From: Cellulomonas terrae
Lineage (GTDB): Bacteria; Actinomycetota; Actinomycetes; Actinomycetales; Cellulomonadaceae
Assembly: GCF_007990265.1 (NCBI RefSeq)
Contig: NZ_BJWH01000011.1
Location: 1 to 64,000 of the forward strand
Length of the DNA stretch: 64,000 nt
Direction of reading: 5' to 3'
Below are positions 1 through 64,000 of this stretch, piece by piece (within the stretch, counting starts at the first letter, position 1; the number at the start of each line of letters is the position of its first letter). Under the pieces are notes generated by a model. The model did no database searches and was not told where the DNA came from. It worked only from the letters and a program-made list of their open reading frames with translations. The translations under genes and the position numbers were made by a program.

Positions 1-21
1 CCCGCCGGTGACCGCCGGCAG

Positions 22-44
22 GCGCACCCCGGACCGGGGTGCGC
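22..44. terminator. GC-rich palindrome downstream of the first sugar operon
   Basis: An 11-base arm, GCGCACCCCGG, is followed after one base by its exact reverse complement. It lies about 100 bases beyond the stop of the minus-strand permease gene, where a terminator would be expected. There is no U-tract on either side, so a terminator role is inferred from position and stem strength only. Confidence 0.45.
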
Positions 45-141
45 GGAGCCGGTCCGACGCGACGCGGGGCGCTTGGTGCACGGGACCAAACTGGCACACG
101 CCTGTCGGCGCGGCCATGCGGGCGCCGCCTGCGGGCTCCTC

Positions 142-1041
142 CTACTTGATCGCCCCCTGCGTCACCCCGGACATCACCCAGCGCTGGGTGAACAGGTACA
201 CGATGATCGCCGGCGCCATGGCCATCAGGTACGAGGCGAACGCGACGTTGTAGTTGCTGCTGAACTGGGTCTGGAAGATGTTCTGCAGCACCGGGAGGGT
301 CTGCAGCGTGGAGTCGGCGGTGATGAGCGACGGCATCATGAAGTCGTTCCACGAGGCGAGGAACGCGAAGATCGCGACCGTCGCGCTCATGGGCGCCATC
401 ATCGGGAAGACGATGCGCCGGAACACCACCCACGTCGTGGCGCCGTCGAGCCGGGCGCTCTCCTCGAGCTCCTCGGGCAGACCGCGGATGAACGCGGTGA
501 ACAGCAGGACGCTGAACGACAGCTGGAACATCACGTGCAGCAGCGCGACGCCGACCGGGTTGGCGAGGCCGACCATCCCCGTGAGCTTGACCTGGGAGAG
601 GGCGAGCACCGGGAACGGCAGGAACATCGCGGCGAGCAGGTAGAAGAAGGACCACCGGAACACCTTGTGGTCCCAGTTGCGGGCGATCGCGTAGGCCGCG
701 AAGGCCGCCAGGACGACGGTGCCGACGACGGTGACCGCGGTGACGAACACCGAGATGGCGAACGCGCGGGGGAAGTCGGTGAGCTCCCACGCCTGCACGA
801 ACCCGTCGACGGTGACCGGGGACGGCAGGGAGAAGACCTGCCCGTCGACCGACTGCTCGGTGGTCTTGAAGGCCATCGTGACCGTCGCGTACAGCGGCAC
901 GATGACGGCGAGCGTGCACGCGACGAGGACGAGGGTGACGCCCCAGCTCGGGTTGTCCTCGCCTCCCCGGGTGAGGAAGCGCCGGCGGGGACGGACCGGT
1001 ACCTGGGCGGGGGTCGTGGTGACCAGGGTCTGGGCGGTCAT
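142..1041 (-). CDS. Carbohydrate ABC transporter permease (MalG-type)
   Basis: This 299-residue inner-membrane protein is the second permease of a binding-protein-dependent sugar importer. It has a cytoplasmic N-terminus, about six hydrophobic segments, and the cytoplasmic EAA loop near residues 190-210 (EESARLDGATTWVVFRRI) that contacts the ATPase, as in MalG. Its start codon shares one base with the stop of the upstream permease (TGATG), so the two are translationally coupled. No ATPase gene lies in the locus; actinobacterial importers of this kind commonly share a distant MsiK-like ATPase. The substrate is not readable from this gene, but the adjacent GH13 enzyme suggests an alpha-glucoside. 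Confidence 0.9.
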   Translation of the reverse strand: MTAQTLVTTTPAQVPVRPRRRFLTRGGEDNPSWGVTLVLVACTLAVIVPLYATVTMAFKTTEQSVDGQVFSLPSPVTVDGFVQAWELTDFPRAFAISVFVTAVTVVGTVVLAAFAAYAIARNWDHKVFRWSFFYLLAAMFLPFPVLALSQVKLTGMVGLANPVGVALLHVMFQLSFSVLLFTAFIRGLPEELEESARLDGATTWVVFRRIVFPMMAPMSATVAIFAFLASWNDFMMPSLITADSTLQTLPVLQNIFQTQFSSNYNVAFASYLMAMAPAIIVYLFTQRWVMSGVTQGAIK

Positions 1042-1967
1042 CAGAACGCGCTCCTTCCGCGGTTGAGGCGTAGCTGGATCACGGCGAGGACCACGGCGAT
1101 GAGGAAGAAGATCGTCGCGTTGGCCATCTGGTAGGCGTAGTCGCCCCCGGTGAACCCGGAGAAGATCGTCATGGCGACGCTGCGGGTCGCCGTGCCCGGA
1201 CCGCCGTTGGTCAGGCCGACGATGATGTCGTAGGCGTTGAGGAAGTTCTTGAAGCCGATGACGAGGTTGATCACGACGTACCCGGCGACGAGCGGCAGCG
1301 TGATGGAGACCAGCCGTCGCACCGGGGACGCGCCGTCCATCGACGCCGCCTCGTAGACCTCGGCCGGGATCGACAGGATCCCGGCGATGTAGATGAGCAG
1401 GGCGCTGGGGATCGCCTGCCAGGCGGTCACGATGACGATCGTCACCCAGGCGAGGTCGGGGTTGGCCAGCAGGCTCTGCTCGAGCGCCGTGATGCCCACC
1501 GCCTGCCCGAGCTGCGGCAGCGAGTTGGAGAACAGGAAGTTGAAGACGTACGCGATGACGATGCCCGAGATGACCATGGGCAGCACGAACGCGGCGCGCA
1601 GCGCGATCTTCCCGCGGATCTTGGCGGTCAGGCCGACGGCGAGGAGGAACGCGACCAGGTTCACCAGGAGCACGGTCACGAGGGCGAACCCGATCGTGAA
1701 CAGGTAGGAGCTGCGGATCGCCGGGTCCGAGAAGAGCGCGACGTAGTTGGTCAGGCCGATGAACTCGAACTCACCGAAGCCGACCGAGTCGGTGAAGCTG
1801 AAGGTGATGCCCATGATCGCCGGCAGGGTGATGCAGAGCGTGAAGAGGACGAGCGTGGGCAGCAGGAACAGGTAGAACGTCCGGTTGACCCGGGGACGAC
1901 CCACCGTCGTCGACGGCCTCGCCGCGACGTCGCGGTCGACCGGTCGGGTGGCTGCTGTGGTGGCCAT
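1041..1967 (-). CDS. Carbohydrate ABC transporter permease (MalF-type)
   Basis: First membrane subunit of the sugar importer, 308 residues. A Ser/Thr/Arg-rich cytoplasmic tail of about 28 residues precedes six predicted membrane helices. The EAA loop is visible around residues 205-225 (EVYEAASMDGASPVRRL), followed by the usual GLTNGGPG segment before the last helices. The gene lies 28 bases after the solute-binding-protein gene and overlaps the next permease by one base, so binding protein, permease and permease form one transcript. It would pair with the MalG-type subunit to build the channel. Confidence 0.9.
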   Translation of the reverse strand: MATTAATRPVDRDVAARPSTTVGRPRVNRTFYLFLLPTLVLFTLCITLPAIMGITFSFTDSVGFGEFEFIGLTNYVALFSDPAIRSSYLFTIGFALVTVLLVNLVAFLLAVGLTAKIRGKIALRAAFVLPMVISGIVIAYVFNFLFSNSLPQLGQAVGITALEQSLLANPDLAWVTIVIVTAWQAIPSALLIYIAGILSIPAEVYEAASMDGASPVRRLVSITLPLVAGYVVINLVIGFKNFLNAYDIIVGLTNGGPGTATRSVAMTIFSGFTGGDYAYQMANATIFFLIAVVLAVIQLRLNRGRSAF

Positions 1968-1995
1968 GTGCTGTCTCCGTTCGGGGTGGGAGTCG

Positions 1996-3279
1996 TCAGG
2001 AACGGAAGGCGAGGCGCCGCCAGTCGGCGTCGAGGGTCCGGAGGACCGGCTCCGGGTCCGCCCCGGAGGCGAGGGACTGCGTGTAGTTCTGCAGCGGGAT
2101 CGACTGGGGGACCAGCTGGGACGCGCCCAGGTAGAAGGCCGCCCGGTCGTAGTACTCCTTGAGCTCCACCAGCGTGTCGTTGGTGACCGGGGCGGCGTCC
2201 TTCGTCACCCCGAAGCCGAGCGCCTGGGCGTTGTAGGCGTCGATGATCTCGGGCTGCATGAGGAACGACAGGAACTCGCGCGCTGCCTCCTTCTTCTGGG
2301 ACCCCTCGGGGATCCACAGCGCCAGGTCGATGTTGACCCGCACCTTGCGGTCGGCCGGGTCGTCCGTCATCGGCAGGGGGAACGCGCCGACGTCGAGGTC
2401 CGGGTTCGACTTCGCGATCTCCCCGATCGCCCACGGACCCTGCAGGTACATGGCCGCCTCGCCGTTCGCGAACGCGACGTTCCCGTCCCCGTAGCCGCGG
2501 CTCTCGGCGTTGTCCTGGGAGTACTGGACGAGCTGCTGCATCTGCCGGACCGGTGGGAGGAACTGCTTCTCGAACGACACCGGCGCGTCCGGTCCCACGT
2601 TGGTGCCCTGCCGCTTGAGCTGGCTGAAGAACTCCGTGGTGTCGACCGTGCCGCCGACCGAGTAGTCGAACGAACCCTGCGCGATCGTCCACGGGTCCTT
2701 GAACGTGCTGTAGAGCGGGGCGACGCCCGCGGCCTGGAGCGTGTCGCACACGGCGAGGAGCTCGTCCCACGTGGTCGGGACCGTCAGGCCGTGGTCGGCG
2801 AAGATCTGCCGGTTGTAGAGCACGGCTGCCGCCATGAGCGAGTACGGGATCACGCTCGTGCGGTCCGGGTAGGTGGCCGTGACGTCGATGAGCGGCTTGA
2901 GCTCGTCGAGGATCCTGTCGGCCTCGGGCATGTCGCCGAGGTCGCTCAGCGCTCCTCGCTCGACATAGCGGGAGACCTCGAAGTTGTAGTTGAGGCAGCC
3001 GATGTCCGGCGGGTTCTCCCGCACGAACGTTCCGGCCAGGTTGGACGCGGCGTCGTGGCGGACCCGCACGCGCGACTGGGTCTGGTGGAACTGCTCGATG
3101 AGCTCGTCGAAGTACCCGATCACCTCGGGCTTCGACTGGTAGAAGACGATCTCCGTCGGTCCGGAGCCCGTGGGTCGGGCGCACGACGCGAGCGCGAGGC
3201 CGGCGCCCGCGACGCCGATGCCGCGGAGGAACCCGCGGCGGCTCAGCTCCGCCGAGAGCAGGGGTGTCTGGGACGTCAT
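1996..3279 (-). CDS. Sugar ABC transporter solute-binding lipoprotein
   Basis: Extracellular substrate-capture subunit of the importer, 427 residues, family 1 solute-binding fold. The N-terminus carries a twin-arginine motif (SRRGFLRG) running into a hydrophobic stretch and the lipobox LASC, so it is probably exported by Tat and lipid-anchored on a cysteine near residue 32. I chose the ATG at 3279 because a GGAGG sits 7 bases upstream; an in-frame start 27 bases earlier lacks such a site. The permeases follow at once and the GH13 glucosidase gene precedes it by 42 bases. The ligand is unknown; an alpha-gluco-oligosaccharide is the simplest inference. Confidence 0.9.
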   Translation of the reverse strand: MTSQTPLLSAELSRRGFLRGIGVAGAGLALASCARPTGSGPTEIVFYQSKPEVIGYFDELIEQFHQTQSRVRVRHDAASNLAGTFVRENPPDIGCLNYNFEVSRYVERGALSDLGDMPEADRILDELKPLIDVTATYPDRTSVIPYSLMAAAVLYNRQIFADHGLTVPTTWDELLAVCDTLQAAGVAPLYSTFKDPWTIAQGSFDYSVGGTVDTTEFFSQLKRQGTNVGPDAPVSFEKQFLPPVRQMQQLVQYSQDNAESRGYGDGNVAFANGEAAMYLQGPWAIGEIAKSNPDLDVGAFPLPMTDDPADRKVRVNIDLALWIPEGSQKKEAAREFLSFLMQPEIIDAYNAQALGFGVTKDAAPVTNDTLVELKEYYDRAAFYLGASQLVPQSIPLQNYTQSLASGADPEPVLRTLDADWRRLAFRS

Positions 3280-3321
3280 GCCTTCGCCTCCGTTGGTCGA
3301 AGTCACCCGTGGGTGCCGGGG

Positions 3322-5004
<1,683 letters not shown>

Positions 5005-5027
5005 TCGTTCCTCCGATTGATGTACGT

Positions 5028-5051
5028 CCTAAATTTAAGACCTACCATTAA
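5028..5051. promoter_or_regulatory. Tandem operator-like repeats between GH13 and ROK genes
   Basis: The 74-base divergent gap is AT-rich for this genome. It contains CCTAAATTTAA (5028-5038) and CCTACCATTAA (5041-5051), two direct copies of CCTA-N3-TTAA repeated at 13 bases. ROK repressors of the XylR/NagC type bind AT-rich sites of this kind, so this is the likely joint operator for both transcription units. Confidence 0.55.
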
Positions 5052-5078
5052 AGTGGCACCGTCGACCGAGGAGGTCAA

Positions 5079-6296
5079 GTGGTTGTCCGGAATCCGGTGG
5101 CGTCACGGCACCTGCGCGACGTCAGCGCGCGGCTCGTGCTGGAGCACCTCTGGGACGTCGACGACGTCACCGGATCGGCGTTGATCGAGGCCACCGGGCT
5201 GTCGCGGGCCACCGTGCACGACGTCTGCGACGAGCTCATCGAGCTCGGCTGGGTCGTCGAGCTCGAGAGCCAGCGCACCGAGGGCGACCGTCGCCAAGGG
5301 CGACCGGCCCGCCGCTACGCGTTCGACCCGCGCGCCGGGGTCCTCGTCGGTGTGGACGCCGGCCAGCACCGCATCAGCGCCACCGTGACGGACCTGAGGG
5401 GCGACTCGCTCGCCCGCGCCGTCCGCCCTGTGGCAGCGTCGGACGGCACCGCCACCCGCCGGCTCAGGCTCATCGAGGAGACGATGGTCGCCGCCCTGGC
5501 GGACGCCGGCGCCCCCCACCGCAGCGTGCTGGCCGTGGCGGTCGGCGTCCCGGCCCCCGTGGACCGCGACGGCCGCACGTCGTTCGAGGACAACCCGTTC
5601 TGGGACCTGATGAACCCCGACATCGGCGCCCACCTGCACGACCGGCTGGGATGGACGACCCTCACCGACAACGACGCCAACCTCGCGGCCATGGCCGAGG
5701 ACTGGCGAGGCCACGGCGCGGGGACGCGGTGCCACGTCACGCTGCTCGCCGGCGAGCGGTTCGGCGCGGGCGTCGTCGACGACGGTCGCCTCCTGCGCGG
5801 AGCCCACGGCGGGGTCGGGGAGATGCGCTACCTGGACCTCGTCGAAGGGGTCGGCTCGGCCGACGGCATCGCGGCGCTGGTCCGCGACGACGCCCGCGCC
5901 CAGCTCCAGCGCCTGGACGGTCGCTCCGGCTCGTCGCTGCAGGAGCTGGACGCCGGGACGCTCGACGCGGCGAGCGTCTTCGCGGCGGCCCGCGACGAGG
6001 ACCCGCTCGCAGTCAGCGTCATCGAGCACGTCGCCGCGCTCCTGGCCCGCGTCGTCGCGACGTTCGCGAGCATCTACGACCCGGAGCGCGTGATCATCGC
6101 CGGCGCCGTCGCCGAGTCCTGCGAACCGCTGCTGGAGCTCGTCCGGCGCGACGTCGACCGGTACGTCGACCCGCCCGGCATCGAGGTCCTCGCATCCCGG
6201 CTGGGCCGCGACATCGTGACGGTCGGCGCCGTCAAGCGGGCCCTGGACCACGTGCGCGAGCACGCGCTGGAGATCGCGCCAGCCGCTCTGCGCTGA
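5079..6296 (+). CDS. ROK-family transcriptional regulator
   Basis: Sugar-responsive repressor, 405 residues. Residues 1-70 form a MarR-like winged helix-turn-helix (TGLSRATVHDVCDELIELGWV), followed by a ROK sugar-kinase-like domain with a VGVDAG phosphate-binding-type start, the sugar-site DNDAN around residue 200, and HGGVGEM. The classical cysteine-rich zinc motif of ROK kinases is missing, as in many ROK repressors. GTG at 5079 is chosen because GAGGAGG lies just upstream. It is divergent from the GH13/ABC operon and followed by GH127, so it probably controls both. The effector sugar is unknown. Confidence 0.88.
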   Translation: MVVRNPVASRHLRDVSARLVLEHLWDVDDVTGSALIEATGLSRATVHDVCDELIELGWVVELESQRTEGDRRQGRPARRYAFDPRAGVLVGVDAGQHRISATVTDLRGDSLARAVRPVAASDGTATRRLRLIEETMVAALADAGAPHRSVLAVAVGVPAPVDRDGRTSFEDNPFWDLMNPDIGAHLHDRLGWTTLTDNDANLAAMAEDWRGHGAGTRCHVTLLAGERFGAGVVDDGRLLRGAHGGVGEMRYLDLVEGVGSADGIAALVRDDARAQLQRLDGRSGSSLQELDAGTLDAASVFAAARDEDPLAVSVIEHVAALLARVVATFASIYDPERVIIAGAVAESCEPLLELVRRDVDRYVDPPGIEVLASRLGRDIVTVGAVKRALDHVREHALEIAPAALR

Positions 6297-6408
6297 CGGG
6301 GCACGCCGTGGTCACCCCCGTGCGCGACGGAGCCGTCCGCACCGCCGCGAGCGACCGGGACGCCACCGACCGCCTGGTTCCGGGGGCCGCCTCGTGGAAC
6401 GCTGCCTG

Positions 6409-8688
6409 ATGCACTCCTTCCCGCTCGCCGACGTGCGGCTCCTGGACGGTCCCTGCAAGGACGCCCAGGACGCCGACGTCCGGTACGTCCTCGCGCTCGA
6501 CCCCGACCGGCTGTGCGCGCCGTACCTGCGCGAGGCCGGTCTGGAGTCCCCGGCTCCCGGGTACGGCAACTGGGAGGGCGACGGGATGGGGGGCCACATC
6601 GGCGGGCACTACCTGTCGGCGTGCGCGCAGCTGTGGGCCGCGACCGGGGACCAGCGGCTGCGCGACCGCGTCGAGCACGTCCTCGACGTCCTCGAACGGT
6701 GCCAGCAGGCGGTCGGCACGGGGTACGTGGGCGGCGTGCCCGGGGGAGCGGCACTCGGGGAGGAGCTCGCCGCGGGAGTCGTCGACGCGGACACGTTCAG
6801 CCTCAACGGGCGGTGGGTCCCGCTGTACAACCTGCACAAGACCGTGGCGGGTCTGCTGGACGCGGCCACCGTCGGCGCGTCGCCGCGAGCGCTGACCATG
6901 GCGACCGCCTGGGCCGACTGGTGGCTCTCGGTGAGCCGACGGCTGTCCGACGAGGCGTTCGAGGAGATGCTGCACACCGAGTTCGGCGGCATGACCGAGA
7001 CGTTCGCCGCCCTGGCCGACGTGACCGGCCGGCCGGAGTATCTCGCCGAGGCCCAGCGCTTCGCGCACCGCGAGGTGCTGGACCCCCTCGCCGAGGGGCG
7101 CGACGTGCTCGACGGGCTGCACGCCAACACCCAGATCGCCAAGGTCGTCGGCTACGCGCGGCTCGCCGCGCTCACGGGCGACCCCAGGTACCGCGATGCG
7201 GCGCAGTTCTTCTGGCGCACGGTGACCGCCCGCCGGACGGTCGCGATCGGCGGCAACAGCGTGCGCGAGCACTTCCACGCCACCGACGACTTCACGATGA
7301 TGGTCGCCGAGCGCCAGGGCCCCGAGACGTGCAACACGTACAACATGCTCAAGCTCACCGCGTCGCTGTTCCTCGCGTCCGACGACGTCTCCTCCCTGGA
7401 CTTCTACGAGCGGGCGACGCTCAACCACGTGCTCTCGTCGCAGCACCCGATGCGCGGTGGGTTCGTGTACTTCACGCCGCTGCGGCCCGCCCACTACCGG
7501 GTGTACTCCCAGCCCGGGACGTCCATGTGGTGCTGCGTCGGGTCCGGCATGGAGAACCACGCCCGGTACGGCTCCCTCGTCTTCGCGCACACCGACGGCG
7601 ACCTCGTGGTCAACCTCTACCTGGCGGCGTCCCTCGACTGGGCCGAACGCGGGCTCACGGCGCGGCTCGACGCCGACCTGTTCACCTCGGACACGGCCGT
7701 GCTGGACCTCGCCGTGACGTCGCCGGTCGCGCTGGGGCTGCGGCTGCGCCGTCCCGGTTGGGCGCGCGACGTGCACGTCGAGGTCGACGGCGAACCCGTC
7801 GAGGCCGAGGTGGCCGACGGCTACCTCGTCCTACGACGCACCTGGTCCGGGTCCCACCGGGTGACGGTGCGCTTCGCGACCGGCCTGGCGGCCGAGGCGC
7901 TGCCGGACGGCTCCGGCTGGGTGGCCCTGCGGTGGGGGCCGGTCGTGCTGGCTGCGCCCGCCGGGCAGGACCGGCTCGACGGGCTCCTCGCCGACGAGCA
8001 GCGGATGGGTCACGTCGCGGCCGGTCCGACGCGAGCGCTCGCGGCCACGCCGGTGGTCGCGACCGGCGACGCCGTCGACGCGGCGGTGCTCGTCAGCCGC
8101 GACCCGCTGCGGGTCGACCTCACGGTGTGGGAGGAGGGCGCCGACCGGCCGTCGACCGTCCGGCTCAGCCCCTTCGCCCTGCTCCACGACACGCGGTACA
8201 CGCTCTACTGGCCGGTCGGCACCGACGTCGACGCGCGGCGCGCCGAGCTGGCGGCGCTCGACCGGACCGAGTCGGCCCACGCGGCCGTCGTCGCCGAGGT
8301 CGTCGCCGGCGAGCAGCAGCCCGAGGCCGACCACGCGTTCGCGGGCGAGCACACCCGTGCCCGCACGGTCGAGGGCACGCACACCCGCAGCGCGACCGGC
8401 TGGTTCTCCTACACGCTCCACGACCCGGCCGGCGCTGGCACCGTGCTGCATGTGACGGCGATCGAGCCGACCGCCGCCGACCCGCGAGCGCAGGAGCTCC
8501 GGATCAACGGGACGGTGCTGGGCCCGCCGGCCCGCACCTGGGTGGAGGCCGGCGTCCGGCACGCCCACCACCCGGTCGCGGACACGGTGCGGGGCGACGA
8601 CCCGGACGGACGGCTCGTGGTGTCCGTGCACGGTCGCGACGGGCTGCCCACGCTGGACGTGCTCCGGATCCGGCTCGTCGAGGCCTAG
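6409..8688 (+). CDS. GH127-family beta-L-arabinofuranosidase (DUF1680)
   Basis: This 759-residue protein matches glycoside hydrolase family 127, which removes terminal beta-L-arabinofuranose from oligosaccharides or glycopeptides. The family's zinc/cysteine site is preserved as Glu306-X-Cys308 (PETCNTYN) and Cys375-Cys376 (WCCVGSG); in the characterised Bifidobacterium enzyme one of the paired cysteines is the nucleophile. An alpha/alpha barrel is followed by beta domains and a C-terminal segment of about 120 residues resembling the accessory domain of this family. There is no signal peptide, so it acts on imported sugars. ATG 6409 is preferred; GTG 6394 is possible and neither has a convincing ribosome-binding site. 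It lies 112 bases after the ROK gene. Confidence 0.85.
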   Translation: MHSFPLADVRLLDGPCKDAQDADVRYVLALDPDRLCAPYLREAGLESPAPGYGNWEGDGMGGHIGGHYLSACAQLWAATGDQRLRDRVEHVLDVLERCQQAVGTGYVGGVPGGAALGEELAAGVVDADTFSLNGRWVPLYNLHKTVAGLLDAATVGASPRALTMATAWADWWLSVSRRLSDEAFEEMLHTEFGGMTETFAALADVTGRPEYLAEAQRFAHREVLDPLAEGRDVLDGLHANTQIAKVVGYARLAALTGDPRYRDAAQFFWRTVTARRTVAIGGNSVREHFHATDDFTMMVAERQGPETCNTYNMLKLTASLFLASDDVSSLDFYERATLNHVLSSQHPMRGGFVYFTPLRPAHYRVYSQPGTSMWCCVGSGMENHARYGSLVFAHTDGDLVVNLYLAASLDWAERGLTARLDADLFTSDTAVLDLAVTSPVALGLRLRRPGWARDVHVEVDGEPVEAEVADGYLVLRRTWSGSHRVTVRFATGLAAEALPDGSGWVALRWGPVVLAAPAGQDRLDGLLADEQRMGHVAAGPTRALAATPVVATGDAVDAAVLVSRDPLRVDLTVWEEGADRPSTVRLSPFALLHDTRYTLYWPVGTDVDARRAELAALDRTESAHAAVVAEVVAGEQQPEADHAFAGEHTRARTVEGTHTRSATGWFSYTLHDPAGAGTVLHVTAIEPTAADPRAQELRINGTVLGPPARTWVEAGVRHAHHPVADTVRGDDPDGRLVVSVHGRDGLPTLDVLRIRLVEA

Positions 8689-8887
8689 CGCGGCCCGCGC
8701 AGCCCGCTCGCCCGGCGTCTCGACGGCCGCCGGACGGGCACACATCGACCCCCGACTCGTGCGGTGAGCACGCGCGATCGAGTGACAGGACTACTGCGCG
8801 ACTGCGCAGGTGCCGATGATCGTGAGGCATGCACTGTCGTTGCGCCGCCACCCGGACGGTACGCGCGACCTCGACGAAGGAGTCGTC

Positions 8888-9343
8888 ATGGGCGGCAGCT
8901 CGCGGGCCAGGTTCCCGCGTCTCCACCTCGGCGCGAGGACCGCCATCGCGGTCACCGCCGGTGTGCTGACCGTGGCAGTCGCCGTTCCGGCAGTCGCCGA
9001 CGCGACGACGAACGACGGCAGTGACCAGGTCGTCGTTGCTCCCACCGAGGAACCGACGGTCGAGCCGACGACAGAGCCGACGCCCGAACCGACTGTCGAA
9101 CCGACTGTCGAACCGCCCGCGGAGCCCTCCGGGGAGCCGAGCGCGGAGACGGTGACCGATCCCACGATCGAGCTCGGCGAGGCCGACGAGCCGGGGAGCG
9201 ACAGCTTCGGTGCTTGGGTCTCGGCGCAGGCTCACGACGGTGGCGTCGACGGGCAGGCGATCTCCGAGGCGGCGCACCAGCGCAACGACGAGCGCAAGGC
9301 TGCCCACGCCGCTGCGGCACCGAAGCCCGCACGCGACAAGTAG
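8888..9343 (+). CDS. Small secreted Glu-Pro-Thr-rich protein
   Basis: I do not recognise this 151-residue protein. Residues 15-42 look like a Sec signal peptide (GARTAIAVTAGVLTVAVAVP, cleavage probably after a nearby ADA). Next comes a low-complexity stretch of about 35 residues built from E-P-T-V-E-P units, then an acidic linker and a basic Ala-rich tail ending KPARDK. Such Pro/Thr/Glu linkers hold wall or surface proteins away from the membrane, but no anchor motif or folded domain is visible. ATG 8888 has AAGGAG 5 bases upstream. The gene stands alone between GH127 and recD, with 199 bases of featureless sequence before it. Confidence 0.7.
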   Translation: MGGSSRARFPRLHLGARTAIAVTAGVLTVAVAVPAVADATTNDGSDQVVVAPTEEPTVEPTTEPTPEPTVEPTVEPPAEPSGEPSAETVTDPTIELGEADEPGSDSFGAWVSAQAHDGGVDGQAISEAAHQRNDERKAAHAAAAPKPARDK

Positions 9344-9438
9344 GCGGGCTCGGAGGTCGACGAGGCCGACTGTCACGTCCCGCGCCGCCGAGCGTGCGGG
9401 CGAGCCGCCGAAGCGTCGCCCGTGGGGACTGCGGTCCG

Positions 9439-11103
9439 TCAGCGGGGCTCGCGCAGCCCGCTCGCTCGCCGGACCGGGCGCTCGACGGCGGCGCGGACGG
9501 CGTCCTCCGTCCCGATGACGCGGACCTTCTCACGCGCACGGGTGACCGCCGTGTACAGCAGCTCGCGAGTGAGCAGCGGGGACGTGGCGGGCGGCAGCAG
9601 GAGCGTGACGCGGTCGAACTGGCTGCCCTGACCGCGGTGGACCGTCATGGCGTGGACGGGCTGCACGGCGGGCAGGCGGTGCGGGCGGACGAGCCGCGGG
9701 TTCTCGGGCTCGCCGAACGCGACCACGACACCGCCGAGCCCGTCGGAGATCACGACGCCGGTGTCGCCGTTGTAGAGGCCGCTGGCGCGATCGTTCTCCG
9801 TGACGAGCAGCGGCCGGCCGACGGGCCAGGCGCCCGCGCCGGACCCGATCCACGCCTCGGCGGTCGCCGCCCAGTGAGCCAGCCCGAACGGGCCTTCGCG
9901 GTGGGCGACCAGGAGGCGGTGGGTGCCGAGCGCTCGCAGCGCGGCAGGGGCGTCGTTGGCACGCGCCGCATCGACGAGCGCGGCGCCGCTGGCCTCGATG
10001 TCCGCGCGCAGTCCCACCAGGTCCGACGGCGACAACCGGTCGGCGGCCGGCTCGACCAGGGACCTGTGCTCGTCGCCGGAGCGCAGGAGCGCGAGGGTCG
10101 TGTCGGCGTCGCCGTGCCGGATCGCCTCGGCGAGCGCGGCGAGGGACGCGCCGTAGCGGTGCGCGCGGGTCAGGCGGACGACGCCGCGGGGGAGCGCCGC
10201 GACGAGGTCGCCGAGCACCGCACCCGCCTCGACGCTGGCGAGCTGGTCCGGGTCGCCGACGAGCACCAGGCGGGCGGTCGGCCGGAGGGCCTCGACCAGG
10301 CGTGCCATGAGGGACAGCGACACCATCGAGGACTCGTCGACGACCACCACGTCGTGCGGGAGCCGGCGCAGGCGGTCGTGGCGGAAGCGGGTGGTGGTGC
10401 CGGGAGGGCGGCCGAGCAGCCGGTGGATCGTCGTGGCCTGCAGCGGGCCGACGCCGTCGAGCGCGGCGACCTCCGTGTTGACCGACTCCTGCAACCGAGC
10501 GGCGGCCTTGCCCGTCGGCGCCGCGAGCGCGACGCGCAGGCCGGGGCCGGCGGCGGCCTGCAGGGCGGCGACCAGCCGGGCGACCGTCGTCGTCTTGCCG
10601 GTTCCGGGGCCACCTGTGAGGACCGTGAGGTACGACGTCGCGGCGGTCCGGAGCGCCTCGCGCTGCGCCTCGTCGGAGGCCGACGGGTAGAGGCGGTCGA
10701 TCGCCGCGGACAGGGCGACCGGGTCGGCGGGGGCGGGTCGGGCGAGACGCTCGTGCATCGCCGACCGGACCGTCTGCTCGTCGCGCCAGTAGCGGTCGAG
10801 GTAGAGGCGGCCGTCGACCCACCGCAGCGGGCGGTCGGCGGGGCCGTCCGGGCCGTCGGCGACGAGCGGGCTGCGACGGACCACGTCGTCCCCGCCAGGG
10901 GTTCCGTCGAGGACCACGCACACCGACCCGCTGCGCAGGGCCTGGACGGCGAGCGCCGCGGCGAGCAGGACGCGTTCGTCGTCCTCGCCGCCGATCGCGC
11001 CGAGGCGTCGCGCGACGTGCACGTCCGCCGACGTCAGGCCCGAGAGCAGGCCGGTCTCGCGCCACGGGACTGTCGCGGCGTACGGGTCGTCGGTGGTCGT
11101 CAT
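9439..11103 (-). CDS. recD: Exodeoxyribonuclease V subunit alpha (RecD)
   Basis: RecD is the 5'-3' helicase motor of RecBCD, which resects double-strand breaks. This copy has 554 residues, with Walker A LTGGPGTGKTT near residue 180, the DEExxM-like VVDESSMVS (motif II), a GDPDQL motif III and the C-terminal UvrD-like segment with TVHRGQGSQFD and YTAVTRA (motifs V-VI). ATG 11103 overlaps the recB stop by four bases (ATGA); a longer reading frame upstream is only the recB antiphase. It is the last gene of recC-recB-recD. A stretch of 95 bases separates it from the convergent secreted-protein gene. Confidence 0.93.
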   Translation of the reverse strand: MTTTDDPYAATVPWRETGLLSGLTSADVHVARRLGAIGGEDDERVLLAAALAVQALRSGSVCVVLDGTPGGDDVVRRSPLVADGPDGPADRPLRWVDGRLYLDRYWRDEQTVRSAMHERLARPAPADPVALSAAIDRLYPSASDEAQREALRTAATSYLTVLTGGPGTGKTTTVARLVAALQAAAGPGLRVALAAPTGKAAARLQESVNTEVAALDGVGPLQATTIHRLLGRPPGTTTRFRHDRLRRLPHDVVVVDESSMVSLSLMARLVEALRPTARLVLVGDPDQLASVEAGAVLGDLVAALPRGVVRLTRAHRYGASLAALAEAIRHGDADTTLALLRSGDEHRSLVEPAADRLSPSDLVGLRADIEASGAALVDAARANDAPAALRALGTHRLLVAHREGPFGLAHWAATAEAWIGSGAGAWPVGRPLLVTENDRASGLYNGDTGVVISDGLGGVVVAFGEPENPRLVRPHRLPAVQPVHAMTVHRGQGSQFDRVTLLLPPATSPLLTRELLYTAVTRAREKVRVIGTEDAVRAAVERPVRRASGLREPR

Positions 11104-14100
11104 GAGCCCGCCAGCAGGTCGGAGAGGGCGACGACGAGCGGGGCGGGCGGGCGCCAGGAGACGACACCGAACGGGACGCCGTCGACCGTCGGCGTGGTCG
11201 GGCCGGCCATCCCGCGCAGGAACAGGTACAGGCCCCCGCCGAGGTGCGCCCCCGGGTCGTAGGTCGGGAGGCGCCAGCGCAGGTAGCGGTGCAACGCCGC
11301 GGAGTACAGGAGGAGCTGCAGCGGGTAGTGGGCGTCCATCATCGCGGCGACCGTCGACGCCGGGCGGTAGTGCCACAGCGTGAGGGGCTCGTCGAACGGA
11401 CCGAGGCGGTTCGTCTTGTAGTCCACGACGAGGTACCGGTAGCCACCCGGGACGTCCGCCGGCACCCGCAGCACGGCATCGATCGAGCCGGTGAGGTAGC
11501 CCCGCAGGCGAGCGGGCGAGAGCGCGTCGAGCCGGTCGGCGTAGGGGGCGAAGGCGTCGTCGGCGGGCAGGTGCGCGCGCAGCAGGCCGGCGAGGTCGTG
11601 GACGGTCGTCGCACCTCGCAGGGGGCCGGTGTCGCCGCCCGCGAGCGGGAGCTCGAAGTCGAGCTCCGCGAGGCGGTCCCGGGGGTCGATCGCGGCGAGC
11701 GACAGGTCGCCGGTCAGCGGGCCGAGCGGGGTGCGCAGAGAAGGGAGCAGCGCCGACGCGGTCGCCGACGCGTCCGGTGCGAGCTCGGCGCAGCGGGCGG
11801 TCAGCTCGGCGGCCAGGTCAGCGGCGCTCGTGTCGACGAGCTCCAGGACGCGGTGGACGAACGTGCCGAACGCGGTGCCGGACGGCAGGTCGGCCATCGG
11901 CGACGGGACGTCGCGCGCGGAGGCGTGGTCGTCGCCCGGCACCGGGACCACCTCGGGCTCGTCCGCCACCCCGGGTGACTCCGGCTCGCTCCCGACGCGC
12001 GTGCCGACGGTCGCGGCGTCGTGCGCGGCCGCCGTCAACGCCGAGTACGAGGTCCGCCGCCACGCCACGTCGGGCCGCCGGTCGAGCGTCGCGGCGCGCA
12101 GGTCCGTGGAACGCGACGCGGGGGGAGCCCACGGGCTCACGGCCGACGCCGACGTCACGACCTCGACGTCGAGCGCGTCGGTCGCGAGCGCGCGCAGCGT
12201 GCCGGTCGTCGCTGCGTCGGTGGTCGACCTCACCAGCTCGGCGGGGTTCCCGTCGGAGTCCCGGGCACCGAGCAGGAGCCGCGTCAGGGCACCACGGACG
12301 GAGTTCGCCGAGGGCGCCCACCAGGCGACGACCTGGCTGGTCGCCCGCGTGAGGGCGACGTACGCGAGGCGCAGGCCCTCGCCGTCGTCGGCGGCGGCAC
12401 CCGCCGCGCGCGCCTCGTCGTACCCCGGGCTGCCCTTGCCTCCGACGTGCAGCAGCCGGACGTCGTCCCGGTCGTACCCGATGGTCGCGGGGCTGGGTGG
12501 TGAGTACTTGTCCCACAGGAACGGCACGAGCACGACCGGGAACTGCAGGCCCTTGCTGGCGTGCACGGTGATGACCTGCACGGCCGCCGTGTCGGTCTCC
12601 AGGCGCCGGCTGCGCTCCTCGGCGTAGTCCTGACCGGCCTCCTCGACACGCGCACGCAGCCACTCGAGCAGCGCGGCGGCGCCGAGACCGTCGTCCGTCG
12701 CGGCGGCGTGCAGCGCCTCGCCGACGTGCCGCACGTCGGTCAGGCGGCGCTCGCCGTCGGGCAGCCGGACGAGCCGCTCGCGCAGGCCGTGGGCGGCGGC
12801 GGCCTCGAGCAGGGACGCGACGCCGTGGTCGTCGAGCACGCGCGACCAGGTGCGCAGCAGGTCGGCCAGCTGGTCGCGGCGCTCGTCGGACGCCTCGGCG
12901 AGGTCGCTCGCGGTCCAGCCGATGAACGGGGTGAGTGCCGCGGCCGACACGAAGCCACCGACACCGGGCCGCGCGAGCGCCGAGAGCAGGACCAGCCAGT
13001 CGCGGGCGGACGGCGTCGCGAAGACGCTGGACAGCATCGAGATCACCGCGGGCACGCCGACGGTCGTCAGCGCCCGCTGCACCGCGACGGCATCCCGGTT
13101 GACGCGCGTGAGCACCGCGATGTCGCCGGGCTCGACCGACCGCCACCCCTCGCCGTCGGCCAGCTGCTCCTCGGCCAGGGTGCGCAGGACCTGCGCGGCG
13201 ACGTCGGCGTAGACGAGCTCGCGGACCTTGCCGACGGGCGGGTTCGCCGCACCGTCGGGGGTGCCCAGGGCCGCGCGCGTGATCTGCCGGACGCGCACCG
13301 CCGGCCCACCGCGCAGGCGACGGCCCGTGCGCGCGGGCTCGATCGGGTGGACGACGATGCGGGGGTCGCCGAGCGCGGTGCCGGACAGGATCGGGGCGAG
13401 CCCGTCGAGCACGGCCGGGTCGGCGCGCCAGTTGCGGTGCAGCGTCTGCGTGGTCGCGACGGCGCGGGCGCGCAGGTAGGTGGCGACGTCGGCGCCGCGG
13501 AACCGGTACACCGCCTGCTTCGGGTCCCCGATGAGCACGAGGGTGCGGTGCCCGTGGAACGCCGTGCGCAGGATGTCCCACTGGACCGGGTCGGTGTCCT
13601 GGAACTCGTCGACCATGACGATGCGGTACCGGGAGCGGACGCGCTCGGCGGCCGCGGCCCCCGTCTCCGGGTCGGTCAGCGCGTCCCGCAGGAGCACCAG
13701 CAGGTCGTCGTAGTCGAGCACGCGCAGCGCGCGCTTGCGCCGCAGCAGCTCGCGGCGGGCAGCCGTGGCCAGGCCGTACGAGTCGCGCGCCCGCCCCGAC
13801 GACGCGTCGGCAGGTTCCAGCGTCGCGGCGGCGTCGCTGATCGCCTCGTGCGCGATCGTCCGGGCGTCCTGCACGGACAGCGTCGGGGAGCCCGTGAACG
13901 CGTACTTGCGCAGGTAGAGGTCGTCGACCACCTCCGCCTCCAACGACGCGATGTCCGGGACCAGCCGCGCGTCCGGCTCGACGTCACCGAGCGTGCCCAG
14001 CGACGTGAGCATCTGCTGGCAGAACCCGTGCGTGGTGGTGATGGTCGCGGCGTCGAACTCCGCCAGCGCGACCGCGAGGCGCTGCGCCCGGACGACGCGG

Positions 14101-14381
14101 TCCGTGCCGGCCAGCAGGGTGATGACCGGGTCTGCCGAGAGCGCGTCGTCCCGGAGCGCCCGCTCGACCTCGACCAGGCGCTCGCGGACGCGTTCGCGCA
14201 GCTCGGACGTGGCCAGCCGGCCGAACGTCACGAGCATCAGCTCGGGCAGGCGCGCCACGCCCTCGGCGACGTAGCGGGCGGCCAGCGACGCGATCGTCGT
14301 CGTCTTGCCCGTGCCGGCGCTCGCCTCGAGCACGACCGTGCCCTGCGGCAGCGGGCCGCACACGTCGAAGGGCTCGGTCAT
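11100..14381 (-). CDS. recB: Exodeoxyribonuclease V subunit beta (RecB)
   Basis: RecB provides the 3'-5' helicase and the only nuclease site of RecBCD. This 1093-residue copy shows Walker A EASAGTGKTTT at residues 19-29, the UvrD-family VDEFQDTD motif II near residue 255, a GDPKQAVYRFRG motif, TVHASKGLQFPVV (motif V), and the C-terminal nuclease signature GSIDAVL...VVDYKTN that supplies the Asp/Asp/Lys catalytic residues. It overlaps recC upstream and recD downstream by four bases each, fixing stoichiometric translation. In mycobacteria RecBCD serves single-strand annealing rather than Chi-type recombination; whether that applies here is unknown. Confidence 0.93.
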   Translation of the reverse strand: MTEPFDVCGPLPQGTVVLEASAGTGKTTTIASLAARYVAEGVARLPELMLVTFGRLATSELRERVRERLVEVERALRDDALSADPVITLLAGTDRVVRAQRLAVALAEFDAATITTTHGFCQQMLTSLGTLGDVEPDARLVPDIASLEAEVVDDLYLRKYAFTGSPTLSVQDARTIAHEAISDAAATLEPADASSGRARDSYGLATAARRELLRRKRALRVLDYDDLLVLLRDALTDPETGAAAAERVRSRYRIVMVDEFQDTDPVQWDILRTAFHGHRTLVLIGDPKQAVYRFRGADVATYLRARAVATTQTLHRNWRADPAVLDGLAPILSGTALGDPRIVVHPIEPARTGRRLRGGPAVRVRQITRAALGTPDGAANPPVGKVRELVYADVAAQVLRTLAEEQLADGEGWRSVEPGDIAVLTRVNRDAVAVQRALTTVGVPAVISMLSSVFATPSARDWLVLLSALARPGVGGFVSAAALTPFIGWTASDLAEASDERRDQLADLLRTWSRVLDDHGVASLLEAAAAHGLRERLVRLPDGERRLTDVRHVGEALHAAATDDGLGAAALLEWLRARVEEAGQDYAEERSRRLETDTAAVQVITVHASKGLQFPVVLVPFLWDKYSPPSPATIGYDRDDVRLLHVGGKGSPGYDEARAAGAAADDGEGLRLAYVALTRATSQVVAWWAPSANSVRGALTRLLLGARDSDGNPAELVRSTTDAATTGTLRALATDALDVEVVTSASAVSPWAPPASRSTDLRAATLDRRPDVAWRRTSYSALTAAAHDAATVGTRVGSEPESPGVADEPEVVPVPGDDHASARDVPSPMADLPSGTAFGTFVHRVLELVDTSAADLAAELTARCAELAPDASATASALLPSLRTPLGPLTGDLSLAAIDPRDRLAELDFELPLAGGDTGPLRGATTVHDLAGLLRAHLPADDAFAPYADRLDALSPARLRGYLTGSIDAVLRVPADVPGGYRYLVVDYKTNRLGPFDEPLTLWHYRPASTVAAMMDAHYPLQLLLYSAALHRYLRWRLPTYDPGAHLGGGLYLFLRGMAGPTTPTVDGVPFGVVSWRPPAPLVVALSDLLAGS

Positions 14382-17300
14382 CCGACCTCCTCGTGCGCGA
14401 CGAGGTCGGACCAGAGGGCCATCGCCAGTGCGCCGAAGCGGGTGGACTCGGAGCCGGTGGCCCGCTCGACCAGGAGCCGGTCGAACGTGACCGGGTCACC
14501 GAAGGCGAGCAGGTGGTAGGCGTCGGCGGCCTCGAACCCGCCCCGCCCCGCGGCCGCGTCGTCGGCGGTCCCGAGCTCGGTGCGGGCGCTGGCGAGCGCG
14601 TCGGCCTCGTCGCCGCCGCCCGTGCGCGGGTGCGCGTAGGCCAGGCTCGTCGCCAGCGGCAGCGGGAGCGGTCCGCACATCGCCTCGTCGTGGAGGGCGA
14701 CGAGCCGCTGCAGGATCGCCCGGGGGTGCTCCGGCGCCGTGAGCCGAGCGACCCGCGACGGACGGACCTGTCCGCGGCCGATCGTCACGGCTTCGAAGGT
14801 GCGGTCCGGAAAGGCGCAGGCCAGCGCGAGCAGCTGGACCCAGGCGCGCAGGCGGTACTTGGCGCCGAGCTTGGAGAACACGGTGCGGACCAGGACCTCG
14901 CCGCGCACGCCGTTGACCGTGCCGGTGAGCACGCGGCCGTCGTCCAGCGGGATCGTGACGTCGACGCTGGTCGCGGGCTCGGCGAGGTAGCGCTGGGACG
15001 CGGCGAGCAGCGGTTCGACCTGCCTGAGGATCTCCTGGAGGGTGGCGCTGCCGAGGGTCGCAGGGGGCATGTGCCCGCGGCGACGCTCCGCTGCGGCGGC
15101 GTCGTCGAGCGGGATGCCGTCCAGCGCGGCCCGGAGCAGCCGGTCACCGACGGCCCAGCGGTCGAGGCCGTCCAGCGCGAGGGGGAGGCGGTCGTCGAGC
15201 TGCGGCTCGTCGCCGGGCAGGGTGGCGCCGAGCCGCTTGCGGAAGAACTCGCGGACGGGGTGCTCCAGGGTGGAGGCCAGGTCCTCGAGGTCGAGGTGGT
15301 CGGTGTCGGGGGGCTGCAACCGAGGGGCGGCCGCCGGCGGGGTGGGGTGGTGCCTCGTGCGCGCCGCGGCGAGGTCGAGCACGTCGAAGCTGAACGGCTC
15401 GCTGCGGCCGAGCAGCCCTGCGACGAAGTTGCGCTCGTCGACCGTCTGGAGCGGATGGTGCACCACCCGGTCCCGGGCCGTCGCTCCCTGCGGCCACGTC
15501 ACCGCGTTGTCGAGGGCGTCGAGCAGCTCGCCGACGGGGACGGCGGGCGGTCGCGTCGCGCCGGTCCGCTCGTCCGCGCCGGAGTACACGACGGCGAGGT
15601 GCTGCTGCGCGCTCGTCACCGCGTCGAGGAACAGCTGACGGTCCTCCTGGCGGACGTCGCGCTCACCCACGAGCGGGTCGCGCGCAAGGATGTCGTCCCC
15701 GTCGCGCCCCGAGCCTCGGGGGAACGCCCCGTCGTCCATCCCGAGCAGCGCGACCACCCGGTGCGGCACGGCGCGCATCGGCGCGAGCGAGCACACGGTC
15801 AGCGCACCGGTCCGGAAGTTCGCCCGCGTCGGCCGGCCCGCGAGGTGCGGTTCGAGCAGCGCGACGACGTCCGCGAGACGCAGGGTGGTGCTCGTCGCGG
15901 TCCGCACCGCGTCGATCGCCCGGGCGGCCTCGGCCTGCTGCCAGCGGTCGGCGGGTGCGACGTCGGTGAGGAGGTGGACCGCGCGGTCCAGGGAGGCGAA
16001 CCAGTCGGCCGCCGGTCGCACCCCACCGAGCTCGCGGAGCGTCACGGTGAGCCGGTCGACGAACTCCGCGAGGCGCCCGACGAGGTCCACGTCGCTCGAC
16101 CCGACGTCGTCGACGGGCAGGACCGTGCCGACGAAGCGCTGGTCCTCCTCGGCCATCGCCACCCCGAGCAGGAGACGGTCCAGCGCGGTCGCCCACGTTC
16201 CCTGGGGCAGTGCGCCCATCTGGTAGCGCTCGCGTCGCGACACGTCCTCGCCCCACCGGACCCCCGACTCCAGCGCCCACGCCCGCACCCGGTCGAGCTC
16301 CTCGTCGTCGAAGCCGAACCGCCGGCGGACGGGCGCCTGCCCGGCGAGGTCGACCACGGCCGACGCCCCCACGCGCGAGTCGGCGAGCTCCAGCAGGGTC
16401 GCGACGACGGCGAGCACCGGGTTGGCGCTCCGCGGTGCGCGGTCGGCGATGCGGACCCGCAGCGTCCGCCCGGGGTGCTCGGGCGCCCCCTCGTCGGCGC
16501 CCGCCGCCGGGCCGAACACGGCCTCGACGAGCGGGGCGAACGCCTCGACGTCCGGGCACATGACGATGATGTCGCGCGGTTCGAGGGTGTCGTCGTCCGC
16601 GAGCAGACCGACGACCACCTCGCGGAGCACCTCGACCTGGCGCGAGCGGCCGTGGCAGGCGTGCACCTGGACGGAACGATCGGCGTCGGGTGCCTCGTGC
16701 GTCGGGCCGTCGGTGCGGTCGTCGGCGATGCGGGCCTGGAGAGCGCCGAGGGCGGTGTCCGGGCGCGGTGGTGCGGGGAGGGCCGCGACGTCGGGGTCCA
16801 GCTGCAGCACTCGCGCCGCGAGCTCGATCGCGTCGGTCGCCATCGAGGCGAGCAGCGGGTGCGTCGCGGGGGTCGTCGTGGCCGACCTGCGTGCGGAACC
16901 CCTCGGCGCCAGCCGCCCCCACAGCGCGAGCGACGGCTGCGGCAGCCACAGGTGGACCTCACGGTGCTCCGCCAGCGCGTCGAGCACGCGCAGGTGACCG
17001 TCGGGGAGCGCCGTGGCACCGAAGACCGAGAGCCGCGGCGGCAGGTCGACGCCGGACGGGTCCGCCCTCAGCCGCTGCACCGCATCATCCAGCCGTTCCG
17101 CCGGAGACGCCTCGTCGACCGCCTCCCGGACCTCGCGCCACAGCCGCGGCTGCCATGCGAGGTCGTCCGGGAGAGGAGTGCCGAAGCCGTCCTCGTCACG
17201 ACCGTCCGCCCACGCGTGCACCATCTGCGGGCGCTGCACGTCGTAGGTGCCGAAGAGGCGGGCCACCCGCTGCGCCAGCCGGAACCGGCGACCACGACGC

Positions 17301-17737
17301 ACCTCGTCCTGGTCGTCGCCGAGGAAGCGGCTGACGGTGCGGAGCCAGTCGGCGCCGTGGTGCGCGTCGATCGCGTCGAGCACGTGCCACGCGAGCCGGT
17401 CAGGGCTCCACGGGTCGTCGTCGGAGGACGTCACCAGTGCCTCGCTCACCAGGCGGTGCGGCGACGGGAACAGCACGTTCGCGCAGATGCCGTCCGCCTC
17501 CGTACCGACGCCCAGGCGGTGGGAGAGCCGCTGCGCGACCCAGCGCTCGACGCCGCGCGTGGGGACCGCGACGACGTCGGGCGTGAACGGGTCGGCCGGG
17601 GTCGTGGCCAGCACGTCCGCCAGCGCTTCGACCAGGACGTCCGTGCGCTCCGCGACGTGGACGTGCAGGCCCGAGGCGGTCGTCGTCGACACGTCGGGGC
17701 TCACGTGGGCACTGTAGCCACGCGAGGTGGTCGTCAT
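14378..17737 (-). CDS. recC: Exodeoxyribonuclease V subunit gamma (RecC)
   Basis: RecC is the non-catalytic scaffold of RecBCD that splits the strands and, in E. coli, scans for Chi. This 1119-residue protein retains a degenerate helicase core (TRGVERWVAQRLSHRLG near residue 50, IIVMCPDVEAF mid-protein) without Walker residues, and an inactive nuclease-like C-terminus, as expected. The start is uncertain: ATG 17737 is chosen, GTG 17797 and a later GTG are alternatives, and none has a strong ribosome-binding site. It is the promoter-proximal gene of recC-recB-recD, and 105 bases separate it from the small gene upstream. Confidence 0.9.
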   Translation of the reverse strand: MTTTSRGYSAHVSPDVSTTTASGLHVHVAERTDVLVEALADVLATTPADPFTPDVVAVPTRGVERWVAQRLSHRLGVGTEADGICANVLFPSPHRLVSEALVTSSDDDPWSPDRLAWHVLDAIDAHHGADWLRTVSRFLGDDQDEVRRGRRFRLAQRVARLFGTYDVQRPQMVHAWADGRDEDGFGTPLPDDLAWQPRLWREVREAVDEASPAERLDDAVQRLRADPSGVDLPPRLSVFGATALPDGHLRVLDALAEHREVHLWLPQPSLALWGRLAPRGSARRSATTTPATHPLLASMATDAIELAARVLQLDPDVAALPAPPRPDTALGALQARIADDRTDGPTHEAPDADRSVQVHACHGRSRQVEVLREVVVGLLADDDTLEPRDIIVMCPDVEAFAPLVEAVFGPAAGADEGAPEHPGRTLRVRIADRAPRSANPVLAVVATLLELADSRVGASAVVDLAGQAPVRRRFGFDDEELDRVRAWALESGVRWGEDVSRRERYQMGALPQGTWATALDRLLLGVAMAEEDQRFVGTVLPVDDVGSSDVDLVGRLAEFVDRLTVTLRELGGVRPAADWFASLDRAVHLLTDVAPADRWQQAEAARAIDAVRTATSTTLRLADVVALLEPHLAGRPTRANFRTGALTVCSLAPMRAVPHRVVALLGMDDGAFPRGSGRDGDDILARDPLVGERDVRQEDRQLFLDAVTSAQQHLAVVYSGADERTGATRPPAVPVGELLDALDNAVTWPQGATARDRVVHHPLQTVDERNFVAGLLGRSEPFSFDVLDLAAARTRHHPTPPAAAPRLQPPDTDHLDLEDLASTLEHPVREFFRKRLGATLPGDEPQLDDRLPLALDGLDRWAVGDRLLRAALDGIPLDDAAAAERRRGHMPPATLGSATLQEILRQVEPLLAASQRYLAEPATSVDVTIPLDDGRVLTGTVNGVRGEVLVRTVFSKLGAKYRLRAWVQLLALACAFPDRTFEAVTIGRGQVRPSRVARLTAPEHPRAILQRLVALHDEAMCGPLPLPLATSLAYAHPRTGGGDEADALASARTELGTADDAAAGRGGFEAADAYHLLAFGDPVTFDRLLVERATGSESTRFGALAMALWSDLVAHEEVG

Positions 17738-17842
17738 CGCGTCGTGCACAGGCTGCGGGGGGATCGGGACCTGGGCGTCGAACCGTCGTTCGCCCACAGC
17801 CTGCTGCAGGCCTGCCCCGTCCCGATCCTCGGATCCGCGCGG

Positions 17843-18043
17843 TCAGCGCAGGATCACCCTCGGGCCGGTCAGAGGGTCCACCCGCTCGGCGGCCCACCGC
17901 AGGGTGGCGGCGAGGTGGGGGCGCACGCTAAGCCGGCGCCGGCGGCGCTCCTCGTGCGGGAGCACGGGCGCGTCCGGCGTCGCCGAGTGCTGCAGGTTCC
18001 ATGTGGCCCGAGCTCCGATGAGTGCGAGTCCCTCGATCATCAT
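17843..18043 (-). CDS. Small basic protein divergent from CGNR regulator
   Basis: A 66-residue reading frame of unknown function (MMIEGLALIGARATWNLQ at the start, Arg-rich middle ERRRRRL, no membrane segment). Support for its being real: a GGAGG immediately before two ATG codons (18043 or 18040), GC-rich third codon positions throughout, and a perfect inverted repeat directly upstream that it shares with the divergent CGNR gene. The length, charge and divergent pairing suggest a target or partner of that regulator. No domain is recognised. Confidence 0.55.
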   Translation of the reverse strand: MMIEGLALIGARATWNLQHSATPDAPVLPHEERRRRRLSVRPHLAATLRWAAERVDPLTGPRVILR

Positions 18044-18050
18044 GACCTCC

Positions 18051-18080
18051 GCTACCGGTAAAACGTTGATTACCGGTAGC
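18051..18080. promoter_or_regulatory. Inverted-repeat operator between the small gene and CGNR gene
   Basis: GCTACCGGTA (18051-18060) and its exact reverse complement TACCGGTAGC (18071-18080) flank a 10-base spacer. A further GCTACC at 18091 and GGTAGC at 18115 repeat the outer half-sites toward the CGNR start. The position between divergent genes, with spacing near one helical turn plus, suggests a dimer-binding operator for the CGNR protein. Confidence 0.65.
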
Positions 18081-18132
18081 CTACGCCGGTGCTACCATCA
18101 AAACAAGAGATGGCGGTAGCGAGGACGAGGAG

Positions 18133-18750
18133 ATGGCCGTGGAGCTTCCTGAGCTCGTCGGTGGCGCGCTGTGCCTGGACGTCGCGAACTCGGTGGACGG
18201 GCGCGTGCTGGAGGAACCGCTCGACTACCTCGCGACCTACGCCGACCTCGTCGGCTGGGCGCTGAGGGCCGGTGGTCTGTCCACCGCCGAGGCCGAGGCG
18301 CTTCGAGCACGGGCGGACGCCGACCCCGAGGGTGCGAGGGACGAGCTGATCCGTGCTCGAGCGCTCCGGGAGTCCGTGTTCGCCCTGTTCCACGGCTACG
18401 CGCAGGACGGCGCTGCTCGCCCGGACCAGCTCGCGGCGGTGCAGGAGGCGTACACGGACGCCCTCCGGCACGCTCGCCTCGAACCGGCCGGGGAGGACCT
18501 GTGCTGGACGTGGGACCCGGACCTGCGCCTCCCGCGCTGGCGGGTCGCGCAGTCGGCGATCGACCTGGCGACGGGCAGCTCGCTCGGCCGGGTCAAGGCG
18601 TGCGCCTCCCAGGACGGCTGCCAGTACCTCTTCGTTGACACCTCGAAGAACGGCAGCCGGCGGTGGTGCAGCATGACGGACTGCGGCAACCAGGCGAAGT
18701 CGAAGCGCCTCACCGCGCGGCGCCGCGCGGACCGCACGGAGGCTCGCTGA
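18133..18750 (+). CDS. CGNR zinc-finger (ABATE-domain) putative transcriptional regulator
   Basis: A 205-residue protein with the two-part layout of this actinobacterial family: an N-terminal ABATE ligand-binding-like domain (LCLDVANSVDGR at 13-24) and a C-terminal zinc finger with Cys157, Cys163, Cys179 and Cys184 followed by a basic tail that should contact DNA. The signature tetrad reads CGNQ (184-187) rather than CGNR, a small deviation. ATG 18133 is preceded by a purine-rich GAGGACGAGGAG. It diverges from a 66-residue gene across a strong inverted repeat, consistent with autoregulation. Ligand and regulon are unknown. Confidence 0.85.
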   Translation: MAVELPELVGGALCLDVANSVDGRVLEEPLDYLATYADLVGWALRAGGLSTAEAEALRARADADPEGARDELIRARALRESVFALFHGYAQDGAARPDQLAAVQEAYTDALRHARLEPAGEDLCWTWDPDLRLPRWRVAQSAIDLATGSSLGRVKACASQDGCQYLFVDTSKNGSRRWCSMTDCGNQAKSKRLTARRRADRTEAR

Positions 18751-18756
18751 GCACCG

Positions 18757-19254
18757 TCAGGGAAGGTCGCACCGTCGCAGGATCGCGTCGACGACCTGCT
18801 CGACGGGTGCGGTGGCGTCGATGACCACGCCGCCCTGCGGGACGGTCTCCCTCGTCCGGTGCCAGCGCACGATGTCCTCCCGCGGGGTCGGCACCCCGTC
18901 GCCCCACTCGGAGTCGGGTCGCTCGTCGAGCCGCCGGTGCAGCGTGTCGTGGTCGACCTCGAGGACGAAGACGCCGTCGAACAGGTCGCGGAACCGCCCG
19001 AGGTTCCGCGTGCCGCCGCAGAAGAACGTCGCCGCGACGCTCCGGTCGGCGGCCAGCGCCCGGACCGTGTCGACGTCCCAGATGTGCTCCCCGCGCCCGC
19101 CCGGCGGCGTCGGCTGACCGGTCACGGGGTCGCCCGAGTAGGCCAGCGCGCGGTCACCGTGGACGGCGTGGAAGCCGCGGCGCGCCAGCTCGTCGCAGAC
19201 GGTCGTCTTGCCGGTGCCGGACAGGCCCTCGACCAGGTAGTTCCGCCTCCCCAT
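18757..19254 (-). CDS. P-loop nucleotide kinase-like protein
   Basis: A 165-residue cytosolic AAA/uridine-kinase-type protein. The Walker A motif GLSGTGKTT sits at residues 10-18. A putative Walker B/LID region follows (FVLEVDHDTLHRRLDER near 97), resembling gluconate or shikimate kinase-like folds of under 180 residues. Its ATG overlaps the stop of the thiolase gene by one base (TGATG), so it is translationally coupled to scoA-scoB-thiolase even though ketone-body metabolism has no known need for it. The substrate is unidentified; small-molecule or nucleotide phosphorylation is inferred from the fold only. Confidence 0.75.
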   Translation of the reverse strand: MGRRNYLVEGLSGTGKTTVCDELARRGFHAVHGDRALAYSGDPVTGQPTPPGGRGEHIWDVDTVRALAADRSVAATFFCGGTRNLGRFRDLFDGVFVLEVDHDTLHRRLDERPDSEWGDGVPTPREDIVRWHRTRETVPQGGVVIDATAPVEQVVDAILRRCDLP

Positions 19255-20432
19255 CAGCGCCAGAGCAGCAGGGCCTCGCCCTGCCCTCCACCGCCGCACA
19301 GCGCCACGGCAGCGCGTCCGCTCCCGCGGCGGCCGAGCTCGGCCGCCGCGTGTCCCGCGAGCCGTGCTCCGGACGCGCCGATCGGGTGCCCGAGGGCGAT
19401 GGCCCCGCCGTGGATGTTCGTCCGGTCGAGCGGGAAGTCGAGGTCGGCGAGCGACTGGACGACGACGGACCCGAACGCCTCGTTGATCTCCAGGAGGTCG
19501 ACGGTCGACAGGTCCCAGCCGGCGCGGGCGAGGGCCGCGGTGATCGCGGCCGACGGCTGCGAGTGCAGGGAGTTGTCGGGTCCGGCGACCTGCCCGGACG
19601 ACCCGACGGACGCGAGCCAGGTCCACCCGTGCGCCTCGGCGACCTCGCGGGCCGCGACGACGACCGCCGCCGCTCCGTCGGTGAGCGGGGACGCGTTGCC
19701 GGCGGTGATGGTGCCGTCCGCGGAGAACGCGGGGCGCAGTGCGGCCAGGGACTCCAGCGACGTGTCGGGCCGGAGGCCCTCGTCGGTCGAGACGACCACG
19801 GACGCGCCGCGTCGCTGCGGCACCTCGACCGGCTCGATCTCGGCGGCGAAGACGCCGGACGCCGCCGCCTCGGACGCCCGGCGGTGGCTCTCCGCGGCCA
19901 CGAGGTCCTGGGCTTCCCGAGCGATCGAGAGCGCCTTGTTGCCGCGCTCGGTCGAGGAGCCCATGGACTCGCGGTCGAACGCGTCGGTGAGGCCGTCGAA
20001 CGCCAACGAGTCGACGGCCTGGATGTCCCCGTACGTCCACCCGCGACGCGAGCCGGGGAGCAGGTGCGGCGCCTGGCTCATCGACTCCTGCCCGCCCGCG
20101 ACCACGACGGAGGCCTCGCCGAGGCGGATCGTGCGGGCCGCGTCGATGATCGCGGTGAGCCCGCTGAGGCAGACCTTGTTGAGGGTCGTGGCGGGCACGG
20201 TCCACCCGATCCCTGCGGCGACCGCCGCCTGGCGGGCGGGGTTCTGGCCCGCGCCGGCCTGGACGACCTGGCCCATGAGGACCTGGTCGACGGACGCCGG
20301 GTCGACCCCGGCGCGGGACAGCGCACCGCGGATGGCGACGGCACCCAGCGACGCGGCCGACAGGGTCGACAGCCCACCGTTGAGTCGCGCCATCGGCGTC
20401 CGGGCGAACGAGAGGATCACCACGTCCCTCAT
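19254..20432 (-). CDS. Acetyl-CoA C-acetyltransferase (thiolase)
   Basis: A 392-residue thiolase with the full catalytic set: nucleophile Cys88 (NKVCLSG), His349 (GHPIGASG) and Cys379 (ALCGGGGQG). It would cleave acetoacetyl-CoA, made by the CoA-transferase encoded just upstream, into two acetyl-CoA. ATG 20432 overlaps the scoB stop (ATGA), which rules out the longer in-frame extension. Together scoA, scoB and this gene form the last steps of leucine and ketone-body breakdown. Activity on longer 3-ketoacyl-CoA cannot be excluded from sequence. Confidence 0.92.
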
Positions 20433-21082
20433 GACAGCACCACCTTCTCGTCCACCAGCAGAGGCACCTGCGGGGTGGCCGCGACCACCTCGTCGACGGA
20501 GACCCCGGGCGCGCACTCCCGGAGGACGAGCCCGTCCGGGGTCACGTCCAGCACCGCGAGGTCCGTGATGATCCGGTCCACCACGCCGACCCCGGTCAGC
20601 GGCAGCGTGCACTCGGGCAGGATCTTCGCGGACCCGTCGCGCGCGACGTGCTCCATGAGCACGACGATCCGGCGCGCCCCGTGGACGAGGTCCATCGCGC
20701 CGCCCATGCCCTTGACCATCTTCCCGGGGATCATCCAGTTGGCGATGTCCCCGGACGACGACACCTGCATCGCCCCGAGGATCGCGACGTCGACCTTGCC
20801 GCCGCGGATCATCGCGAAGGAGGTCGCCGAGTCGAAGTACGACGCCCCGGGAGCGATCGTGATCGTCTCCTTGCCGGCGTTGATGAGGTCGGGGTCCACG
20901 GCGGAGTCCGACGGGTACGGGCCGACGCCGAGCACCCCGTTCTCCGACTGCAGGACCACCTCGACCCCGGGCGGGACGAACCCGGGCACCAGCGTCGGCA
21001 GCCCGATCCCGAGGTTCACGTAGGACCCGTCGGTCAGCTCCAGAGCGGCGCGCGCCGCCATCTGCTCGCGCGTGAGGCTCAT
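20429..21082 (-). CDS. scoB: 3-oxoacid CoA-transferase subunit B
   Basis: Beta subunit (217 residues) of succinyl-CoA:3-ketoacid CoA-transferase, which activates acetoacetate using succinyl-CoA. The catalytic glutamate that forms the CoA thioester is Glu47 in the SENG signature ([11 protein letters not shown]). GMGGAMDLV and the [16 protein letters not shown] motif near the C-terminus are characteristic of the family. The start overlaps scoA and the stop overlaps the thiolase, both as ATGA. In M. tuberculosis the equivalent pair is Rv2503c-Rv2504c, next to accD1/accA1. Confidence 0.92.
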
Positions 21083-21843
21083 GAGACCGTCCTCCGCTCG
21101 ATGCGCTTGTCGGCGGCCTCGGCGGGTGAAAGTGCGACCACGCGGTCCACGACGATCCCCGGCAGGTGGATGGCGTCGGGGTCCAGCGAGCCGACGGGGA
21201 CGAGCTCTTCGACCTCCGCGATGGTCACGGCGCCGGCCGCCGCGCACAGGGGGTTGAAGTTGCGCGCCGAGGCGTGGAACACGAGGTTCCCGTGCCGGTC
21301 GCCGCGGGCCGCGCGGACCAGGGCGTAGTCGGCCGTGATGGCCTCCTCCCGGACGAACTCGTGCGACTCGCCGCGCACGGTGAACGTCTCGACCGGTTTC
21401 GGGGGGGAGGAGACGAGGACCGACCCGTCGGCCGAGTACCGCCACGGCAGCCCGCCGGCGGCGACCAGGGTTCCGACCCCGGTCCGCGTGTAGAACGCGG
21501 CGATCCCGCTCCCACCTGCACGAAGACGTTCGGCGAGGGTTCCCTGCGGGGTGAGCTCCACCTCGAGCTCCCCGGCCAGGTACTGCCGCGCGAACTCCTT
21601 GTTCTCGCCCACGTACGACGCGACGATGCGCCGGATGCGACCGGCCTGCAGCAGCAGCCCGAGCCCCCAGTCGTCCACGCCGCAGTTGTTGCTGATCACC
21701 TCCAGGTCGGTGACGCCGGAGTCGAGCAGAGCGTGGATCAGCACGCTCGGGATACCGCACAAGCCGAACCCACCGACCGCGAGGGTCGCCCCGTCGGGGA
21801 TGTCGGCTACCGCCTCGACGGCGGACTGGACGACCTTGTCCAT
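21079..21843 (-). CDS. scoA: 3-oxoacid CoA-transferase subunit A
   Basis: Alpha subunit (254 residues) of succinyl-CoA:3-ketoacid CoA-transferase. It has the glycine-rich CoA-binding signature [12 protein letters not shown] near residue 20, [12 protein letters not shown], and the GDRHGNLVF motif typical of family I CoA-transferases. The start at 21843 is supported by AGGAGG 6 bases upstream. It is first in the scoA-scoB-thiolase-kinase operon and diverges from the 2-oxoacid dehydrogenase genes across a 144-base region, so the two units may share control. Confidence 0.92.
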
Positions 21844-21896
21844 TCTTGCCTCCTGTCGACGACGACATTGTGTGCAGCCGTGTCGGCACTCGCGCT

Positions 21897-21913
21897 AGTC
21901 CAAGATGTGGACT
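21897..21913. promoter_or_regulatory. Inverted repeat in the scoA/dehydrogenase divergent region
   Basis: AGTCCA and TGGACT flank AGATG, making a 17-base dyad in the middle of the 144-base divergent gap. The symmetry and position fit a repressor or Lrp-type site controlling both the CoA-transferase and the dehydrogenase operons. No regulator gene lies next to it. Confidence 0.4.
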
Positions 21914-21987
21914 TACCCTGGCGAGACATCAGGCAATGGGGCCTAGCTTCACAAGAGCGACGGTTCCGCCACCAGACGGAGCGAAAC

Positions 21988-23109
21988 ATGTTGCGTGCAG
22001 ATGTGTCCCCCAGCCGTGCCCTGCCTGCTCATCAGCAGGCCGAGGCGCTCCAGCTCGTCACCCCCGAGGGGGTCCGGACGCCCGACCCGGAGTACGACCC
22101 GGTGGTCGCGGACATCGACGACGAGCACCTCCTCCGGCTGTACGAGGACATGGTCGTCGTGCGCCGCTTCGACACCGAGGCCGTCGCGCTCCAGCGCCAG
22201 GGACAGCTCGGGCTGTGGCCGCCGCTGCTGGGTCAGGAGGCCGCGCAGATCGGCTCCGCCCGCGCGCTGCGCAGCGACGACTTCGTGTTCAGCAGCTACC
22301 GCGAGAACGGCGTCGCGTACTGCCGCGGCGCCCAGCCGACCGACCTGATGCGCGTGTGGCGAGGGACCGCACTGGCGGGCTGGGACCCGCGCGCCATCGG
22401 CATGGCGACGCCGCAGGTGATGATCGGCTCGCAGACCTTGCACGCCACCGGGTACGCGCTCGGCTGCGTCAAGGACGGTGTCGACTCCGTGGCCGTCGCG
22501 TACTTCGGCGACGGTGCCACCAGCAAGGGCGACGTGCACGAGGCGATGGTCTTCGCGGCGACGTTCCGCGCCCCGGTGATCTTCTTCTGCCAGAACAACC
22601 AGTGGGCGATCTCCGAGCCGGTCGGCCTGCAGACCCAGCGCCCGATCGCGGACCGCGCGGCCGGCTACGGGATCCCCAGCATCCGGGTCGACGGCAACGA
22701 CGTCCTCGCGGTGCTCGCCGCGACGCGGGTCGCCCTCGACCGGGCGCGAGGCGGCGACGGTCCGACGTTCATCGAGGCCGTCACGTACCGGATGGGCCCG
22801 CACACGACGTCCGACGACCCCACCCGCTACGTCGACCCGTCGGACAAGGTGGAGTGGGCGGCGAAGGACCCGATCGCCCGGATCGAACGGCTGCTGACCG
22901 CCAGGGGCGCACTGACCGACGAGCGCGCGGCAGCCATCAAGGCGAAGGCCGACACCTTCGCGACGCAGATGCGCGAGGGCTGCTACGGCCTGCCCACCCC
23001 GGAGCCGCTGAGCCTCTTCGAGGACGTGTTCGTCGAACCGACCCCCGAGCTGGAGCGGCAGCGCAGCCAGTACGCCGCGTACCTCGCGATGTTCGACGAG
23101 GAGGCGTGA
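21988..23109 (+). CDS. bkdA: Branched-chain 2-oxoacid dehydrogenase E1 component, alpha subunit
   Basis: Thiamine-diphosphate-dependent decarboxylase subunit, 373 residues. Key signatures are the phosphorylation-loop-like YRENGVAYCRG, the ThDP-binding GDGATSKGDVHEAMVFA (GDG...N-type motif) with FFCQNNQWAIS, and YRMGPHTTSDDPTRY. With E1 beta and E2 it would convert 2-oxoisocaproate, 2-oxoisovalerate and 3-methyl-2-oxovalerate to acyl-CoAs; pyruvate dehydrogenase is the alternative, but nearby leucine-degradation genes favour branched substrates. ATG 21988 has GGAG 6 bases upstream. It overlaps the E1 beta start by one base. No E3 lipoamide dehydrogenase lies in the window. Confidence 0.9.
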   Translation: MLRADVSPSRALPAHQQAEALQLVTPEGVRTPDPEYDPVVADIDDEHLLRLYEDMVVVRRFDTEAVALQRQGQLGLWPPLLGQEAAQIGSARALRSDDFVFSSYRENGVAYCRGAQPTDLMRVWRGTALAGWDPRAIGMATPQVMIGSQTLHATGYALGCVKDGVDSVAVAYFGDGATSKGDVHEAMVFAATFRAPVIFFCQNNQWAISEPVGLQTQRPIADRAAGYGIPSIRVDGNDVLAVLAATRVALDRARGGDGPTFIEAVTYRMGPHTTSDDPTRYVDPSDKVEWAAKDPIARIERLLTARGALTDERAAAIKAKADTFATQMREGCYGLPTPEPLSLFEDVFVEPTPELERQRSQYAAYLAMFDEEA

Positions 23110-24116
23110 TGGCCACGATGACCCTCGCGGCCGCCCTCAACAGCGGCTTGCGGCACGCGCTCGACGACGACCCCACGGTGGTCCTGCTCGGCGAGGACAT
23201 CGGCACGCTCGGGGGAGTGTTCCGGGTGACCGACGGGCTGCAGCGCGACTTCGGCACGGACCGCGTCATGGACACCCCGCTGGCCGAGGCCGGGATCATG
23301 GGCGTCGCCGTCGGCCTCGCCTACCGCGGGTACCGGCCGGTCGTGGAGATCCAGTTCGACGGGTTCGTGTACCCGGCCGTCGACCAGCTCGTCACCCAGG
23401 TGGCGCGGATCCACTACCGGACCGGCGGTGCGGTGCGCATGCCGATCACCGTCCGGATCCCGTACGGCGGCGGCATCGGGGCGGTCGAGCACCACTCCGA
23501 GTCGCCCGAGGCCTACTTCGCCCACACGCCCGGGCTGCGGGTGGTCACGTGCGCGAGCCCGCAGGACGCCCACACGATGATCCGGCAGGCGATCGCGTGC
23601 GACGACCCCGTGGTCTTCTTCGAGCCCAAGCGCCGGTACTGGGTCAAGGGCGAGGTCGACGAGTCGATGCACGACGCGCCGCTGCTCGACCGGGCCCGCG
23701 TCGTCGTCGAGGGCACCGACGTCACGCTCGCCACCTACGGACCGCTCGTCATCACGGCGCGCGACGCCGCGCTCGCCGCGCAGGACGAGGGTCTCTCGGT
23801 CGAGGTCGTCGACCTGCGGTCGCTCTCGCCGGTGGACCTCGACACGCTCGAGGTGTCCGTCCGCAAGACCGGCCGGCTCGTCGTCTCGCACGAGGCACAG
23901 GGCAGCGGCGGCCTCGGCGCGGAGATCGTCGCGAGCATCACCGACCGCTGCTTCGACGTCCTCAAGGCGGCGCCCGCCCGGGTGACCGGCTTCGACACCC
24001 CGTACCCGGCCGCGAAGGTCGAGGAGCACTTCCTGCCCAACCTCGACCGGATGCTCGACGCCGTCGACCGCGTGATGGGCAGACAGCACTCGCTGACCGG
24101 ATGGAGGGCGTCATGA
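23109..24116 (+). CDS. bkdB: Branched-chain 2-oxoacid dehydrogenase E1 component, beta subunit
   Basis: Partner of E1 alpha, 335 residues, forming the alpha2beta2 decarboxylase. It shows the transketolase pyrimidine domain with GEDIG and DTPLAEAGIMGVAVGLA (the glutamate that activates ThDP), the conserved IPYGGGIGAVEHHSESPEAY segment and a C-terminal transketolase domain (LRSLSPVDLDTL). The start is coupled to E1 alpha by TGATG and the stop overlaps the E2 start by four bases. The order alpha-beta-E2 is the same as M. tuberculosis Rv2497c-Rv2495c. Confidence 0.92.
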   Translation: MATMTLAAALNSGLRHALDDDPTVVLLGEDIGTLGGVFRVTDGLQRDFGTDRVMDTPLAEAGIMGVAVGLAYRGYRPVVEIQFDGFVYPAVDQLVTQVARIHYRTGGAVRMPITVRIPYGGGIGAVEHHSESPEAYFAHTPGLRVVTCASPQDAHTMIRQAIACDDPVVFFEPKRRYWVKGEVDESMHDAPLLDRARVVVEGTDVTLATYGPLVITARDAALAAQDEGLSVEVVDLRSLSPVDLDTLEVSVRKTGRLVVSHEAQGSGGLGAEIVASITDRCFDVLKAAPARVTGFDTPYPAAKVEEHFLPNLDRMLDAVDRVMGRQHSLTGWRAS

Positions 24117-25522
24117 CGACGATCAAGACCGTGACGCTGCCGGACCTCGGCGAAGGGCTGACCGAGTCCGACCTCGTGGAGTGGGTCGTGGCCGTCGGGG
24201 ACACCGTCGAGCTCAACCAGGTCGTCGCCGAGGTGGAGACCGCGAAGGCCTTGGTCCAGCTGCCGTCGCCGTACGCCGGGACCGTCGCCGAGCTGCTCGT
24301 CGAGCCCGGCGTGACGGTACCGGTCGGGACGGCGCTCCTGACGATCGCGGTGGAGGAACCGGCGACGGCCGAGGTCGCTGCCGAGCCGCAGCCGGCCCCG
24401 ACGACGGACGACTCCTCGAAGGAACCGGCCGTAGCGACGGAACCGGCTGCGCCTGAGCGCACCTCGGTGCTCGTCGGGTACGGCCCCCTGGTCGAGGGGA
24501 CGTCGCGACCCCGGCGCCGGTCGAGGTCGGCGGACTGGGCCGCGGCGCACGCCGTCGCCGACGACGTCGGGCTCGCGCTCGCGGGCGGCCGGATCGGGCC
24601 GAAGGTGCTGCCGCCGGTCCGCAAGCTCGCGCACGACCTCGGGGTCGACCTGAACAAGATGGTCGGCTCCGGCAAGGACGGCATGATCACCCGCGAGGAC
24701 GTCCTGCGCGCGGTCTCGGGCGTCGAGGTTTCCCCGGCCGCGCGCCGGCCCGACGCGCTGTCGGCGGCGCACCGACCCGGGCTGGCACGACCCGCGCCGG
24801 CGCCGACCCGCTCGGAGTCGGCGCGCGAGACCCGTACCCCGGTCGCCGGCGTCCGCAAGCAGACGGCTGCCGCGATGGTGGCGAGCGCGTTCACCGCACC
24901 GCACGCGTCGACGTCGCTGACGGTCGACGTCACACCGACCCTCGAGCTGCTGGAGGCGTTCCGGGCGGACCGCGCCCTGCAGGGTCACCGCATCTCGATC
25001 CTCACGCTCGTCGCCAAGGCGGTGACCATCGCCGTCGGCCGCAACCCGTCGGTCAACGCCCACTGGGACGAGGCCGCGGGAGAGATCGTCCAGTACGGGT
25101 TCGTGAACCTCGGCATCGCCGCGGCGACCCCACGAGGGCTGCTCGTCCCGTGCATCAAGGACGCCGACCACCTGCGGCTGCCCGCCCTCGCCGACGCGAT
25201 CGCGCACCTCACGGAGGAGGCCCGGGCGGGCACGACGACGCCCGCGGACCTGGCCGGCGGGACGATCACGATCACCAACATCGGGGTCTTCGGCGTCGAC
25301 ACGGGTACACCGATCCTCGTGCCCGGGCAGGCGGCGATCCTCGCGACGGGCGCGATCCGGCGTCAACCGTGGGAGTTCCAGGACCAGGTCGCGCTGCGCA
25401 GCGTGATGACGCTGAGCCTGTCGTTCGACCACCGCCTGGTCGACGGCGCCGAGGCGGCACGCTTCCTCGCCGACGTCGGCACGATCCTCGCGCGACCGGG
25501 CGCGGTCCTCGGGATGGTCTGA
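24113..25522 (+). CDS. bkdC: Branched-chain 2-oxoacid dehydrogenase E2 acyltransferase
   Basis: Dihydrolipoamide acyltransferase core, 469 residues. One lipoyl domain occupies residues 1-80, with the lipoylated lysine in VETAKALV near residue 45. After a Pro/Ala/Glu linker comes a peripheral-subunit-binding domain (PPVRKLAHDLGVDL, about 165-200). The catalytic domain starts near 245 and ends with the acyltransferase signature SFDHRLVDGAEAARFL carrying the active-site His and Asp. It transfers the acyl group to CoA. ATG 24113 overlaps the E1 beta stop. A strong stem-loop follows eight bases after the stop. Confidence 0.93.
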   Translation: MTTIKTVTLPDLGEGLTESDLVEWVVAVGDTVELNQVVAEVETAKALVQLPSPYAGTVAELLVEPGVTVPVGTALLTIAVEEPATAEVAAEPQPAPTTDDSSKEPAVATEPAAPERTSVLVGYGPLVEGTSRPRRRSRSADWAAAHAVADDVGLALAGGRIGPKVLPPVRKLAHDLGVDLNKMVGSGKDGMITREDVLRAVSGVEVSPAARRPDALSAAHRPGLARPAPAPTRSESARETRTPVAGVRKQTAAAMVASAFTAPHASTSLTVDVTPTLELLEAFRADRALQGHRISILTLVAKAVTIAVGRNPSVNAHWDEAAGEIVQYGFVNLGIAAATPRGLLVPCIKDADHLRLPALADAIAHLTEEARAGTTTPADLAGGTITITNIGVFGVDTGTPILVPGQAAILATGAIRRQPWEFQDQVALRSVMTLSLSFDHRLVDGAEAARFLADVGTILARPGAVLGMV

Positions 25523-25529
25523 TCGGACG

Positions 25530-25560
25530 CGCCTCCGCCCGGACCCTTCGGGCGGAGGCG
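25530..25560. terminator. Bidirectional stem-loop after the dehydrogenase operon
   Basis: CGCCTCCGCCCG (25530-25541) pairs perfectly with CGGGCGGAGGCG (25549-25560) around a 7-base loop. It sits between the convergent E2 and oxidoreductase genes and most likely terminates both. No U-tract is present, as is usual in such GC-rich genomes. Confidence 0.7.
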
Positions 25561-25574
25561 ACTCCGGGACGGCG

Positions 25575-26750
25575 TCAACGCGCCGCGGCGACCACCGGCA
25601 CGGTCGTCGTCGCGACGCGACGGCGGCGGGTCGGGTACGGGACCGGGTGGGTGACCGCCCACGCGGCTCCGGTGCAGATGAGCTCCTTGTAGCGGGCCAT
25701 CAGCCGACCGCCGGGGGCGAAGGACCGTGCGCGGTCGTCGGGGGTCACGAACTGGATGAGCCCGTCCCGCCGGCCGAGGCTGATGCACTGGTGCACGTAG
25801 GTCAGGGGAGTGTGCGGGAGCTTCCCCCCGGTCAGGCGCGCGACGATCGAGTCCGCGGCCTGCCAGGCCATCGGGACGCCGGACGCGCAGGACATCCGCA
25901 GCGGTGTCCCCACGGTGGTGTGACCGAGTGCGGCGTCCCCGACGGCGTACACGTCGGGGTGGGAGACCGAGCGCATGGTCTCGTCCACGACGATCTGGCC
26001 GCGGTCGGTGACGGCCAGCCCGGACGAGGCGGCGATCGGGTGCGCCGCGAACCCGGCGGCCCAGACGGTGACGTCCGCTGGGATCGTCGCGCCGTCGTCG
26101 GCGGTCACGGACGTGGCGTCGACGCGCGAGACCCCGGTCCGCTCGTGGACGGTGACGCCGAGGCGGTCGAACGTCCCGCGCAGGTGGCGCTGCCCCGACG
26201 GCGAGAGCCAGTCGCCGAACGACCCGCGGACGGCGATCGCCACGTCGAGGTGCTCGAACGACTCGGCGATCTCGCTGGCGGCCTCGATGCCGGTCAGACC
26301 GCCGCCGACGACCACGACGCGGCTACCCGGTGCGAGCGCGTGCAGCCGCTGACGCAGGCGGAGGGCGCCCGGCCGGCTGGCGACCTCGTGCGCGTGCTCG
26401 AACACGCCGCGCACGCCGTGGTCGTCGCGGGCGCTGCCCAGGGCGTAGACGAGGGTGTCGTAGCCGAGGTCGGACCCGTCGTCGAGGGCGATGCTCCTCG
26501 TGTCGACGTCGACCGAGGTCACGCGCGCGACGCGCAGGGTCACGCCCGTCCCGGCGAGCAGCTCGCGGAGCGGGCGGTCGCGCAGGTGCTGGCCGGTCGC
26601 GAGCTGGTGCATCCGGACCCGCTCGACGAAGTCCGGCTCCGCGTTGACCAGCGTGATCTCGACGTCGTCGTCGTGCAGGCGCCGGGCCAGGCGCCCGGCA
26701 GCGATGGTCCCGGCGTAGCCGGCTCCGAGGATGACGATGCGGTGCTTCAT
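25575..26750 (-). CDS. FAD-dependent NAD(P)H dehydrogenase-like oxidoreductase (ECF41 partner)
   Basis: A 391-residue flavoprotein of the type II NADH dehydrogenase / ferredoxin-reductase superfamily. It has an N-terminal FAD dinucleotide fold (ILGAGYAGTIAAG), a second Rossmann motif for NAD(P)H (VVVVGGGLTGIEAASE near 145) and the FAD-closing DVYAVGDAAL near 270. No membrane anchor is evident. It lies 82 bases downstream of, and on the same strand as, an ECF41 sigma-factor gene. Oxidoreductases are one of the three gene types (carboxymuconolactone decarboxylase, oxidoreductase, epimerase) that ECF41 factors are known to control, so it is the likely target. Electron acceptor and stress signal are unknown. 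Confidence 0.85.
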   Translation of the reverse strand: MKHRIVILGAGYAGTIAAGRLARRLHDDDVEITLVNAEPDFVERVRMHQLATGQHLRDRPLRELLAGTGVTLRVARVTSVDVDTRSIALDDGSDLGYDTLVYALGSARDDHGVRGVFEHAHEVASRPGALRLRQRLHALAPGSRVVVVGGGLTGIEAASEIAESFEHLDVAIAVRGSFGDWLSPSGQRHLRGTFDRLGVTVHERTGVSRVDATSVTADDGATIPADVTVWAAGFAAHPIAASSGLAVTDRGQIVVDETMRSVSHPDVYAVGDAALGHTTVGTPLRMSCASGVPMAWQAADSIVARLTGGKLPHTPLTYVHQCISLGRRDGLIQFVTPDDRARSFAPGGRLMARYKELICTGAAWAVTHPVPYPTRRRRVATTTVPVVAAAR

Positions 26751-26832
26751 GGGAGCTCCCTGTCGTGGATCGGTGGTGCCTCCTGAACTGGACGGCGACC
26801 CGATCCCTGACAGCGGTCGGATGTGACGTGCC

Positions 26833-27798
26833 TCACCAGCCGGTCGGCAGCGGCTCCCCGTGGTCCGTCGCGGCCCACACCCGCGTCGCGCGCTCGAGCT
26901 TGTCGGGGTTGGCCTGGCTCAGCACCGCAGCGACCCCGTCCGCCGTCGTCTCGAGCGTCATGACACCGACCAGCCGGTCGCCGACCGCGACCACCAGCGC
27001 GGGGCTGCCGTTCGCGGTCCACGCGAAGGCCTCGGGCGACCCTCCGATGAGCCTCCGCTTGGCGTCGCTGGGCCGCAGCAGCCCGCGCAGGAAGTGGGCG
27101 ACGGCCTGGGCGCCGACGATGACGTCCGCACGCGCGGGGACCTTGCCGCCGCCGTCGCCCGCGCCCATCGCGTCGGCGGTCAGCAGCCGCACGAGCGGCT
27201 CGGTCCGCCCGCTCGTCGCGGCCGCCAGGAACTCCTCGACCACCTTCCGCGCGGCGTCACGGTCGACCTCGGTCCGCGCGCCACGGCTGCCCAGGTGCTC
27301 CTTGGCGCGGTGGAGGACCTGCTGGCTGCCGGACTCGGTGATGTCGAGCATCTCGGCGATCTCCGCGTGGGGGTACGCGAACGCCTCGCGCAGCACGTAG
27401 ACCGCGCGCTCGGTCGGGGTGAGCCGCTCCATGAGCACCAGGACGGCGGTCGACACCGACTCGCGCTGCTCGACCGTCTCAACCGGACCGAGCATCGGGT
27501 CCCCGTCGAGGAGCGGCTCGGGCAGCCACTGGCCGACGTAGACCTCGCGACGTGCCCGTGCCGACTGCAGGTGGGTCAGGCAGAGGTTGGTGAGCACGCG
27601 GGTCAGCCACGCAGCCGGCACGCGGACCTGCCCGCGGTCGGCGGCCTGCCAGCGCAGGAACGTCTCCTGGGCGACGTCCTCGGCCTCCGCCGCGGACCCG
27701 AGGAGCCGGTACGCGATGGCTTCGAGCCGCGGCCGGAGGCCCTCGAACACCGCGACGTCGCCCGGCTGGATCTCGTCGTCCACACCCCGCACGCTCAC
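26833..27798 (-). CDS. ECF41-type (SigJ family) RNA polymerase sigma factor
   Basis: A 321-residue extracytoplasmic-function sigma factor. Sigma2 spans about residues 20-85 (YRLLGSAAEAEDVAQETFLRW), sigma4 about 115-170, and a SnoaL-like C-terminal domain runs from about 185 to the end. Two ECF41 hallmarks are exact: WLPEPL (91-96) in the linker and DGGGK (215-219) in the C-terminal extension. In this group the extension acts as a built-in regulator in place of an anti-sigma factor, and no anti-sigma gene is present here. The downstream flavoprotein is the expected target. The upstream gap carries an array of inverted repeats. Confidence 0.92.
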   Translation of the reverse strand: MSVRGVDDEIQPGDVAVFEGLRPRLEAIAYRLLGSAAEAEDVAQETFLRWQAADRGQVRVPAAWLTRVLTNLCLTHLQSARARREVYVGQWLPEPLLDGDPMLGPVETVEQRESVSTAVLVLMERLTPTERAVYVLREAFAYPHAEIAEMLDITESGSQQVLHRAKEHLGSRGARTEVDRDAARKVVEEFLAAATSGRTEPLVRLLTADAMGAGDGGGKVPARADVIVGAQAVAHFLRGLLRPSDAKRRLIGGSPEAFAWTANGSPALVVAVGDRLVGVMTLETTADGVAAVLSQANPDKLERATRVWAATDHGEPLPTGW

Positions 27799-27836
27799 GC
27801 GCCGACCTTACGACGGCATCGGGGTCCCGTCGTCGG

Positions 27837-27962
27837 GACCAAGCCCTGAGTGCCGCAGCGAGCTCTCAGGACGACACTCGTGGCTTGGTCGCGTCCGCGG
27901 GCTGGTGAGACCAAGCCCTGGGTCGCGCGACCGGACCGGTGAACGGCACTCAGGGCTTGGTC
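27837..27962. repeat. Four alternating-orientation short repeats (array A)
   Basis: Four 19-base units occur in 126 bases: 27837-27855 (forward, GACCAAGCCCTGAGTGCCG), 27872-27890 (reverse), 27909-27927 (forward) and 27944-27962 (reverse). Units 1 and 4 are perfect reverse complements; unit 2 differs from unit 4 at three positions and unit 3 is more diverged. The last unit overlaps the final codons and stop of the TetR gene. The structure could fold into large hairpins and separate the TetR and sigma-factor transcripts. A very similar array lies at 57791-57909. Confidence 0.8.
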
Positions 27963-28570
27963 GTGCTGCTGCCCAGAGCGGCCAGGGCCATCTCCTGCAG
28001 CAGGGACCGGGTTCGGGCCGACGACACCGAGCGGGCGCTGTGCGGGGTCGAGTTGAGGAGGCCGAACGTCGCCTGCGCCCGGAGGCGGAGCTCGGCGCGG
28101 TCGGTGGTCGGGCTCAGGCCGGCGAGCACGTCGACCCACAGGTCGACGTAGCGTCGCTGCAGGCCGCGGACCGACTCGCGGTCCTGCGGGGAGAGCGCGG
28201 CGAGGTCGCGGTCCTGCACGCGGATGACGTCGGGGTCGCGCAGGGCGAAGTCGGCGTGGAACCGCACGAGCGCCCGCAGGGCGTCGGCGTCGTCGTCGGC
28301 CTGCTCCACGACCGCCCGCCCCCCGGCGAGCAGCCCGTCGCTGACACCGACCAGCAGCGCGGCGAGCACCGCCTGCTTGCTGGGGAAGTGGCGGTAGACC
28401 GCGGGTCCGCTGACGCCGACCGACGAGCCCAGGTCCTCGATCGAGACGCCGTCGAACCCGCGGCTGGCGAACAACTGCGCCGCCGACGACAGCAGCGCGT
28501 CGCGGCGCTCGGCCTTGGCGCGGACGCGCGCCGTCAGCGTGGCCGGTGGGGTGTCCAGCTGGTCGGACAT
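27950..28570 (-). CDS. TetR-family repressor of the leucine-degradation operon
   Basis: A 206-residue TetR/AcrR regulator. The N-terminal helix-turn-helix occupies about residues 20-65 (FDGVSIEDLGSSVGVSGPAVYRHF) and an all-helical ligand domain follows. ATG 28570 has AGGAG 5 bases upstream; an in-frame ATG 30 bases earlier is less well placed. It diverges from the acyl-CoA carboxylase operon across a 28-base perfect palindrome, the obvious operator. An acyl-CoA of the leucine pathway is a plausible ligand, by analogy with TetR regulators of similar operons. The last codons lie within a repeat unit. Confidence 0.88.
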   Translation of the reverse strand: MSDQLDTPPATLTARVRAKAERRDALLSSAAQLFASRGFDGVSIEDLGSSVGVSGPAVYRHFPSKQAVLAALLVGVSDGLLAGGRAVVEQADDDADALRALVRFHADFALRDPDVIRVQDRDLAALSPQDRESVRGLQRRYVDLWVDVLAGLSPTTDRAELRLRAQATFGLLNSTPHSARSVSSARTRSLLQEMALAALGSSTTKP

Positions 28571-28623
28571 CGGCTCCTGCTCTCGGGGACGACGTGACAA
28601 CGACGTGATCGCAGACTAACCTC

Positions 28624-28651
28624 ATTCCAGTTAGTGATCACTAACTGGAAT
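28624..28651. promoter_or_regulatory. 28-bp perfect palindrome, TetR operator
   Basis: The half-site ATTCCAGTTAGTGA is followed directly by its exact reverse complement, centred between 28637 and 28638, with GATC at the middle. It lies 34 bases before the carboxylase start and 53 bases beyond the TetR start, so one dimer pair could block both promoters. Confidence 0.85.
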
Positions 28652-28685
28652 AGAATCTCCCACCACCCCCGCGGAGACAGCGTCG

Positions 28686-30284
28686 ATGGAGATGCTCAGC
28701 ACGGCAGCCGACCCTGCCGGGTCCTCGTTCACCACGAACGACGCGCAGCAGCGCGCTCTCGTCGCGGAGCTGAAGGGCCGGCTCCGACGGGCCTCGCTGG
28801 GCGGCCCGGAGCGCTCGCGGGAGCGGCACGTGGCTCGCGGCAAGCTGCTCCCGCGCGAGCGGATCGACGTGCTCCTGGACGACGGCAGCCCGTTCCTCGA
28901 GGTCGCGCCGCTCGCCGCCGACGGTCTCTACGACGGGGAGGCGCCCGGCGCCGGCGTCATCGCGGGGATCGGGCTCGTGCACGGCCGGCACGTCATGGTC
29001 CTGTCCAACGACGCGACCGTGAAGGGCGGCACCTACTACCCGCTGACGGTCAAGAAGCACCTGCGGGCCCAGGAGATCGCGCTGGAGAACCGGCTGCCCT
29101 GCATCTACCTCGTCGACTCCGGCGGAGCGTTCCTGCCCAAGCAGGACGAGGTGTTCCCGGACCGCGACCACTTCGGCCGGATCTTCTTCCACCAGGCCCG
29201 GATGTCCGCGGAGGGCATCCCGCAGGTCGCGTGCGTGATGGGCTCGTGCACCGCGGGCGGCGCGTACGTGCCGGCGATGAGCGACGAGACCGTGATCGTG
29301 CGCGGTCAGGGCACGATCTTCCTGGCCGGGCCGCCCCTGGTGAGGGCGGCGACCGGCGAGGTGGTGACCGCGGAGGACCTCGGCGGCGGCGAGCTGCACT
29401 CGCGCACCTCGGGCGTCACCGACCACCTGGCGGAGAACGACGCGCACGCGCTGCAGATCGTCCGGGACATCGTCGCGACCCTGCCCGCCCCGACGACGAC
29501 GGCGTGGGACGTGCACGAGAGCCGGCCGCCCAAGGTCGACGAGGCGCAGCTCTACGGCGTCGTGCCCACCGACCTGCAGACCGCGTACGACGTGCACGAG
29601 GTGATCGCGCGGCTGGTCGACGGCAGCGAGCTCCACGAGTTCAAGCGTGAGTACGGCACGACGCTGGTGACCGGGTTCGCTCGCCTGCACGGGCACCCCG
29701 TCGGGATCGTCGCCAACAACGGGGTGCTGTTCAGCGAGTCCGCGCTCAAGGGCGCCCACTTCATCGAGCTGTGCGACCAGCGCGGCATCCCGCTGGTGTT
29801 CCTGCAGAACGTGAACGGGTTCATGGTCGGCAAGGACTACGAGGCGGGCGGCATCGCGAAGCACGGCGCCAAGATGGTCACGGCCGTCGCGACGACGCGC
29901 GTACCCAAGCTGACGGTGGTGATCGGCGGCTCCTTCGGCGCCGGGAACTACTCCATGTGCGGGCGCGCGTACTCGCCGCGGTTCCTGTGGATGTGGCCCG
30001 CGAGCCGGATCTCGGTCATGGGCGGACCGCAGGCGTCGTCCGTCCTGGCGACCATCCGCCGCGAGCAGCTGGGTGACGAGTGGTCCGCGCAGGACGAGGA
30101 GACGTTCCGCAAGCAGCTGCGCGACCAGTACGAGACGCAGGGCAGCCCTTACTACTCGACCGCGCGGCTGTGGGACGACGGGATCATCGACCCCGCGGAC
30201 ACCCGACGCGTGCTCGGGATGGCCCTCGACGTGTGCGCGACCGTCCCCCTGAGCGAGCCCCGCCTCGGGCTCTTCCGGATGTGA
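28686..30284 (+). CDS. accD1: Acyl-CoA carboxylase carboxyltransferase subunit (methylcrotonyl-CoA type)
   Basis: A 532-residue biotin-dependent carboxyltransferase. The crotonase-fold N and C halves are both complete, with the acyl-CoA oxyanion region [16 protein letters not shown] in the N half, and [26 protein letters not shown] plus [25 protein letters not shown] in the C half. These are closest to 3-methylcrotonyl-CoA carboxylase beta subunits rather than acetyl/propionyl types. It transfers carboxyl from biotin to methylcrotonyl-CoA in leucine breakdown. It is the first gene of a five-gene operon under the TetR palindrome. The substrate is inferred from family resemblance and neighbours. 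Confidence 0.9.
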
Positions 30285-30289
30285 GCGCC

Positions 30290-32278
30290 ATGTTCACGAG
30301 CGTGCTCGTCGCCAACCGCGGGGAGATCGCCTGCCGGGTCATGGCGACGCTCCACAGGCTCGGGATCCGGGCCGTCGCCGTCTACACCGACGCGGACCGT
30401 GACGCCCTGCACGTCGAGCGCGCGGACACCGCGGTCCGGATCGACAGCTACCTGTCCATCGCGTCGGTCGTGGCCGCGGCACGGGGTGTTGACGCGATCC
30501 ACCCCGGCTACGGGTTCCTCTCCGAGAACGCGGACCTCGCGCGGGCGTGCGAGGCGGCAGGCATCGTGTTCGTCGGCCCGGGCGTCAAGGCGCTGGAGGT
30601 CATGGGCGACAAGATCCGCGCGAAGGAGCACGTGAGCGCCGCGGGCGTGCCGGTGATCCCGGGCTCGTCTTCGATCGACGCCGAGTCCGCCGCCCGCGTC
30701 GGGTACCCGCTGCTGGTCAAGCCGTCGGCGGGCGGAGGCGGCAAGGGCATGACGGTCGTCGAGCGGGCCGAGGACCTGGCCGACGCCCTCGTCGGCGCCC
30801 GCCGGGTCGCCGCGGCGGCGTTCGGCGACGACACCCTGCTGATCGAACGGCTGGTCAGGCGCCCGCGGCACATCGAGGTGCAGCTGCTGGCCGACGAGCG
30901 CGGCGCGGTCATCCACCTCGGCGAGCGGGAGTGCTCGCTGCAGCGCCGGCACCAGAAGGTCGTCGAGGAGGCGCCGTCGCCGCTGCTCGACGAGCAGACG
31001 CGTGCGCGCATCGGCGAGGCTGCGTGCGAGGTGGCCCGCAGCGTCGGGTACGTCGGAGCGGGGACTGTGGAGTTCCTGGTGTCCGACGAGGCGCCGACGG
31101 AGTTCTTCTTCATGGAGATGAACACGCGGCTGCAGGTGGAGCACCCCGTCACCGAGCTGGTCACCGGGCTGGACCTGGTCGAGTGGCAGCTGCGGGTGGC
31201 TGCGGGGGAGTCGCTCGCCGCGACGCAGGACGACGTCGTCCTGACCGGTCACGCGATCGAGGCCCGCGTCTACGCAGAGGACCCGTCGCGGGACTTCCTG
31301 CCGTCCGCGGGAACCGTGCACGTGCTCGACGAGCCGACCGGCGACGGCATCCGCGTCGACAGCGCGCTGCGGCAGGGGCTGGAGATCGGGTCCTCGTACG
31401 ACCCGATGCTCGCCAAGGTCGTCGCGTGGGGACCGGACCGGTCGACGGCGATCGCGCGGCTGGACGCGGCCCTGTCCCGGACGACGATCCTGGGCGTCCG
31501 CACCAACGTGTCCTACCTGCGGCAGATCCTCGCGGACCCCGACGTGCGCGCGGGGCGGCTCGACACCGGGCTGCTCGCGCGCCTGTCCGCGCAGCACGAG
31601 ACACCGTCCGACACCCCGGAGGTGTCGTCCCGCCGGGCAGGACGACGTCGTCACGATCCGCAGGGCGGAGCCGGAACCGTCCACGTCGTCGCGGCGGCGC
31701 TGTGGCGGCACGCGGTCACCGAGGGCGCATGGGGGTCCGACGGCTGGCGGCTCGGCGCACGTCGACCGACCCGCTACGAGGTGGGCGACGTCGAGGTGTC
31801 CGTCCTGGGCGACACCGTCACGGTGGGCTCCGCCGACCCGGTCCCGGCACGGCTCGTGCGGCGCGGACGGGACGCTGCCGACCTCGAGCTCGACGGTGTC
31901 GTGCACCCCCTGCGCCTGGTGACCGCCGGCTCGACGACGTGGGTGGGCGACCACGGGGCGGCGTTCGAGCTCCCGTTCCGCACACGCGTCGAACGGCTCG
32001 CCGACGACCTGGCCGCCCTCACCCGGGGCACCCGTCCCGTCGACCCGCAGGTGCGTTCCCCCATGCCCGGCACGGTCGTCTCGGTGGAGGCGGAGACCGG
32101 CGACAGCGTCGTGGCCGGCCAGACCCTCCTCACCATCGAGGCGATGAAGATGGAGCACCGGGTCGTCGCGCCCAGCGACGGCATCGTCACCCTCACGGTC
32201 CGACCGACCGACCAGGTGGCACTCGACCACGTGGTGGCCACCATCACCGGCCACCCCGACGAAGGGACCCCGGCATGA
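30290..32278 (+). CDS. accA1: Acyl-CoA carboxylase biotin carboxylase / biotin carrier subunit
   Basis: A 662-residue alpha subunit that carboxylates its own biotin using ATP and bicarbonate. It starts with VLVANRGEIACRV. The ATP-grasp loop KPSAGGGGKGM lies near residue 146, and FMEMNTRLQVEHPVTE closes the biotin carboxylase active site. A connecting domain follows and the C-terminal biotinyl domain has Lys620 in EAMKMEH. ATG 30290 is chosen; an in-frame GTG at 30281 overlapping the accD1 stop is equally possible. The Arg-rich stretch around residue 450 (SSRRAGRRRHD) is a flexible insert. The stop overlaps the acyl-CoA dehydrogenase start by four bases. Confidence 0.92.
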   Translation: MFTSVLVANRGEIACRVMATLHRLGIRAVAVYTDADRDALHVERADTAVRIDSYLSIASVVAAARGVDAIHPGYGFLSENADLARACEAAGIVFVGPGVKALEVMGDKIRAKEHVSAAGVPVIPGSSSIDAESAARVGYPLLVKPSAGGGGKGMTVVERAEDLADALVGARRVAAAAFGDDTLLIERLVRRPRHIEVQLLADERGAVIHLGERECSLQRRHQKVVEEAPSPLLDEQTRARIGEAACEVARSVGYVGAGTVEFLVSDEAPTEFFFMEMNTRLQVEHPVTELVTGLDLVEWQLRVAAGESLAATQDDVVLTGHAIEARVYAEDPSRDFLPSAGTVHVLDEPTGDGIRVDSALRQGLEIGSSYDPMLAKVVAWGPDRSTAIARLDAALSRTTILGVRTNVSYLRQILADPDVRAGRLDTGLLARLSAQHETPSDTPEVSSRRAGRRRHDPQGGAGTVHVVAAALWRHAVTEGAWGSDGWRLGARRPTRYEVGDVEVSVLGDTVTVGSADPVPARLVRRGRDAADLELDGVVHPLRLVTAGSTTWVGDHGAAFELPFRTRVERLADDLAALTRGTRPVDPQVRSPMPGTVVSVEAETGDSVVAGQTLLTIEAMKMEHRVVAPSDGIVTLTVRPTDQVALDHVVATITGHPDEGTPA

Positions 32279-33450
32279 CCTACGACCTCACCCCCGAGCA
32301 GCAGAAGCTCCGCGACGAGGTGCGCGACTTCGCCGACACCGTCGTGGCCCCCGCGGCGTACGAGTACGACACGAAGCGCGAGCTGCCGTACGAGATCCTC
32401 GCCCAGATGGGGGAGATGGGGCTGTTCGGGCTGCCCTTCCCCGTCGAGTACGGCGGGCAGGGGCGTGACTACGTCGACCTCTGCCTGGCGGTCGAGCAGC
32501 TCGCGCGCGTCGACCAGTCGATCGCGGTGACGCTCGAGGCCGGCGTCGGGCTCGGCGCGATGCCGGTGTGGCGCAGCGGGACCGAGGCGCAGAAGCGGGA
32601 GTGGATCCCGATGCTGGCCCGCGGCGAGGCGCTCGCGGCGTTCGGGCTCACGGAGGCGGACGCCGGGTCGGACGCGGCGGGCACGAAGACCACCGCGGTC
32701 CTCGACGACGGCGAGTGGGTCATCAACGGGACCAAGCAGTTCATCACCAACTCCGGGTCGCAGATCACCCGGCTCGTGACCATCACCGCGGTGACCGGGG
32801 AGACGGTCCGCGCGGACGGGTCGGTCAAGAAGGAGCTCACCGCGATCCTGGTGCCCAGCGGCACCCCCGGGTTCACCGTCCTGCCCGCCTACGACAAGGT
32901 CGGCTGGCACACCTCCGACACCCACCCGCTGCGGTTCGAGGACGTGCGCGTCCCCGAGGTGAACCTGCTCGGCGAGCGCGGGCGGGGGTTCGCCCAGTTC
33001 ATCCAGACGCTCGACGAGGGCCGCGTCGCGTTCGCCGCGCTCTGCACGGGAGCCGCGCAGGGCTGCCTCGAGGAGGCGATGCGGTACGCCAAGAGCCGCA
33101 ACGTGTTCGGGCACCCCATCGGCGACAACCAGCACATCGCGTTCACCATCGCCCGCATGGACGCCCGCGTGCACGCCGCACGGCTGGCGTGGCTCGACGC
33201 CGCCCACCGGCTCGACGCCGGCCAGCCGTTCAAGCTGGAGGCCAGCCTGGCCAAGCTCATCGGCAGCGAGGCGGCGATGGACAACGCGCGCGACGCGACG
33301 CAGATCTTCGGCGGGTACGGCGTGATGAACGAGAACCCCGTCGCACGGCACTACCGCGACTCGAAGATCCTGGAGATCGGCGAAGGGACCACGCAGGTGC
33401 AGCTCATGGTGATCGCACGGGAGCTGGGCTTCTCCGGGGCGCCGCGATGA
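32275..33450 (+). CDS. Acyl-CoA dehydrogenase (isovaleryl-CoA dehydrogenase role likely)
   Basis: A 391-residue flavoenzyme that introduces the alpha-beta double bond into an acyl-CoA, passing electrons to ETF. FGLTEADAGSDAAGT and WVINGTKQFITNSG form the FAD/substrate region, and ATQIFGGYGVMNENPV and EGTTQVQ are near the C-terminus. Glu370 in EGTTQ occupies the catalytic-base position of medium/short-chain enzymes; authentic isovaleryl-CoA dehydrogenases usually place the base elsewhere. The operon nevertheless implies isovaleryl-CoA (leucine) as substrate, as for fadE19 in M. tuberculosis. It overlaps both neighbours by four bases. Confidence 0.88.
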   Translation: MTYDLTPEQQKLRDEVRDFADTVVAPAAYEYDTKRELPYEILAQMGEMGLFGLPFPVEYGGQGRDYVDLCLAVEQLARVDQSIAVTLEAGVGLGAMPVWRSGTEAQKREWIPMLARGEALAAFGLTEADAGSDAAGTKTTAVLDDGEWVINGTKQFITNSGSQITRLVTITAVTGETVRADGSVKKELTAILVPSGTPGFTVLPAYDKVGWHTSDTHPLRFEDVRVPEVNLLGERGRGFAQFIQTLDEGRVAFAALCTGAAQGCLEEAMRYAKSRNVFGHPIGDNQHIAFTIARMDARVHAARLAWLDAAHRLDAGQPFKLEASLAKLIGSEAAMDNARDATQIFGGYGVMNENPVARHYRDSKILEIGEGTTQVQLMVIARELGFSGAPR

Positions 33451-33914
33451 CGACGGACATCGAGCAGCGCGGGCTGTACTACGAGGAGCTCGACCTCGAC
33501 GTCCGGTACGTGCACCGGCCGGGGCGCACGATGACCGAGGCGGACAACGTCGTGTTCTCGACGCTGACCATGAACCCGCAGGCCCTGCACCTGGACGCCG
33601 CGTGGTCCGCCGAGCAGCCGTTCGGGCAGCGGCTCGTGAACTCGATGATGACGCTGGCCGTCCTCGTCGGGAGCTCGGTCGCGCAGCTCACGCAGGGCAC
33701 GATCGTCGCGAACCTCGGGTTCACCGACGTCCGGTTCCCGCACCCGCTGTTCCACGGCGACACGCTGTACTCGTCGACCGTCGTGGTGGACAAGCGGCTC
33801 TCGGAGTCCCGGCCCGGACAGGGGGTCGTCACGCTCGAGCACACCGGCCGCAACCAGGACGACGTCGTCGTCGCCACGGCCACGCGCACCGTCCTGTTCC
33901 GGTGCCGTCCGTGA
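33447..33914 (+). CDS. MaoC-type hydratase (3-methylglutaconyl-CoA hydration proposed)
   Basis: A 155-residue single hot-dog domain of the MaoC/R-hydratase family. In place of the canonical D-x-N-P-x-x-H active site it reads TMNPQALHLD around residues 42-51, so asparagine stands where aspartate is usual; mesaconyl-CoA-hydratase-like proteins show a similar pattern. It sits between the acyl-CoA dehydrogenase and the CitE-like lyase, overlapping each by four bases. The natural role is hydration of 3-methylglutaconyl-CoA to HMG-CoA, matching Rv2499c in M. tuberculosis. The function is inferred from context. Confidence 0.8.
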   Translation: MTTDIEQRGLYYEELDLDVRYVHRPGRTMTEADNVVFSTLTMNPQALHLDAAWSAEQPFGQRLVNSMMTLAVLVGSSVAQLTQGTIVANLGFTDVRFPHPLFHGDTLYSSTVVVDKRLSESRPGQGVVTLEHTGRNQDDVVVATATRTVLFRCRP

Positions 33915-34705
33915 GAGGGCCGGCGCTGCTCTTCTGCCCCGCGGACCGTCCCGAGCGGTACGAGAAGGCCGCCGCGCGGTCCGACACCGTGATCCTCGAC
34001 CTGGAGGACGCGGTGAACCCGGACGCCAAGGCGGCGGCCCGGTCGCACCTGGCCGCGAGCGCGCTCGACCCGGAACGCACGATCGTGCGCGTCAACCCCG
34101 TCGGCACGGCCGACCTCGACGACGACCTCGCCGCGCTGCGGACGACTCCGTACCGGACGGTCATGCTCGCCAAGACGTCGTCCGCCGCCGACGTCCGCGT
34201 GCTGGCCCGGTACGACGTGGTGGCGCTCGTCGAGACCGCCGCCGGCGTGGTGCACGCCGCGGAGATCGCCGCGCGGCCGAACGTCGTCGGTCTCATGTGG
34301 GGTGCCGAGGACCTCGTCGCGTCGCTCGGCGGCACGTCCAGCCGACGTCCTGACGGGTCCTACCGGGACGTCGCCGTGCACGCACGGTCCGTCGTGCTGG
34401 TCGCGGCGGGGGCGCACGGCAGGGCCGCGATCGACGCGGTGCACCTCGACATCGGTGACGTCGACGGCCTGGCCGCGGAGGCGACGGACGCCGCCGCCAG
34501 CGGCTTCGCGGCGACGGCGTGCATCCACCCCTCGCAGGTCGACGTGGTCCGCGCCGCGTACCGGCCGGCAGACGCGGAGGTCGCGTGGGCGCGCGGCGTG
34601 CTCGCCGCAGCGGTGGGGCAGCACGGCGCGTTCCGCTGGGAGGGGCGGCTGGTCGACGGTCCCGTGCTGAAGCACGCCGAGGAGGTCCTTCGCCGCGCGG
34701 GCTGA
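33911..34705 (+). CDS. citE: CitE-like beta-hydroxyacyl-CoA lyase (HpcH/HpaI family)
   Basis: A 264-residue TIM-barrel lyase of the CitE/HpcH group. Conserved pieces are LDLEDAVNPDAK (Mg-binding acid residues, about 29-40), IVRVNP, ALVETAAGV (metal-ligand Glu) and GAEDL, with CIHPSQV near the C-terminus. The M. tuberculosis equivalent Rv2498c is known as a beta-hydroxyacyl-CoA lyase acting in leucine and itaconate breakdown, so this gene probably cleaves HMG-CoA to acetoacetate and acetyl-CoA, filling the place of a classical HMG-CoA lyase. GTG 33911 overlaps the MaoC stop (GTGA). A strong terminator follows. Confidence 0.85.
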   Translation: MRGPALLFCPADRPERYEKAAARSDTVILDLEDAVNPDAKAAARSHLAASALDPERTIVRVNPVGTADLDDDLAALRTTPYRTVMLAKTSSAADVRVLARYDVVALVETAAGVVHAAEIAARPNVVGLMWGAEDLVASLGGTSSRRPDGSYRDVAVHARSVVLVAAGAHGRAAIDAVHLDIGDVDGLAAEATDAAASGFAATACIHPSQVDVVRAAYRPADAEVAWARGVLAAAVGQHGAFRWEGRLVDGPVLKHAEEVLRRAG

Positions 34706-34710
34706 CGCAC

Positions 34711-34744
34711 GAGGGCAGCCACCGTCTCGCGGGTGGCTGCCCTC
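34711..34744. terminator. Stem-loop terminating the leucine operon
   Basis: GAGGGCAGCCACC (34711-34723) pairs with GGTGGCTGCCCTC (34732-34744) without mismatch around an 8-base loop. It starts six bases after the lyase stop and precedes a convergent gene, so it can serve both strands. Confidence 0.8.
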
Positions 34745-34760
34745 GGGGTCGTCGGAGGTG

Positions 34761-35183
34761 TCAGGAGGTCGGCGGGGTGGACGACGGCGGATACGTGTCG
34801 CCCTCGCAGCCGTGGCTGATCACGAACTGGGCGTTCGTCTTGACGCCGTCGTAGCTGGCGACCGCGACCCCGATCAGCGAGACGGGGTTCTGGTAGTCGG
34901 CCATGAACTTGTAGGCGCCGTTGCCCGACTGCACCATCGGGAACGTCCCGGAGGGGAGCGTGATGTCGGCAGCGGTGGCCTTGTTGGCGGTCAGGATGAA
35001 CAGCAGGTACGGCTCCGTGCCGTCGTCGCAGCGGTCGTCCTGGAGAGTCCCGTCGGCATTCAGACCCTGGCCCGAGTAGGTGACCTGGTGGGGATGTCCG
35101 GGGCTGGCGTACGCGGACGTGACCACGCTGATTCCTAGGATTGCCAGGACGACAGCGCTGAGAAGTGCGATGAGCTTCCTCAC
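34761..35183 (-). CDS. Small secreted protein of unknown function
   Basis: A 140-residue protein with a clear Sec signal peptide (KLIALLSAVVLAILGISVV, cleavage probably after SAYA near residue 25). The mature part has only two cysteines (DDRCDDG and SHGCEGD), which could form one disulfide closing a single beta-rich domain, and a Pro/Ser/Thr C-terminus. GTG 35183 is supported by GAGGAG 8 bases upstream; a longer in-frame start is less plausible because it buries the signal. No family recognised. It converges with the leucine operon and stands alone. Confidence 0.7.
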   Translation of the reverse strand: MRKLIALLSAVVLAILGISVVTSAYASPGHPHQVTYSGQGLNADGTLQDDRCDDGTEPYLLFILTANKATAADITLPSGTFPMVQSGNGAYKFMADYQNPVSLIGVAVASYDGVKTNAQFVISHGCEGDTYPPSSTPPTS

Positions 35184-35302
35184 GGGATTTCTCCTCGGTG
35201 GGTGTGTGAGGGATGGGGGCGTCGGGACATGCGGGAATTCGTCGTCGGAAGCCGCATAACAGGACAAATCGGATGCTACTCCGAGGTCTGGGAGGCGAGC
35301 GG

Positions 35303-35866
35303 GTGAAGAGATCGAGCACCGGACGGCTCCCGCCGTTCGCCGCCTGGCGGTTCGTCGACGCGGTCGACGGGTTCGAGGTGGTCTACCTCGAACCGGGCCG
35401 GCTGCGGGGTCACACGTCCGCGATCGAGGACGGCAGGGCCTACGCGGTGTCGTACGAGATCACGCACGACGAGGGGTGGGTCACCCGCGAGGTGCGCGTC
35501 ACCTCCGACACCGTAGGAGGGCGCCGGAGCATCCACCTGCGCTCGGACGGGCAGGGCAGCTGGACCCTGGACGGCTCCGCCGCACCGCAGCTGGACGGGC
35601 TCGTCGACGTCGACCTCGAGGCGTCGGCCTGCACCAACACGCTGCCCGTGCACCGGCTGACGATGCCGGTCGACGAGGTCGTCGTCGCGTCCGCCGCGTA
35701 CGTCCAGGCGCTCGACCTGACGGTGCGCCGGCTGGACCAGACGTACCGGCGTCTCGACGACCACCGCTTCGCGTACACGTCCGAAGGTGGCTTCGAGGCC
35801 GAGCTCGTCTACGACGACGACCTGCTTGTGGTCGAGTACCCGGGCATCGCGGTGCGGTTCTCCTAG
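35303..35866 (+). CDS. Putative glycolipid-binding family protein
   Basis: A 187-residue cytosolic protein resembling the PF06475 'putative glycolipid-binding' family (PA1994-like), whose members open with a W-R-x-x-D...G-x-E segment; here AAWRFVDAVDGFEVVYLE is at about 13-30. Further matches are the TREVRV strand and DLEASACTNTLPVHR, the most conserved stretch of the family. GTG 35303 has GGGAGG about 8 bases upstream. Biochemical function is unproven in the family. No operon partner; 150 bases of plain sequence separate it from the next gene. Confidence 0.75.
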   Translation: MKRSSTGRLPPFAAWRFVDAVDGFEVVYLEPGRLRGHTSAIEDGRAYAVSYEITHDEGWVTREVRVTSDTVGGRRSIHLRSDGQGSWTLDGSAAPQLDGLVDVDLEASACTNTLPVHRLTMPVDEVVVASAAYVQALDLTVRRLDQTYRRLDDHRFAYTSEGGFEAELVYDDDLLVVEYPGIAVRFS

Positions 35867-36016
35867 CGTGGAGCGATCCGCGCGGCCCGTCGCGCACTAG
35901 GGACCAACGGATCTGGTGGCGGGTGCGTCGGCGAGCAGGCTGGGAGAGGGCCGGCCGGCGCGTCGTGCAGGTCACCGAGGCTCGCAGGCGCTCGGCCCGC
36001 CCCCGCGGAGGCAGCC

Positions 36017-37540
36017 ATGGCCAGCACGACGCATCCCGTCCCGGTCGAGGAACGTCCCGCCCCGCACGCGCCGCCCGGGCGGCTGTGGGCGGGCGCCCGG
36101 CGCTGGCTGCCGTGGGCCGCCGTCCTCGCGCTGGCCGCCGTCGCAGGGCTGGTCGGCGGGCAGGTGGCACCGCTCGGCCCGGTGTCCACGCTCGGTGCTC
36201 TGGTCGTGATGGCGACCGGAGCCGGGCTCGGTGTCGTCGGCGGGCGGGTGGTCGGCACGGCGTGGGTGGTGATCCCGCTGGCGGCCGCGTACCTCGCCGC
36301 CGTCGAGCTCGCCCGCAGCGACGTGCTCCTGCCCACGGTGCACGACGTCCGGGTCGACTCGATCTGGGGGCTGCTCGCACTCGTGCTCGGGCGCGGGGTG
36401 CACGGCGTCCTGCTCGTCCTGCCGATGGTCCTCGGCGCGCGCGTCGGCGCCGGCGCGCCAGGGCGCGTGACCACGACGGTCCTCGGCGTGCTCACCTTCG
36501 GCCTCGCCGTGGTGGTCGCGCTGCCGGCCTCCACTCCGCCCGTGCGCGACGCCGACGGGGACGTGGTGCCCGGCAGCATCGCCACGCTCGACACGGTGCT
36601 CCTCGGTGGTGATCCGCACACCGTCCTGGTCAGGGCCGCGGACCCGGACGCACCCGTGTTGCTCTACCTGTCGGGCGGCCCGGGCCAGTCCGACCTCGCG
36701 CTGGCCCGGGCGCTGTCCGAGCCGTGGGTCGACGACGTGGTCTTCGCGACCTTCGACCAGCGGGGCAACGGCACGTCCTACGCCGCGCTCCTGCCGACCG
36801 AGGAGGCCACGCTCGACCGCGCGGTCGCCGACGTCATCGAGCTGACCGAGTACCTGCGCGCTCGCTTCGGCGAGGACAAGGTCGTGCTCCTGGGGGAGTC
36901 CTGGGGCACGATCCTCGGCGTCCTGGCCGTCGAGCGGCGGCCCGACCTGTTCCACGCGTACCTCGGCAGCGGGCAGATGGTCGACGTCACCGAGACCGAC
37001 CGACGCATCTACCGTGACCTCGTCGCCTACGCGGCCCGGACCGACGACGCTGCGACGGCCGCGCTGACCGAGCGGACCGGTGAGCCGCCGTACGCCGACC
37101 TGCCCTGGTCGAACGCCGACGTCATGCTGGCCTACGACCACCTGTACGGCGCGTACACACCGTCCCAGGGCTACCTGGACCGCGGTGCCGCCTCCGGGCT
37201 GGACGCGTTCGGGATCCGGGGCCCCGAGTACCGGCTCGTCGACAAGGTCGACGTGCTCCGGGGCCTCATCGACACGTTCTCGGTGATGTACCCGCAGCTT
37301 CAGGGTCTGGACCTGCGGCGCGAGGTGCCGCGGCTGGAGGTCCCGGTGTTCGTGCTGGACGGGGCGGCGGAGCTCGACGGTCGGCGCGACCTCGCCCTCG
37401 AGTGGTATGCCGCGCTGGACGCACCGACGAAGAGGCTGCTGACGTTCGAGGGTGCCGCGCACGCGGTCGCGTTCGAGCAGGCCGACGCGGTCGACCGGCT
37501 GCTGGCGGACGAGGTCCTTCCCCTGGTGGGGGAGCGATGA
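36017..37540 (+). CDS. Membrane-anchored alpha/beta hydrolase (proline iminopeptidase-like)
   Basis: A 507-residue protein with four to five hydrophobic segments in residues 30-170, followed by an alpha/beta-hydrolase domain from about 190. The oxyanion signature LSGGPGQSD is typical of the S33 proline iminopeptidase group, the nucleophile elbow is GESWGT with Ser295, and a late His lies in GAAHAVAF. ATG 36017 follows GGAGGCAGCC. The membrane topology suggests that the hydrolase domain is outside or at the membrane face, acting on peptides or esters. It overlaps the next gene by four bases. Confidence 0.82.
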   Translation: MASTTHPVPVEERPAPHAPPGRLWAGARRWLPWAAVLALAAVAGLVGGQVAPLGPVSTLGALVVMATGAGLGVVGGRVVGTAWVVIPLAAAYLAAVELARSDVLLPTVHDVRVDSIWGLLALVLGRGVHGVLLVLPMVLGARVGAGAPGRVTTTVLGVLTFGLAVVVALPASTPPVRDADGDVVPGSIATLDTVLLGGDPHTVLVRAADPDAPVLLYLSGGPGQSDLALARALSEPWVDDVVFATFDQRGNGTSYAALLPTEEATLDRAVADVIELTEYLRARFGEDKVVLLGESWGTILGVLAVERRPDLFHAYLGSGQMVDVTETDRRIYRDLVAYAARTDDAATAALTERTGEPPYADLPWSNADVMLAYDHLYGAYTPSQGYLDRGAASGLDAFGIRGPEYRLVDKVDVLRGLIDTFSVMYPQLQGLDLRREVPRLEVPVFVLDGAAELDGRRDLALEWYAALDAPTKRLLTFEGAAHAVAFEQADAVDRLLADEVLPLVGER

Positions 37541-37944
37541 CGACGACGCGCGGTGCGTGGACGCTCGCCTGGTGCGGGATCGCGGGGGCGGCGGTCGCGA
37601 ACGGTGGCCTGCGGGAGCGCGTCCTCGTGCCGCGGCTCGGGACGCTGCGGGCGCACCAGGTGTCCACCGGCGTGCTGGTCACGACGATCGTCGCGACGGC
37701 GTCGGTGCTGCAGCGGAGGCACCCGCTGCCCGACCGCACGACCGCCCTGCGGGTCGGGCTCGGGTGGAGCGCGGGCACGCTGGCGTTCGAGCTCGGTGCC
37801 GGAGCCGTGCGAGGCCTTCCGCTGTCCGACCTCGTCGCCGACTACGACCTGCGGGCCGGCCGCCTGTGGGGGTTCGTCCCGCTGACGATGGCGGTCGCCC
37901 CGGTGCTGGTCGAGCGGATCAGCCGACGTCGGCCGGCAGGATGA
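37537..37944 (+). CDS. Small membrane protein of unknown function
   Basis: A 135-residue protein with three or four hydrophobic stretches (WTLAWCGIAGAAVANGG, VSTGVLVTTIVATASVL, VGLGWSAGTLAFELGAGA, and LWGFVPLTMAVAPVLV). No enzyme motif is visible. Its ATG overlaps the stop of the membrane hydrolase gene (ATGA), so the two products are probably made together. Its 3' end overlaps the convergent DeoR-family gene by 26 bases, an unusually deep antisense overlap. Confidence 0.7.
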   Translation: MTTTRGAWTLAWCGIAGAAVANGGLRERVLVPRLGTLRAHQVSTGVLVTTIVATASVLQRRHPLPDRTTALRVGLGWSAGTLAFELGAGAVRGLPLSDLVADYDLRAGRLWGFVPLTMAVAPVLVERISRRRPAG

Positions 37945-38737
37945 CCTCGACGCCCGCGGACTCCAGCGCGGCCGCCAGGTCCGCTGGCGGCGGTGCCTCG
38001 GTCACCAGGTAGTCGGCACGGCCCAGCTCCGCGATCTGCGCGAACAGGCGGCGGCCGAACTTCGTCGAGTCGGCGAGGACGGCGACCTTCGCCGAGCGGT
38101 CCATCATGGCGCTCATCATCGCGGCCTCGCCGAGGTTGCTCGTCGAGTAGCCGGCGTCGGCGCTCACGGCACCGACGCCGATCAGCGCGAGGTCGCAGCG
38201 GATGTCGCGGTCGGCGCCGTTCTCCGTCGGGAACGCGACGGCCCCGATGGTGCCCTGGGCGCTGAGCCGGACGACGCCCCCGAACACGTACAGGTCGCGG
38301 AACGCCTGCGGGCTGATCTCCGTCGGCAACCGCAGCGAGTTCGTCGCGACGGTGAGGTCGCGGTGCTCGGCGAGGTGGCGCGCGACGGCCAGCGTCGTGG
38401 TGCCCGCGTTGATCATGAGCGACGCGCCGTCGCGCACGAGGCCGGCCGCGAGCGCCCCGATCTGGTCCTTCGCCGAGGTCTGGATCCGCAGCCGGACGTC
38501 GACGCCGGTGTCGGGGCGGGGGACCGCCTGCGGGCTGATCGCTCCACCGTGCGTGCGGATGAGGACGCCGTCGGCGTCGAGGGCGTCGAGGTCGCGGCGG
38601 ATGGTGTCGGGGGAGACGTCGAACCGCTCGGCCAGGATCGCCACGGTCACCTGTCCCTGCTCGGCCACGTAGGCCGCCAGATCGGCCTTGCGGCCCGCGG
38701 GCAGGCGGCGTGCGGAGCCGTCGGAGGTCGCAGACAT
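37919..38737 (-). CDS. DeoR/GlpR-family sugar-operon regulator
   Basis: A 272-residue repressor with the DeoR helix-turn-helix in residues 15-70 (VTVAILAERFDVSPDTIRRDLDALDADGVLIRTHGGA) and a C-terminal phosphosugar-sensing domain (LMINAGTTTLAVARHL, the KDxxGxxAA-like DQIGALAA, and DLALIGVGAVS). ATG 38737 begins a typical DeoR N-terminus. It diverges from the sugar ABC/aldolase operon, with a dyad near its own promoter and another over the operon's transcription start. A phosphorylated hexose from that pathway is the expected inducer. Confidence 0.9.
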   Translation of the reverse strand: MSATSDGSARRLPAGRKADLAAYVAEQGQVTVAILAERFDVSPDTIRRDLDALDADGVLIRTHGGAISPQAVPRPDTGVDVRLRIQTSAKDQIGALAAGLVRDGASLMINAGTTTLAVARHLAEHRDLTVATNSLRLPTEISPQAFRDLYVFGGVVRLSAQGTIGAVAFPTENGADRDIRCDLALIGVGAVSADAGYSTSNLGEAAMMSAMMDRSAKVAVLADSTKFGRRLFAQIAELGRADYLVTEAPPPADLAAALESAGVEVILPADVG

Positions 38738-38768
38738 GGGAGTACTGAACCACAGCGATGCGGGTTTG

Positions 38769-38782
38769 TGCGAGAAAACGCA
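38769..38782. promoter_or_regulatory. DeoR-proximal dyad
   Basis: TGCG and CGCA flank AGAAAA within TTTGTGCGAGAAAACGCAA, 32 bases upstream of the regulator start. The same TGCG/CGCA half-sites recur at 38944-38955, so this is a likely autoregulatory operator. Confidence 0.5.
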
Positions 38783-38904
38783 AGGTGTGATCGAGCCAAT
38801 CTGCACCGATGGAATCGGTCATCTGCCCAGATCAGGGCGAAATCGGGGACATCTCAGGCGCGCGAGGGCGGTGCCGGAGGGTGGTTGCGACGGGCAAGCA
38901 CTGC

Positions 38905-38955
38905 TTGACGGCGCAGTTTCTCGGGTCTACGTTGGCGGAAACACGCAAAAGTGCG
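38905..38955 (+). promoter_or_regulatory. Promoter and overlapping operator of the sugar operon
   Basis: TTGACG (38905-38910) and TACGTT (38928-38933) are separated by exactly 17 bases, a good housekeeping promoter. The predicted transcription start falls near 38940, and CGCA-AAAG-TGCG (38944-38955) covers the first transcribed bases, an ideal spot for repression. The coding start follows at 39000. Confidence 0.65.
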
Positions 38956-38999
38956 CACACAGTCGCACGAAGCGGCAGGATCTGAGGATGGGGAGAGTC

Positions 39000-40289
39000 A
39001 TGGGCAAGGGCGCTCACGTTGGACGCTTCATTGCACTCACCGGTGTCGCATCGCTCGCACTCGCGGCGTGCTCCGGTGGGGGCGGCTCGGACAGCGGAGG
39101 CACGGGCGGGGAGGACGGCGGCGACGTCACCCTCGAGTTCTCGCAGTGGTGGGAGCCCGAGCTCCCCGACGGTGCGTTCCGCGAGCTGATGGACCAGTTC
39201 GAGTCGGAGAACCCGGGCATCACGGTCGACCTGCTGTCGGGGCCGTACGCCTCGACGAAGGAGCAGGTCGTCGCCGGCGCCGCCGCCGGGACGATGTCCG
39301 ACGTCGTCGGCCTGGACGGCGCATGGGTGAGCGACTTCGCCGACCAGGGCGCGATCACGGACCTGTCCGCGGTGATGTCCGAGGCGGGCTACGACGAGTC
39401 GCAGCTGGCCAGCCAGGTCAAGGTGGACGACAGGACGTACATGATCCCCGTCGTGAACTTCGTGTACCCGATGTTCACCAACGACGACCTGCTCGCCGGC
39501 GCCGGCGTCACCGCGCCGCCCACCACGCGTTCCGAGTTCGCGGACGCGGCGGCCAAGACCACGAGCGAGAACACGTACGGCTGGATCCTCCCGCTGTCGC
39601 TCGAAGCCCCCAACGGCATCCAGAACGACGTCATGTCCTGGGTGTGGGCGTCCGGTGGGTCGATGCTCGACGGCGGGCAGCCCGCGCTGACCGACAACGA
39701 GGACGTCACCAGCGCCACGGACTTCATCCAGGGCCTCTGGGACGACGGCGTCATCGCACCCGGGTCGTTCACCATGAAGGAGCAGGACAAGGTCGAGGAG
39801 TTCAGCAACGGCCGGGTCGGCATGATGATCGACTCGCTCGCCCACGTGAACCTCATCCGCGAGTCCAACCCGGACCTGAACTTCAGCATCTCGGCGATCC
39901 CGGCCGAGGACGGGTACACCGGTGAGCGCGGCATCCCCTACGCCTCGTGGGGCATCGGCATCGCCGAGAACTCCGAGCACAAGGAGGAGGCGTTCAAGCT
40001 CGTCGAGTTCCTGATGAGCGAGGACGTCAACAGCGAGCTCTCCTCGATCGCCAACGCCTTCCCGGGCAACACGGCCTCCGTCCCCGACTTCGTCGAGGAG
40101 GACGAGCTGTTCGGCACCGCGTTCGAGATCTACCAGTCCGGCTTCCCGGCCAACGAGTTCACGGGCCTGCCCGTCGCCGAGCAGCTCATGCGGGACTTCG
40201 GTGAGGAGTTCCAGAAGGCGCTCGACGGCCAGCAGTCGATGCAGGACGCGCTCGCCGCGGCCCAGACCAAGTGGGAAGAGGAGTTCTAG
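39000..40289 (+). CDS. Sugar ABC transporter solute-binding lipoprotein
   Basis: A 429-residue family 1 binding protein, extracellular and lipid-anchored: the signal peptide FIALTGVASLALAAC ends in a lipobox cysteine near residue 25, followed by a Gly/Ser linker. EFSQWWEPELPDGAFRELMDQF opens the mature fold. ATG 39000 has GGGGAGAG directly upstream; an in-frame ATG at 38988 is possible. It is the first gene of the DeoR-controlled operon. The ligand is presumably a hexose or hexoside catabolised by the aldolase, kinase, epimerase and isomerase genes downstream. Confidence 0.9.
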   Translation: MGKGAHVGRFIALTGVASLALAACSGGGGSDSGGTGGEDGGDVTLEFSQWWEPELPDGAFRELMDQFESENPGITVDLLSGPYASTKEQVVAGAAAGTMSDVVGLDGAWVSDFADQGAITDLSAVMSEAGYDESQLASQVKVDDRTYMIPVVNFVYPMFTNDDLLAGAGVTAPPTTRSEFADAAAKTTSENTYGWILPLSLEAPNGIQNDVMSWVWASGGSMLDGGQPALTDNEDVTSATDFIQGLWDDGVIAPGSFTMKEQDKVEEFSNGRVGMMIDSLAHVNLIRESNPDLNFSISAIPAEDGYTGERGIPYASWGIGIAENSEHKEEAFKLVEFLMSEDVNSELSSIANAFPGNTASVPDFVEEDELFGTAFEIYQSGFPANEFTGLPVAEQLMRDFGEEFQKALDGQQSMQDALAAAQTKWEEEF

Positions 40290-40308
40290 GCCACCCAGCC
40301 CGGAACCC

Positions 40309-40340
40309 GGGCCGCGCCGGAGGCACGACCGGCGCGGCCC
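40309..40340 (+). terminator. Intercistronic stem-loop after the binding-protein gene
   Basis: GGGCCGCGCCGG pairs perfectly with CCGGCGCGGCCC around an 8-base loop, 20 bases after the stop. Such loops between binding-protein and permease genes usually act as partial terminators or mRNA stabilisers, giving more binding protein than channel. Confidence 0.7.
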
Positions 40341-40367
40341 GCCCCCTCAGGAGAGAGCCGCGAGCCC

Positions 40368-41330
40368 ATGTCACAGACAGCCACTCCCGCGAAGGCGGGA
40401 CCCGTGAAGGCCGCACCGCCGCCCGGTGCCGACTCCGCCCGGACCCGCACCATCGGCCGGATCAAGCGGACGCTGACGCCCTACGGATTCCTCACCCCGA
40501 CCGGGGTGCTGCTGATCATCCTGATGATCACGCCGATCATCATGGTCGTCAGCTACTCGCTGCTCGACCGGGTGATCACCAACAAGAACCCCGCGTTCGT
40601 GGGCTTCGAGAACTACCTCGAGGTGCTCACCGACCCGGTGTTCTTCACCGCGGTGCGCAACACGCTGGTGTTCACCATCTCGTCGGTCGTCGTGCACTTC
40701 GTCATCGGCCTGGCGTTCGCGCTCATGCTCAACTCGCCGCTGCTGAAGGACCGCACGAAGGCGTTCTTCCGGGTCCTGTACATCCTGCCGTGGCTGTTCA
40801 CGGTGGCGATCGTCGCGGTCCTGTGGCGGCTGCTGCTCAGCCCGAACGGCGTCGTCAACTACCTGCTCGGGTCGACGGGGATCACCGACGGCTCGACGGA
40901 GTGGCTGGCCAACCCGTCGACCGCGCTCGCCGCCGTGACGTTCATCAACATCTGGTCCGGCTACCCGTTCTTCATGATCTCGCTGCTGGCCGGCCTGCAG
41001 GGCATCCCGCGCGAGCTCTACGAGGCCGCGAAGGTCGACGGCGCCGGCGTGGTGGCCCAGTTCCGCAACGTCACGCTCCCGCAGCTGCGGCCGATCATCA
41101 TCTCGATGGCGCTCCTGGACTTCATCTGGACGACACAGCAGTTCGCCCTGATCTGGATGACCACCGGCGGCGGGCCCATCAACTCCACCGAGGTCCTCTC
41201 GACCTTCACGTACAAGCTCGCGTTCACCGAGTACGAGTTCTCCGTCGCCTCCGCGTCCGCGGTCCTCGTGCTCCTCATGTCGATGGTTCTCGCGTTCTTC
41301 TACGTGCGGCACCAGAAGGCGAGGGACTGA
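40368..41330 (+). CDS. Sugar ABC transporter permease (MalF/UgpA-type)
   Basis: A 320-residue inner-membrane subunit with about 35 cytoplasmic residues, then six predicted helices. The EAA loop is ELYEAAKVDGAGVVAQFRNVTLP near residues 218-240, and the segment WMTTGGGPINSTE is typical of the family. An AGGAGAG lies about 14 bases upstream of ATG 40368, rather far, so initiation may be modest. One base separates it from the next permease. It forms the channel with that subunit. The operon encodes no ATPase. Confidence 0.9.
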   Translation: MSQTATPAKAGPVKAAPPPGADSARTRTIGRIKRTLTPYGFLTPTGVLLIILMITPIIMVVSYSLLDRVITNKNPAFVGFENYLEVLTDPVFFTAVRNTLVFTISSVVVHFVIGLAFALMLNSPLLKDRTKAFFRVLYILPWLFTVAIVAVLWRLLLSPNGVVNYLLGSTGITDGSTEWLANPSTALAAVTFINIWSGYPFFMISLLAGLQGIPRELYEAAKVDGAGVVAQFRNVTLPQLRPIIISMALLDFIWTTQQFALIWMTTGGGPINSTEVLSTFTYKLAFTEYEFSVASASAVLVLLMSMVLAFFYVRHQKARD

Positions 41331-41331
41331 G

Positions 41332-42216
41332 ATGACCACGCTGGCCACCCGCCCCACCACGTCCGAGCAGCCCGCGCTGCGCACCCCGCCGAAGAAGACC
41401 AGCCAGCGGGCCGCGCTCGTCGTGGCTCTGGTCCTGGGTGCGTGCTTCGCCGCGCTCCCCGTGGTCTGGATGCTCTCCAGCTCGTTCAAGACCAACCCGG
41501 AGATCTTCGAGTTCCCGCCGCGCCTCGTCACGCCGGGCTTCTCGTTCGACGCGTACACGACGATCCTCACCGACCCGACCAAGCTGCGGTTCTTCCTCAA
41601 CAGCTACGTCATCGCCCTGTCGGTGACCGCGCTGTCGCTGATCGTCGCGGTGCACGCCGCGTACGCGTTCAGCAGGTACGAGTTCTGGGGCAAGAAGACG
41701 ATCAACGTGATCGTCGTGTCCGTCCAGGCGGTCCCGCCCATCACGCTGCTGATCCCGTACTTCGGCCTCGTCGTCGCGCTCAAGCTCTACAACACCTATC
41801 AGGGCCTGATCCTCACCTACATGGTGTTCACGCTGCCCTACGCGATCATCATGATGACGGGCTATTTCAACACCCTCCCGAAAGAGCTGGACGAGGCCGT
41901 CAAGGTCGACGGAGCCGGTCCGCTCACCGCCCTGTGGCGCATTCTCATGCCCATCTCCGTGCCCGGTCTGGTGTCCGTCGGCGTGTACACGTTCATGATC
42001 TGCTGGAACGAGTTCCTGTTCGCCCTGACCCTGACCAGGACAGAGGACATGCGCACGGTGCCCATCGGCATCCAGCTCCTCATGGGCCAGCACTCGTACG
42101 AATGGAACGAGATGATGGCCATGAGCATTCTCGGCTGCATTCCCGTTCTCATTCTCTTCCTCTTCTTCCAGCGCTACTTCATCGGGGGGATGACCGCCGG
42201 CGCCGTGAAGATCTAG
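41332..42216 (+). CDS. Sugar ABC transporter permease (MalG/UgpE-type)
   Basis: The second channel subunit, 294 residues, six predicted helices, EAA loop at about residues 185-205 (ELDEAVKVDGAGPLTALWRI) and the C-terminal GGMTAGAVK typical of MalG-like proteins. It begins one base after the stop of its partner. The late part of the gene uses several less GC-rich codons (ATT, TTC) compared with its surroundings, a mild local drift. The aldolase gene follows after 46 bases, so transport and catabolism are cotranscribed. Confidence 0.9.
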   Translation: MTTLATRPTTSEQPALRTPPKKTSQRAALVVALVLGACFAALPVVWMLSSSFKTNPEIFEFPPRLVTPGFSFDAYTTILTDPTKLRFFLNSYVIALSVTALSLIVAVHAAYAFSRYEFWGKKTINVIVVSVQAVPPITLLIPYFGLVVALKLYNTYQGLILTYMVFTLPYAIIMMTGYFNTLPKELDEAVKVDGAGPLTALWRILMPISVPGLVSVGVYTFMICWNEFLFALTLTRTEDMRTVPIGIQLLMGQHSYEWNEMMAMSILGCIPVLILFLFFQRYFIGGMTAGAVKI

Positions 42217-42262
42217 ACCCCCCTCCCTGAGAAACACCCACACAGGAAAGTTGACACACATC

Positions 42263-43129
42263 ATGTTGATGAACGGCCGAGACCTGCTCGCGGTGGCGAA
42301 CGAGAACTATTTCGCCATCCCCGCCTTCAACATCAGCGACTACGCGATGGGCAAGGGGATCTTCGAGATCTCCGAGAAGCTGAACGCCCCGCTCATCGTC
42401 GCGATCCACCCCGACGAGGTGGCCCACCTGGGCCGCGACGCCCTGCCCGCGCTGATCCAGCGCGCGCACCGCTCCTCGGTCCCCGTCGCCATCCACTGGG
42501 ACCACGGCGGCTCCTACGAGCAGGTGCTGGAGGCCATCCAGTACGGGTTCACCTCGGCCATGATCGACGCGTCGATGGAGCCCTTCGAGGACAACGTCGC
42601 GATCACCGCGAAGGTCGTCGAGACCGCCCACGCCGTCGGTGTCTCCGTCGAGGGTGAGCTGGGCACGATCGGCAAGCTCGACGAGCAGGCCGAGGACGGC
42701 GTGCTCATGTCGCAGATCGCGTTCACCGACCCGGCCGAGGCCGTCGAGTACGTCCAGCGCACCGGCGTCGACAGCCTCGCGATCGCCATCGGCACCGCGC
42801 ACGGCCTGTACCCCAAGCACGTCACCCCGGAGCTCCGGCTCGAGCTGCTCCAGCAGATCAAGGCCCTGCTGCCCATCCCGCTGGTCCTGCACGGCGGCTC
42901 CGGCAACCCGGACGGCGAGATCGGCCAGGCGGTCAAGCTCGGCGTGAACAAGATCAACATCTCCAGCGACATCAAGGTCGCGTACCACGACAAGATGCGC
43001 GAGGTCCTCGCGGACACCAGCCTGCGCGAGCCGCTGCTCATCCAGCCGCCCTGCATCGAGGCCATGCAGGAGGTCGCGGCGCAGAAGATCCACCTGTTCG
43101 ACGCCGCCGGCAAGGCCGACCTGTACTGA
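42263..43129 (+). CDS. Class II fructose-bisphosphate (or tagatose-bisphosphate) aldolase
   Basis: A 288-residue zinc aldolase of the FbaA/GatY/KbaY family, cleaving a ketohexose 1,6-bisphosphate to dihydroxyacetone phosphate and glyceraldehyde 3-phosphate. Visible ligands are Asp80-His81 in HWDHGG (catalytic Asp and zinc His), Glu131 in VEGELG, His180 in GTAHGLYP and His210 in VLHGGSG. The length and NKINISSDIK segment suit the short GatY/KbaY branch. ATG 42263 is preferred; TTG 42251 sits too close to AGGAAAG. It is followed by an ADP-dependent sugar kinase. Fructose versus tagatose substrate cannot be told from sequence. Confidence 0.9.
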   Translation: MLMNGRDLLAVANENYFAIPAFNISDYAMGKGIFEISEKLNAPLIVAIHPDEVAHLGRDALPALIQRAHRSSVPVAIHWDHGGSYEQVLEAIQYGFTSAMIDASMEPFEDNVAITAKVVETAHAVGVSVEGELGTIGKLDEQAEDGVLMSQIAFTDPAEAVEYVQRTGVDSLAIAIGTAHGLYPKHVTPELRLELLQQIKALLPIPLVLHGGSGNPDGEIGQAVKLGVNKINISSDIKVAYHDKMREVLADTSLREPLLIQPPCIEAMQEVAAQKIHLFDAAGKADLY

Positions 43130-43162
43130 GCACGTCCTGACGCGAGAGAGGGCAGTCGATCG

Positions 43163-44353
43163 ATGAGCACGACGTTCGTGCTGGGCATGGGTGGGACGGT
43201 CGACTACGAGATCCGCTGGGACCCGGCCGTGCTCGAGCAGCTCGCCGCCGAGCTCGGGATCGGCCCGGACGACCTCGACCGGATGGCCCCGGTCGACTCC
43301 GTGCGCGACCTCGTGCGGACCCTGCTCGCGTTCGTCCGCGACGGTGTCGGGGGAGAGCGGTTCGTCGCCTCCTCCGGCATCGTCGAGGAGTTCGCGGCAC
43401 GGTTCTCCAAGGAGGTCACGCTCGGGGGGACGTGCGTGCGGGCGGCGATCGCGATGGACGTGCTCGGCATCCCGAGCACGATGCACCTCGTCTCGATCGA
43501 CGACAACGTCCGCCGGCTCCTCCCGGCGTCCGTCGACTACGTGTCGAGCGCGGTCGAGGACACCCTCGACCCGCACCTGATCGTGCAGTACCCGGCGGGC
43601 GCACGCGTGCGCGTCGGTGGCGTCGAGCTGGTGGCGCCGCACCCGAACCGCGTCATCTTCGCCAACGACCCGCCGCACCGCGAGCTGCGCATCGCCCCGG
43701 ACCTGCCCGACGCCCTGCGCGCGGCCGACGTCTTCCTGCTGTCGTCGTTCAACGTCATCCAGGACCCGGCGGTGCTCGAGTCGCGTCTGGCGCAGGTGCG
43801 CGACGCGATGCGGGCCCTCCCGCCGGACGCGCTCGTCGTCTTCGAGGACGCGGGGTATCACGTGCCGGCGCTGAGCCGGCGCGTCCGTGACGAGATGGTG
43901 TGGTGCGCGGACGTCTACAGCCTCAACGAGGACGAGATGCAGGCCTACCTCGGCCGGCCGGTGGACCTGCTCGACGCGCCGACCGTCGCGAAGGCCGTCC
44001 GGGAGCTGCACGAGGTCGTCCCGGCACCGACCCTCGTCGTGCACACCAAGTACTGGGCGCTGGCGGTCGGGCAGCGGGCGACCTCGCTGCGGTCCGCGCT
44101 CGTCGGCGGGATCACGATGGCGAGCACCCGCTACTGGATGGGCGACGGGTTCACGCCCGAGGACTACGCGGCGACCGCCTCCCTGACCCCGGGCACGACC
44201 GCCCAGCAGCTCGTGTCCGACGTCGCCGACCTGCTCGGTCCCGACGCGTGCGTCGTTCCCGCCCTCGACCTGAGCGGCGTCGCCACCCCGACGACCATCG
44301 GGCTCGGCGACTCGTTCGTCGGCGGCTTCCTCGCTGCGCTGGACCTGCCGTGA
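43163..44353 (+). CDS. ADP-dependent glucokinase/phosphofructokinase family kinase
   Basis: A 396-residue protein that I assign to the ADP-dependent sugar kinase family (ribokinase-like fold) known best from archaea. It opens with FVLGMGGTVDYEI, where the conserved Asp binds sugar; TLGGTCVRAAIAMDVLGIP is the sugar-site glycine loop; and the C-terminal GLGDSF (380-385) is the GxGD catalytic motif with base Asp383. Archaeal homologues phosphorylate glucose, fructose 6-phosphate, or both, using ADP. It lies between the aldolase and a DUF4432 gene and overlaps the latter by four bases, so a hexose or hexose-phosphate substrate is likely. Family assignment fairly sure; donor and acceptor inferred. 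Confidence 0.72.
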   Translation: MSTTFVLGMGGTVDYEIRWDPAVLEQLAAELGIGPDDLDRMAPVDSVRDLVRTLLAFVRDGVGGERFVASSGIVEEFAARFSKEVTLGGTCVRAAIAMDVLGIPSTMHLVSIDDNVRRLLPASVDYVSSAVEDTLDPHLIVQYPAGARVRVGGVELVAPHPNRVIFANDPPHRELRIAPDLPDALRAADVFLLSSFNVIQDPAVLESRLAQVRDAMRALPPDALVVFEDAGYHVPALSRRVRDEMVWCADVYSLNEDEMQAYLGRPVDLLDAPTVAKAVRELHEVVPAPTLVVHTKYWALAVGQRATSLRSALVGGITMASTRYWMGDGFTPEDYAATASLTPGTTAQQLVSDVADLLGPDACVVPALDLSGVATPTTIGLGDSFVGGFLAALDLP

Positions 44354-45294
44354 CGGGCTGGGGCGAGCTGACGGACGACGGCCGCGTCTCCCGGCCGGAC
44401 GCGCTCGCGAGCGTGGACGACCGTGGCGGGGTCATCGCGGTGCGCCTCGCGGGCGGGCTCGCGTTCGACGTCCTGCCGGGCCGCGGGCTGGACCTGGGCG
44501 CGACGTGGTGGGGCTCGACACCCGTGGCGTGGCGGTCCCCGAACCCCGTCGACCCCGGCCCGGGGCGGGACTGGGAGGCGCGCTTCCTCGGCGGACTCCT
44601 GGCCACGTGCGGCCCCGACAACATCGGCGAGCCGCGCGGCTCGTCGGGCCAGCACGGCACCCACCACCTGACGCCCGCGACCGACGTGCACTGGTCACGC
44701 GAGCGGGTGGGCGACGGGTGGCAGGTCTGCGTGACGGGCACGGTCGCGCACACCTCGCTGGGCGGTCCACGGATCCTCGTCGAGCGGTCGGTCGTGGCGT
44801 CCACGGGCACGCCCGCCGTCGAGGTCAGCGACGTCGTGCGCAACGTCGGGGACCGGTCCGTGGGCGTCCCGCTGCTCTACCACGTCAACCTCGGCGCACC
44901 CTTCCTGCGACCGGGCGCCCGCCTGGACGTCGACGCCGACGAGTGGGTCGTCCGCGAGCCGCTCCCGGCAGACCGCCACCCGCTGGTCACCCCCGAGCCG
45001 GCGCCCGGCCTCGTCCCCGTGGTCGCCGAGCACCTGGGCGTGCGCGAGGCACGGGCAACGCTCGTCGGCGACGACCTCTTCCCCGACCTCGTCGTGACCT
45101 GGACCGGCGCGACCCTGCCCCGGCTGTGCACGTGGAGCTGGCCCGCGCGCGACGCGTACGTGCTCGGAGTGGAGCCCACGAACGCCCCGCTGTTCGGTCC
45201 CGAGCGGGACCTCCCGCACGCCGGGGCCCCCGTCCTCGTCCCCGGCGCGACCTGGCGCACGGGTGTCCGCATCGCCGTCGAAGGGATGTCATGA
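44350..45294 (+). CDS. DUF4432 family protein (aldose epimerase-like)
   Basis: A 314-residue protein resembling DUF4432, a galactose-mutarotase-like beta-sandwich family thought to act on aldoses. Supporting segments are FDVLPGRGLDLGATWWGSTPVAW near residues 40-62, TCGPDNIGEP, the H-x-x-G-like GQHGTHHLTP, LLYHVNLGAPFL and EPTNAPLFG near the end. No signal peptide. GTG 44350 overlaps the kinase stop and the stop overlaps the isomerase start, both by four bases. In this operon it could interconvert sugar anomers or epimers before isomerisation or phosphorylation. Activity is not established for the family. Confidence 0.78.
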   Translation: MTGWGELTDDGRVSRPDALASVDDRGGVIAVRLAGGLAFDVLPGRGLDLGATWWGSTPVAWRSPNPVDPGPGRDWEARFLGGLLATCGPDNIGEPRGSSGQHGTHHLTPATDVHWSRERVGDGWQVCVTGTVAHTSLGGPRILVERSVVASTGTPAVEVSDVVRNVGDRSVGVPLLYHVNLGAPFLRPGARLDVDADEWVVREPLPADRHPLVTPEPAPGLVPVVAEHLGVREARATLVGDDLFPDLVVTWTGATLPRLCTWSWPARDAYVLGVEPTNAPLFGPERDLPHAGAPVLVPGATWRTGVRIAVEGMS

Positions 45295-46265
45295 AGCCGC
45301 TGTACCTGCCCGCCAACCAGCCGGCCGACAGGTTCTACGCGGGAGGTCGCCAGATCGCCGAGCTGCGCGGGACCGGCCCGTCGGCCAGCCACGAGCCGGA
45401 GGACTGGGTGGGTTCGGCGACGTCGGTGTTCGGCCACGAGCCCGTCGGGCTGACGGTGCTGCCCGACGGCCGGTTGCTCCGCGACGCCATCGAGGCCGAC
45501 CCGGTGGCGTGGCTCGGCGCCGAGCACGTCGCCGCGTTCGGGTCGGACCCGGCACTGCTGGTCAAGCTGCTCGACGCCGGCCAGCGCCTGCCGGTGCACG
45601 CCCACCCCGACGTCCCGTTCGCCGCGGAGCACCTGGGGCTCGCGCACGGCAAGACGGAGGCGTGGGTCGTGCTCGAGCCCGCCCGGGTGCACCTCGGATT
45701 CGCGCGGGACGTCGGCGTCGACGAGCTGGCGCGCTGGGTCCGGACACAGGACACCGACGCGATGCTCGGCGCGATGCACGTCCTCGACCTCGCCGCCGGC
45801 GACGCTGTGCTGGTCCCCGCGGGGCTCCCGCACGCCATCGGGGAGGGCGCGCTCGTCGTGGAGCTGCAGGAGCCGACCGACCTGTCGATCCTGCTGGAGT
45901 GGTCGGGGTTCCCGATCGACGGGGCCACCGACGGACACCTGGGACTCGGGTTTGACGTCGCGCTCGGCGCCGTCGACCGTCGCGGGTGGTCCGCCGACGA
46001 GATCGCGCGCCTGCGCGGTGCGACGGCGGCGTCGTCGGGGGACCTGCTGCCCGACGCGGCGGCGTTCTTCCGCGTGGAGCGCTGGACCGGTCCGCAGGTG
46101 CTCGACGCGGGCCTCGCCGTGCTCGTCGTGGTCGACGGTGCGGGCACGCTCGACGGGTCCTCGGCCCTGCGTCGAGGGCGCACGGTGCTCCTGCCCGCCG
46201 CTGCGGGACCGGTCGCGCTGGACGGGGACCTCCAGGTCGTCGTCTGCCGCCCGCCTCGTCCCTAG
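45291..46265 (+). CDS. manA: Mannose-6-phosphate isomerase, class I (ManA-type)
   Basis: A 324-residue zinc aldose-ketose isomerase of the cupin type. Metal ligands are visible as His103 and His105 (LPVHAHPD) and Glu123 (GKTEAW), and the fourth histidine is in PAGLPHAIGEG. The C-terminal cupin is short. It would interconvert mannose 6-phosphate (or another aldose phosphate) and fructose 6-phosphate, feeding the kinase/aldolase pair. As last gene of the operon it overlaps DUF4432 by four bases. Operon paralogues of ManA sometimes act on other aldoses, so the true substrate is open. Confidence 0.85.
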   Translation: MKPLYLPANQPADRFYAGGRQIAELRGTGPSASHEPEDWVGSATSVFGHEPVGLTVLPDGRLLRDAIEADPVAWLGAEHVAAFGSDPALLVKLLDAGQRLPVHAHPDVPFAAEHLGLAHGKTEAWVVLEPARVHLGFARDVGVDELARWVRTQDTDAMLGAMHVLDLAAGDAVLVPAGLPHAIGEGALVVELQEPTDLSILLEWSGFPIDGATDGHLGLGFDVALGAVDRRGWSADEIARLRGATAASSGDLLPDAAAFFRVERWTGPQVLDAGLAVLVVVDGAGTLDGSSALRRGRTVLLPAAAGPVALDGDLQVVVCRPPRP

Positions 46266-46368
46266 AGCGCCCCGGGATGCGCCGTCACCCGAACGGTCGA
46301 ACGATGGACGGCACGGTCGAGAACAGGCCGGACGTCGAGGGACGACGAAGTCCGGGGGACGACACACG

Positions 46369-47676
46369 ATGCTCAACTCACGACAGGCATGGTTAGGAGC
46401 CGGCAGCGCAGCCGTGCTCGCAGCAGGGCTCACCACCTCCGGGATCGCCGGTGGCGGTGACCGCGACGAACGAGACCACGGCCGCGGCGGTGACCGGGCC
46501 GTCGCGAAGAACGTCATCTTCATGGTCGGCGACGGCCTGAGCCTCGCGGCGCGGGACGCCACGCGGCTGGCGACCGTCGGCAAGGACGGGCAGCTGCAGA
46601 TGGACTCGCTGCGGTACGCCGGTTGGACGCACACCGACTCGCTGGACCCGGAGGATGCCGTCACCGACTCGGCCGCCGGCGCCACGGCGTTCGCGGCCGG
46701 CGTTCTGACGTACAACGGCGCGGTGTCGGTGGACGTGAACGGGAACCCGGTCAAGACGCTCCTGGAGCACGCGAAGGACCTGCGCAAGGCGACCGGGCTG
46801 GTCACGACGGCCCAGGTCACGGACGCCACCCCCGCCGCGTTCGGGTCACACGTGCCCGACCGGGGCACCCAGACCGAGATCGCCCGGCAGTTCCTGGAGG
46901 TGACCAAGCCGGACGTCATCCTGGGTGGGGGCGAGGACTGGTGGTACCCCGTGGGCGACCCGGGCGCCTACCCGGACGACCCCGCGGACCCGCGGCCCGA
47001 GGTGAGCAAGAGCACGATCGGCAACCTCGTCGAGCGGGCCGAGGGCCTGGGCTACGACTACGTCAGCACCCCCGGCGAGCTCGCAGCGACGCGGTCCGAC
47101 AAGGTCCTCGGCCTGTTCGCCAACGAGGAGATGTTCGAGCAGTTCCCGGAGGGTCAGGGCGACGAGTACGCCCCCGTGGTGCCGCTCACCACGATGACCG
47201 CCAAGGCGCTCGACATCCTCTCGCGCGACCGGCAGGGCTTCTTCCTGGTCGTCGAGGAGGAGGCCATCGACGAGTTCGCGCACAACAACAACGCTGCTCG
47301 CACCATCCAGGCCGGGCAGGCGCTGGACGCGACCGTGGCGCTGGTCCGCGAGTACGTCGCGAAGCACAAGGACACGCTCGTCGTCGTCGTCGGGGACCAC
47401 GAGACGGGCGGGATGGCGATCGAGAACGTCGACCCGGACGACGAGTCCGGCGACACCGCGAGCACGGACCCCGGGGTCACCCAGAGCCTCGAGGACGGGC
47501 CGTTCCCGATCGCGAACAGCGACCTGGAGTTCACGATCGACTGGACGACGGGCGGGCACACCGGTGCCGCGACCCCGCTGACGGCCGAGGGCCCGCGGGC
47601 CGAGCGACTGGCTCGGGCGCAGGACAACACCGACGTGTTCACGGTGGTCCTGGACGCGATGCGCGGCCGGCGCTGA
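46369..47676 (+). CDS. phoA: Secreted alkaline phosphatase
   Basis: A 435-residue phosphomonoesterase. An N-terminal signal sequence (WLGAGSAAVLAAGLTTSGIAG) exports it; an Arg/Asp/Gly linker follows. Catalytic features are intact: metal-binding Asp55 in MVGDG, nucleophile Ser101 in TDSAAGATA, EEEAIDEFAHNN and VVGDHETGGM for the second metal site, and GGHTGAATPL near the C-terminus. It releases phosphate from organic esters outside the cell. ATG 46369 has a GGGGGA upstream at about 10 bases. It is separated from the sugar operon by 103 bases and is probably independent, ending in a strong terminator. Confidence 0.92.
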   Translation: MLNSRQAWLGAGSAAVLAAGLTTSGIAGGGDRDERDHGRGGDRAVAKNVIFMVGDGLSLAARDATRLATVGKDGQLQMDSLRYAGWTHTDSLDPEDAVTDSAAGATAFAAGVLTYNGAVSVDVNGNPVKTLLEHAKDLRKATGLVTTAQVTDATPAAFGSHVPDRGTQTEIARQFLEVTKPDVILGGGEDWWYPVGDPGAYPDDPADPRPEVSKSTIGNLVERAEGLGYDYVSTPGELAATRSDKVLGLFANEEMFEQFPEGQGDEYAPVVPLTTMTAKALDILSRDRQGFFLVVEEEAIDEFAHNNNAARTIQAGQALDATVALVREYVAKHKDTLVVVVGDHETGGMAIENVDPDDESGDTASTDPGVTQSLEDGPFPIANSDLEFTIDWTTGGHTGAATPLTAEGPRAERLARAQDNTDVFTVVLDAMRGRR

Positions 47677-47681
47677 CGGCA

Positions 47682-47717
47682 CGACGAGGGCGGCGGCAGG
47701 CGCCGCCGCCCTCGTCG
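47682..47717. terminator. Bidirectional stem-loop after alkaline phosphatase
   Basis: A 16-base perfect stem starting CGACGAGGGCGGCGGC (47682-47697) closes on its complement (47702-47717) around AGGC. It begins five bases after the phosphatase stop and ends five bases before the convergent hydrolase stop, so it serves both genes. Confidence 0.85.
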
Positions 47718-47721
47718 GTGC

Positions 47722-48546
47722 TCACGAGCGGAGGAACTCCAGCAGGTCCGCGTTGATCGTCGCGGCCTCCGTGGTCGGCATCCCGTGCGGGAACCCGGCG
47801 TACGTCTTCAGGGTGCTGTTCTGGAGCAGCTCGGCGGACAGGGGGGCGGAGTCGGCGTAGGGGACCACCTGGTCGTCGTCGCCGTGCATCACCAGCGTGG
47901 GGACCGTGATCTTCTTCAGGTCCTCCGTGAAGTCGGTCTGGGAGAACGCGACGATGCCGTCGTAGTGCGCCTTCGCGCCGCCCATCATCCCCTGGCGCCA
48001 CCAGTTCTCGATGATCGCCTCGGACGGCTCACGGCCCGGGCGGTTGAACCCGTAGAACTGGTTCGCGGCCAGGTCGCGGTAGAAGTTCGACCGGTTGGTG
48101 GCCACCTGCTCCTGCAGACCGTCGAAGACCTCCTTCGGCAGCCCGCCCGGGTTCGCCTCCGTCTGCACCATGATCGGTGGGACGGCGCTGATCAGGACCG
48201 CCTTGGCCACGCGGCTCTCGCCGTGCCGGGCGATGTAGTGCACGACCTCGCCACCCCCGGTGGAGTGCCCGATGTGGACGGCGTCGCGCAGGTCAAGGTG
48301 CTCGGTGAGCGCCGCCAGGTCGTCGGCGTAGTGGTCCATGTCGTGGCCGTCGCTCGTCTGGGTGGAGCGGCCGTGACCCCGGCGGTCGTGCGCGACGACC
48401 CGGTACCCGTGCTGGAGGAAGAACAGCAGCTGGGTGTCCCAGTCGTCGGCCGACAACGGCCAGCCGTGGCTGAAGACGAGCGGCTGGCCCGAACCCCAGT
48501 CCTTGTAGAAGATCTCCGTGCCGTCCGTCGTGGTGATGGTGCCCAT
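47722..48546 (-). CDS. Alpha/beta hydrolase, non-heme chloroperoxidase-like
   Basis: A 274-residue cytosolic hydrolase close to the cofactor-free haloperoxidase/esterase group. [13 protein letters not shown] provides the oxyanion hole, Ser95 is the nucleophile in [10 protein letters not shown], Asp lies in [10 protein letters not shown] near 227 and His in [11 protein letters not shown]. The tryptophan-rich [10 protein letters not shown] lid is characteristic. ATG 48546 has GGAG 9 bases upstream. Physiological substrate unknown; family members act as esterases or perhydrolases. It is first in a run of three minus-strand genes only by position, with 82 bases of plain sequence before it. Confidence 0.87.
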
Positions 48547-48628
48547 TGAACGTACTCCCGTGGCTCGGTGTCGCAGACCTTCCCGAGCGTAGGTGTGGCT
48601 CACGGGCGCCGCGAGGCGTCGGCGGACG

Positions 48629-48937
48629 TCAGTCGGCGGAGGCGACCCGCTGCCGGACGAGCTCGACCAGCCGGCCGACGTTGAGGGTCCACCCGACGCC
48701 GAACACCCGGGGGCTGATCAGGTGGGCGCTCTCCGGGTCCCACATGCGTTCCTTGACCCGGGCGAGGGTCGGGACGCGGAAGTCGTAGGGCACGAAGCCC
48801 AGGACTCCGTTCCACTGGCGTTCCTCGGGTGGCGTCCGCAGCTCCTTGACGACGGCGGCCACCGCCAGTCCCAAGGTGATCAGGCGGATCAGCTTCTGGA
48901 GGTCCATCCCTGTCGCGCGCTCGTCCTGCGATGCCAT
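48629..48937 (-). CDS. DUF5808-like small protein
   Basis: A 102-residue protein with one short hydrophobic segment ([15 protein letters not shown]) and a C-terminal motif [12 protein letters not shown], which matches the conserved core of the DUF5808 family (W-N...P...G-x-G-W-T-L-N). Function is unknown. ATG 48937 has AAGGAG 5 bases upstream. It lies between two alpha/beta hydrolase genes on the same strand without overlap, so no partnership is implied. Confidence 0.68.
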
Positions 48938-49003
48938 CTCGACTCCTTGGTCGGCGGGTGCTCACCCCCATCGTCCACCCGCCGGGTGCCGGGCCTCCAG
49001 CAC

Positions 49004-49873
49004 TCACCCCGCGCCGTCGAGCACCTCGCGCAGCCGGGCGGCGAACGCCTCCGGCTGGCCCGCCTGGCCGAACTCACCACCGAGGAACCCGCCGTGGTTG
49101 CTGGGGAACACCGTCAACGGCTGCCCGAGGGCGTCGGCCAGCGCCGCCGACGTGCGCCAGGTCAGCGTGTCCTGGCTCTCGACGCCGCCCGCGACGACCA
49201 CCCGCGTCGGTGCGCCGGTGAGGGCGGCCACGTCGGGACGATACGCCGTCACGGCGTTCGAGGCGCCGGAGAGCAGCGGGTCGACGCGGGACCCGTCGTC
49301 GGCCGTCGGCAGCCCGAACGTCGCCGGGTCGGGCAGCTCGCGGCCGAAGTCGTCGGGGAACGGGCCCTGCACGGACGTCAGGGCGATGAACGCCGCCATC
49401 CCCGCGCCCCACCCCCGCTGGTGGTAGACCTCCTGGACGCGCTGCTCGGCGGCGAACGCCTGCGCGGCGTCGGGCAGGACGGACAGCACAGGCGGCTCGT
49501 GGGCGACCAGGACGCGGACGTCCTGCGGGTGTGTCGCCACCAGGTGCAGCCCGGTGACGGCGCCGCCGCTGCTGCCGAACAGGTCGACGCTCCCGCCGAG
49601 CTCGCCGATCAGGCGGTGCAGGTCCTCGGCCTGCTGCTGGGGTGAGTTCGTCAGGTCGCCGTCGCTGCGGGTGCTGCGGCCCAGGCCCCGCGGGTCGTAC
49701 GTCACGACCGTCCGGTCGGGGAAGTGGGACGCGAGCGTGCCGAAGCCGGACGCGTCCATCGGCTGACCGACGAGCAGCAGCGGCACGCGCCCGTCCGCCG
49801 CCGGGAGCGAACCACGGATGTCGTAGGTGAGGGTCGCCCCCGGCACGTCCAGGGTGAGCGTGGTCTTCGGCAC
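49004..49873 (-). CDS. Alpha/beta hydrolase
   Basis: A 289-residue hydrolase. LLLVGQPMDASGF is the oxyanion loop, YDPRGLGRS the strand-4 turn, Ser102 in FGSSGGAV the nucleophile and His near 260 in FPSNHGGFLGGEF completes the triad. The overall pattern resembles hydrolases that TetR-type regulators often accompany, but no regulator is adjacent. No signal peptide. Substrate unknown. A 303-base gap holding at most one tiny reading frame separates it from the divergent symporter gene. Confidence 0.85.
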   Translation of the reverse strand: MPKTTLTLDVPGATLTYDIRGSLPAADGRVPLLLVGQPMDASGFGTLASHFPDRTVVTYDPRGLGRSTRSDGDLTNSPQQQAEDLHRLIGELGGSVDLFGSSGGAVTGLHLVATHPQDVRVLVAHEPPVLSVLPDAAQAFAAEQRVQEVYHQRGWGAGMAAFIALTSVQGPFPDDFGRELPDPATFGLPTADDGSRVDPLLSGASNAVTAYRPDVAALTGAPTRVVVAGGVESQDTLTWRTSAALADALGQPLTVFPSNHGGFLGGEFGQAGQPEAFAARLREVLDGAG

Positions 49874-49934
49874 GGTGTTCTCCTGTCGGCGGCGAGGTCT
49901 CGCCAGTATCTCGTCGCCGTCACGGCCGCGCAGG

Positions 49935-50081
49935 TCAGGGCAGCAGCACCCGCACCGGCTGCGTCGTCCCGCCGCTGGTCAGCGTCCAGGTCCCGTCGTC
50001 CATCGGCAGCAGCGTCCACGTGCCGCACCCGGCCGCGTCGCTGCCCGTGCGGACGGCCGTCAGGTCCGTGCCCCTGTTCAC
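49935..50081 (-). CDS. Possible 48-residue protein (doubtful)
   Basis: A short frame with GC-rich third positions and a repeated GTWTL pattern (CGTWTLLPMDDGTWTL) that looks like a two-strand beta hairpin. GTG 50081 has no good ribosome-binding site; the same frame extends back to a GTG at 50159. No homologue recognised. The rest of the 303-base gap (49874-49934 and 50082-50176) shows no other signal. It may be a remnant of a longer lost gene. Confidence 0.3.
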   Translation of the reverse strand: MNRGTDLTAVRTGSDAAGCGTWTLLPMDDGTWTLTSGGTTQPVRVLLP

Positions 50082-50176
50082 GGTGTGACCACCGTCTCGG
50101 AAGAAGACGGCGGGGTCGGCCGGTTGCGAACGGAGGCTGGAGACACCGGCCGCCGCCACACCCCCCGGGGAGCCCC

Positions 50177-51580
50177 GTGTCCGAGACCACCACGCCGCGC
50201 CGTCGCCGGCTGCGCCTCCCGTCCTTCTCCGTCCAGGTCCTGCTCGGCCTCGCTCTGGGCGTCCTGCTCGGCTGGGTCGCGCTGCAGCTGGGCCCCACCG
50301 CCGCCGGGGACCCCAACTGGCTGACCACGACGCTCGACACCATCGGCTCGTCGTTCGTCACGCTGCTCAAGACGATCGTGCCGCCGCTGGTCTTCCTCGC
50401 GATCGTCGCCTCGATCGCCAACCTGCAGCAGGTCACCAACGCCGCGCGGCTCGCCTGGCAGACGCTGCTCTGGTTCGCGATCACCGCCGCGATCTCCGTC
50501 GCGATCGGCATCGGCCTGGGCCTCGTGTTCCAGCCGGGCAACAGCTCGACCCTCAGCCCCGAGGCGGGCTCCGAGGTGGGCACCACCGGCAGCTGGCTCG
50601 ACTTCCTCAACGGCCTGATCCCGAGCAACTTCCTCGGCCTCGGCGCCAGCACCCAGGCCGCGGACGACGGGACCCTGACCACCGGCATCTCGTTCAACGT
50701 GCTGCAGATCGTGGTCGTCGCGATCGTCGTCGGGATCGCCGCGCTGCGCACCGGGAAGGCCGCCGAGCCGTTCCTCGGCTTCACACGGTCGGCGCTCGCG
50801 GTCGTCCAGAAGATCCTCTGGTGGGTCATCCGCCTCGCGCCGCTGGGCACCCTCGGCCTCATCGGCCGCGCCGTCGCGACCTACGGGTGGGACCTGCTGG
50901 CGCCGCTCGGGTCGTTCGCCGTCGCGATCTACACCGGCCTGGCCCTCGTGCTGTTCGTGGTCTACCCCGTGATCCTGCGGACCAACGGCCTCGGCATCCT
51001 CAGCTTCTTCCGCGGCGCCTGGCCCGCCATCGAGCTCGCGTTCGTGTCCCGGTCGTCGGTGGGCACGCTGCCCGTGACGCAGCGCGTCGTCGAGCGCAAC
51101 CTCGGAGTGCCGCGCTCGTACGCGTCGTTCGCCGTGCCGCTGGCGGCCACCACGAAGATGGACGGCTGCGCCTCGATCTACCCGGCGATCTCCGCGATCT
51201 TCGTCGCGCAGCTCTTCGGCATCGACCTGTCGGTCACGGACTACCTGCTCATCGCGTTCGTCTCCGTGGTCGGCTCCGCCGCGACCGCCGGGCTGACCGG
51301 GGCCGTGGTCATGCTGACCCTCACCCTGTCGACCCTCGGGCTGCCGCTCGCGGGCGTCGGCCTCCTGCTGGCCATCGACCCGATCCTCGACATGGGCCGC
51401 ACGGCCGTGAACGTCGCGGGGCAGGCGCTGGTGCCGACGATCGTCGCGAAGCGCGAGGGGATCCTCGACGTGGAGCGGTACGCGTCGGCATCGGCGGAGG
51501 ACCTGTTCTCCGACGACGAGCCCGCCGACGCCGACGTGGACGCCGAGGACCGTCGACCGGAGCCGGTCGCCGTCGGCTGA
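50177..51580 (+). CDS. Dicarboxylate/amino acid:cation symporter (DctA/GltP family)
   Basis: A 467-residue secondary transporter of the DAACS family, taking up C4-dicarboxylates, glutamate or aspartate with sodium or protons. About eight helices plus two re-entrant hairpins are predicted. Signatures include the serine-rich hairpin FVSRSSVGTLPVTQR and the TTKMDGCASIYPAI motif, with VGSAATAGLTGA for the second hairpin. The usual asparagine-containing NMDG of TM7 reads KMDG here. GTG 50177 follows GGGGAG by 4 bases. The C-terminal 40 residues are acidic and unstructured. It converges with dinB, two bases apart. Substrate choice cannot be decided. Confidence 0.87.
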   Translation: MSETTTPRRRRLRLPSFSVQVLLGLALGVLLGWVALQLGPTAAGDPNWLTTTLDTIGSSFVTLLKTIVPPLVFLAIVASIANLQQVTNAARLAWQTLLWFAITAAISVAIGIGLGLVFQPGNSSTLSPEAGSEVGTTGSWLDFLNGLIPSNFLGLGASTQAADDGTLTTGISFNVLQIVVVAIVVGIAALRTGKAAEPFLGFTRSALAVVQKILWWVIRLAPLGTLGLIGRAVATYGWDLLAPLGSFAVAIYTGLALVLFVVYPVILRTNGLGILSFFRGAWPAIELAFVSRSSVGTLPVTQRVVERNLGVPRSYASFAVPLAATTKMDGCASIYPAISAIFVAQLFGIDLSVTDYLLIAFVSVVGSAATAGLTGAVVMLTLTLSTLGLPLAGVGLLLAIDPILDMGRTAVNVAGQALVPTIVAKREGILDVERYASASAEDLFSDDEPADADVDAEDRRPEPVAVG

Positions 51581-51582
51581 CC

Positions 51583-52779
51583 TCACGCGTCCGGCAGCAG
51601 CGGCACGGCGATCCCCTCGCCGCGCCGCAGCAGGCTCGCGCGCACCACCGCCTGCGTGCCGAACCGCACCGCCACCGCGTCGACCGCCTCGTCGAGCCCG
51701 CCGTGGTCGGGGTGGTCGAGCGGGAGGGTCAGCTGCACGAACCGGTCCGACGACAGCCCCGTCAGCGCGACCCCCACGAGCGTGATCCCGCGCTCGCGGA
51801 TGAGGGGACCGGCAGCCTCCAGCAGCTCGAGGGCCACAGCAGCGATGTCCTCGGACGAGTCGGTCCCGGCGGCGACCGACCGCGACCGGGTGGCCTTGGT
51901 GTAGTCCTCGAAGCGCAGCCGCAGCACGACCGTCCGCGCGATCCGGTCGGCCTTGCGCATCCGTCGGCACACCCGGTCGACGAGCCCGAGCAGCGCGGCG
52001 CGGACGAACGCCTGGTCGTGCGGCCCGTGCCCGATCGCACGCTGCGCACCGATGGAACCGCGCGACCGGCCGACCTCGACCCGGGCCGGCGTGTGCCCGT
52101 GCACGACCGCGTAGAGGTGCCGGCCACCGGCCGGACCGAGCGCCGCCACGAGAACCGACTGGGGGAGCGCCGCGACATCCCCGGCGGTGCGCAGCCCGTA
52201 CGCGTGCAGCTTCGAGGCCGTGACCTCGCCGACGCCCCACAGCATCTCCACGGGCAGCGGGTGCAGGAACGACTCCTCGTCGGCCGGGAGCACCAGCAGC
52301 AGCCCGTCCGGCTTGGCCACCCGCGACGCGACCTTGGCCAGGAACGGCGTGCGCGCCACGCCGACCGTGATGGGCAGCCCGACGACGTCCCGGACCTGCG
52401 CGCGCAGCCGCGCCGCGATGTCGACGGGCGCGACGTCGATCTTGTGCAGGCCGCCGACATCGAGGAACGCCTCGTCGATCGACACGCCCTGGACCAGCGG
52501 TGTGGTCTGGTGGAACAGCTCGAACACGGCCTTGCTGGCCTCGACGTACGCGTCGAACCGTGGCCTGACGATGATGAGTCCGGGGCACAGCGCTCGCGCC
52601 TGCCGGCCTCCCATCGGGGTCGTCACGCCGCGGCGCTTCGCCTCGTACGACGCCGCCAGGATCACCCCGCCGCCGCCCACGGCGACCGGCCGGTTGCGCA
52701 GGCGGGGGTCGTCGCGCTGCTCGACGGACGCGTAGAAGGCGTCGAGGTCGGCATGCAGGATGGTGGAGCGCACGAACAC
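51583..52779 (-). CDS. dinB: DNA polymerase IV (Y family)
   Basis: Translesion polymerase, 398 residues. The catalytic carboxylates lie in HADLDAFYASVEQ (near residue 9) and SIDEAFLD (near 101), with YEAKRRGV in the fingers. A helix-hairpin-helix thumb (GVGEVTASKLHAYGLRTAGDVAAL) and little-finger domain follow. The C-terminus lacks a clear QxxLF beta-clamp peptide; LTLPL near residue 358 is the nearest candidate. GTG 52779 (or GTG 52773) lies inside a LexA-type box, so transcription is SOS-controlled and may be leaderless. It produces error-prone bypass of lesions. Confidence 0.92.
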   Translation of the reverse strand: MFVRSTILHADLDAFYASVEQRDDPRLRNRPVAVGGGGVILAASYEAKRRGVTTPMGGRQARALCPGLIIVRPRFDAYVEASKAVFELFHQTTPLVQGVSIDEAFLDVGGLHKIDVAPVDIAARLRAQVRDVVGLPITVGVARTPFLAKVASRVAKPDGLLLVLPADEESFLHPLPVEMLWGVGEVTASKLHAYGLRTAGDVAALPQSVLVAALGPAGGRHLYAVVHGHTPARVEVGRSRGSIGAQRAIGHGPHDQAFVRAALLGLVDRVCRRMRKADRIARTVVLRLRFEDYTKATRSRSVAAGTDSSEDIAAVALELLEAAGPLIRERGITLVGVALTGLSSDRFVQLTLPLDHPDHGGLDEAVDAVAVRFGTQAVVRASLLRRGEGIAVPLLPDA

Positions 52780-52787
52780 ATGTTCGA
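52772..52787. promoter_or_regulatory. SOS (LexA) box of dinB
   Basis: On the minus strand TCGAAC-ATGT-GTTCGT matches the actinobacterial LexA consensus TCGAAC-N4-GTTCGA at all but the last base. It covers the proposed GTG start codons, so LexA would sit directly on the transcription/translation start. Confidence 0.82.
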
Positions 52788-52826
52788 ACAGAGGTCTGAC
52801 ACTGCGCCAGCCACTAAGGTCCCGCC

Positions 52827-53204
52827 ATGCACCGGATCATGCTCCGCGAGGTCATCATCGACGCCCCCGCGGCCGACATCGACGTCGTCACCACGTTCTG
52901 GGCAGGCGCCCTCGACGCGACCCCGCACCCGATCCCGGGGGAGCCGTTCGTCGCCCTGCGCGACGCCGCGTCCCTGCCGCACGTGGCCACCCAGAGCCTC
53001 GGCGGTCACGACGGCCCGCGCTTCCACCTCGACATCGAGACCGACGACCTCGACGCCGAGATCGCGCGGCTGGAAGGGCTCGGTGCGACCGTCCGCACGC
53101 GCTACGACGACTACGCCGTGATGGTCGACCCCGTCGGGCTGCTCTTCTGCCTGCTGCCGCCGGTGTCGGAGGAGTTCGCGACGCGGTCGAGGCCCGTCGG
53201 GTAG
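52827..53204 (+). CDS. VOC-family (glyoxalase/bleomycin-resistance fold) protein
   Basis: A 125-residue protein with paired beta-alpha-beta-beta-beta modules of the vicinal oxygen chelate superfamily: EVIIDAPAADIDVVTTFWAGAL at the start, RFHLDIETDDLDAEIARLEGLGA in the middle and VMVDPVGLLFCLLPP at the end. Only scattered metal ligands (His67 of FHLDIE, Asp/Glu) are present, so enzymatic activity is uncertain. It is divergent from dinB, 47 bases apart, and shares its promoter region including the SOS box. Substrate unknown. Confidence 0.8.
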   Translation: MHRIMLREVIIDAPAADIDVVTTFWAGALDATPHPIPGEPFVALRDAASLPHVATQSLGGHDGPRFHLDIETDDLDAEIARLEGLGATVRTRYDDYAVMVDPVGLLFCLLPPVSEEFATRSRPVG

Positions 53205-53210
53205 CGCTCG

Positions 53211-53327
53211 TCAGTCGTAGAACGGCGGGAGGAGGTCGGCGGTGTCGTCGTCGCTCTCGACGCGGACGGTGCGGTCGTTCGTGGTCTGCCGGTCCGGGTC
53301 CGGCAGTCGCCACCAGGGTGCGTTCAC
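53211..53327 (-). CDS. Possible 38-residue acidic protein
   Basis: A short frame NAPWWRLPDPDRQT...ADLLPPFYD with GC-rich third positions, beginning at GTG 53327 after a weak GAGGA. The same frame stays open back to 53477, overlapping the YCII gene. Its Trp-rich start and acidic DDD centre look protein-like, but no family is recognised. Position immediately after the YCII stop suggests it is cotranscribed. Confidence 0.38.
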   Translation of the reverse strand: MNAPWWRLPDPDRQTTNDRTVRVESDDDTADLLPPFYD

Positions 53328-53400
53328 GCGTCCGATCCTCGTCGGGCCGCCCCGCAGCCACCAGGGACGTTCGTCCTGGTCAGCGGGGAGACCCGACCGC

Positions 53401-53781
53401 TCACTCCCAGACGTACGCCGGCCGCAGCTCCGCGACGCTCCCAGGCCCGGCGAACTGCGCCGCGACCTCCTCCGCACGCTCGCGCGTGGCGCAGTCGACG
53501 AGGAAGAACCCCGCCAGGTGCTCCTGCGTCTCGGCGTAGGGTCCCTCGCTGGCCAGGGAGTCCCCGCTGCGCCAGCGGTACACCGTGGCCGACGCGGGGT
53601 CGGCCAGAGCCTCCGCCGTGACGAGCTCGCCGTTCGCCGAGAGCTCCCCGAGCAGCCCGTCGAACCGGCGGTCCGCCTCGTCGTGCTCGGCGACCGCCAG
53701 CGCGCGGCCCTCGTCGGTGAACCGGGACGTCGGGTGCGCCCACGGCTTGGGGTTGGCGTGGATGAGGATCAAGTACTTCAC
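53401..53781 (-). CDS. YCII-related domain protein
   Basis: A 126-residue protein of the YCII/DGPF superfamily: KYLILIHANPKPW at the start, EHDEADRRFDGLLGEL, and GPYAETQEHLAGFFLVDCAT, the conserved core with a His and Asp that may form a catalytic pair. In actinobacteria such proteins often sit beside ECF sigma factors, but none is adjacent here. GTG 53781 follows AAGGAGG and overlaps the stop of the MobA-like gene (GTGA), so it is cotranscribed with that gene. Biochemical role unknown. Confidence 0.85.
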   Translation of the reverse strand: MKYLILIHANPKPWAHPTSRFTDEGRALAVAEHDEADRRFDGLLGELSANGELVTAEALADPASATVYRWRSGDSLASEGPYAETQEHLAGFFLVDCATRERAEEVAAQFAGPGSVAELRPAYVWE

Positions 53782-54392
53782 GGTGTGCCTCCTTGGTCGG
53801 GTGCTGTCGGGGCATGACGCGGAGAGCGAGCAGGTCTCGACACGCTCTGCTCGTCGATGTCCAGCCCGTGGTGCAGGTCGCCGCACTCGACCTCCTCGAC
53901 GCCGTGCGCGACCAGGTAGCCGCGAGCGCCCCGGTCGCCCGTGAGGGTGTCGGCCAGGCCGGCCCAGTGATCAGCGCCGATGACCACCGGGTGCCCCGGG
54001 CGCCCGTCGTAGACCGCCTGGCGGAGCGTGCTGCGGTCCCACGTGGTGGTCAGGCGCCCGACGACGCTCACGGGCGTGCCGGGCAGGTCCACGAGCGTGA
54101 CCACGACGGCGTCGCCGTCGGCGTGCGCCAGACCCGTGCGCAGCGACGCGCCCAGCCCGTCGGACCACCGCGGCGCGACGACGCAGGTGACGCGCGCGTC
54201 GTCGGGAACCAGCGCGCGCGCCTCGTCGGCCGCCGCGCCCAGGACCACCACGACGCTGCCGCAGCCCCCGTCGAGCAGCAACCGCACCGCGTCGGCGAGC
54301 CACGGCACCACGAGCGCCTTCGGGCCACCGTGCCGCGTACCCGCTCCGGCGGCGAGCACGATGCCGCTCAGGCTTGCGTCGGTGGGAGGCAC
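53778..54392 (-). CDS. MobA/MocA-like nucleotidyltransferase (molybdenum cofactor maturation)
   Basis: A 204-residue NTP-transferase with the N-terminal loop VLAAGAGTRHGGPKALV (12-28) that binds CTP or GTP, and VVTLVDLPGTP with the metal-binding Asp near residue 100. Homologues attach CMP (MocA) or GMP (MobA) to molybdopterin for xanthine-dehydrogenase-type or DMSO-reductase-type enzymes. Its place at the edge of a xanthine dehydrogenase/purine-degradation block favours the MocA role. GTG 54392 is used. It diverges from the OHCU decarboxylase gene. It ends in a His/Asp-rich tail (DLHHGLDIDEQ). Confidence 0.8.
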   Translation of the reverse strand: MPPTDASLSGIVLAAGAGTRHGGPKALVVPWLADAVRLLLDGGCGSVVVVLGAAADEARALVPDDARVTCVVAPRWSDGLGASLRTGLAHADGDAVVVTLVDLPGTPVSVVGRLTTTWDRSTLRQAVYDGRPGHPVVIGADHWAGLADTLTGDRGARGYLVAHGVEEVECGDLHHGLDIDEQSVSRPARSPRHAPTAPDQGGTP

Positions 54393-54442
54393 GTCCCGTA
54401 CGGTGCCAGTGCGCGCGTGCGGAGCGCTACCGGGAGGCAGCC

Positions 54443-54907
54443 TTGACGATCGACGACGGACCCGAGACGCGGACGCGCCTGGCGACCGCCCTGCACGTGA
54501 CGCGGTGGGTCGACGAGGTCGCGTCCGGCTGCCCGTACCCCTCCGTCGACGCGCTCGTCGGTGTCGCGGACCTCGCCGCCCGCCGGCTGACCCCGTCGGA
54601 GGTCGACGAGGCTCTCGCCGCCCACCCCCGGATCGGCGAGCGGGCGACCGGCCTGAGCAGCGCCGAGCAGGCGGCGTCCGCGACCGACGACCCCGCGCTC
54701 GTCGAGGCCATGGCCGTCGGCAACGAGACGTACGAGCAGCGGTTCGGCCGCATCTTCCTCATCCGCGCCGCCGGCCGCAGCCGCATGGAGATCCTCACCG
54801 AGCTGCACCGCCGGCTCGGGCTCTCCGACGCCGAGGAGGCCGCCGTGGTCGCCGACGAGCTCCGCCAGATCGCGCTCCTGCGCCTGCCGACCCTGTTCGC
54901 CTCATGA
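54443..54907 (+). CDS. OHCU decarboxylase (ureide pathway)
   Basis: 2-oxo-4-hydroxy-4-carboxy-5-ureidoimidazoline decarboxylase, 154 residues, producing S-allantoin from the product of HIU hydrolase. AAHPRIGE carries the catalytic His and SSAEQAAS the following Glu/Gln, both family signatures. TTG 54443 is proposed because GGGAGG sits 5 bases upstream; a GTG at 54374 extends the frame by 23 residues without a site. The N-terminus is slightly short against the family. The stop overlaps the HIU hydrolase start (ATGA). Confidence 0.87.
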   Translation: MTIDDGPETRTRLATALHVTRWVDEVASGCPYPSVDALVGVADLAARRLTPSEVDEALAAHPRIGERATGLSSAEQAASATDDPALVEAMAVGNETYEQRFGRIFLIRAAGRSRMEILTELHRRLGLSDAEEAAVVADELRQIALLRLPTLFAS

Positions 54908-55236
54908 GCCGGCTCAGCACGCACGTCCTCGACACCGCCCTCGGCCGGCCCGCCGCGGGTGTTCCGGTGACCCTCGCGGTCCTCGCCTCCGGGGCGTGGA
55001 CCGAGCTCGCCGCCGAGGTGACCGACGCCGACGGGCGGGCGCGGTCGCTCGGCCCCGACGCGGTACCGCCCGGGCGCTACCGGTTCGTCTTCGACACCGC
55101 CGCGTACTTCGCGGCGACGGGGCAGGTCGGGTTCCACCCCGAGGTCGTCGTGGTGTTCGACGTGGTCGCCGACGAGCACTACCACGTGCCGTTGCTGCTC
55201 AGCCCGTTCGCGTACTCGACGTACCGCGGAAGCTGA
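54904..55236 (+). CDS. uraH: 5-hydroxyisourate hydrolase
   Basis: A 110-residue transthyretin-like hydrolase that opens 5-hydroxyisourate made by uricase. STHVLDTALGRPA at the N-terminus holds the catalytic His, and the C-terminal YRGS tetrapeptide, the signature that distinguishes the enzyme from transthyretin, is exact. No signal peptide. It is translationally coupled to OHCU decarboxylase by an ATGA overlap, pairing two consecutive steps. It converges with the deaminase gene. Confidence 0.93.
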   Translation: MSRLSTHVLDTALGRPAAGVPVTLAVLASGAWTELAAEVTDADGRARSLGPDAVPPGRYRFVFDTAAYFAATGQVGFHPEVVVVFDVVADEHYHVPLLLSPFAYSTYRGS

Positions 55237-55240
55237 CGGC

Positions 55241-55714
55241 TCAGTACTCGACGCGCGTCGGCCGAGCCAGCCACGCGTCCATCGGCGCCGACGCCGTCGG
55301 GACCCGGTGCCCGAGCACGGGCATCGGCCAGGTGGCGGGATCGGACGCGAACAGGTCGTAGAAGACGCTGTCGTCGAAACCCGCGCGAGCGGCGTCCGTG
55401 CGGTCGGCCGCGAACACGACGCGGTCCACGCGCGCCCACAGGCACGCGGCCAGGCACAGGGGGCAGGGCTCGCACGACGTGTAGACGGTCGAGCCCTCCA
55501 GCGAGAAGGTCCCGATCGTCCGGCAGGCCGCGCGGATGGCCAGGACCTCCGCGTGCGCGGTCGGGTCGTTGTCCCGCGTCACCCGGTTCTGACCGGCGCC
55601 GATCACGACCCCCGCGCGCACGACGATCGCACCGAAGGGGCCTCCACCGTCGGCGACGTTGGCGGTCGCGAGCGCGACGGCCTGCGACAGCCAGCTCTCG
55701 TCCTCGGGGGTCAC
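55241..55714 (-). CDS. Nucleoside/guanine deaminase (CDA fold)
   Basis: A 157-residue zinc deaminase of the cytidine deaminase fold. Zinc and proton-shuttle residues are His54-Ala-Glu56 (PTAHAEV) and Cys84 and Cys87 (SCEPCPLC). Size and the C-terminal GFDDSVFYDLF segment resemble bacterial guanine deaminases rather than tRNA adenosine deaminase. It would turn guanine into xanthine, feeding xanthine dehydrogenase. GTG 55714 overlaps the uricase stop (GTGA), so it is coupled to uricase. Substrate is inferred from context. Confidence 0.85.
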   Translation of the reverse strand: MTPEDESWLSQAVALATANVADGGGPFGAIVVRAGVVIGAGQNRVTRDNDPTAHAEVLAIRAACRTIGTFSLEGSTVYTSCEPCPLCLAACLWARVDRVVFAADRTDAARAGFDDSVFYDLFASDPATWPMPVLGHRVPTASAPMDAWLARPTRVEY

Positions 55715-56604
55715 GGCGCACCCACCGATCGCGTCCAGGCGTCGCCCGCGTCCGGGGCGCCGTCGCGGACGACCACCGCCTCGATCAGCCCGTACGGGCG
55801 GTCGGCCGCGAAGAAGACCTCGCCAGGGTTCTCCAGCCCGAACGGGCTCAGGTCCGCGAGGAAGTGGTGCTTGTTCGGAGCGGCGAACCGGATCTCGACG
55901 ACCTCGGGCACGGCGTCGAGGACGGCCTCGCCCATCTGCCACAGCGTCTGCTGCAGGGCAAGGGAGTGCTCGGCGGCGAACGTGGTGAGCAGGACCTCGC
56001 GGACCCGGGCATAGGTGCCGTCGAAGTCGAGGTCGGTTCCCGCGTACCGCCACTGGGCCACGAGCGACGTCGCGAGCACCCGGTCCGAGGCCTCGGCGAG
56101 CGTCGTGTACCCGTCCGTGAGGAAGCCGCGGAACTCCGACCCGGTGGACTTCAGCACCGTCAGGTCCCTCAGGCCCGCGACCACCGTCGTCCCGTCCGCG
56201 CCGGCCGTCACCGACGCCGTCCGGACCTCCTGCCCGCTGCGCACCCACGTGTGGTCGTGCTCGACGCCGTCGACCAGCACCCGGTTCCACGCGTACTCCT
56301 CGACGTCCACCCGCGCCCCGGTCACCGGGCCGACGTCGTCGACGAAGTGGCGCGCCAGCAGGGTGGCGAACGCCTCGGGGGAGGACACGCCGTGCTCCTT
56401 GGCGTACGCGAACGCCGTGTTCCTCTGGGTGTCCGTCGGCAGCACCGCCGACTGGTCGCCGTCCAGGTAGGCGGCCGCGAAGTCGCCCCGCAGGGCCGTC
56501 GAGACGTTCAGGTCGCGGAGCTCGTGGCGAGGTGCGTCGCGCAGGATCCGGACCACACGCGTCTCGGCCTTGCCGTACTGGTGGGCGTGCAGGCGGGCCG
56601 TCAT
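55711..56604 (-). CDS. Urate oxidase (uricase)
   Basis: A 297-residue cofactor-free oxidase converting urate to 5-hydroxyisourate and peroxide. Catalytic residues are Lys12 (YGKAETRVV), Thr57 (LPTDTQRNT) and His246/247 (NKHHFL), matching the known Lys-Thr-His system, and the two tunnel-fold halves are intact. ATG 56604 lacks a clear ribosome-binding site. It is first in a two-gene unit with the deaminase and diverges from xdhC across 126 bases that show no obvious operator. Confidence 0.93.
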   Translation of the reverse strand: MTARLHAHQYGKAETRVVRILRDAPRHELRDLNVSTALRGDFAAAYLDGDQSAVLPTDTQRNTAFAYAKEHGVSSPEAFATLLARHFVDDVGPVTGARVDVEEYAWNRVLVDGVEHDHTWVRSGQEVRTASVTAGADGTTVVAGLRDLTVLKSTGSEFRGFLTDGYTTLAEASDRVLATSLVAQWRYAGTDLDFDGTYARVREVLLTTFAAEHSLALQQTLWQMGEAVLDAVPEVVEIRFAAPNKHHFLADLSPFGLENPGEVFFAADRPYGLIEAVVVRDGAPDAGDAWTRSVGAP

Positions 56605-56730
56605 GGCCGCAGTGTGCCCGGCGGATGTGACATGCGCGTTTCCTCCTGCCTCGTGCGGGCGACGCTACTCGCGCCGCCGCGGCAGCGGTCTAGGCTCGTC
56701 GGACCCCATCAGTGGCCGGAGGTGACCGCC

Positions 56731-57789
56731 GTGCTCGAGATCGCCGGACGCCTGCTCGCCACGCTGACCGAGGGCCACCGGGTCGCCGTCGCCACGGTCG
56801 TGTCCATGACCGGGAGCGCCCCCACCGTCGTCGGCACGTCGATGGCCGTGGACGACACCGGCGCCGCCCTCGGCAGCGTGGCCGGCGGCTGCGTCGAGGG
56901 CGCCCTGGTCGACCTGTGCACCTCGGTGCTCGACGGTGCCGCCCCCGCCGTCCAGGAGTACGGCGTGACCGACGAGGACGCGTTCGCCGTCGGCCTGACC
57001 TGCGGCGGCGTCCTGCGCGTGCACGCGCGCGAGCTGGGCCCGGCCGACGTCCCCGTGCTGGCGGCGGCCGCCCGCGGCGAGGAGGCGGTCCTGGTGACGG
57101 TGCTCGACGGACCACGCCCGGACGGGCCACCGACCCGCTCCGGGACCCTCCCGGGCACCGACGGCGGCGGTGTCGACGTGCCGGTCCCCGCCCGGTCCGG
57201 CATCGTGCGCGTCCAGGGTCCCGACGGGGGTGTCGAGGTGTTCGTCGAGGTCGCGTCCGCGCCTCCCCGGATGGTCGTCTACGGAGCGCTCGAGTTCTCG
57301 TCGGCGCTCGCCGCCGTGGCGCGCGTGGCGGGCTACCGCGTCACCGTGTGCGACGCCCGGGCGGTGCTCGCCACCCCGCGCCGCCACCCCGGAGCCGACG
57401 AGGTCGTCGTCGACTGGCCCGTCCGGCACCTCGCTCAGCAGCGTCTCGGTGCTCGTGACGTCGTCTGCGTGATGGCGCACGACGACCGGTTCGACGCCGA
57501 CCTGGTGCTCGCGGCGCTGCGCTCGGGCGCGGGGTACGTGGGCGCGATGGGGTCGCGCCGGACGCAGGCCCGCCGGATCACGGAGCTGGTCGCGCGGGGG
57601 ATCACCGACGACGAGCTCGCGCGTCTGCACGCACCGATCGGCCTCGACCTCGGCGCGTCGACCCCGGGCGAGACCGCGGTCTCGGTCCTCGCCGAGGTCA
57701 TGGCCACCCGCACGGGCGCGACCGCCCTCCCGCTGACCGACCTGGCCGGCCCGATCCACCACCCCACCCCCACGCCGCTGGACCGCTGA
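56731..57789 (+). CDS. xdhC: XdhC/CoxI-family molybdoenzyme maturation protein
   Basis: A 352-residue factor that binds and sulfurates or protects the molybdenum cofactor before insertion into xanthine dehydrogenase. The N-terminal CoxI domain has VVSMTGSAPTVVGTSMAV and GSVAGGCVEGAL with the conserved cysteine; a Rossmann domain follows (VVYGALEFSSALAAVARVAGYRV, and the GAMGSRRTQARR signature). GTG 56731 has GGAGGTGA 5 bases upstream. It diverges from uricase and converges with xanthine dehydrogenase across an inverted-repeat array. Client enzyme is presumably that dehydrogenase. Confidence 0.9.
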   Translation: MLEIAGRLLATLTEGHRVAVATVVSMTGSAPTVVGTSMAVDDTGAALGSVAGGCVEGALVDLCTSVLDGAAPAVQEYGVTDEDAFAVGLTCGGVLRVHARELGPADVPVLAAAARGEEAVLVTVLDGPRPDGPPTRSGTLPGTDGGGVDVPVPARSGIVRVQGPDGGVEVFVEVASAPPRMVVYGALEFSSALAAVARVAGYRVTVCDARAVLATPRRHPGADEVVVDWPVRHLAQQRLGARDVVCVMAHDDRFDADLVLAALRSGAGYVGAMGSRRTQARRITELVARGITDDELARLHAPIGLDLGASTPGETAVSVLAEVMATRTGATALPLTDLAGPIHHPTPTPLDR

Positions 57790-57790
57790 C

Positions 57791-57909
57791 CCCCACCCGC
57801 AACGTCCGCACTCGTGGTCGTTGGAGGGCGCACGAGTGCGGACGTTGCGGGTGGGGTTCTCGCGATGTCCGCGCTCGTGGGGGACGGGGCGCTCACCAGT
57901 GCGGACGTT
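57791..57909. repeat. Inverted-repeat array between xdhC and xanthine dehydrogenase (array B)
   Basis: Two 26-base arms (57791-57816 and 57831-57856) are perfect reverse complements around a 14-base spacer. A second, shorter pair repeats the same core: 57865-57880 (two mismatches) and 57894-57909 (one mismatch). The core is ACGTCCGCACTCGTGG in alternating orientation. It fills the gap between convergent genes and can fold into long stems, so it may terminate both. Array A at 27837-27962 has the same four-unit layout and shares CACTCGTGG. Confidence 0.85.
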
Positions 57910-57927
57910 CTGGTGGGCGGGCTGGGG

Positions 57928-60621
57928 TCAGCGCTGCAGGAGGCGCCAGAGGCGGTCGGGGGTCAGGGGGAGCTCGTGCGGGCGGACGCCGGTCGCGTCG
58001 CGGACGGCGTTGGCCAGGGCGGGGGCGACCGGGTTGTACGGGGCCTCGCTCATCGACTTCGCGCCGAGGGGTCCGAGGTCGTCGGCGGTGTCCGCGAAGA
58101 GGACCTCCGTGCGGGGCAGGTCGACCATCTGCGGCACGTGGTAGCTGCGGAAGGAGGCAGTGGTGACGCGACCCTCGTCGTCGACCCGCATCTCCTCGAA
58201 CAGCGCGGTGCCGATGGCCTGCCCGGTGCCGCCCTCGACCTGGCCGCGCAGCTGTTCGGGGTGCAGGACGGTGCCGGCGTCGACCGCCTGCACGGACCGC
58301 AGGACGGTGACCTCCCCGGTCGCGGGGTCGACGGCGACGCGGAACCCGTGCACGTTGAACGCGACGGAGCGCGGGGTGCCGTCGTGGGTGCCCTGGCCGG
58401 TCAGGCCCGGGGCGGCGCGTGCGATCTCGGTCAGCGGGACGCCGCTCGCCGACTCGGGGCCGAGGTCCTGGACGTCCCAGGTGCGCGGCTCGTCGCTCGG
58501 GTGGTCGCGCAGGGCGGCGGCCGCCGAGAGGATCTTGGTGCGCAGCTGGAGGGCGGCGCGGTGCAGGGCGAGGCCGGCGACGACGACGCCCGCAGAGCCG
58601 AACGCACCGGTGTCGTACCCGGTCACGTCGGTGTCCGACTGCCGGATCACGATGCGGTCGACGGTGGTGCCGAGCGCCTGGGCCACGAGCTGGCCGTGCA
58701 CGGTCGTGGTCCCGTTGCCGAACTCGGTGGTCCCGACGCTGAGCTCGTACCGGCCGTCGTCGAGCAGGCGGACCGACGCCTCGGCGTAGTGCCCGCGCGG
58801 GGCGATCGTGGCGATCATGGCGACGGCCGTCCCGGAGCCGACGAGCGTGCCGGGCGGTGCGGGCAGGTCCGCCGAGCGGTCGGCCAGCGCGGCCTCCACG
58901 AGGTCGAGGCACTGGTCCATGCCGTAGGAGTGGATGTCGAGGTCGCCGACCTCCTCGGGGTCGGCCACCAGCAGCCGGTCCCCGGGGACGACGACGTTGC
59001 GGCGACGCAGGTCGAACGCGGAGATGCCGACCGACCGCGCGAGGTCGTCCATCGCCGACTCGATGGCGAAGATGACCTGCCCGAGCCCGTACCCGCGGAA
59101 CGCCCCCGACGGCAGCGTGTGCGTGTAGACGGCCTCGGCGTCGACGCGCTTGTTGGCGCACCGGTACACCGCGACCGACTCGCTGACGCCGTGGAACATG
59201 ACGCCGGGGCCGTGGTTGCCGTAGGCGCCGGTGTTGGTCAGCACGTCGACGCGCAGCGCGGTCAGCACGCCGTCGGCGTCGGCGCCGAGCTCGACCTCGA
59301 CGCGCACCGGGTGCCGGCTGGGCACGATCGTGAACTCGTCGGCGCGCGTCATCTCGTACTGCACCGCGCGGCCGGTGCGCAGGACGGCGAGCGCGACGAC
59401 GTCCTCGGTGAGCAGCTCCTGCTTGCCGCCGAAACCCCCGCCCACGCGACCGGTGAGCACGCGGACCTGCGCGGGGTCGAGCGCGAAGATGTGCGCGATC
59501 TCGTCGCGGACCAGGTACGGGACCTGGGTGCTGGTGCGCAGGACGAGGCGGCCGTCCTCGTCGAGCCAGCCGCGGGTCGCGTGGGTCTCCAGCGCCGCGT
59601 GCGACACGCGGCCGGTGCGGTAGGTCCCGCCGACGCGGTGGGCCGACGCGGCGAGCGCCTCGGCGACGGACCCCATCTCGGCGTGCAGCTGTGCCACGAC
59701 GTTGCGCCCGGGCTCCGAGATCCGCGCCTCGGGACCCTTGTCGCCGTGCACCAGCGGCGCGCCCGGCGACCGGGCCACCTCCGGGTCGACGACCGCGGGC
59801 AGCACCTCGTACTCGACCTCGACCAGCCGCAGCGCTCGTGACGCCTCGCGCAGCGACTCGGCGACGACCACGGCGACGCGCTGCCCGTGGAACCGCAGGA
59901 CCGGGTCGAGGACGCGGGTGTCGTCGGGGTCGTCGAGGCGGCTCTCGTGGCGGGCGGTCGAGAACAGGGTGGCGGGGGAGTCCTCGTGCGTGAGGACGGC
60001 CAGCACGCCGGGGGCGGCGAGCGCGGCGGTGGTGTCGATCGACACGATGCGCGCGTGGGCGTGCGGGCTGCCGAGCACGGCGAGGTGGGCCAGGTCGGTG
60101 GCGGGGACGTCGAGCGTGAACGGCTCGCGCCCGGTGACGATCCGACGGGCCGCAGGGGAGCGCACGGACCGGCCCGCGTCCTGGCCCGCCACGGGGTCGA
60201 CCGTGTTGCACCGGCGGGCGACGGCGTCGCAGATCGACCGGTAGCCGGTGCAGCGGCAGAGGTTCCCCTTGAGCAGTCGGGCGGTCTCGTCGTCGTCCTG
60301 GGTGAGGCCCAGGCCCGCGACCGTGGTGACCAGTCCGGCGGTGCAGAACCCGCACTGGAACGCGGCGGCGTCCACGAAGGCGTCGCCGACCCCGGGGTCC
60401 AGCCCGGCGACCGTGGTGACCGTGCGCCCGGACGCGCGGTACGCGGGGACCAGGCAGGAGTGCGTCGGACGGCCGTCGAGGAGGACCGTGCACGCCCCGC
60501 AGTCGCCGGAGTCGCAGCCCTTCTTCACCTCGACGTGCCCGTGCTCGCGCAGCAGCGTCCGGAGCACCTGCCCGGGGGCGGGGTCCGCGTCGACCGGCGT
60601 GCCGTTCACCTCGAACCTCAT
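57928..60621 (-). CDS. Xanthine dehydrogenase, fused iron-sulfur and molybdenum subunits
   Basis: An 897-residue fusion that oxidises hypoxanthine/xanthine to urate. Residues 1-150 are the two-cluster [2Fe-2S] module (Cys36, 41, 44, 56 and Cys90, 93, 122, 124). Residues from about 165 are the molybdopterin domain, with GGGFGGKQE, SGAFRGYGLGQ, FGNGTTTVHGQ, and the base Glu859 in KSMSEAPYNP. In many bacteria these two modules are separate genes. It needs the FAD subunit encoded upstream, whose stop overlaps its start by four bases. Substrate is inferred from the uricase neighbourhood; a related molybdenum hydroxylase remains possible. Confidence 0.88.
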   Translation of the reverse strand: MRFEVNGTPVDADPAPGQVLRTLLREHGHVEVKKGCDSGDCGACTVLLDGRPTHSCLVPAYRASGRTVTTVAGLDPGVGDAFVDAAAFQCGFCTAGLVTTVAGLGLTQDDDETARLLKGNLCRCTGYRSICDAVARRCNTVDPVAGQDAGRSVRSPAARRIVTGREPFTLDVPATDLAHLAVLGSPHAHARIVSIDTTAALAAPGVLAVLTHEDSPATLFSTARHESRLDDPDDTRVLDPVLRFHGQRVAVVVAESLREASRALRLVEVEYEVLPAVVDPEVARSPGAPLVHGDKGPEARISEPGRNVVAQLHAEMGSVAEALAASAHRVGGTYRTGRVSHAALETHATRGWLDEDGRLVLRTSTQVPYLVRDEIAHIFALDPAQVRVLTGRVGGGFGGKQELLTEDVVALAVLRTGRAVQYEMTRADEFTIVPSRHPVRVEVELGADADGVLTALRVDVLTNTGAYGNHGPGVMFHGVSESVAVYRCANKRVDAEAVYTHTLPSGAFRGYGLGQVIFAIESAMDDLARSVGISAFDLRRRNVVVPGDRLLVADPEEVGDLDIHSYGMDQCLDLVEAALADRSADLPAPPGTLVGSGTAVAMIATIAPRGHYAEASVRLLDDGRYELSVGTTEFGNGTTTVHGQLVAQALGTTVDRIVIRQSDTDVTGYDTGAFGSAGVVVAGLALHRAALQLRTKILSAAAALRDHPSDEPRTWDVQDLGPESASGVPLTEIARAAPGLTGQGTHDGTPRSVAFNVHGFRVAVDPATGEVTVLRSVQAVDAGTVLHPEQLRGQVEGGTGQAIGTALFEEMRVDDEGRVTTASFRSYHVPQMVDLPRTEVLFADTADDLGPLGAKSMSEAPYNPVAPALANAVRDATGVRPHELPLTPDRLWRLLQR

Positions 60622-61418
60622 GCGAGCTCCTCCCGCACCTGCTCGGCGAGCCGCAGCGTCATGGCCCGGCGCCAGTCGGGCGCGCCGTGGGGGTCGTCGT
60701 ACCAGTCGTCGACCGCCTCGACGGCGGCCTGCAGCTCGTCGGGCGTCGGAGCAGCCGGGAACGCGAGGCGGTGGGGGTGGGTGACCCCGGCGGTGAGGGT
60801 CACGACGAGGCCGCCCGCGTCGTCGCGACGGCCCACCACGATCGTCCCGGACCGCCCGTGCCGGGTCAGCGCGACCCGGCGGAACGCGACCGGCTGCGCG
60901 AGGACCTCGGAGGTCACCGACACGGATCGGAGCACCTCACCGTGGCCCAGCGAGGTGGTCCGCACCTCGGTGACCAGCGACGCGACCGGCTCCCGGCGCT
61001 CGCCGCCGTCCGGCGTCCACACCAGGGCCGTCGCGTCGAGGGCGACCGCGAGCGTGGTCATCGCGCCGGCCGGGAGCGCCAGGCAGATGTTCCCGCCGAC
61101 CGTGGCCCAGTCCCAGATCTTCTCGGAGGCCGCCAGCGACCGCGCGCACTGCTGGACCAGGTGCTGGGACCGCCACCCTGGTACCGGGTCGAGGTCCGCC
61201 AGCGACCGGATCGTGCAGGTGGCGGCCAGCGTCAGGCCGTCGGCCGTCTGCTCGATCGCGGGCCAGTCCAGGGTCGTCAGGTCGACGAGCTCGTCGAGAC
61301 CTGGCTGCGGCTCAGAGAACAGCCACGTGCCCCCCGCCAGCGGCGCGCTGCGGGGGCCGAGCGCGAGCTCGGTCCGGTCGTGTGCCGCGCGGATGCGGTC
61401 CAGCGAGATGAGGTCCAT
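60618..61418 (-). CDS. Xanthine dehydrogenase FAD-binding subunit
   Basis: A 266-residue flavin subunit passing electrons from the iron-sulfur clusters to NAD or another acceptor. PLAGGTWLF near residue 27 and ATVGGNICLALPAGAM near 106 are the two FAD-binding signatures of the CO-dehydrogenase flavoprotein family. A CODH-type C-terminal domain follows. It is slightly shorter than typical (about 280). ATG 61418 sits in a 70-base divergent gap with a VOC gene. It overlaps the fused subunit (ATGA), so all three cofactors' domains come from two genes. Confidence 0.88.
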   Translation of the reverse strand: MDLISLDRIRAAHDRTELALGPRSAPLAGGTWLFSEPQPGLDELVDLTTLDWPAIEQTADGLTLAATCTIRSLADLDPVPGWRSQHLVQQCARSLAASEKIWDWATVGGNICLALPAGAMTTLAVALDATALVWTPDGGERREPVASLVTEVRTTSLGHGEVLRSVSVTSEVLAQPVAFRRVALTRHGRSGTIVVGRRDDAGGLVVTLTAGVTHPHRLAFPAAPTPDELQAAVEAVDDWYDDPHGAPDWRRAMTLRLAEQVREELA

Positions 61419-61488
61419 GGTCTGCCCGAGTGAACCGTACCCACGTGTCCGGCGTGTGACGACGCGCGCCTCGTCCTAGCGTCGGGTC

Positions 61489-61884
61489 ATGACGACCCGG
61501 CACCTGCGCCAACCGACCCTCGACTGCGCCGAGCCGCGCGTGCTCGCCGAGTTCTTCCGGCAGCTGCTCGGCTGGGTGTACGCGGACGGCCACGAGGAGA
61601 CCGAACCCGCGGGCGACGACTTCCTCCTGCTGATCGACCCGGACCGTCCGGTGCGGCTCGGGTTCCAGCGCTCGGACGCGACGGTCGCGCCGTGGCGCGT
61701 GGGTGCCCGGGTGCACCTCGACCTCGACGTCGACGACCTCGACGTCGGGCACGAGGACGCGATCAGGCTCGGAGCGCGACCGCTCACGGGCACGCCCGAG
61801 GAGGAGGGGCACGCCGACGACCCGTTCCGGGTGTACGCGGACCCGTCGGGACACCCGTTCTGTCTGTGCCTCGCCGATCAGTGA
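61489..61884 (+). CDS. VOC-family protein
   Basis: A 131-residue vicinal oxygen chelate fold: LRQPTLDCAEPRVLAEFFRQLLGWVY opens it, VHLDLDVDDLDVG is the central strand and VYADPSGHPFCLCLAD closes it. It resembles 'glyoxalase-like' domains of unknown reaction in actinobacteria. There is no strong ribosome-binding site before ATG 61489. Its end overlaps the convergent amidotransferase by 7 bases. It diverges from the xanthine dehydrogenase FAD gene; no functional link is evident. Confidence 0.82.
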   Translation: MTTRHLRQPTLDCAEPRVLAEFFRQLLGWVYADGHEETEPAGDDFLLLIDPDRPVRLGFQRSDATVAPWRVGARVHLDLDVDDLDVGHEDAIRLGARPLTGTPEEEGHADDPFRVYADPSGHPFCLCLADQ

Positions 61885-62714
61885 GGTGAGACGGGCTCGA
61901 ACCCGACGAGCTCCTCGCGGCCCGCGTCGATCATCAGGCAGGTGCTCTCGGGCACCTCGTGCCAGGCACCTCTGAGGTCGCCGAGCGGCTCCGAGACGAC
62001 GATGCGCGTCGAGTCGGCGAGGTCGTGCAGGACCGGGTTCTCCGGGTACTGCTGCTTGAGCACGGCGACGTCGGCGTTGTGGAACAGGGACCGGCTCTGC
62101 CCCTCGGTGGAGTACCGGAACGCCCAGAGCCGCTCTCCGTCGGTGGTGCAGACGGTCATCTGCACGGGGAACGCGATCCCGTGGGCGCGGCCGACCTCCT
62201 CGACCAGCCCGACCGCGCGGGCCACGGCGGCGGGCGGGTCGTCCTGGAGGCCGAACGTCAGAGCGAGGAAGAACAGCACCTCCGAGTCGGTCGACCCCTC
62301 GATGAACGGGAACAGGTCGGGGTCGACGGCGAGGACGAGGTCCCGCTTCATGGCGCTGAACCCGGCGAGCAGTCCGTTGTGCATCCAGAGCCAGCGGTCG
62401 TGCCGGAACGGGTGGCAGTTGGTCTGCTGCACGGCGGAGCCGGAGGTCGCGCGGATGTGCGCGAGGACCGTGCCGGACCGGATGTGCTCGGCCAGCTCGC
62501 GCAGGTTCCGGTCGCTCCAGGCCGGCTCGATGCTGCGGAACACCCCCGGCGTGGGAGAGCCCTCGGTGTACCAGCCGACGCCGACGCCGTCGCCGTTGGT
62601 GGCCTCGGCCCCGAGGCGGCTGTGCAGGCTCTGCACGACGAGCGAGTTGGTGGGCTTGTAGAGCAGGTCGTCGATGAGGACGGGCGATCCGGTGTACGCG
62701 AGCCAACGACACAC
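61878..62714 (-). CDS. Class II glutamine amidotransferase (YafJ/EgtC-like)
   Basis: A 278-residue N-terminal-nucleophile hydrolase: the initiator is followed directly by Cys2 in M-C-R-W-L-A-Y, the catalytic residue released by Met removal. Other matches are NGDGVGVGWYTE, AHIRATSGSAVQQTNCHPF and MHNGLLAGF, the glutaminase signature. A stand-alone glutaminase domain like this may serve ergothioneine-type gamma-glutamyl hydrolysis (EgtC) or an unknown amidation, but no egt gene is nearby. GTG 62714 has AGGAGG 6 bases upstream. No operon partner. Confidence 0.87.
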   Translation of the reverse strand: MCRWLAYTGSPVLIDDLLYKPTNSLVVQSLHSRLGAEATNGDGVGVGWYTEGSPTPGVFRSIEPAWSDRNLRELAEHIRSGTVLAHIRATSGSAVQQTNCHPFRHDRWLWMHNGLLAGFSAMKRDLVLAVDPDLFPFIEGSTDSEVLFFLALTFGLQDDPPAAVARAVGLVEEVGRAHGIAFPVQMTVCTTDGERLWAFRYSTEGQSRSLFHNADVAVLKQQYPENPVLHDLADSTRIVVSEPLGDLRGAWHEVPESTCLMIDAGREELVGFEPVSPH

Positions 62715-62793
62715 GACGGCCTCCTGGTCGCCGCGCGGCGTCCGGCATGCCCGGGGCTCGCAGCGGCGCGATCTGGTCACCGTCTCGCGCGCG

Positions 62794-63459
62794 TCACGGG
62801 ATGGCAAGCCATGGCGGTGAGGGGGAGCCCTCGTCGAACTGGCCGCCGGGGCCGCAGCCCCCCACGTAGTCGTCGGGCATGCGCGGGTAGACCTCGGTCC
62901 AGTACCGCTGTGCGAGGCTGCGGGCTTCCGCGGGGGAGGCGCCCAGCGCCTCGGCCATGGCGGCGTCCCGCTGGACGGCGGCGCACTCCGCGTGCGCCTC
63001 GTCCATGATGCCGACCATGTGCATGGTCTCGTGGGTGAGGACGTGCACAGCGATGACCTGGTCCAGGGACGGGTTCGCCTTGTTCGACCCGAGCCAGGCG
63101 CGCAGGTTCCCGCAGGTGCCGAACTTGATGAGGGTCGAGCGCTCGGGCACGCCGTCCACGCCCCACCGGACGAAGCCGAGCTCGGGCCCGAGGTCGGTGA
63201 ACGCCTGCCCGAGCCCCTGGCAGTGCACCTGCACCGGACCGCGGGCGATCTCGGTCGCAGCGCCCTCGAGCTGGTGCTCCACCCACGCCTCGACCGCCAG
63301 CGGGACCGCGAAGCACAGTGCGAGCCCGAGCGAGAGGCCGACGCTGGTCCTCGGGAACGGCGCGACGCGGCCGAGCCAGTCGACACGCCGGTTCAGCCAC
63401 CGCACGACGATGACGGCCGTGAGCGCGAGGGAGCCGATCAGGCCGAGGGCGAGGAGCAC
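62794..63459 (-). CDS. Membrane protein with HExxH metallopeptidase-like site
   Basis: A 221-residue protein with two N-terminal membrane segments (residues 1-20 and about 40-60) and a soluble domain of about 160 residues carrying HETMH (143-147), the zincin signature. Glu154 and Glu158 in the following DEAHAEC are candidate third ligands. Four cysteines (80, 116, 159, 202) could form disulfides if this domain is extracytoplasmic. Family not recognised with confidence. GTG 63459 starts three bases after the MarR stop, so the two are cotranscribed; peptidase activity is inference from the motif. Confidence 0.72.
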   Translation of the reverse strand: MLLALGLIGSLALTAVIVVRWLNRRVDWLGRVAPFPRTSVGLSLGLALCFAVPLAVEAWVEHQLEGAATEIARGPVQVHCQGLGQAFTDLGPELGFVRWGVDGVPERSTLIKFGTCGNLRAWLGSNKANPSLDQVIAVHVLTHETMHMVGIMDEAHAECAAVQRDAAMAEALGASPAEARSLAQRYWTEVYPRMPDDYVGGCGPGGQFDEGSPSPPWLAIP

Positions 63460-63462
63460 ACC

Positions 63463-63954
63463 TCAGTCATCGGTACCCGGCGCGTCGACCATGACGTGGG
63501 TGGGGTCGAGAACATCGAGGATGCGGCCCATGATGCGGTCGAGGTCGGCGACGTCGGCGGCGGTCAGCGGGTCGATCACGGTCTCCCGGACGGTGCGGAC
63601 GTGCCCGGGTGCGGCGGCGACGACGGCCGTCCAGCCGGCGGCGGTGAGGACCGCGTTGGTCGCCCGGCGGTCCTGCGCGCACACCTCCCGGCGCACCAGC
63701 CCGCGCTTCTCCAACCGCGAGACCACGTGGGACAGGCGTGCGAGGGTGGCATTGGTGTGCGTCGCGAGGGCGGTCATCCGCAGGGTCCGGTCCGGCGCCT
63801 CGGAGAGCATCGCGAGCGTGAAGTACTCGAAGTGGCTCAGGCCGGAGTCGCGCTGGAGCTGGCTCTCGAGGGTGCCGGGGAGCAGCTCGACGACCGCGAT
63901 GAGCCTCTTCCAGGCGCGCAGCTCGTCGGCGGTGAGCCATCTCGTGTCCGTCAC
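63463..63954 (-). CDS. MarR-family transcriptional regulator
   Basis: A 163-residue winged-helix repressor. The DNA-binding region spans about residues 40-105 (LSHFEYFTLAMLSEAPDRTLRMTALATHTNATLARLSHVVSRLEKRGLVRRE, with the wing CAQDRRATNAVLT). GTG 63954 is used; no strong ribosome-binding site precedes it. An 8-base inverted repeat immediately upstream is the likely self-operator. It is followed after three bases by the HExxH membrane protein, its probable target. The ligand may be a small phenolic or antibiotic-like compound, as for many relatives. Confidence 0.88.
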   Translation of the reverse strand: MTDTRWLTADELRAWKRLIAVVELLPGTLESQLQRDSGLSHFEYFTLAMLSEAPDRTLRMTALATHTNATLARLSHVVSRLEKRGLVRREVCAQDRRATNAVLTAAGWTAVVAAAPGHVRTVRETVIDPLTAADVADLDRIMGRILDVLDPTHVMVDAPGTDD

Positions 63955-63970
63955 GAGCCCGACCCTACCA

Positions 63971-63992
63971 AATACTTGACGCTACAAGTATT
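63971..63992. promoter_or_regulatory. MarR operator candidate
   Basis: AATACTTG (63971-63978) and CAAGTATT (63985-63992) are exact reverse complements around ACGCTA. It is AT-rich for the genome, has the TTG/CAA core seen in many MarR sites, and lies 17 bases before the regulator's start codon. Confidence 0.75.
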
Positions 63993-64000
63993 AGCCGTAT

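Follow-up and report, generated by a model that had tools for sequence, protein, structure and literature searches.

The ADP-dependent glucokinase/phosphofructokinase (ADP-GK/PFK) family, PF04587, is known mainly from archaeal glycolysis and from the animal glucokinase. E. coli has a kinase, YdjH, together with the PF01116 aldolase YdjI, whose annotation is for a ketose-1-phosphate (octuluronate-1-phosphate aldolase); YdjH is presumably a PfkB kinase, unlike the PF04587 kinase described below. Animal and haloarchaeal ketohexokinases are ATP-dependent, and the haloarchaea then use 1-PFK and FBP aldolase. According to the excerpts of PMC11519228 consulted, animal fructolysis and the haloarchaeal route both convert fructose to fructose-1-phosphate by ketohexokinase, the step that we propose below for a bacterial kinase, and the haloarchaeal enzyme is presented there as the first prokaryotic ketohexokinase with evidence for a physiological role. 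Sulfo-EMP2 (SqvD, SqiK, SqiA) shares with the operon described here an isomerase, a single kinase (yielding a ketose-1-phosphate there and, as we propose below, here), and a class II PF01116 aldolase; it differs in that SqiK belongs to PF00365 and SqvD is FucI-like (PMC9594981, consulted in part), and in that the aldolase of the present operon (type A, below) lacks the arginine of the DPR motif. The occurrence of PF04587 in bacteria as such has already been reported (PMC7948494, consulted in part).

We analyzed a 64,000-nucleotide stretch of Cellulomonas terrae DNA (contig NZ_BJWH01000011.1, positions 1 to 64,000; the window). The analysis supports the presence of a bacterial operon devoted to sugar use, with an ADP-GK/PFK family member at its center. 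An earlier note on this DNA, made from the letters alone, had stated that no characterized bacterial operon of this design was known, and the literature searched below full-text level (PF04587 in Actinobacteria, DUF4432, the combined pathway) likewise held no description of a comparable one. Judged by title and the start of the abstract, the papers found on DUF4432 had nothing on sugar operons.

The operon genes lie on the plus strand. An extracellular solute-binding protein (SBP) of a sugar importer (39000..40289; PF01547, 125 bits; likely start ATG 39000) is followed by ABC permease 1 (40368..41330) and ABC permease 2 (41332..42216), both PF00528, and by a class II, PRK08185-like aldolase (42263..43129; PF01116, 294 bits; likely start ATG 42263). 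Next come the ADP-dependent sugar-kinase family protein, here called type A (43163..44353; ADP_PFK_GK, PF04587, 77 bits, cut-off 27), a DUF4432 protein that is a probable sugar mutarotase (44350..45294; PF14486, 179 bits, cut-off 32.5; E 2e-4 to 3TY1, a "hypothetical aldose 1-epimerase") and a divergent ManA-like protein, a putative free-sugar isomerase (45291..46265). The kinase stop codon overlaps the DUF4432 GTG by 4 bp, as does the DUF4432 stop codon the ATG of the ManA-like gene. The reading frames, gene families and four-base overlaps given in the earlier note were thus all confirmed. No ABC ATPase gene was found among the operon genes, from the regulator through the ManA-like gene. The SBP has as its best PDB relatives binders of maltose, acarbose and sulfoquinovosyl-glycerol, all of them weak matches and too distant to give the identity of the imported sugar.

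Just beyond the range 39000..46265, a DeoR/GlpR-family regulator gene (37919..38737, minus strand, 5' end approximate; PF00455, 133 bits; PF08220, 64 bits) is divergent from the operon, and a deoR homologue adjoins the importer genes at most loci compared. A TGCGCA...CGCA palindrome, TGCGCACACAGTCGCA (38952..38967, no strand assigned), is a candidate DeoR operator. Similar palindromes lie upstream of the SBP gene at four other loci (L005, L006, L007 and L008), which is suggestive only: of 11 intergenic regions inspected, that of the window counted, 5 have one.

We found that the importer, the aldolase and the kinase are co-conserved in Actinobacteria of patchy distribution. The aldolase gene immediately precedes the kinase gene, in the same orientation, at 40 of the 41 loci of a first set, the sole exception being a Spirochaete (L036), and in all 31 actinobacterial regions of a second set of 36, two of which hold only the type-B pair described below. 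This adjacency exceeds chance. The other two genes are optional. A ManA homologue was found at no fewer than 17 of the 41 loci and 16 of the 36 regions, and DUF4432 at 10 or more of the 41 and 2 or more of the 36; these counts are lower bounds, since contig ends cut some loci, and gene labels in the 36-region set come from HMMs built from close relatives of the window. At 22 of the 27 Microbacterium-titled loci, a subset of the 41, no ManA homologue lay within the sequence covered. Of the five genes expected to travel together, the importer, aldolase and kinase do so, ManA does so in part and DUF4432 does not; either of the latter two as an obligatory operon member was rejected, both being optional.

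The kinase is a genuine member of its family, as had been supposed. It has the ADP-GK/PFK fold over its full length and shares with archaeal and eukaryotic PF04587 enzymes the GXGD catalytic Asp, NXXE, the HXE glutamate and the nucleotide Arg and His; its catalytic and nucleotide-site residues are kept. It differs from these enzymes in being encoded in a bacterial sugar-import operon, in length (396 residues, compared with about 450-470 there, at 15-20% identity), and in several residues. Among 76 aligned type-A rows (81 rows less 5 of type B; window included; one Spirochaete genome present twice, as L036 and L076; rows not all independent, because named and other genomes may overlap), the catalytic D383, E258 of NXXE, E228 of HXE, R163 and H294 are kept in all 76 and N255 in 74. 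The HXE motif is incomplete in type A (Glu 76/76, His 0/76), and both residues are present in 5/5 type-B kinases.

In AncMsPFK, six residues contact the phosphate of F6P: N32, N34, E90, K179, N181 and Q244 (PMC7948494, in the part consulted). Most of these are replaced in the type-A kinases. N32 is G in 72/76 rows and remains N in 2, both from one genome, the Spirochaete L036/L076; N34 is kept in 8/76, so that the N-x-N of the archaeal and eukaryotic kinases is mostly gone; K179, N181 and Q244 are kept in none, with D in 61, H in 76 and N in 73 rows, respectively. Only the E90 equivalent, E65, is generally kept (73/76). H138 and D169 of the kinase agree with glucokinases and not with PFKs. The R212-to-D169 change is weak evidence, because R212 of AncMsPFK itself makes no contact to the phosphate (PMC7948494, same part). 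R93, invariant in 76/76 type-A rows and a further difference from archaeal and eukaryotic members, belongs to the GG motif of the sugar site, level with or next to AncMsPFK I119, and could bind an anionic group. Positions were mapped with HMMER alignments that are gap-free at N32, N34, N181, R206, R212 and Q244, with a gap beside I119.

The aldolase retains the metal and catalytic motifs DH, HG and HGGS. At the DPR position, whose arginine we take to be the C6-phosphate ligand of class II FBP/TBP aldolases, the window has REPLLIQPP, and no arginine is found there in any of 70 actinobacterial type-A aldolases, window included (69 REP, 1 SEP). This count leaves out one piece of L087, which is split into two ORF pieces in different frames, and an unrelated second aldolase of L069. 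DPR is present in GatY, KbaY, a host aldolase (L098) and 5/5 type-B aldolases; YdjI, 36% identical to the window aldolase, likewise lacks the arginine. Loss of DPR is not unique to the operon, as a second host aldolase (L099, judged by eye, its row in the residue count being unaligned) also lacks it. Aldolases of the Spirochaete phylum are mixed: L072-L074 have REP, L075 has neither, and L076 keeps the Arg. The REP arginine, three residues before the DPR Arg position, might take over its role. The literature searched, including the part of PMC8119897 consulted, held nothing usable on what the DPR arginine does. That the aldolase requires a bisphosphate, as argued earlier, is not true of PF01116 as a whole: SqiA acts on sulfofructose-1-phosphate (PMC9594981, in the part consulted), as YdjI by annotation acts on a ketose-1-phosphate, and the operon aldolase lacks the DPR Arg.

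Five genomes contain a second, divergent kinase-aldolase pair (type B), and pairs are in tandem in L066, L068 and L095. The type-B profile aligned chiefly to the C-terminal part of solved kinases. Type-B loci carry an SDR gene (5/5) and a sulfatase gene (4/5), assigned by Pfam in L068 and L070 and by tblastn in the others. Duplication of the pair as a unit suggests that each aldolase has its own kinase.

The ManA-like protein is called divergent because its TIGR00218 score, 51 bits, is under the cut-off of 116.2; it was also aligned to 1ZX5 and 1QWR. In a family alignment of 14 of the ManA homologues found, H105, E123 and H181, presumably the metal-site His/Glu/His motifs of ManA, are invariant. 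Thirteen of the 14 have Leu where the Spirochaete protein has Arg, and B. subtilis ManA has Arg at or beside this site, inside a one-residue alignment gap. The Spirochaete L036/L076 thus retains Arg in both its aldolase and its ManA-like protein. In L061 and L064 the isomerase slot holds a PF07221 D-mannose-isomerase-like (AGE) protein, a member of a free-sugar enzyme family, whose gene overlaps the kinase gene (425 and 421 bits to D-mannose isomerase, NCBIfam cut-off 600). A DhaK gene lies 84, 119 and 91 bp downstream in L063, L065 and L069; DhaL/DhaM-like genes, named by eye only, come after it. The host genome has two PF00365 PFKs, one ManA over cut-off, 13 ROK matches and two further PF01116 aldolases. 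What the analysis shows is the order and families of the genes, the fold of the kinase, the patterns of residues, the co-conservation and the replacement in the isomerase slot.

We infer each enzyme reaction of a one-kinase route, (aldose to) ketose to ketose-1-phosphate to DHAP plus an aldehyde, which we give slightly better than an even chance; its leading candidate sugar is mannose/fructose. The importer, with its ATPase supplied from elsewhere, would take in a monosaccharide or small glycoside, and DUF4432, where present, would speed anomer exchange. The ManA-like protein would isomerize free aldose to ketose, a role that would fall to the AGE protein in two genomes and to no nearby gene in many. 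The kinase, probably with ADP, would phosphorylate the ketose probably at C1, much as ADP-PFK acts on F6P, but its substrate would bear no 6-phosphate. The aldolase without the DPR arginine would split the ketose-1-phosphate into an aldehyde and DHAP. With mannose/fructose as the sugar, that aldehyde would be glyceraldehyde, whose phosphorylation the adjoining DhaK-type kinase of three genomes could assist, and the route would be a bacterial counterpart of animal fructolysis. We counted several observations against the ketose-1-phosphate route: the GK-like kinase residues would suit a 6-kinase too, R93 may bind an anion, the REP arginine may substitute, L099 has also lost DPR, and the Spirochaete-phylum aldolases are mixed. 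The sub-cut-off D-mannose-isomerase match and the 22/27 Microbacterium loci at which ManA was not found count against it too.

Those GK-like residues, H138 and D169, would fit a 6-phosphate route, in which an ADP-dependent manno/glucokinase makes hexose-6-phosphate, ManA converts it to F6P, a PFK of the host turns this into FBP, and FBP is split by the operon aldolase. M6P is the normal substrate of ManA proteins, and both PFKs and a full ManA are present in the host. We nevertheless judge this route improbable, given the aldolase without DPR arginine, the constant aldolase-kinase partnership in a gene order with no room for a PFK between importer and kinase, the replacement of ManA by a free-sugar-family protein in two genomes, and the Leu that the ManA-like proteins carry where relatives carry Arg. 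The earlier note had proposed a complete upper glycolysis spending ADP, in which a bifunctional ADP-GK/PFK would catalyze the phosphorylations on either side of ManA and the aldolase would cleave FBP. The kinase family fits, as does the fact that a single operon encodes a class II aldolase, an isomerase and one kinase. However, five of the six F6P-phosphate contact sites are generally replaced, the aldolase DPR Arg is lost and the kinase-aldolase pair is doubled as a unit, and on these grounds the proposal was rejected; with ManA also not found at 24/41 and 20/36 loci (some cut by contig ends), we regard it as very unlikely.

The same one-kinase logic might instead serve a 6-deoxy sugar or one substituted at position 6, a pentose such as lyxose/xylulose, or a rare ketose that is taken up directly, with the sulfatase-linked type-B pair for a sulfated sugar. 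The optional isomerase, the SDR and sulfatase genes and DPR-bearing aldolases of type-B loci, and an SBP without a close solved relative are consistent with such a substrate; the mannose-isomerase-like slot replacement and the DhaK neighbors favor mannose/fructose, and we hold this alternative to be possible though doubtful. The ketose-1-phosphate reading can be stated more broadly, as a tentative proposal that we would not yet expect to hold in full: Actinobacteria and some Spirochaetes may have a family of ADP-dependent ketose 1-kinases, each with its own class II ketose-1-phosphate aldolase as partner. This would be a bacterial "fructolysis" run on ADP for sugars of the mannose type, and the paralogous pair linked to a sulfatase would serve sulfated sugars.

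The type-A and type-B pairs offer a natural experiment on the joint change of specificity of a kinase and an aldolase. If the ketose-1-phosphate route is correct, the ADP-dependent kinase family would gain a dedicated bacterial sugar operon and a new acceptor, in a sugar route with one phosphorylation only.

The operon lies on the + strand of the window. It begins with a solute-binding protein gene (ATG at 39000), followed by two ABC permease genes, a class II aldolase gene (ATG at 42263) and genes for the PF04587 kinase, a DUF4432 protein and a ManA-like protein, in that order. The kinase and DUF4432 genes overlap by 4 bp, as do the DUF4432 and ManA genes. A DeoR gene (about 37919-38737) is divergent from the operon, and there was no ATPase gene among the operon genes. 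Directly 3' of the ManA gene is an ORF (46388-47676, start approximate) that we take, from a motif, to be alkaline phosphatase-like. By eye, an ORF upstream of deoR (36017-37540) has membrane-like segments at its N-terminus and a part that resembles alpha/beta-hydrolases.

We found that the importer, aldolase and kinase are the invariant core of the operon. Among relatives of the window kinase, the aldolase gene was immediately upstream of the kinase gene in 40 of 41 loci, and this was so in all of the actinobacterial regions examined (31/31). ManA (17/41 loci; 16/36 regions) and DUF4432 (10/41 loci; 2/36 regions) were only partly conserved, counts affected by loci that end at contig ends. The nearest named relatives found were Cellulomonas strains (kinase identity up to 92%). 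The spread was patchy, as the six other same-genus genomes among those listed in the order-level sample had no PF04587 match. PF04587 was present in 30/297 genomes sampled from the order (host counted), in 1/296 from the phylum (the host itself) and in 5/392 sampled around a Spirochaete genome (that genome counted).

The window aldolase belongs to PF01116; its best-matching family was PRK08185 (376 bits versus a cut-off of 405). In alignments with solved FBP aldolases, GatY and KbaY, the DPR motif was replaced, mostly by REPN or REPL. The DPR arginine, presumably a ligand of the C6 phosphate, was missing from 70/70 actinobacterial aldolases of the window type (type A; 69 REP, 1 SEP). DPR is also missing from YdjI, a PF01116 enzyme annotated as acting on a ketose-1-phosphate without a 6-phosphate. 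SqiA is another PF01116 enzyme known to have such a substrate (PMC9594981).

A second, divergent kinase-aldolase pair (type B) was present in five genomes, all of which also had type A. The type-B kinases scored 28-41 bits against the window-type HMM, and each had its own aldolase (364-378 bits). In three regions (L066, L068, L095) the type-A and type-B pairs stood in tandem after one importer; in two (L070, L071) the type-B pair was in a separate operon. This joint duplication of kinase and aldolase argues that each aldolase is served by one kinase. DPR was kept in 5/5 type-B aldolases, an SDR gene adjoined the kinase in 5/5 regions, and a sulfatase gene adjoined deoR in 4/5. With the L070 proteins as queries (E 1e-20 and >100 bits), neither SDR nor sulfatase was found in the other loci examined. 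We infer that type B may handle an anionic C6 group, perhaps a sulfated one, and these loci might encode a sulfated-sugar pathway. By eye, the sulfatase had the motif CTPSR, and no signal peptide was evident.

The Spirochaete genome (loci L036 and L076) keeps N32 in the kinase (AncMsPFK numbering; one of the residues contacting the F6P phosphate), an arginine at the aldolase DPR position and the ManA arginine. In this single genome, where the aldolase gene is not adjacent to the kinase gene, the kinase, aldolase and ManA-like protein covary as would be predicted by a 6-phosphate reading. Other members of the cluster are FGGY and PfkB kinases together with a KduI/IolB protein. At L076 (G296:C7, 7367-19117), genes for the ADP-type kinase, ManA-like protein, class II aldolase, FGGY, PfkB, KduI/IolB-like and AraC proteins lie together. 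The other four genomes with PF04587 in the sample taken around it were mixed: the aldolases of L072-L074 have REP, and that of L075 neither.

The ManA-like protein scored under the ManA cut-off and kept the metal motifs. Leu was found in 13/14 aligned ManA-like sequences at the place of the Spirochaete Arg; B. subtilis ManA has Arg at or beside it (one-residue gap in the alignment). In L061 and L064, the kinase-overlapping gene instead encodes a D-mannose-isomerase-like AGE protein (PF07221, 305 and 300 bits; NF051846, 425 and 421 of 600 bits, respectively). AGE-family mannose isomerases, a name taken from the profile, presumably act on free sugars, which argues that isomerisation would come ahead of phosphorylation. 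A DhaK gene starts 84, 119 and 91 bp downstream of the operon in L063, L065 and L069; all three products matched PF02733, and that of L063, the one compared with NCBIfam dhaK1, passed it. DhaL-like ORFs were seen by eye after DhaK in L063 and L069.

Searches of the host genome gave two phosphofructokinases (PF00365), 13 matches to ROK, a single ManA above cut-off and, besides the operon's own, two PF01116 aldolases, so the host's upper glycolysis probably does not depend on the operon. One of these aldolases (L098) keeps DPR. In the other (L099, G000:C11:85948-86784), the DPR arginine was absent by eye, and the adjoining gene encodes what we take, from a motif, to be a HAD-type hydrolase. L099 is possibly a further non-bisphosphate aldolase.

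The model best supported by the evidence is one in which the importer would take a sugar into the cell, the free sugar could be isomerised (an optional step), the PF04587 kinase would phosphorylate the ketose once, at C1, with ADP the likely donor by family, and the class II aldolase would split the product into DHAP and an aldehyde. The literature searches made turned up no account of an operon of this kind. Mannose/fructose is the leading but unproven candidate sugar.
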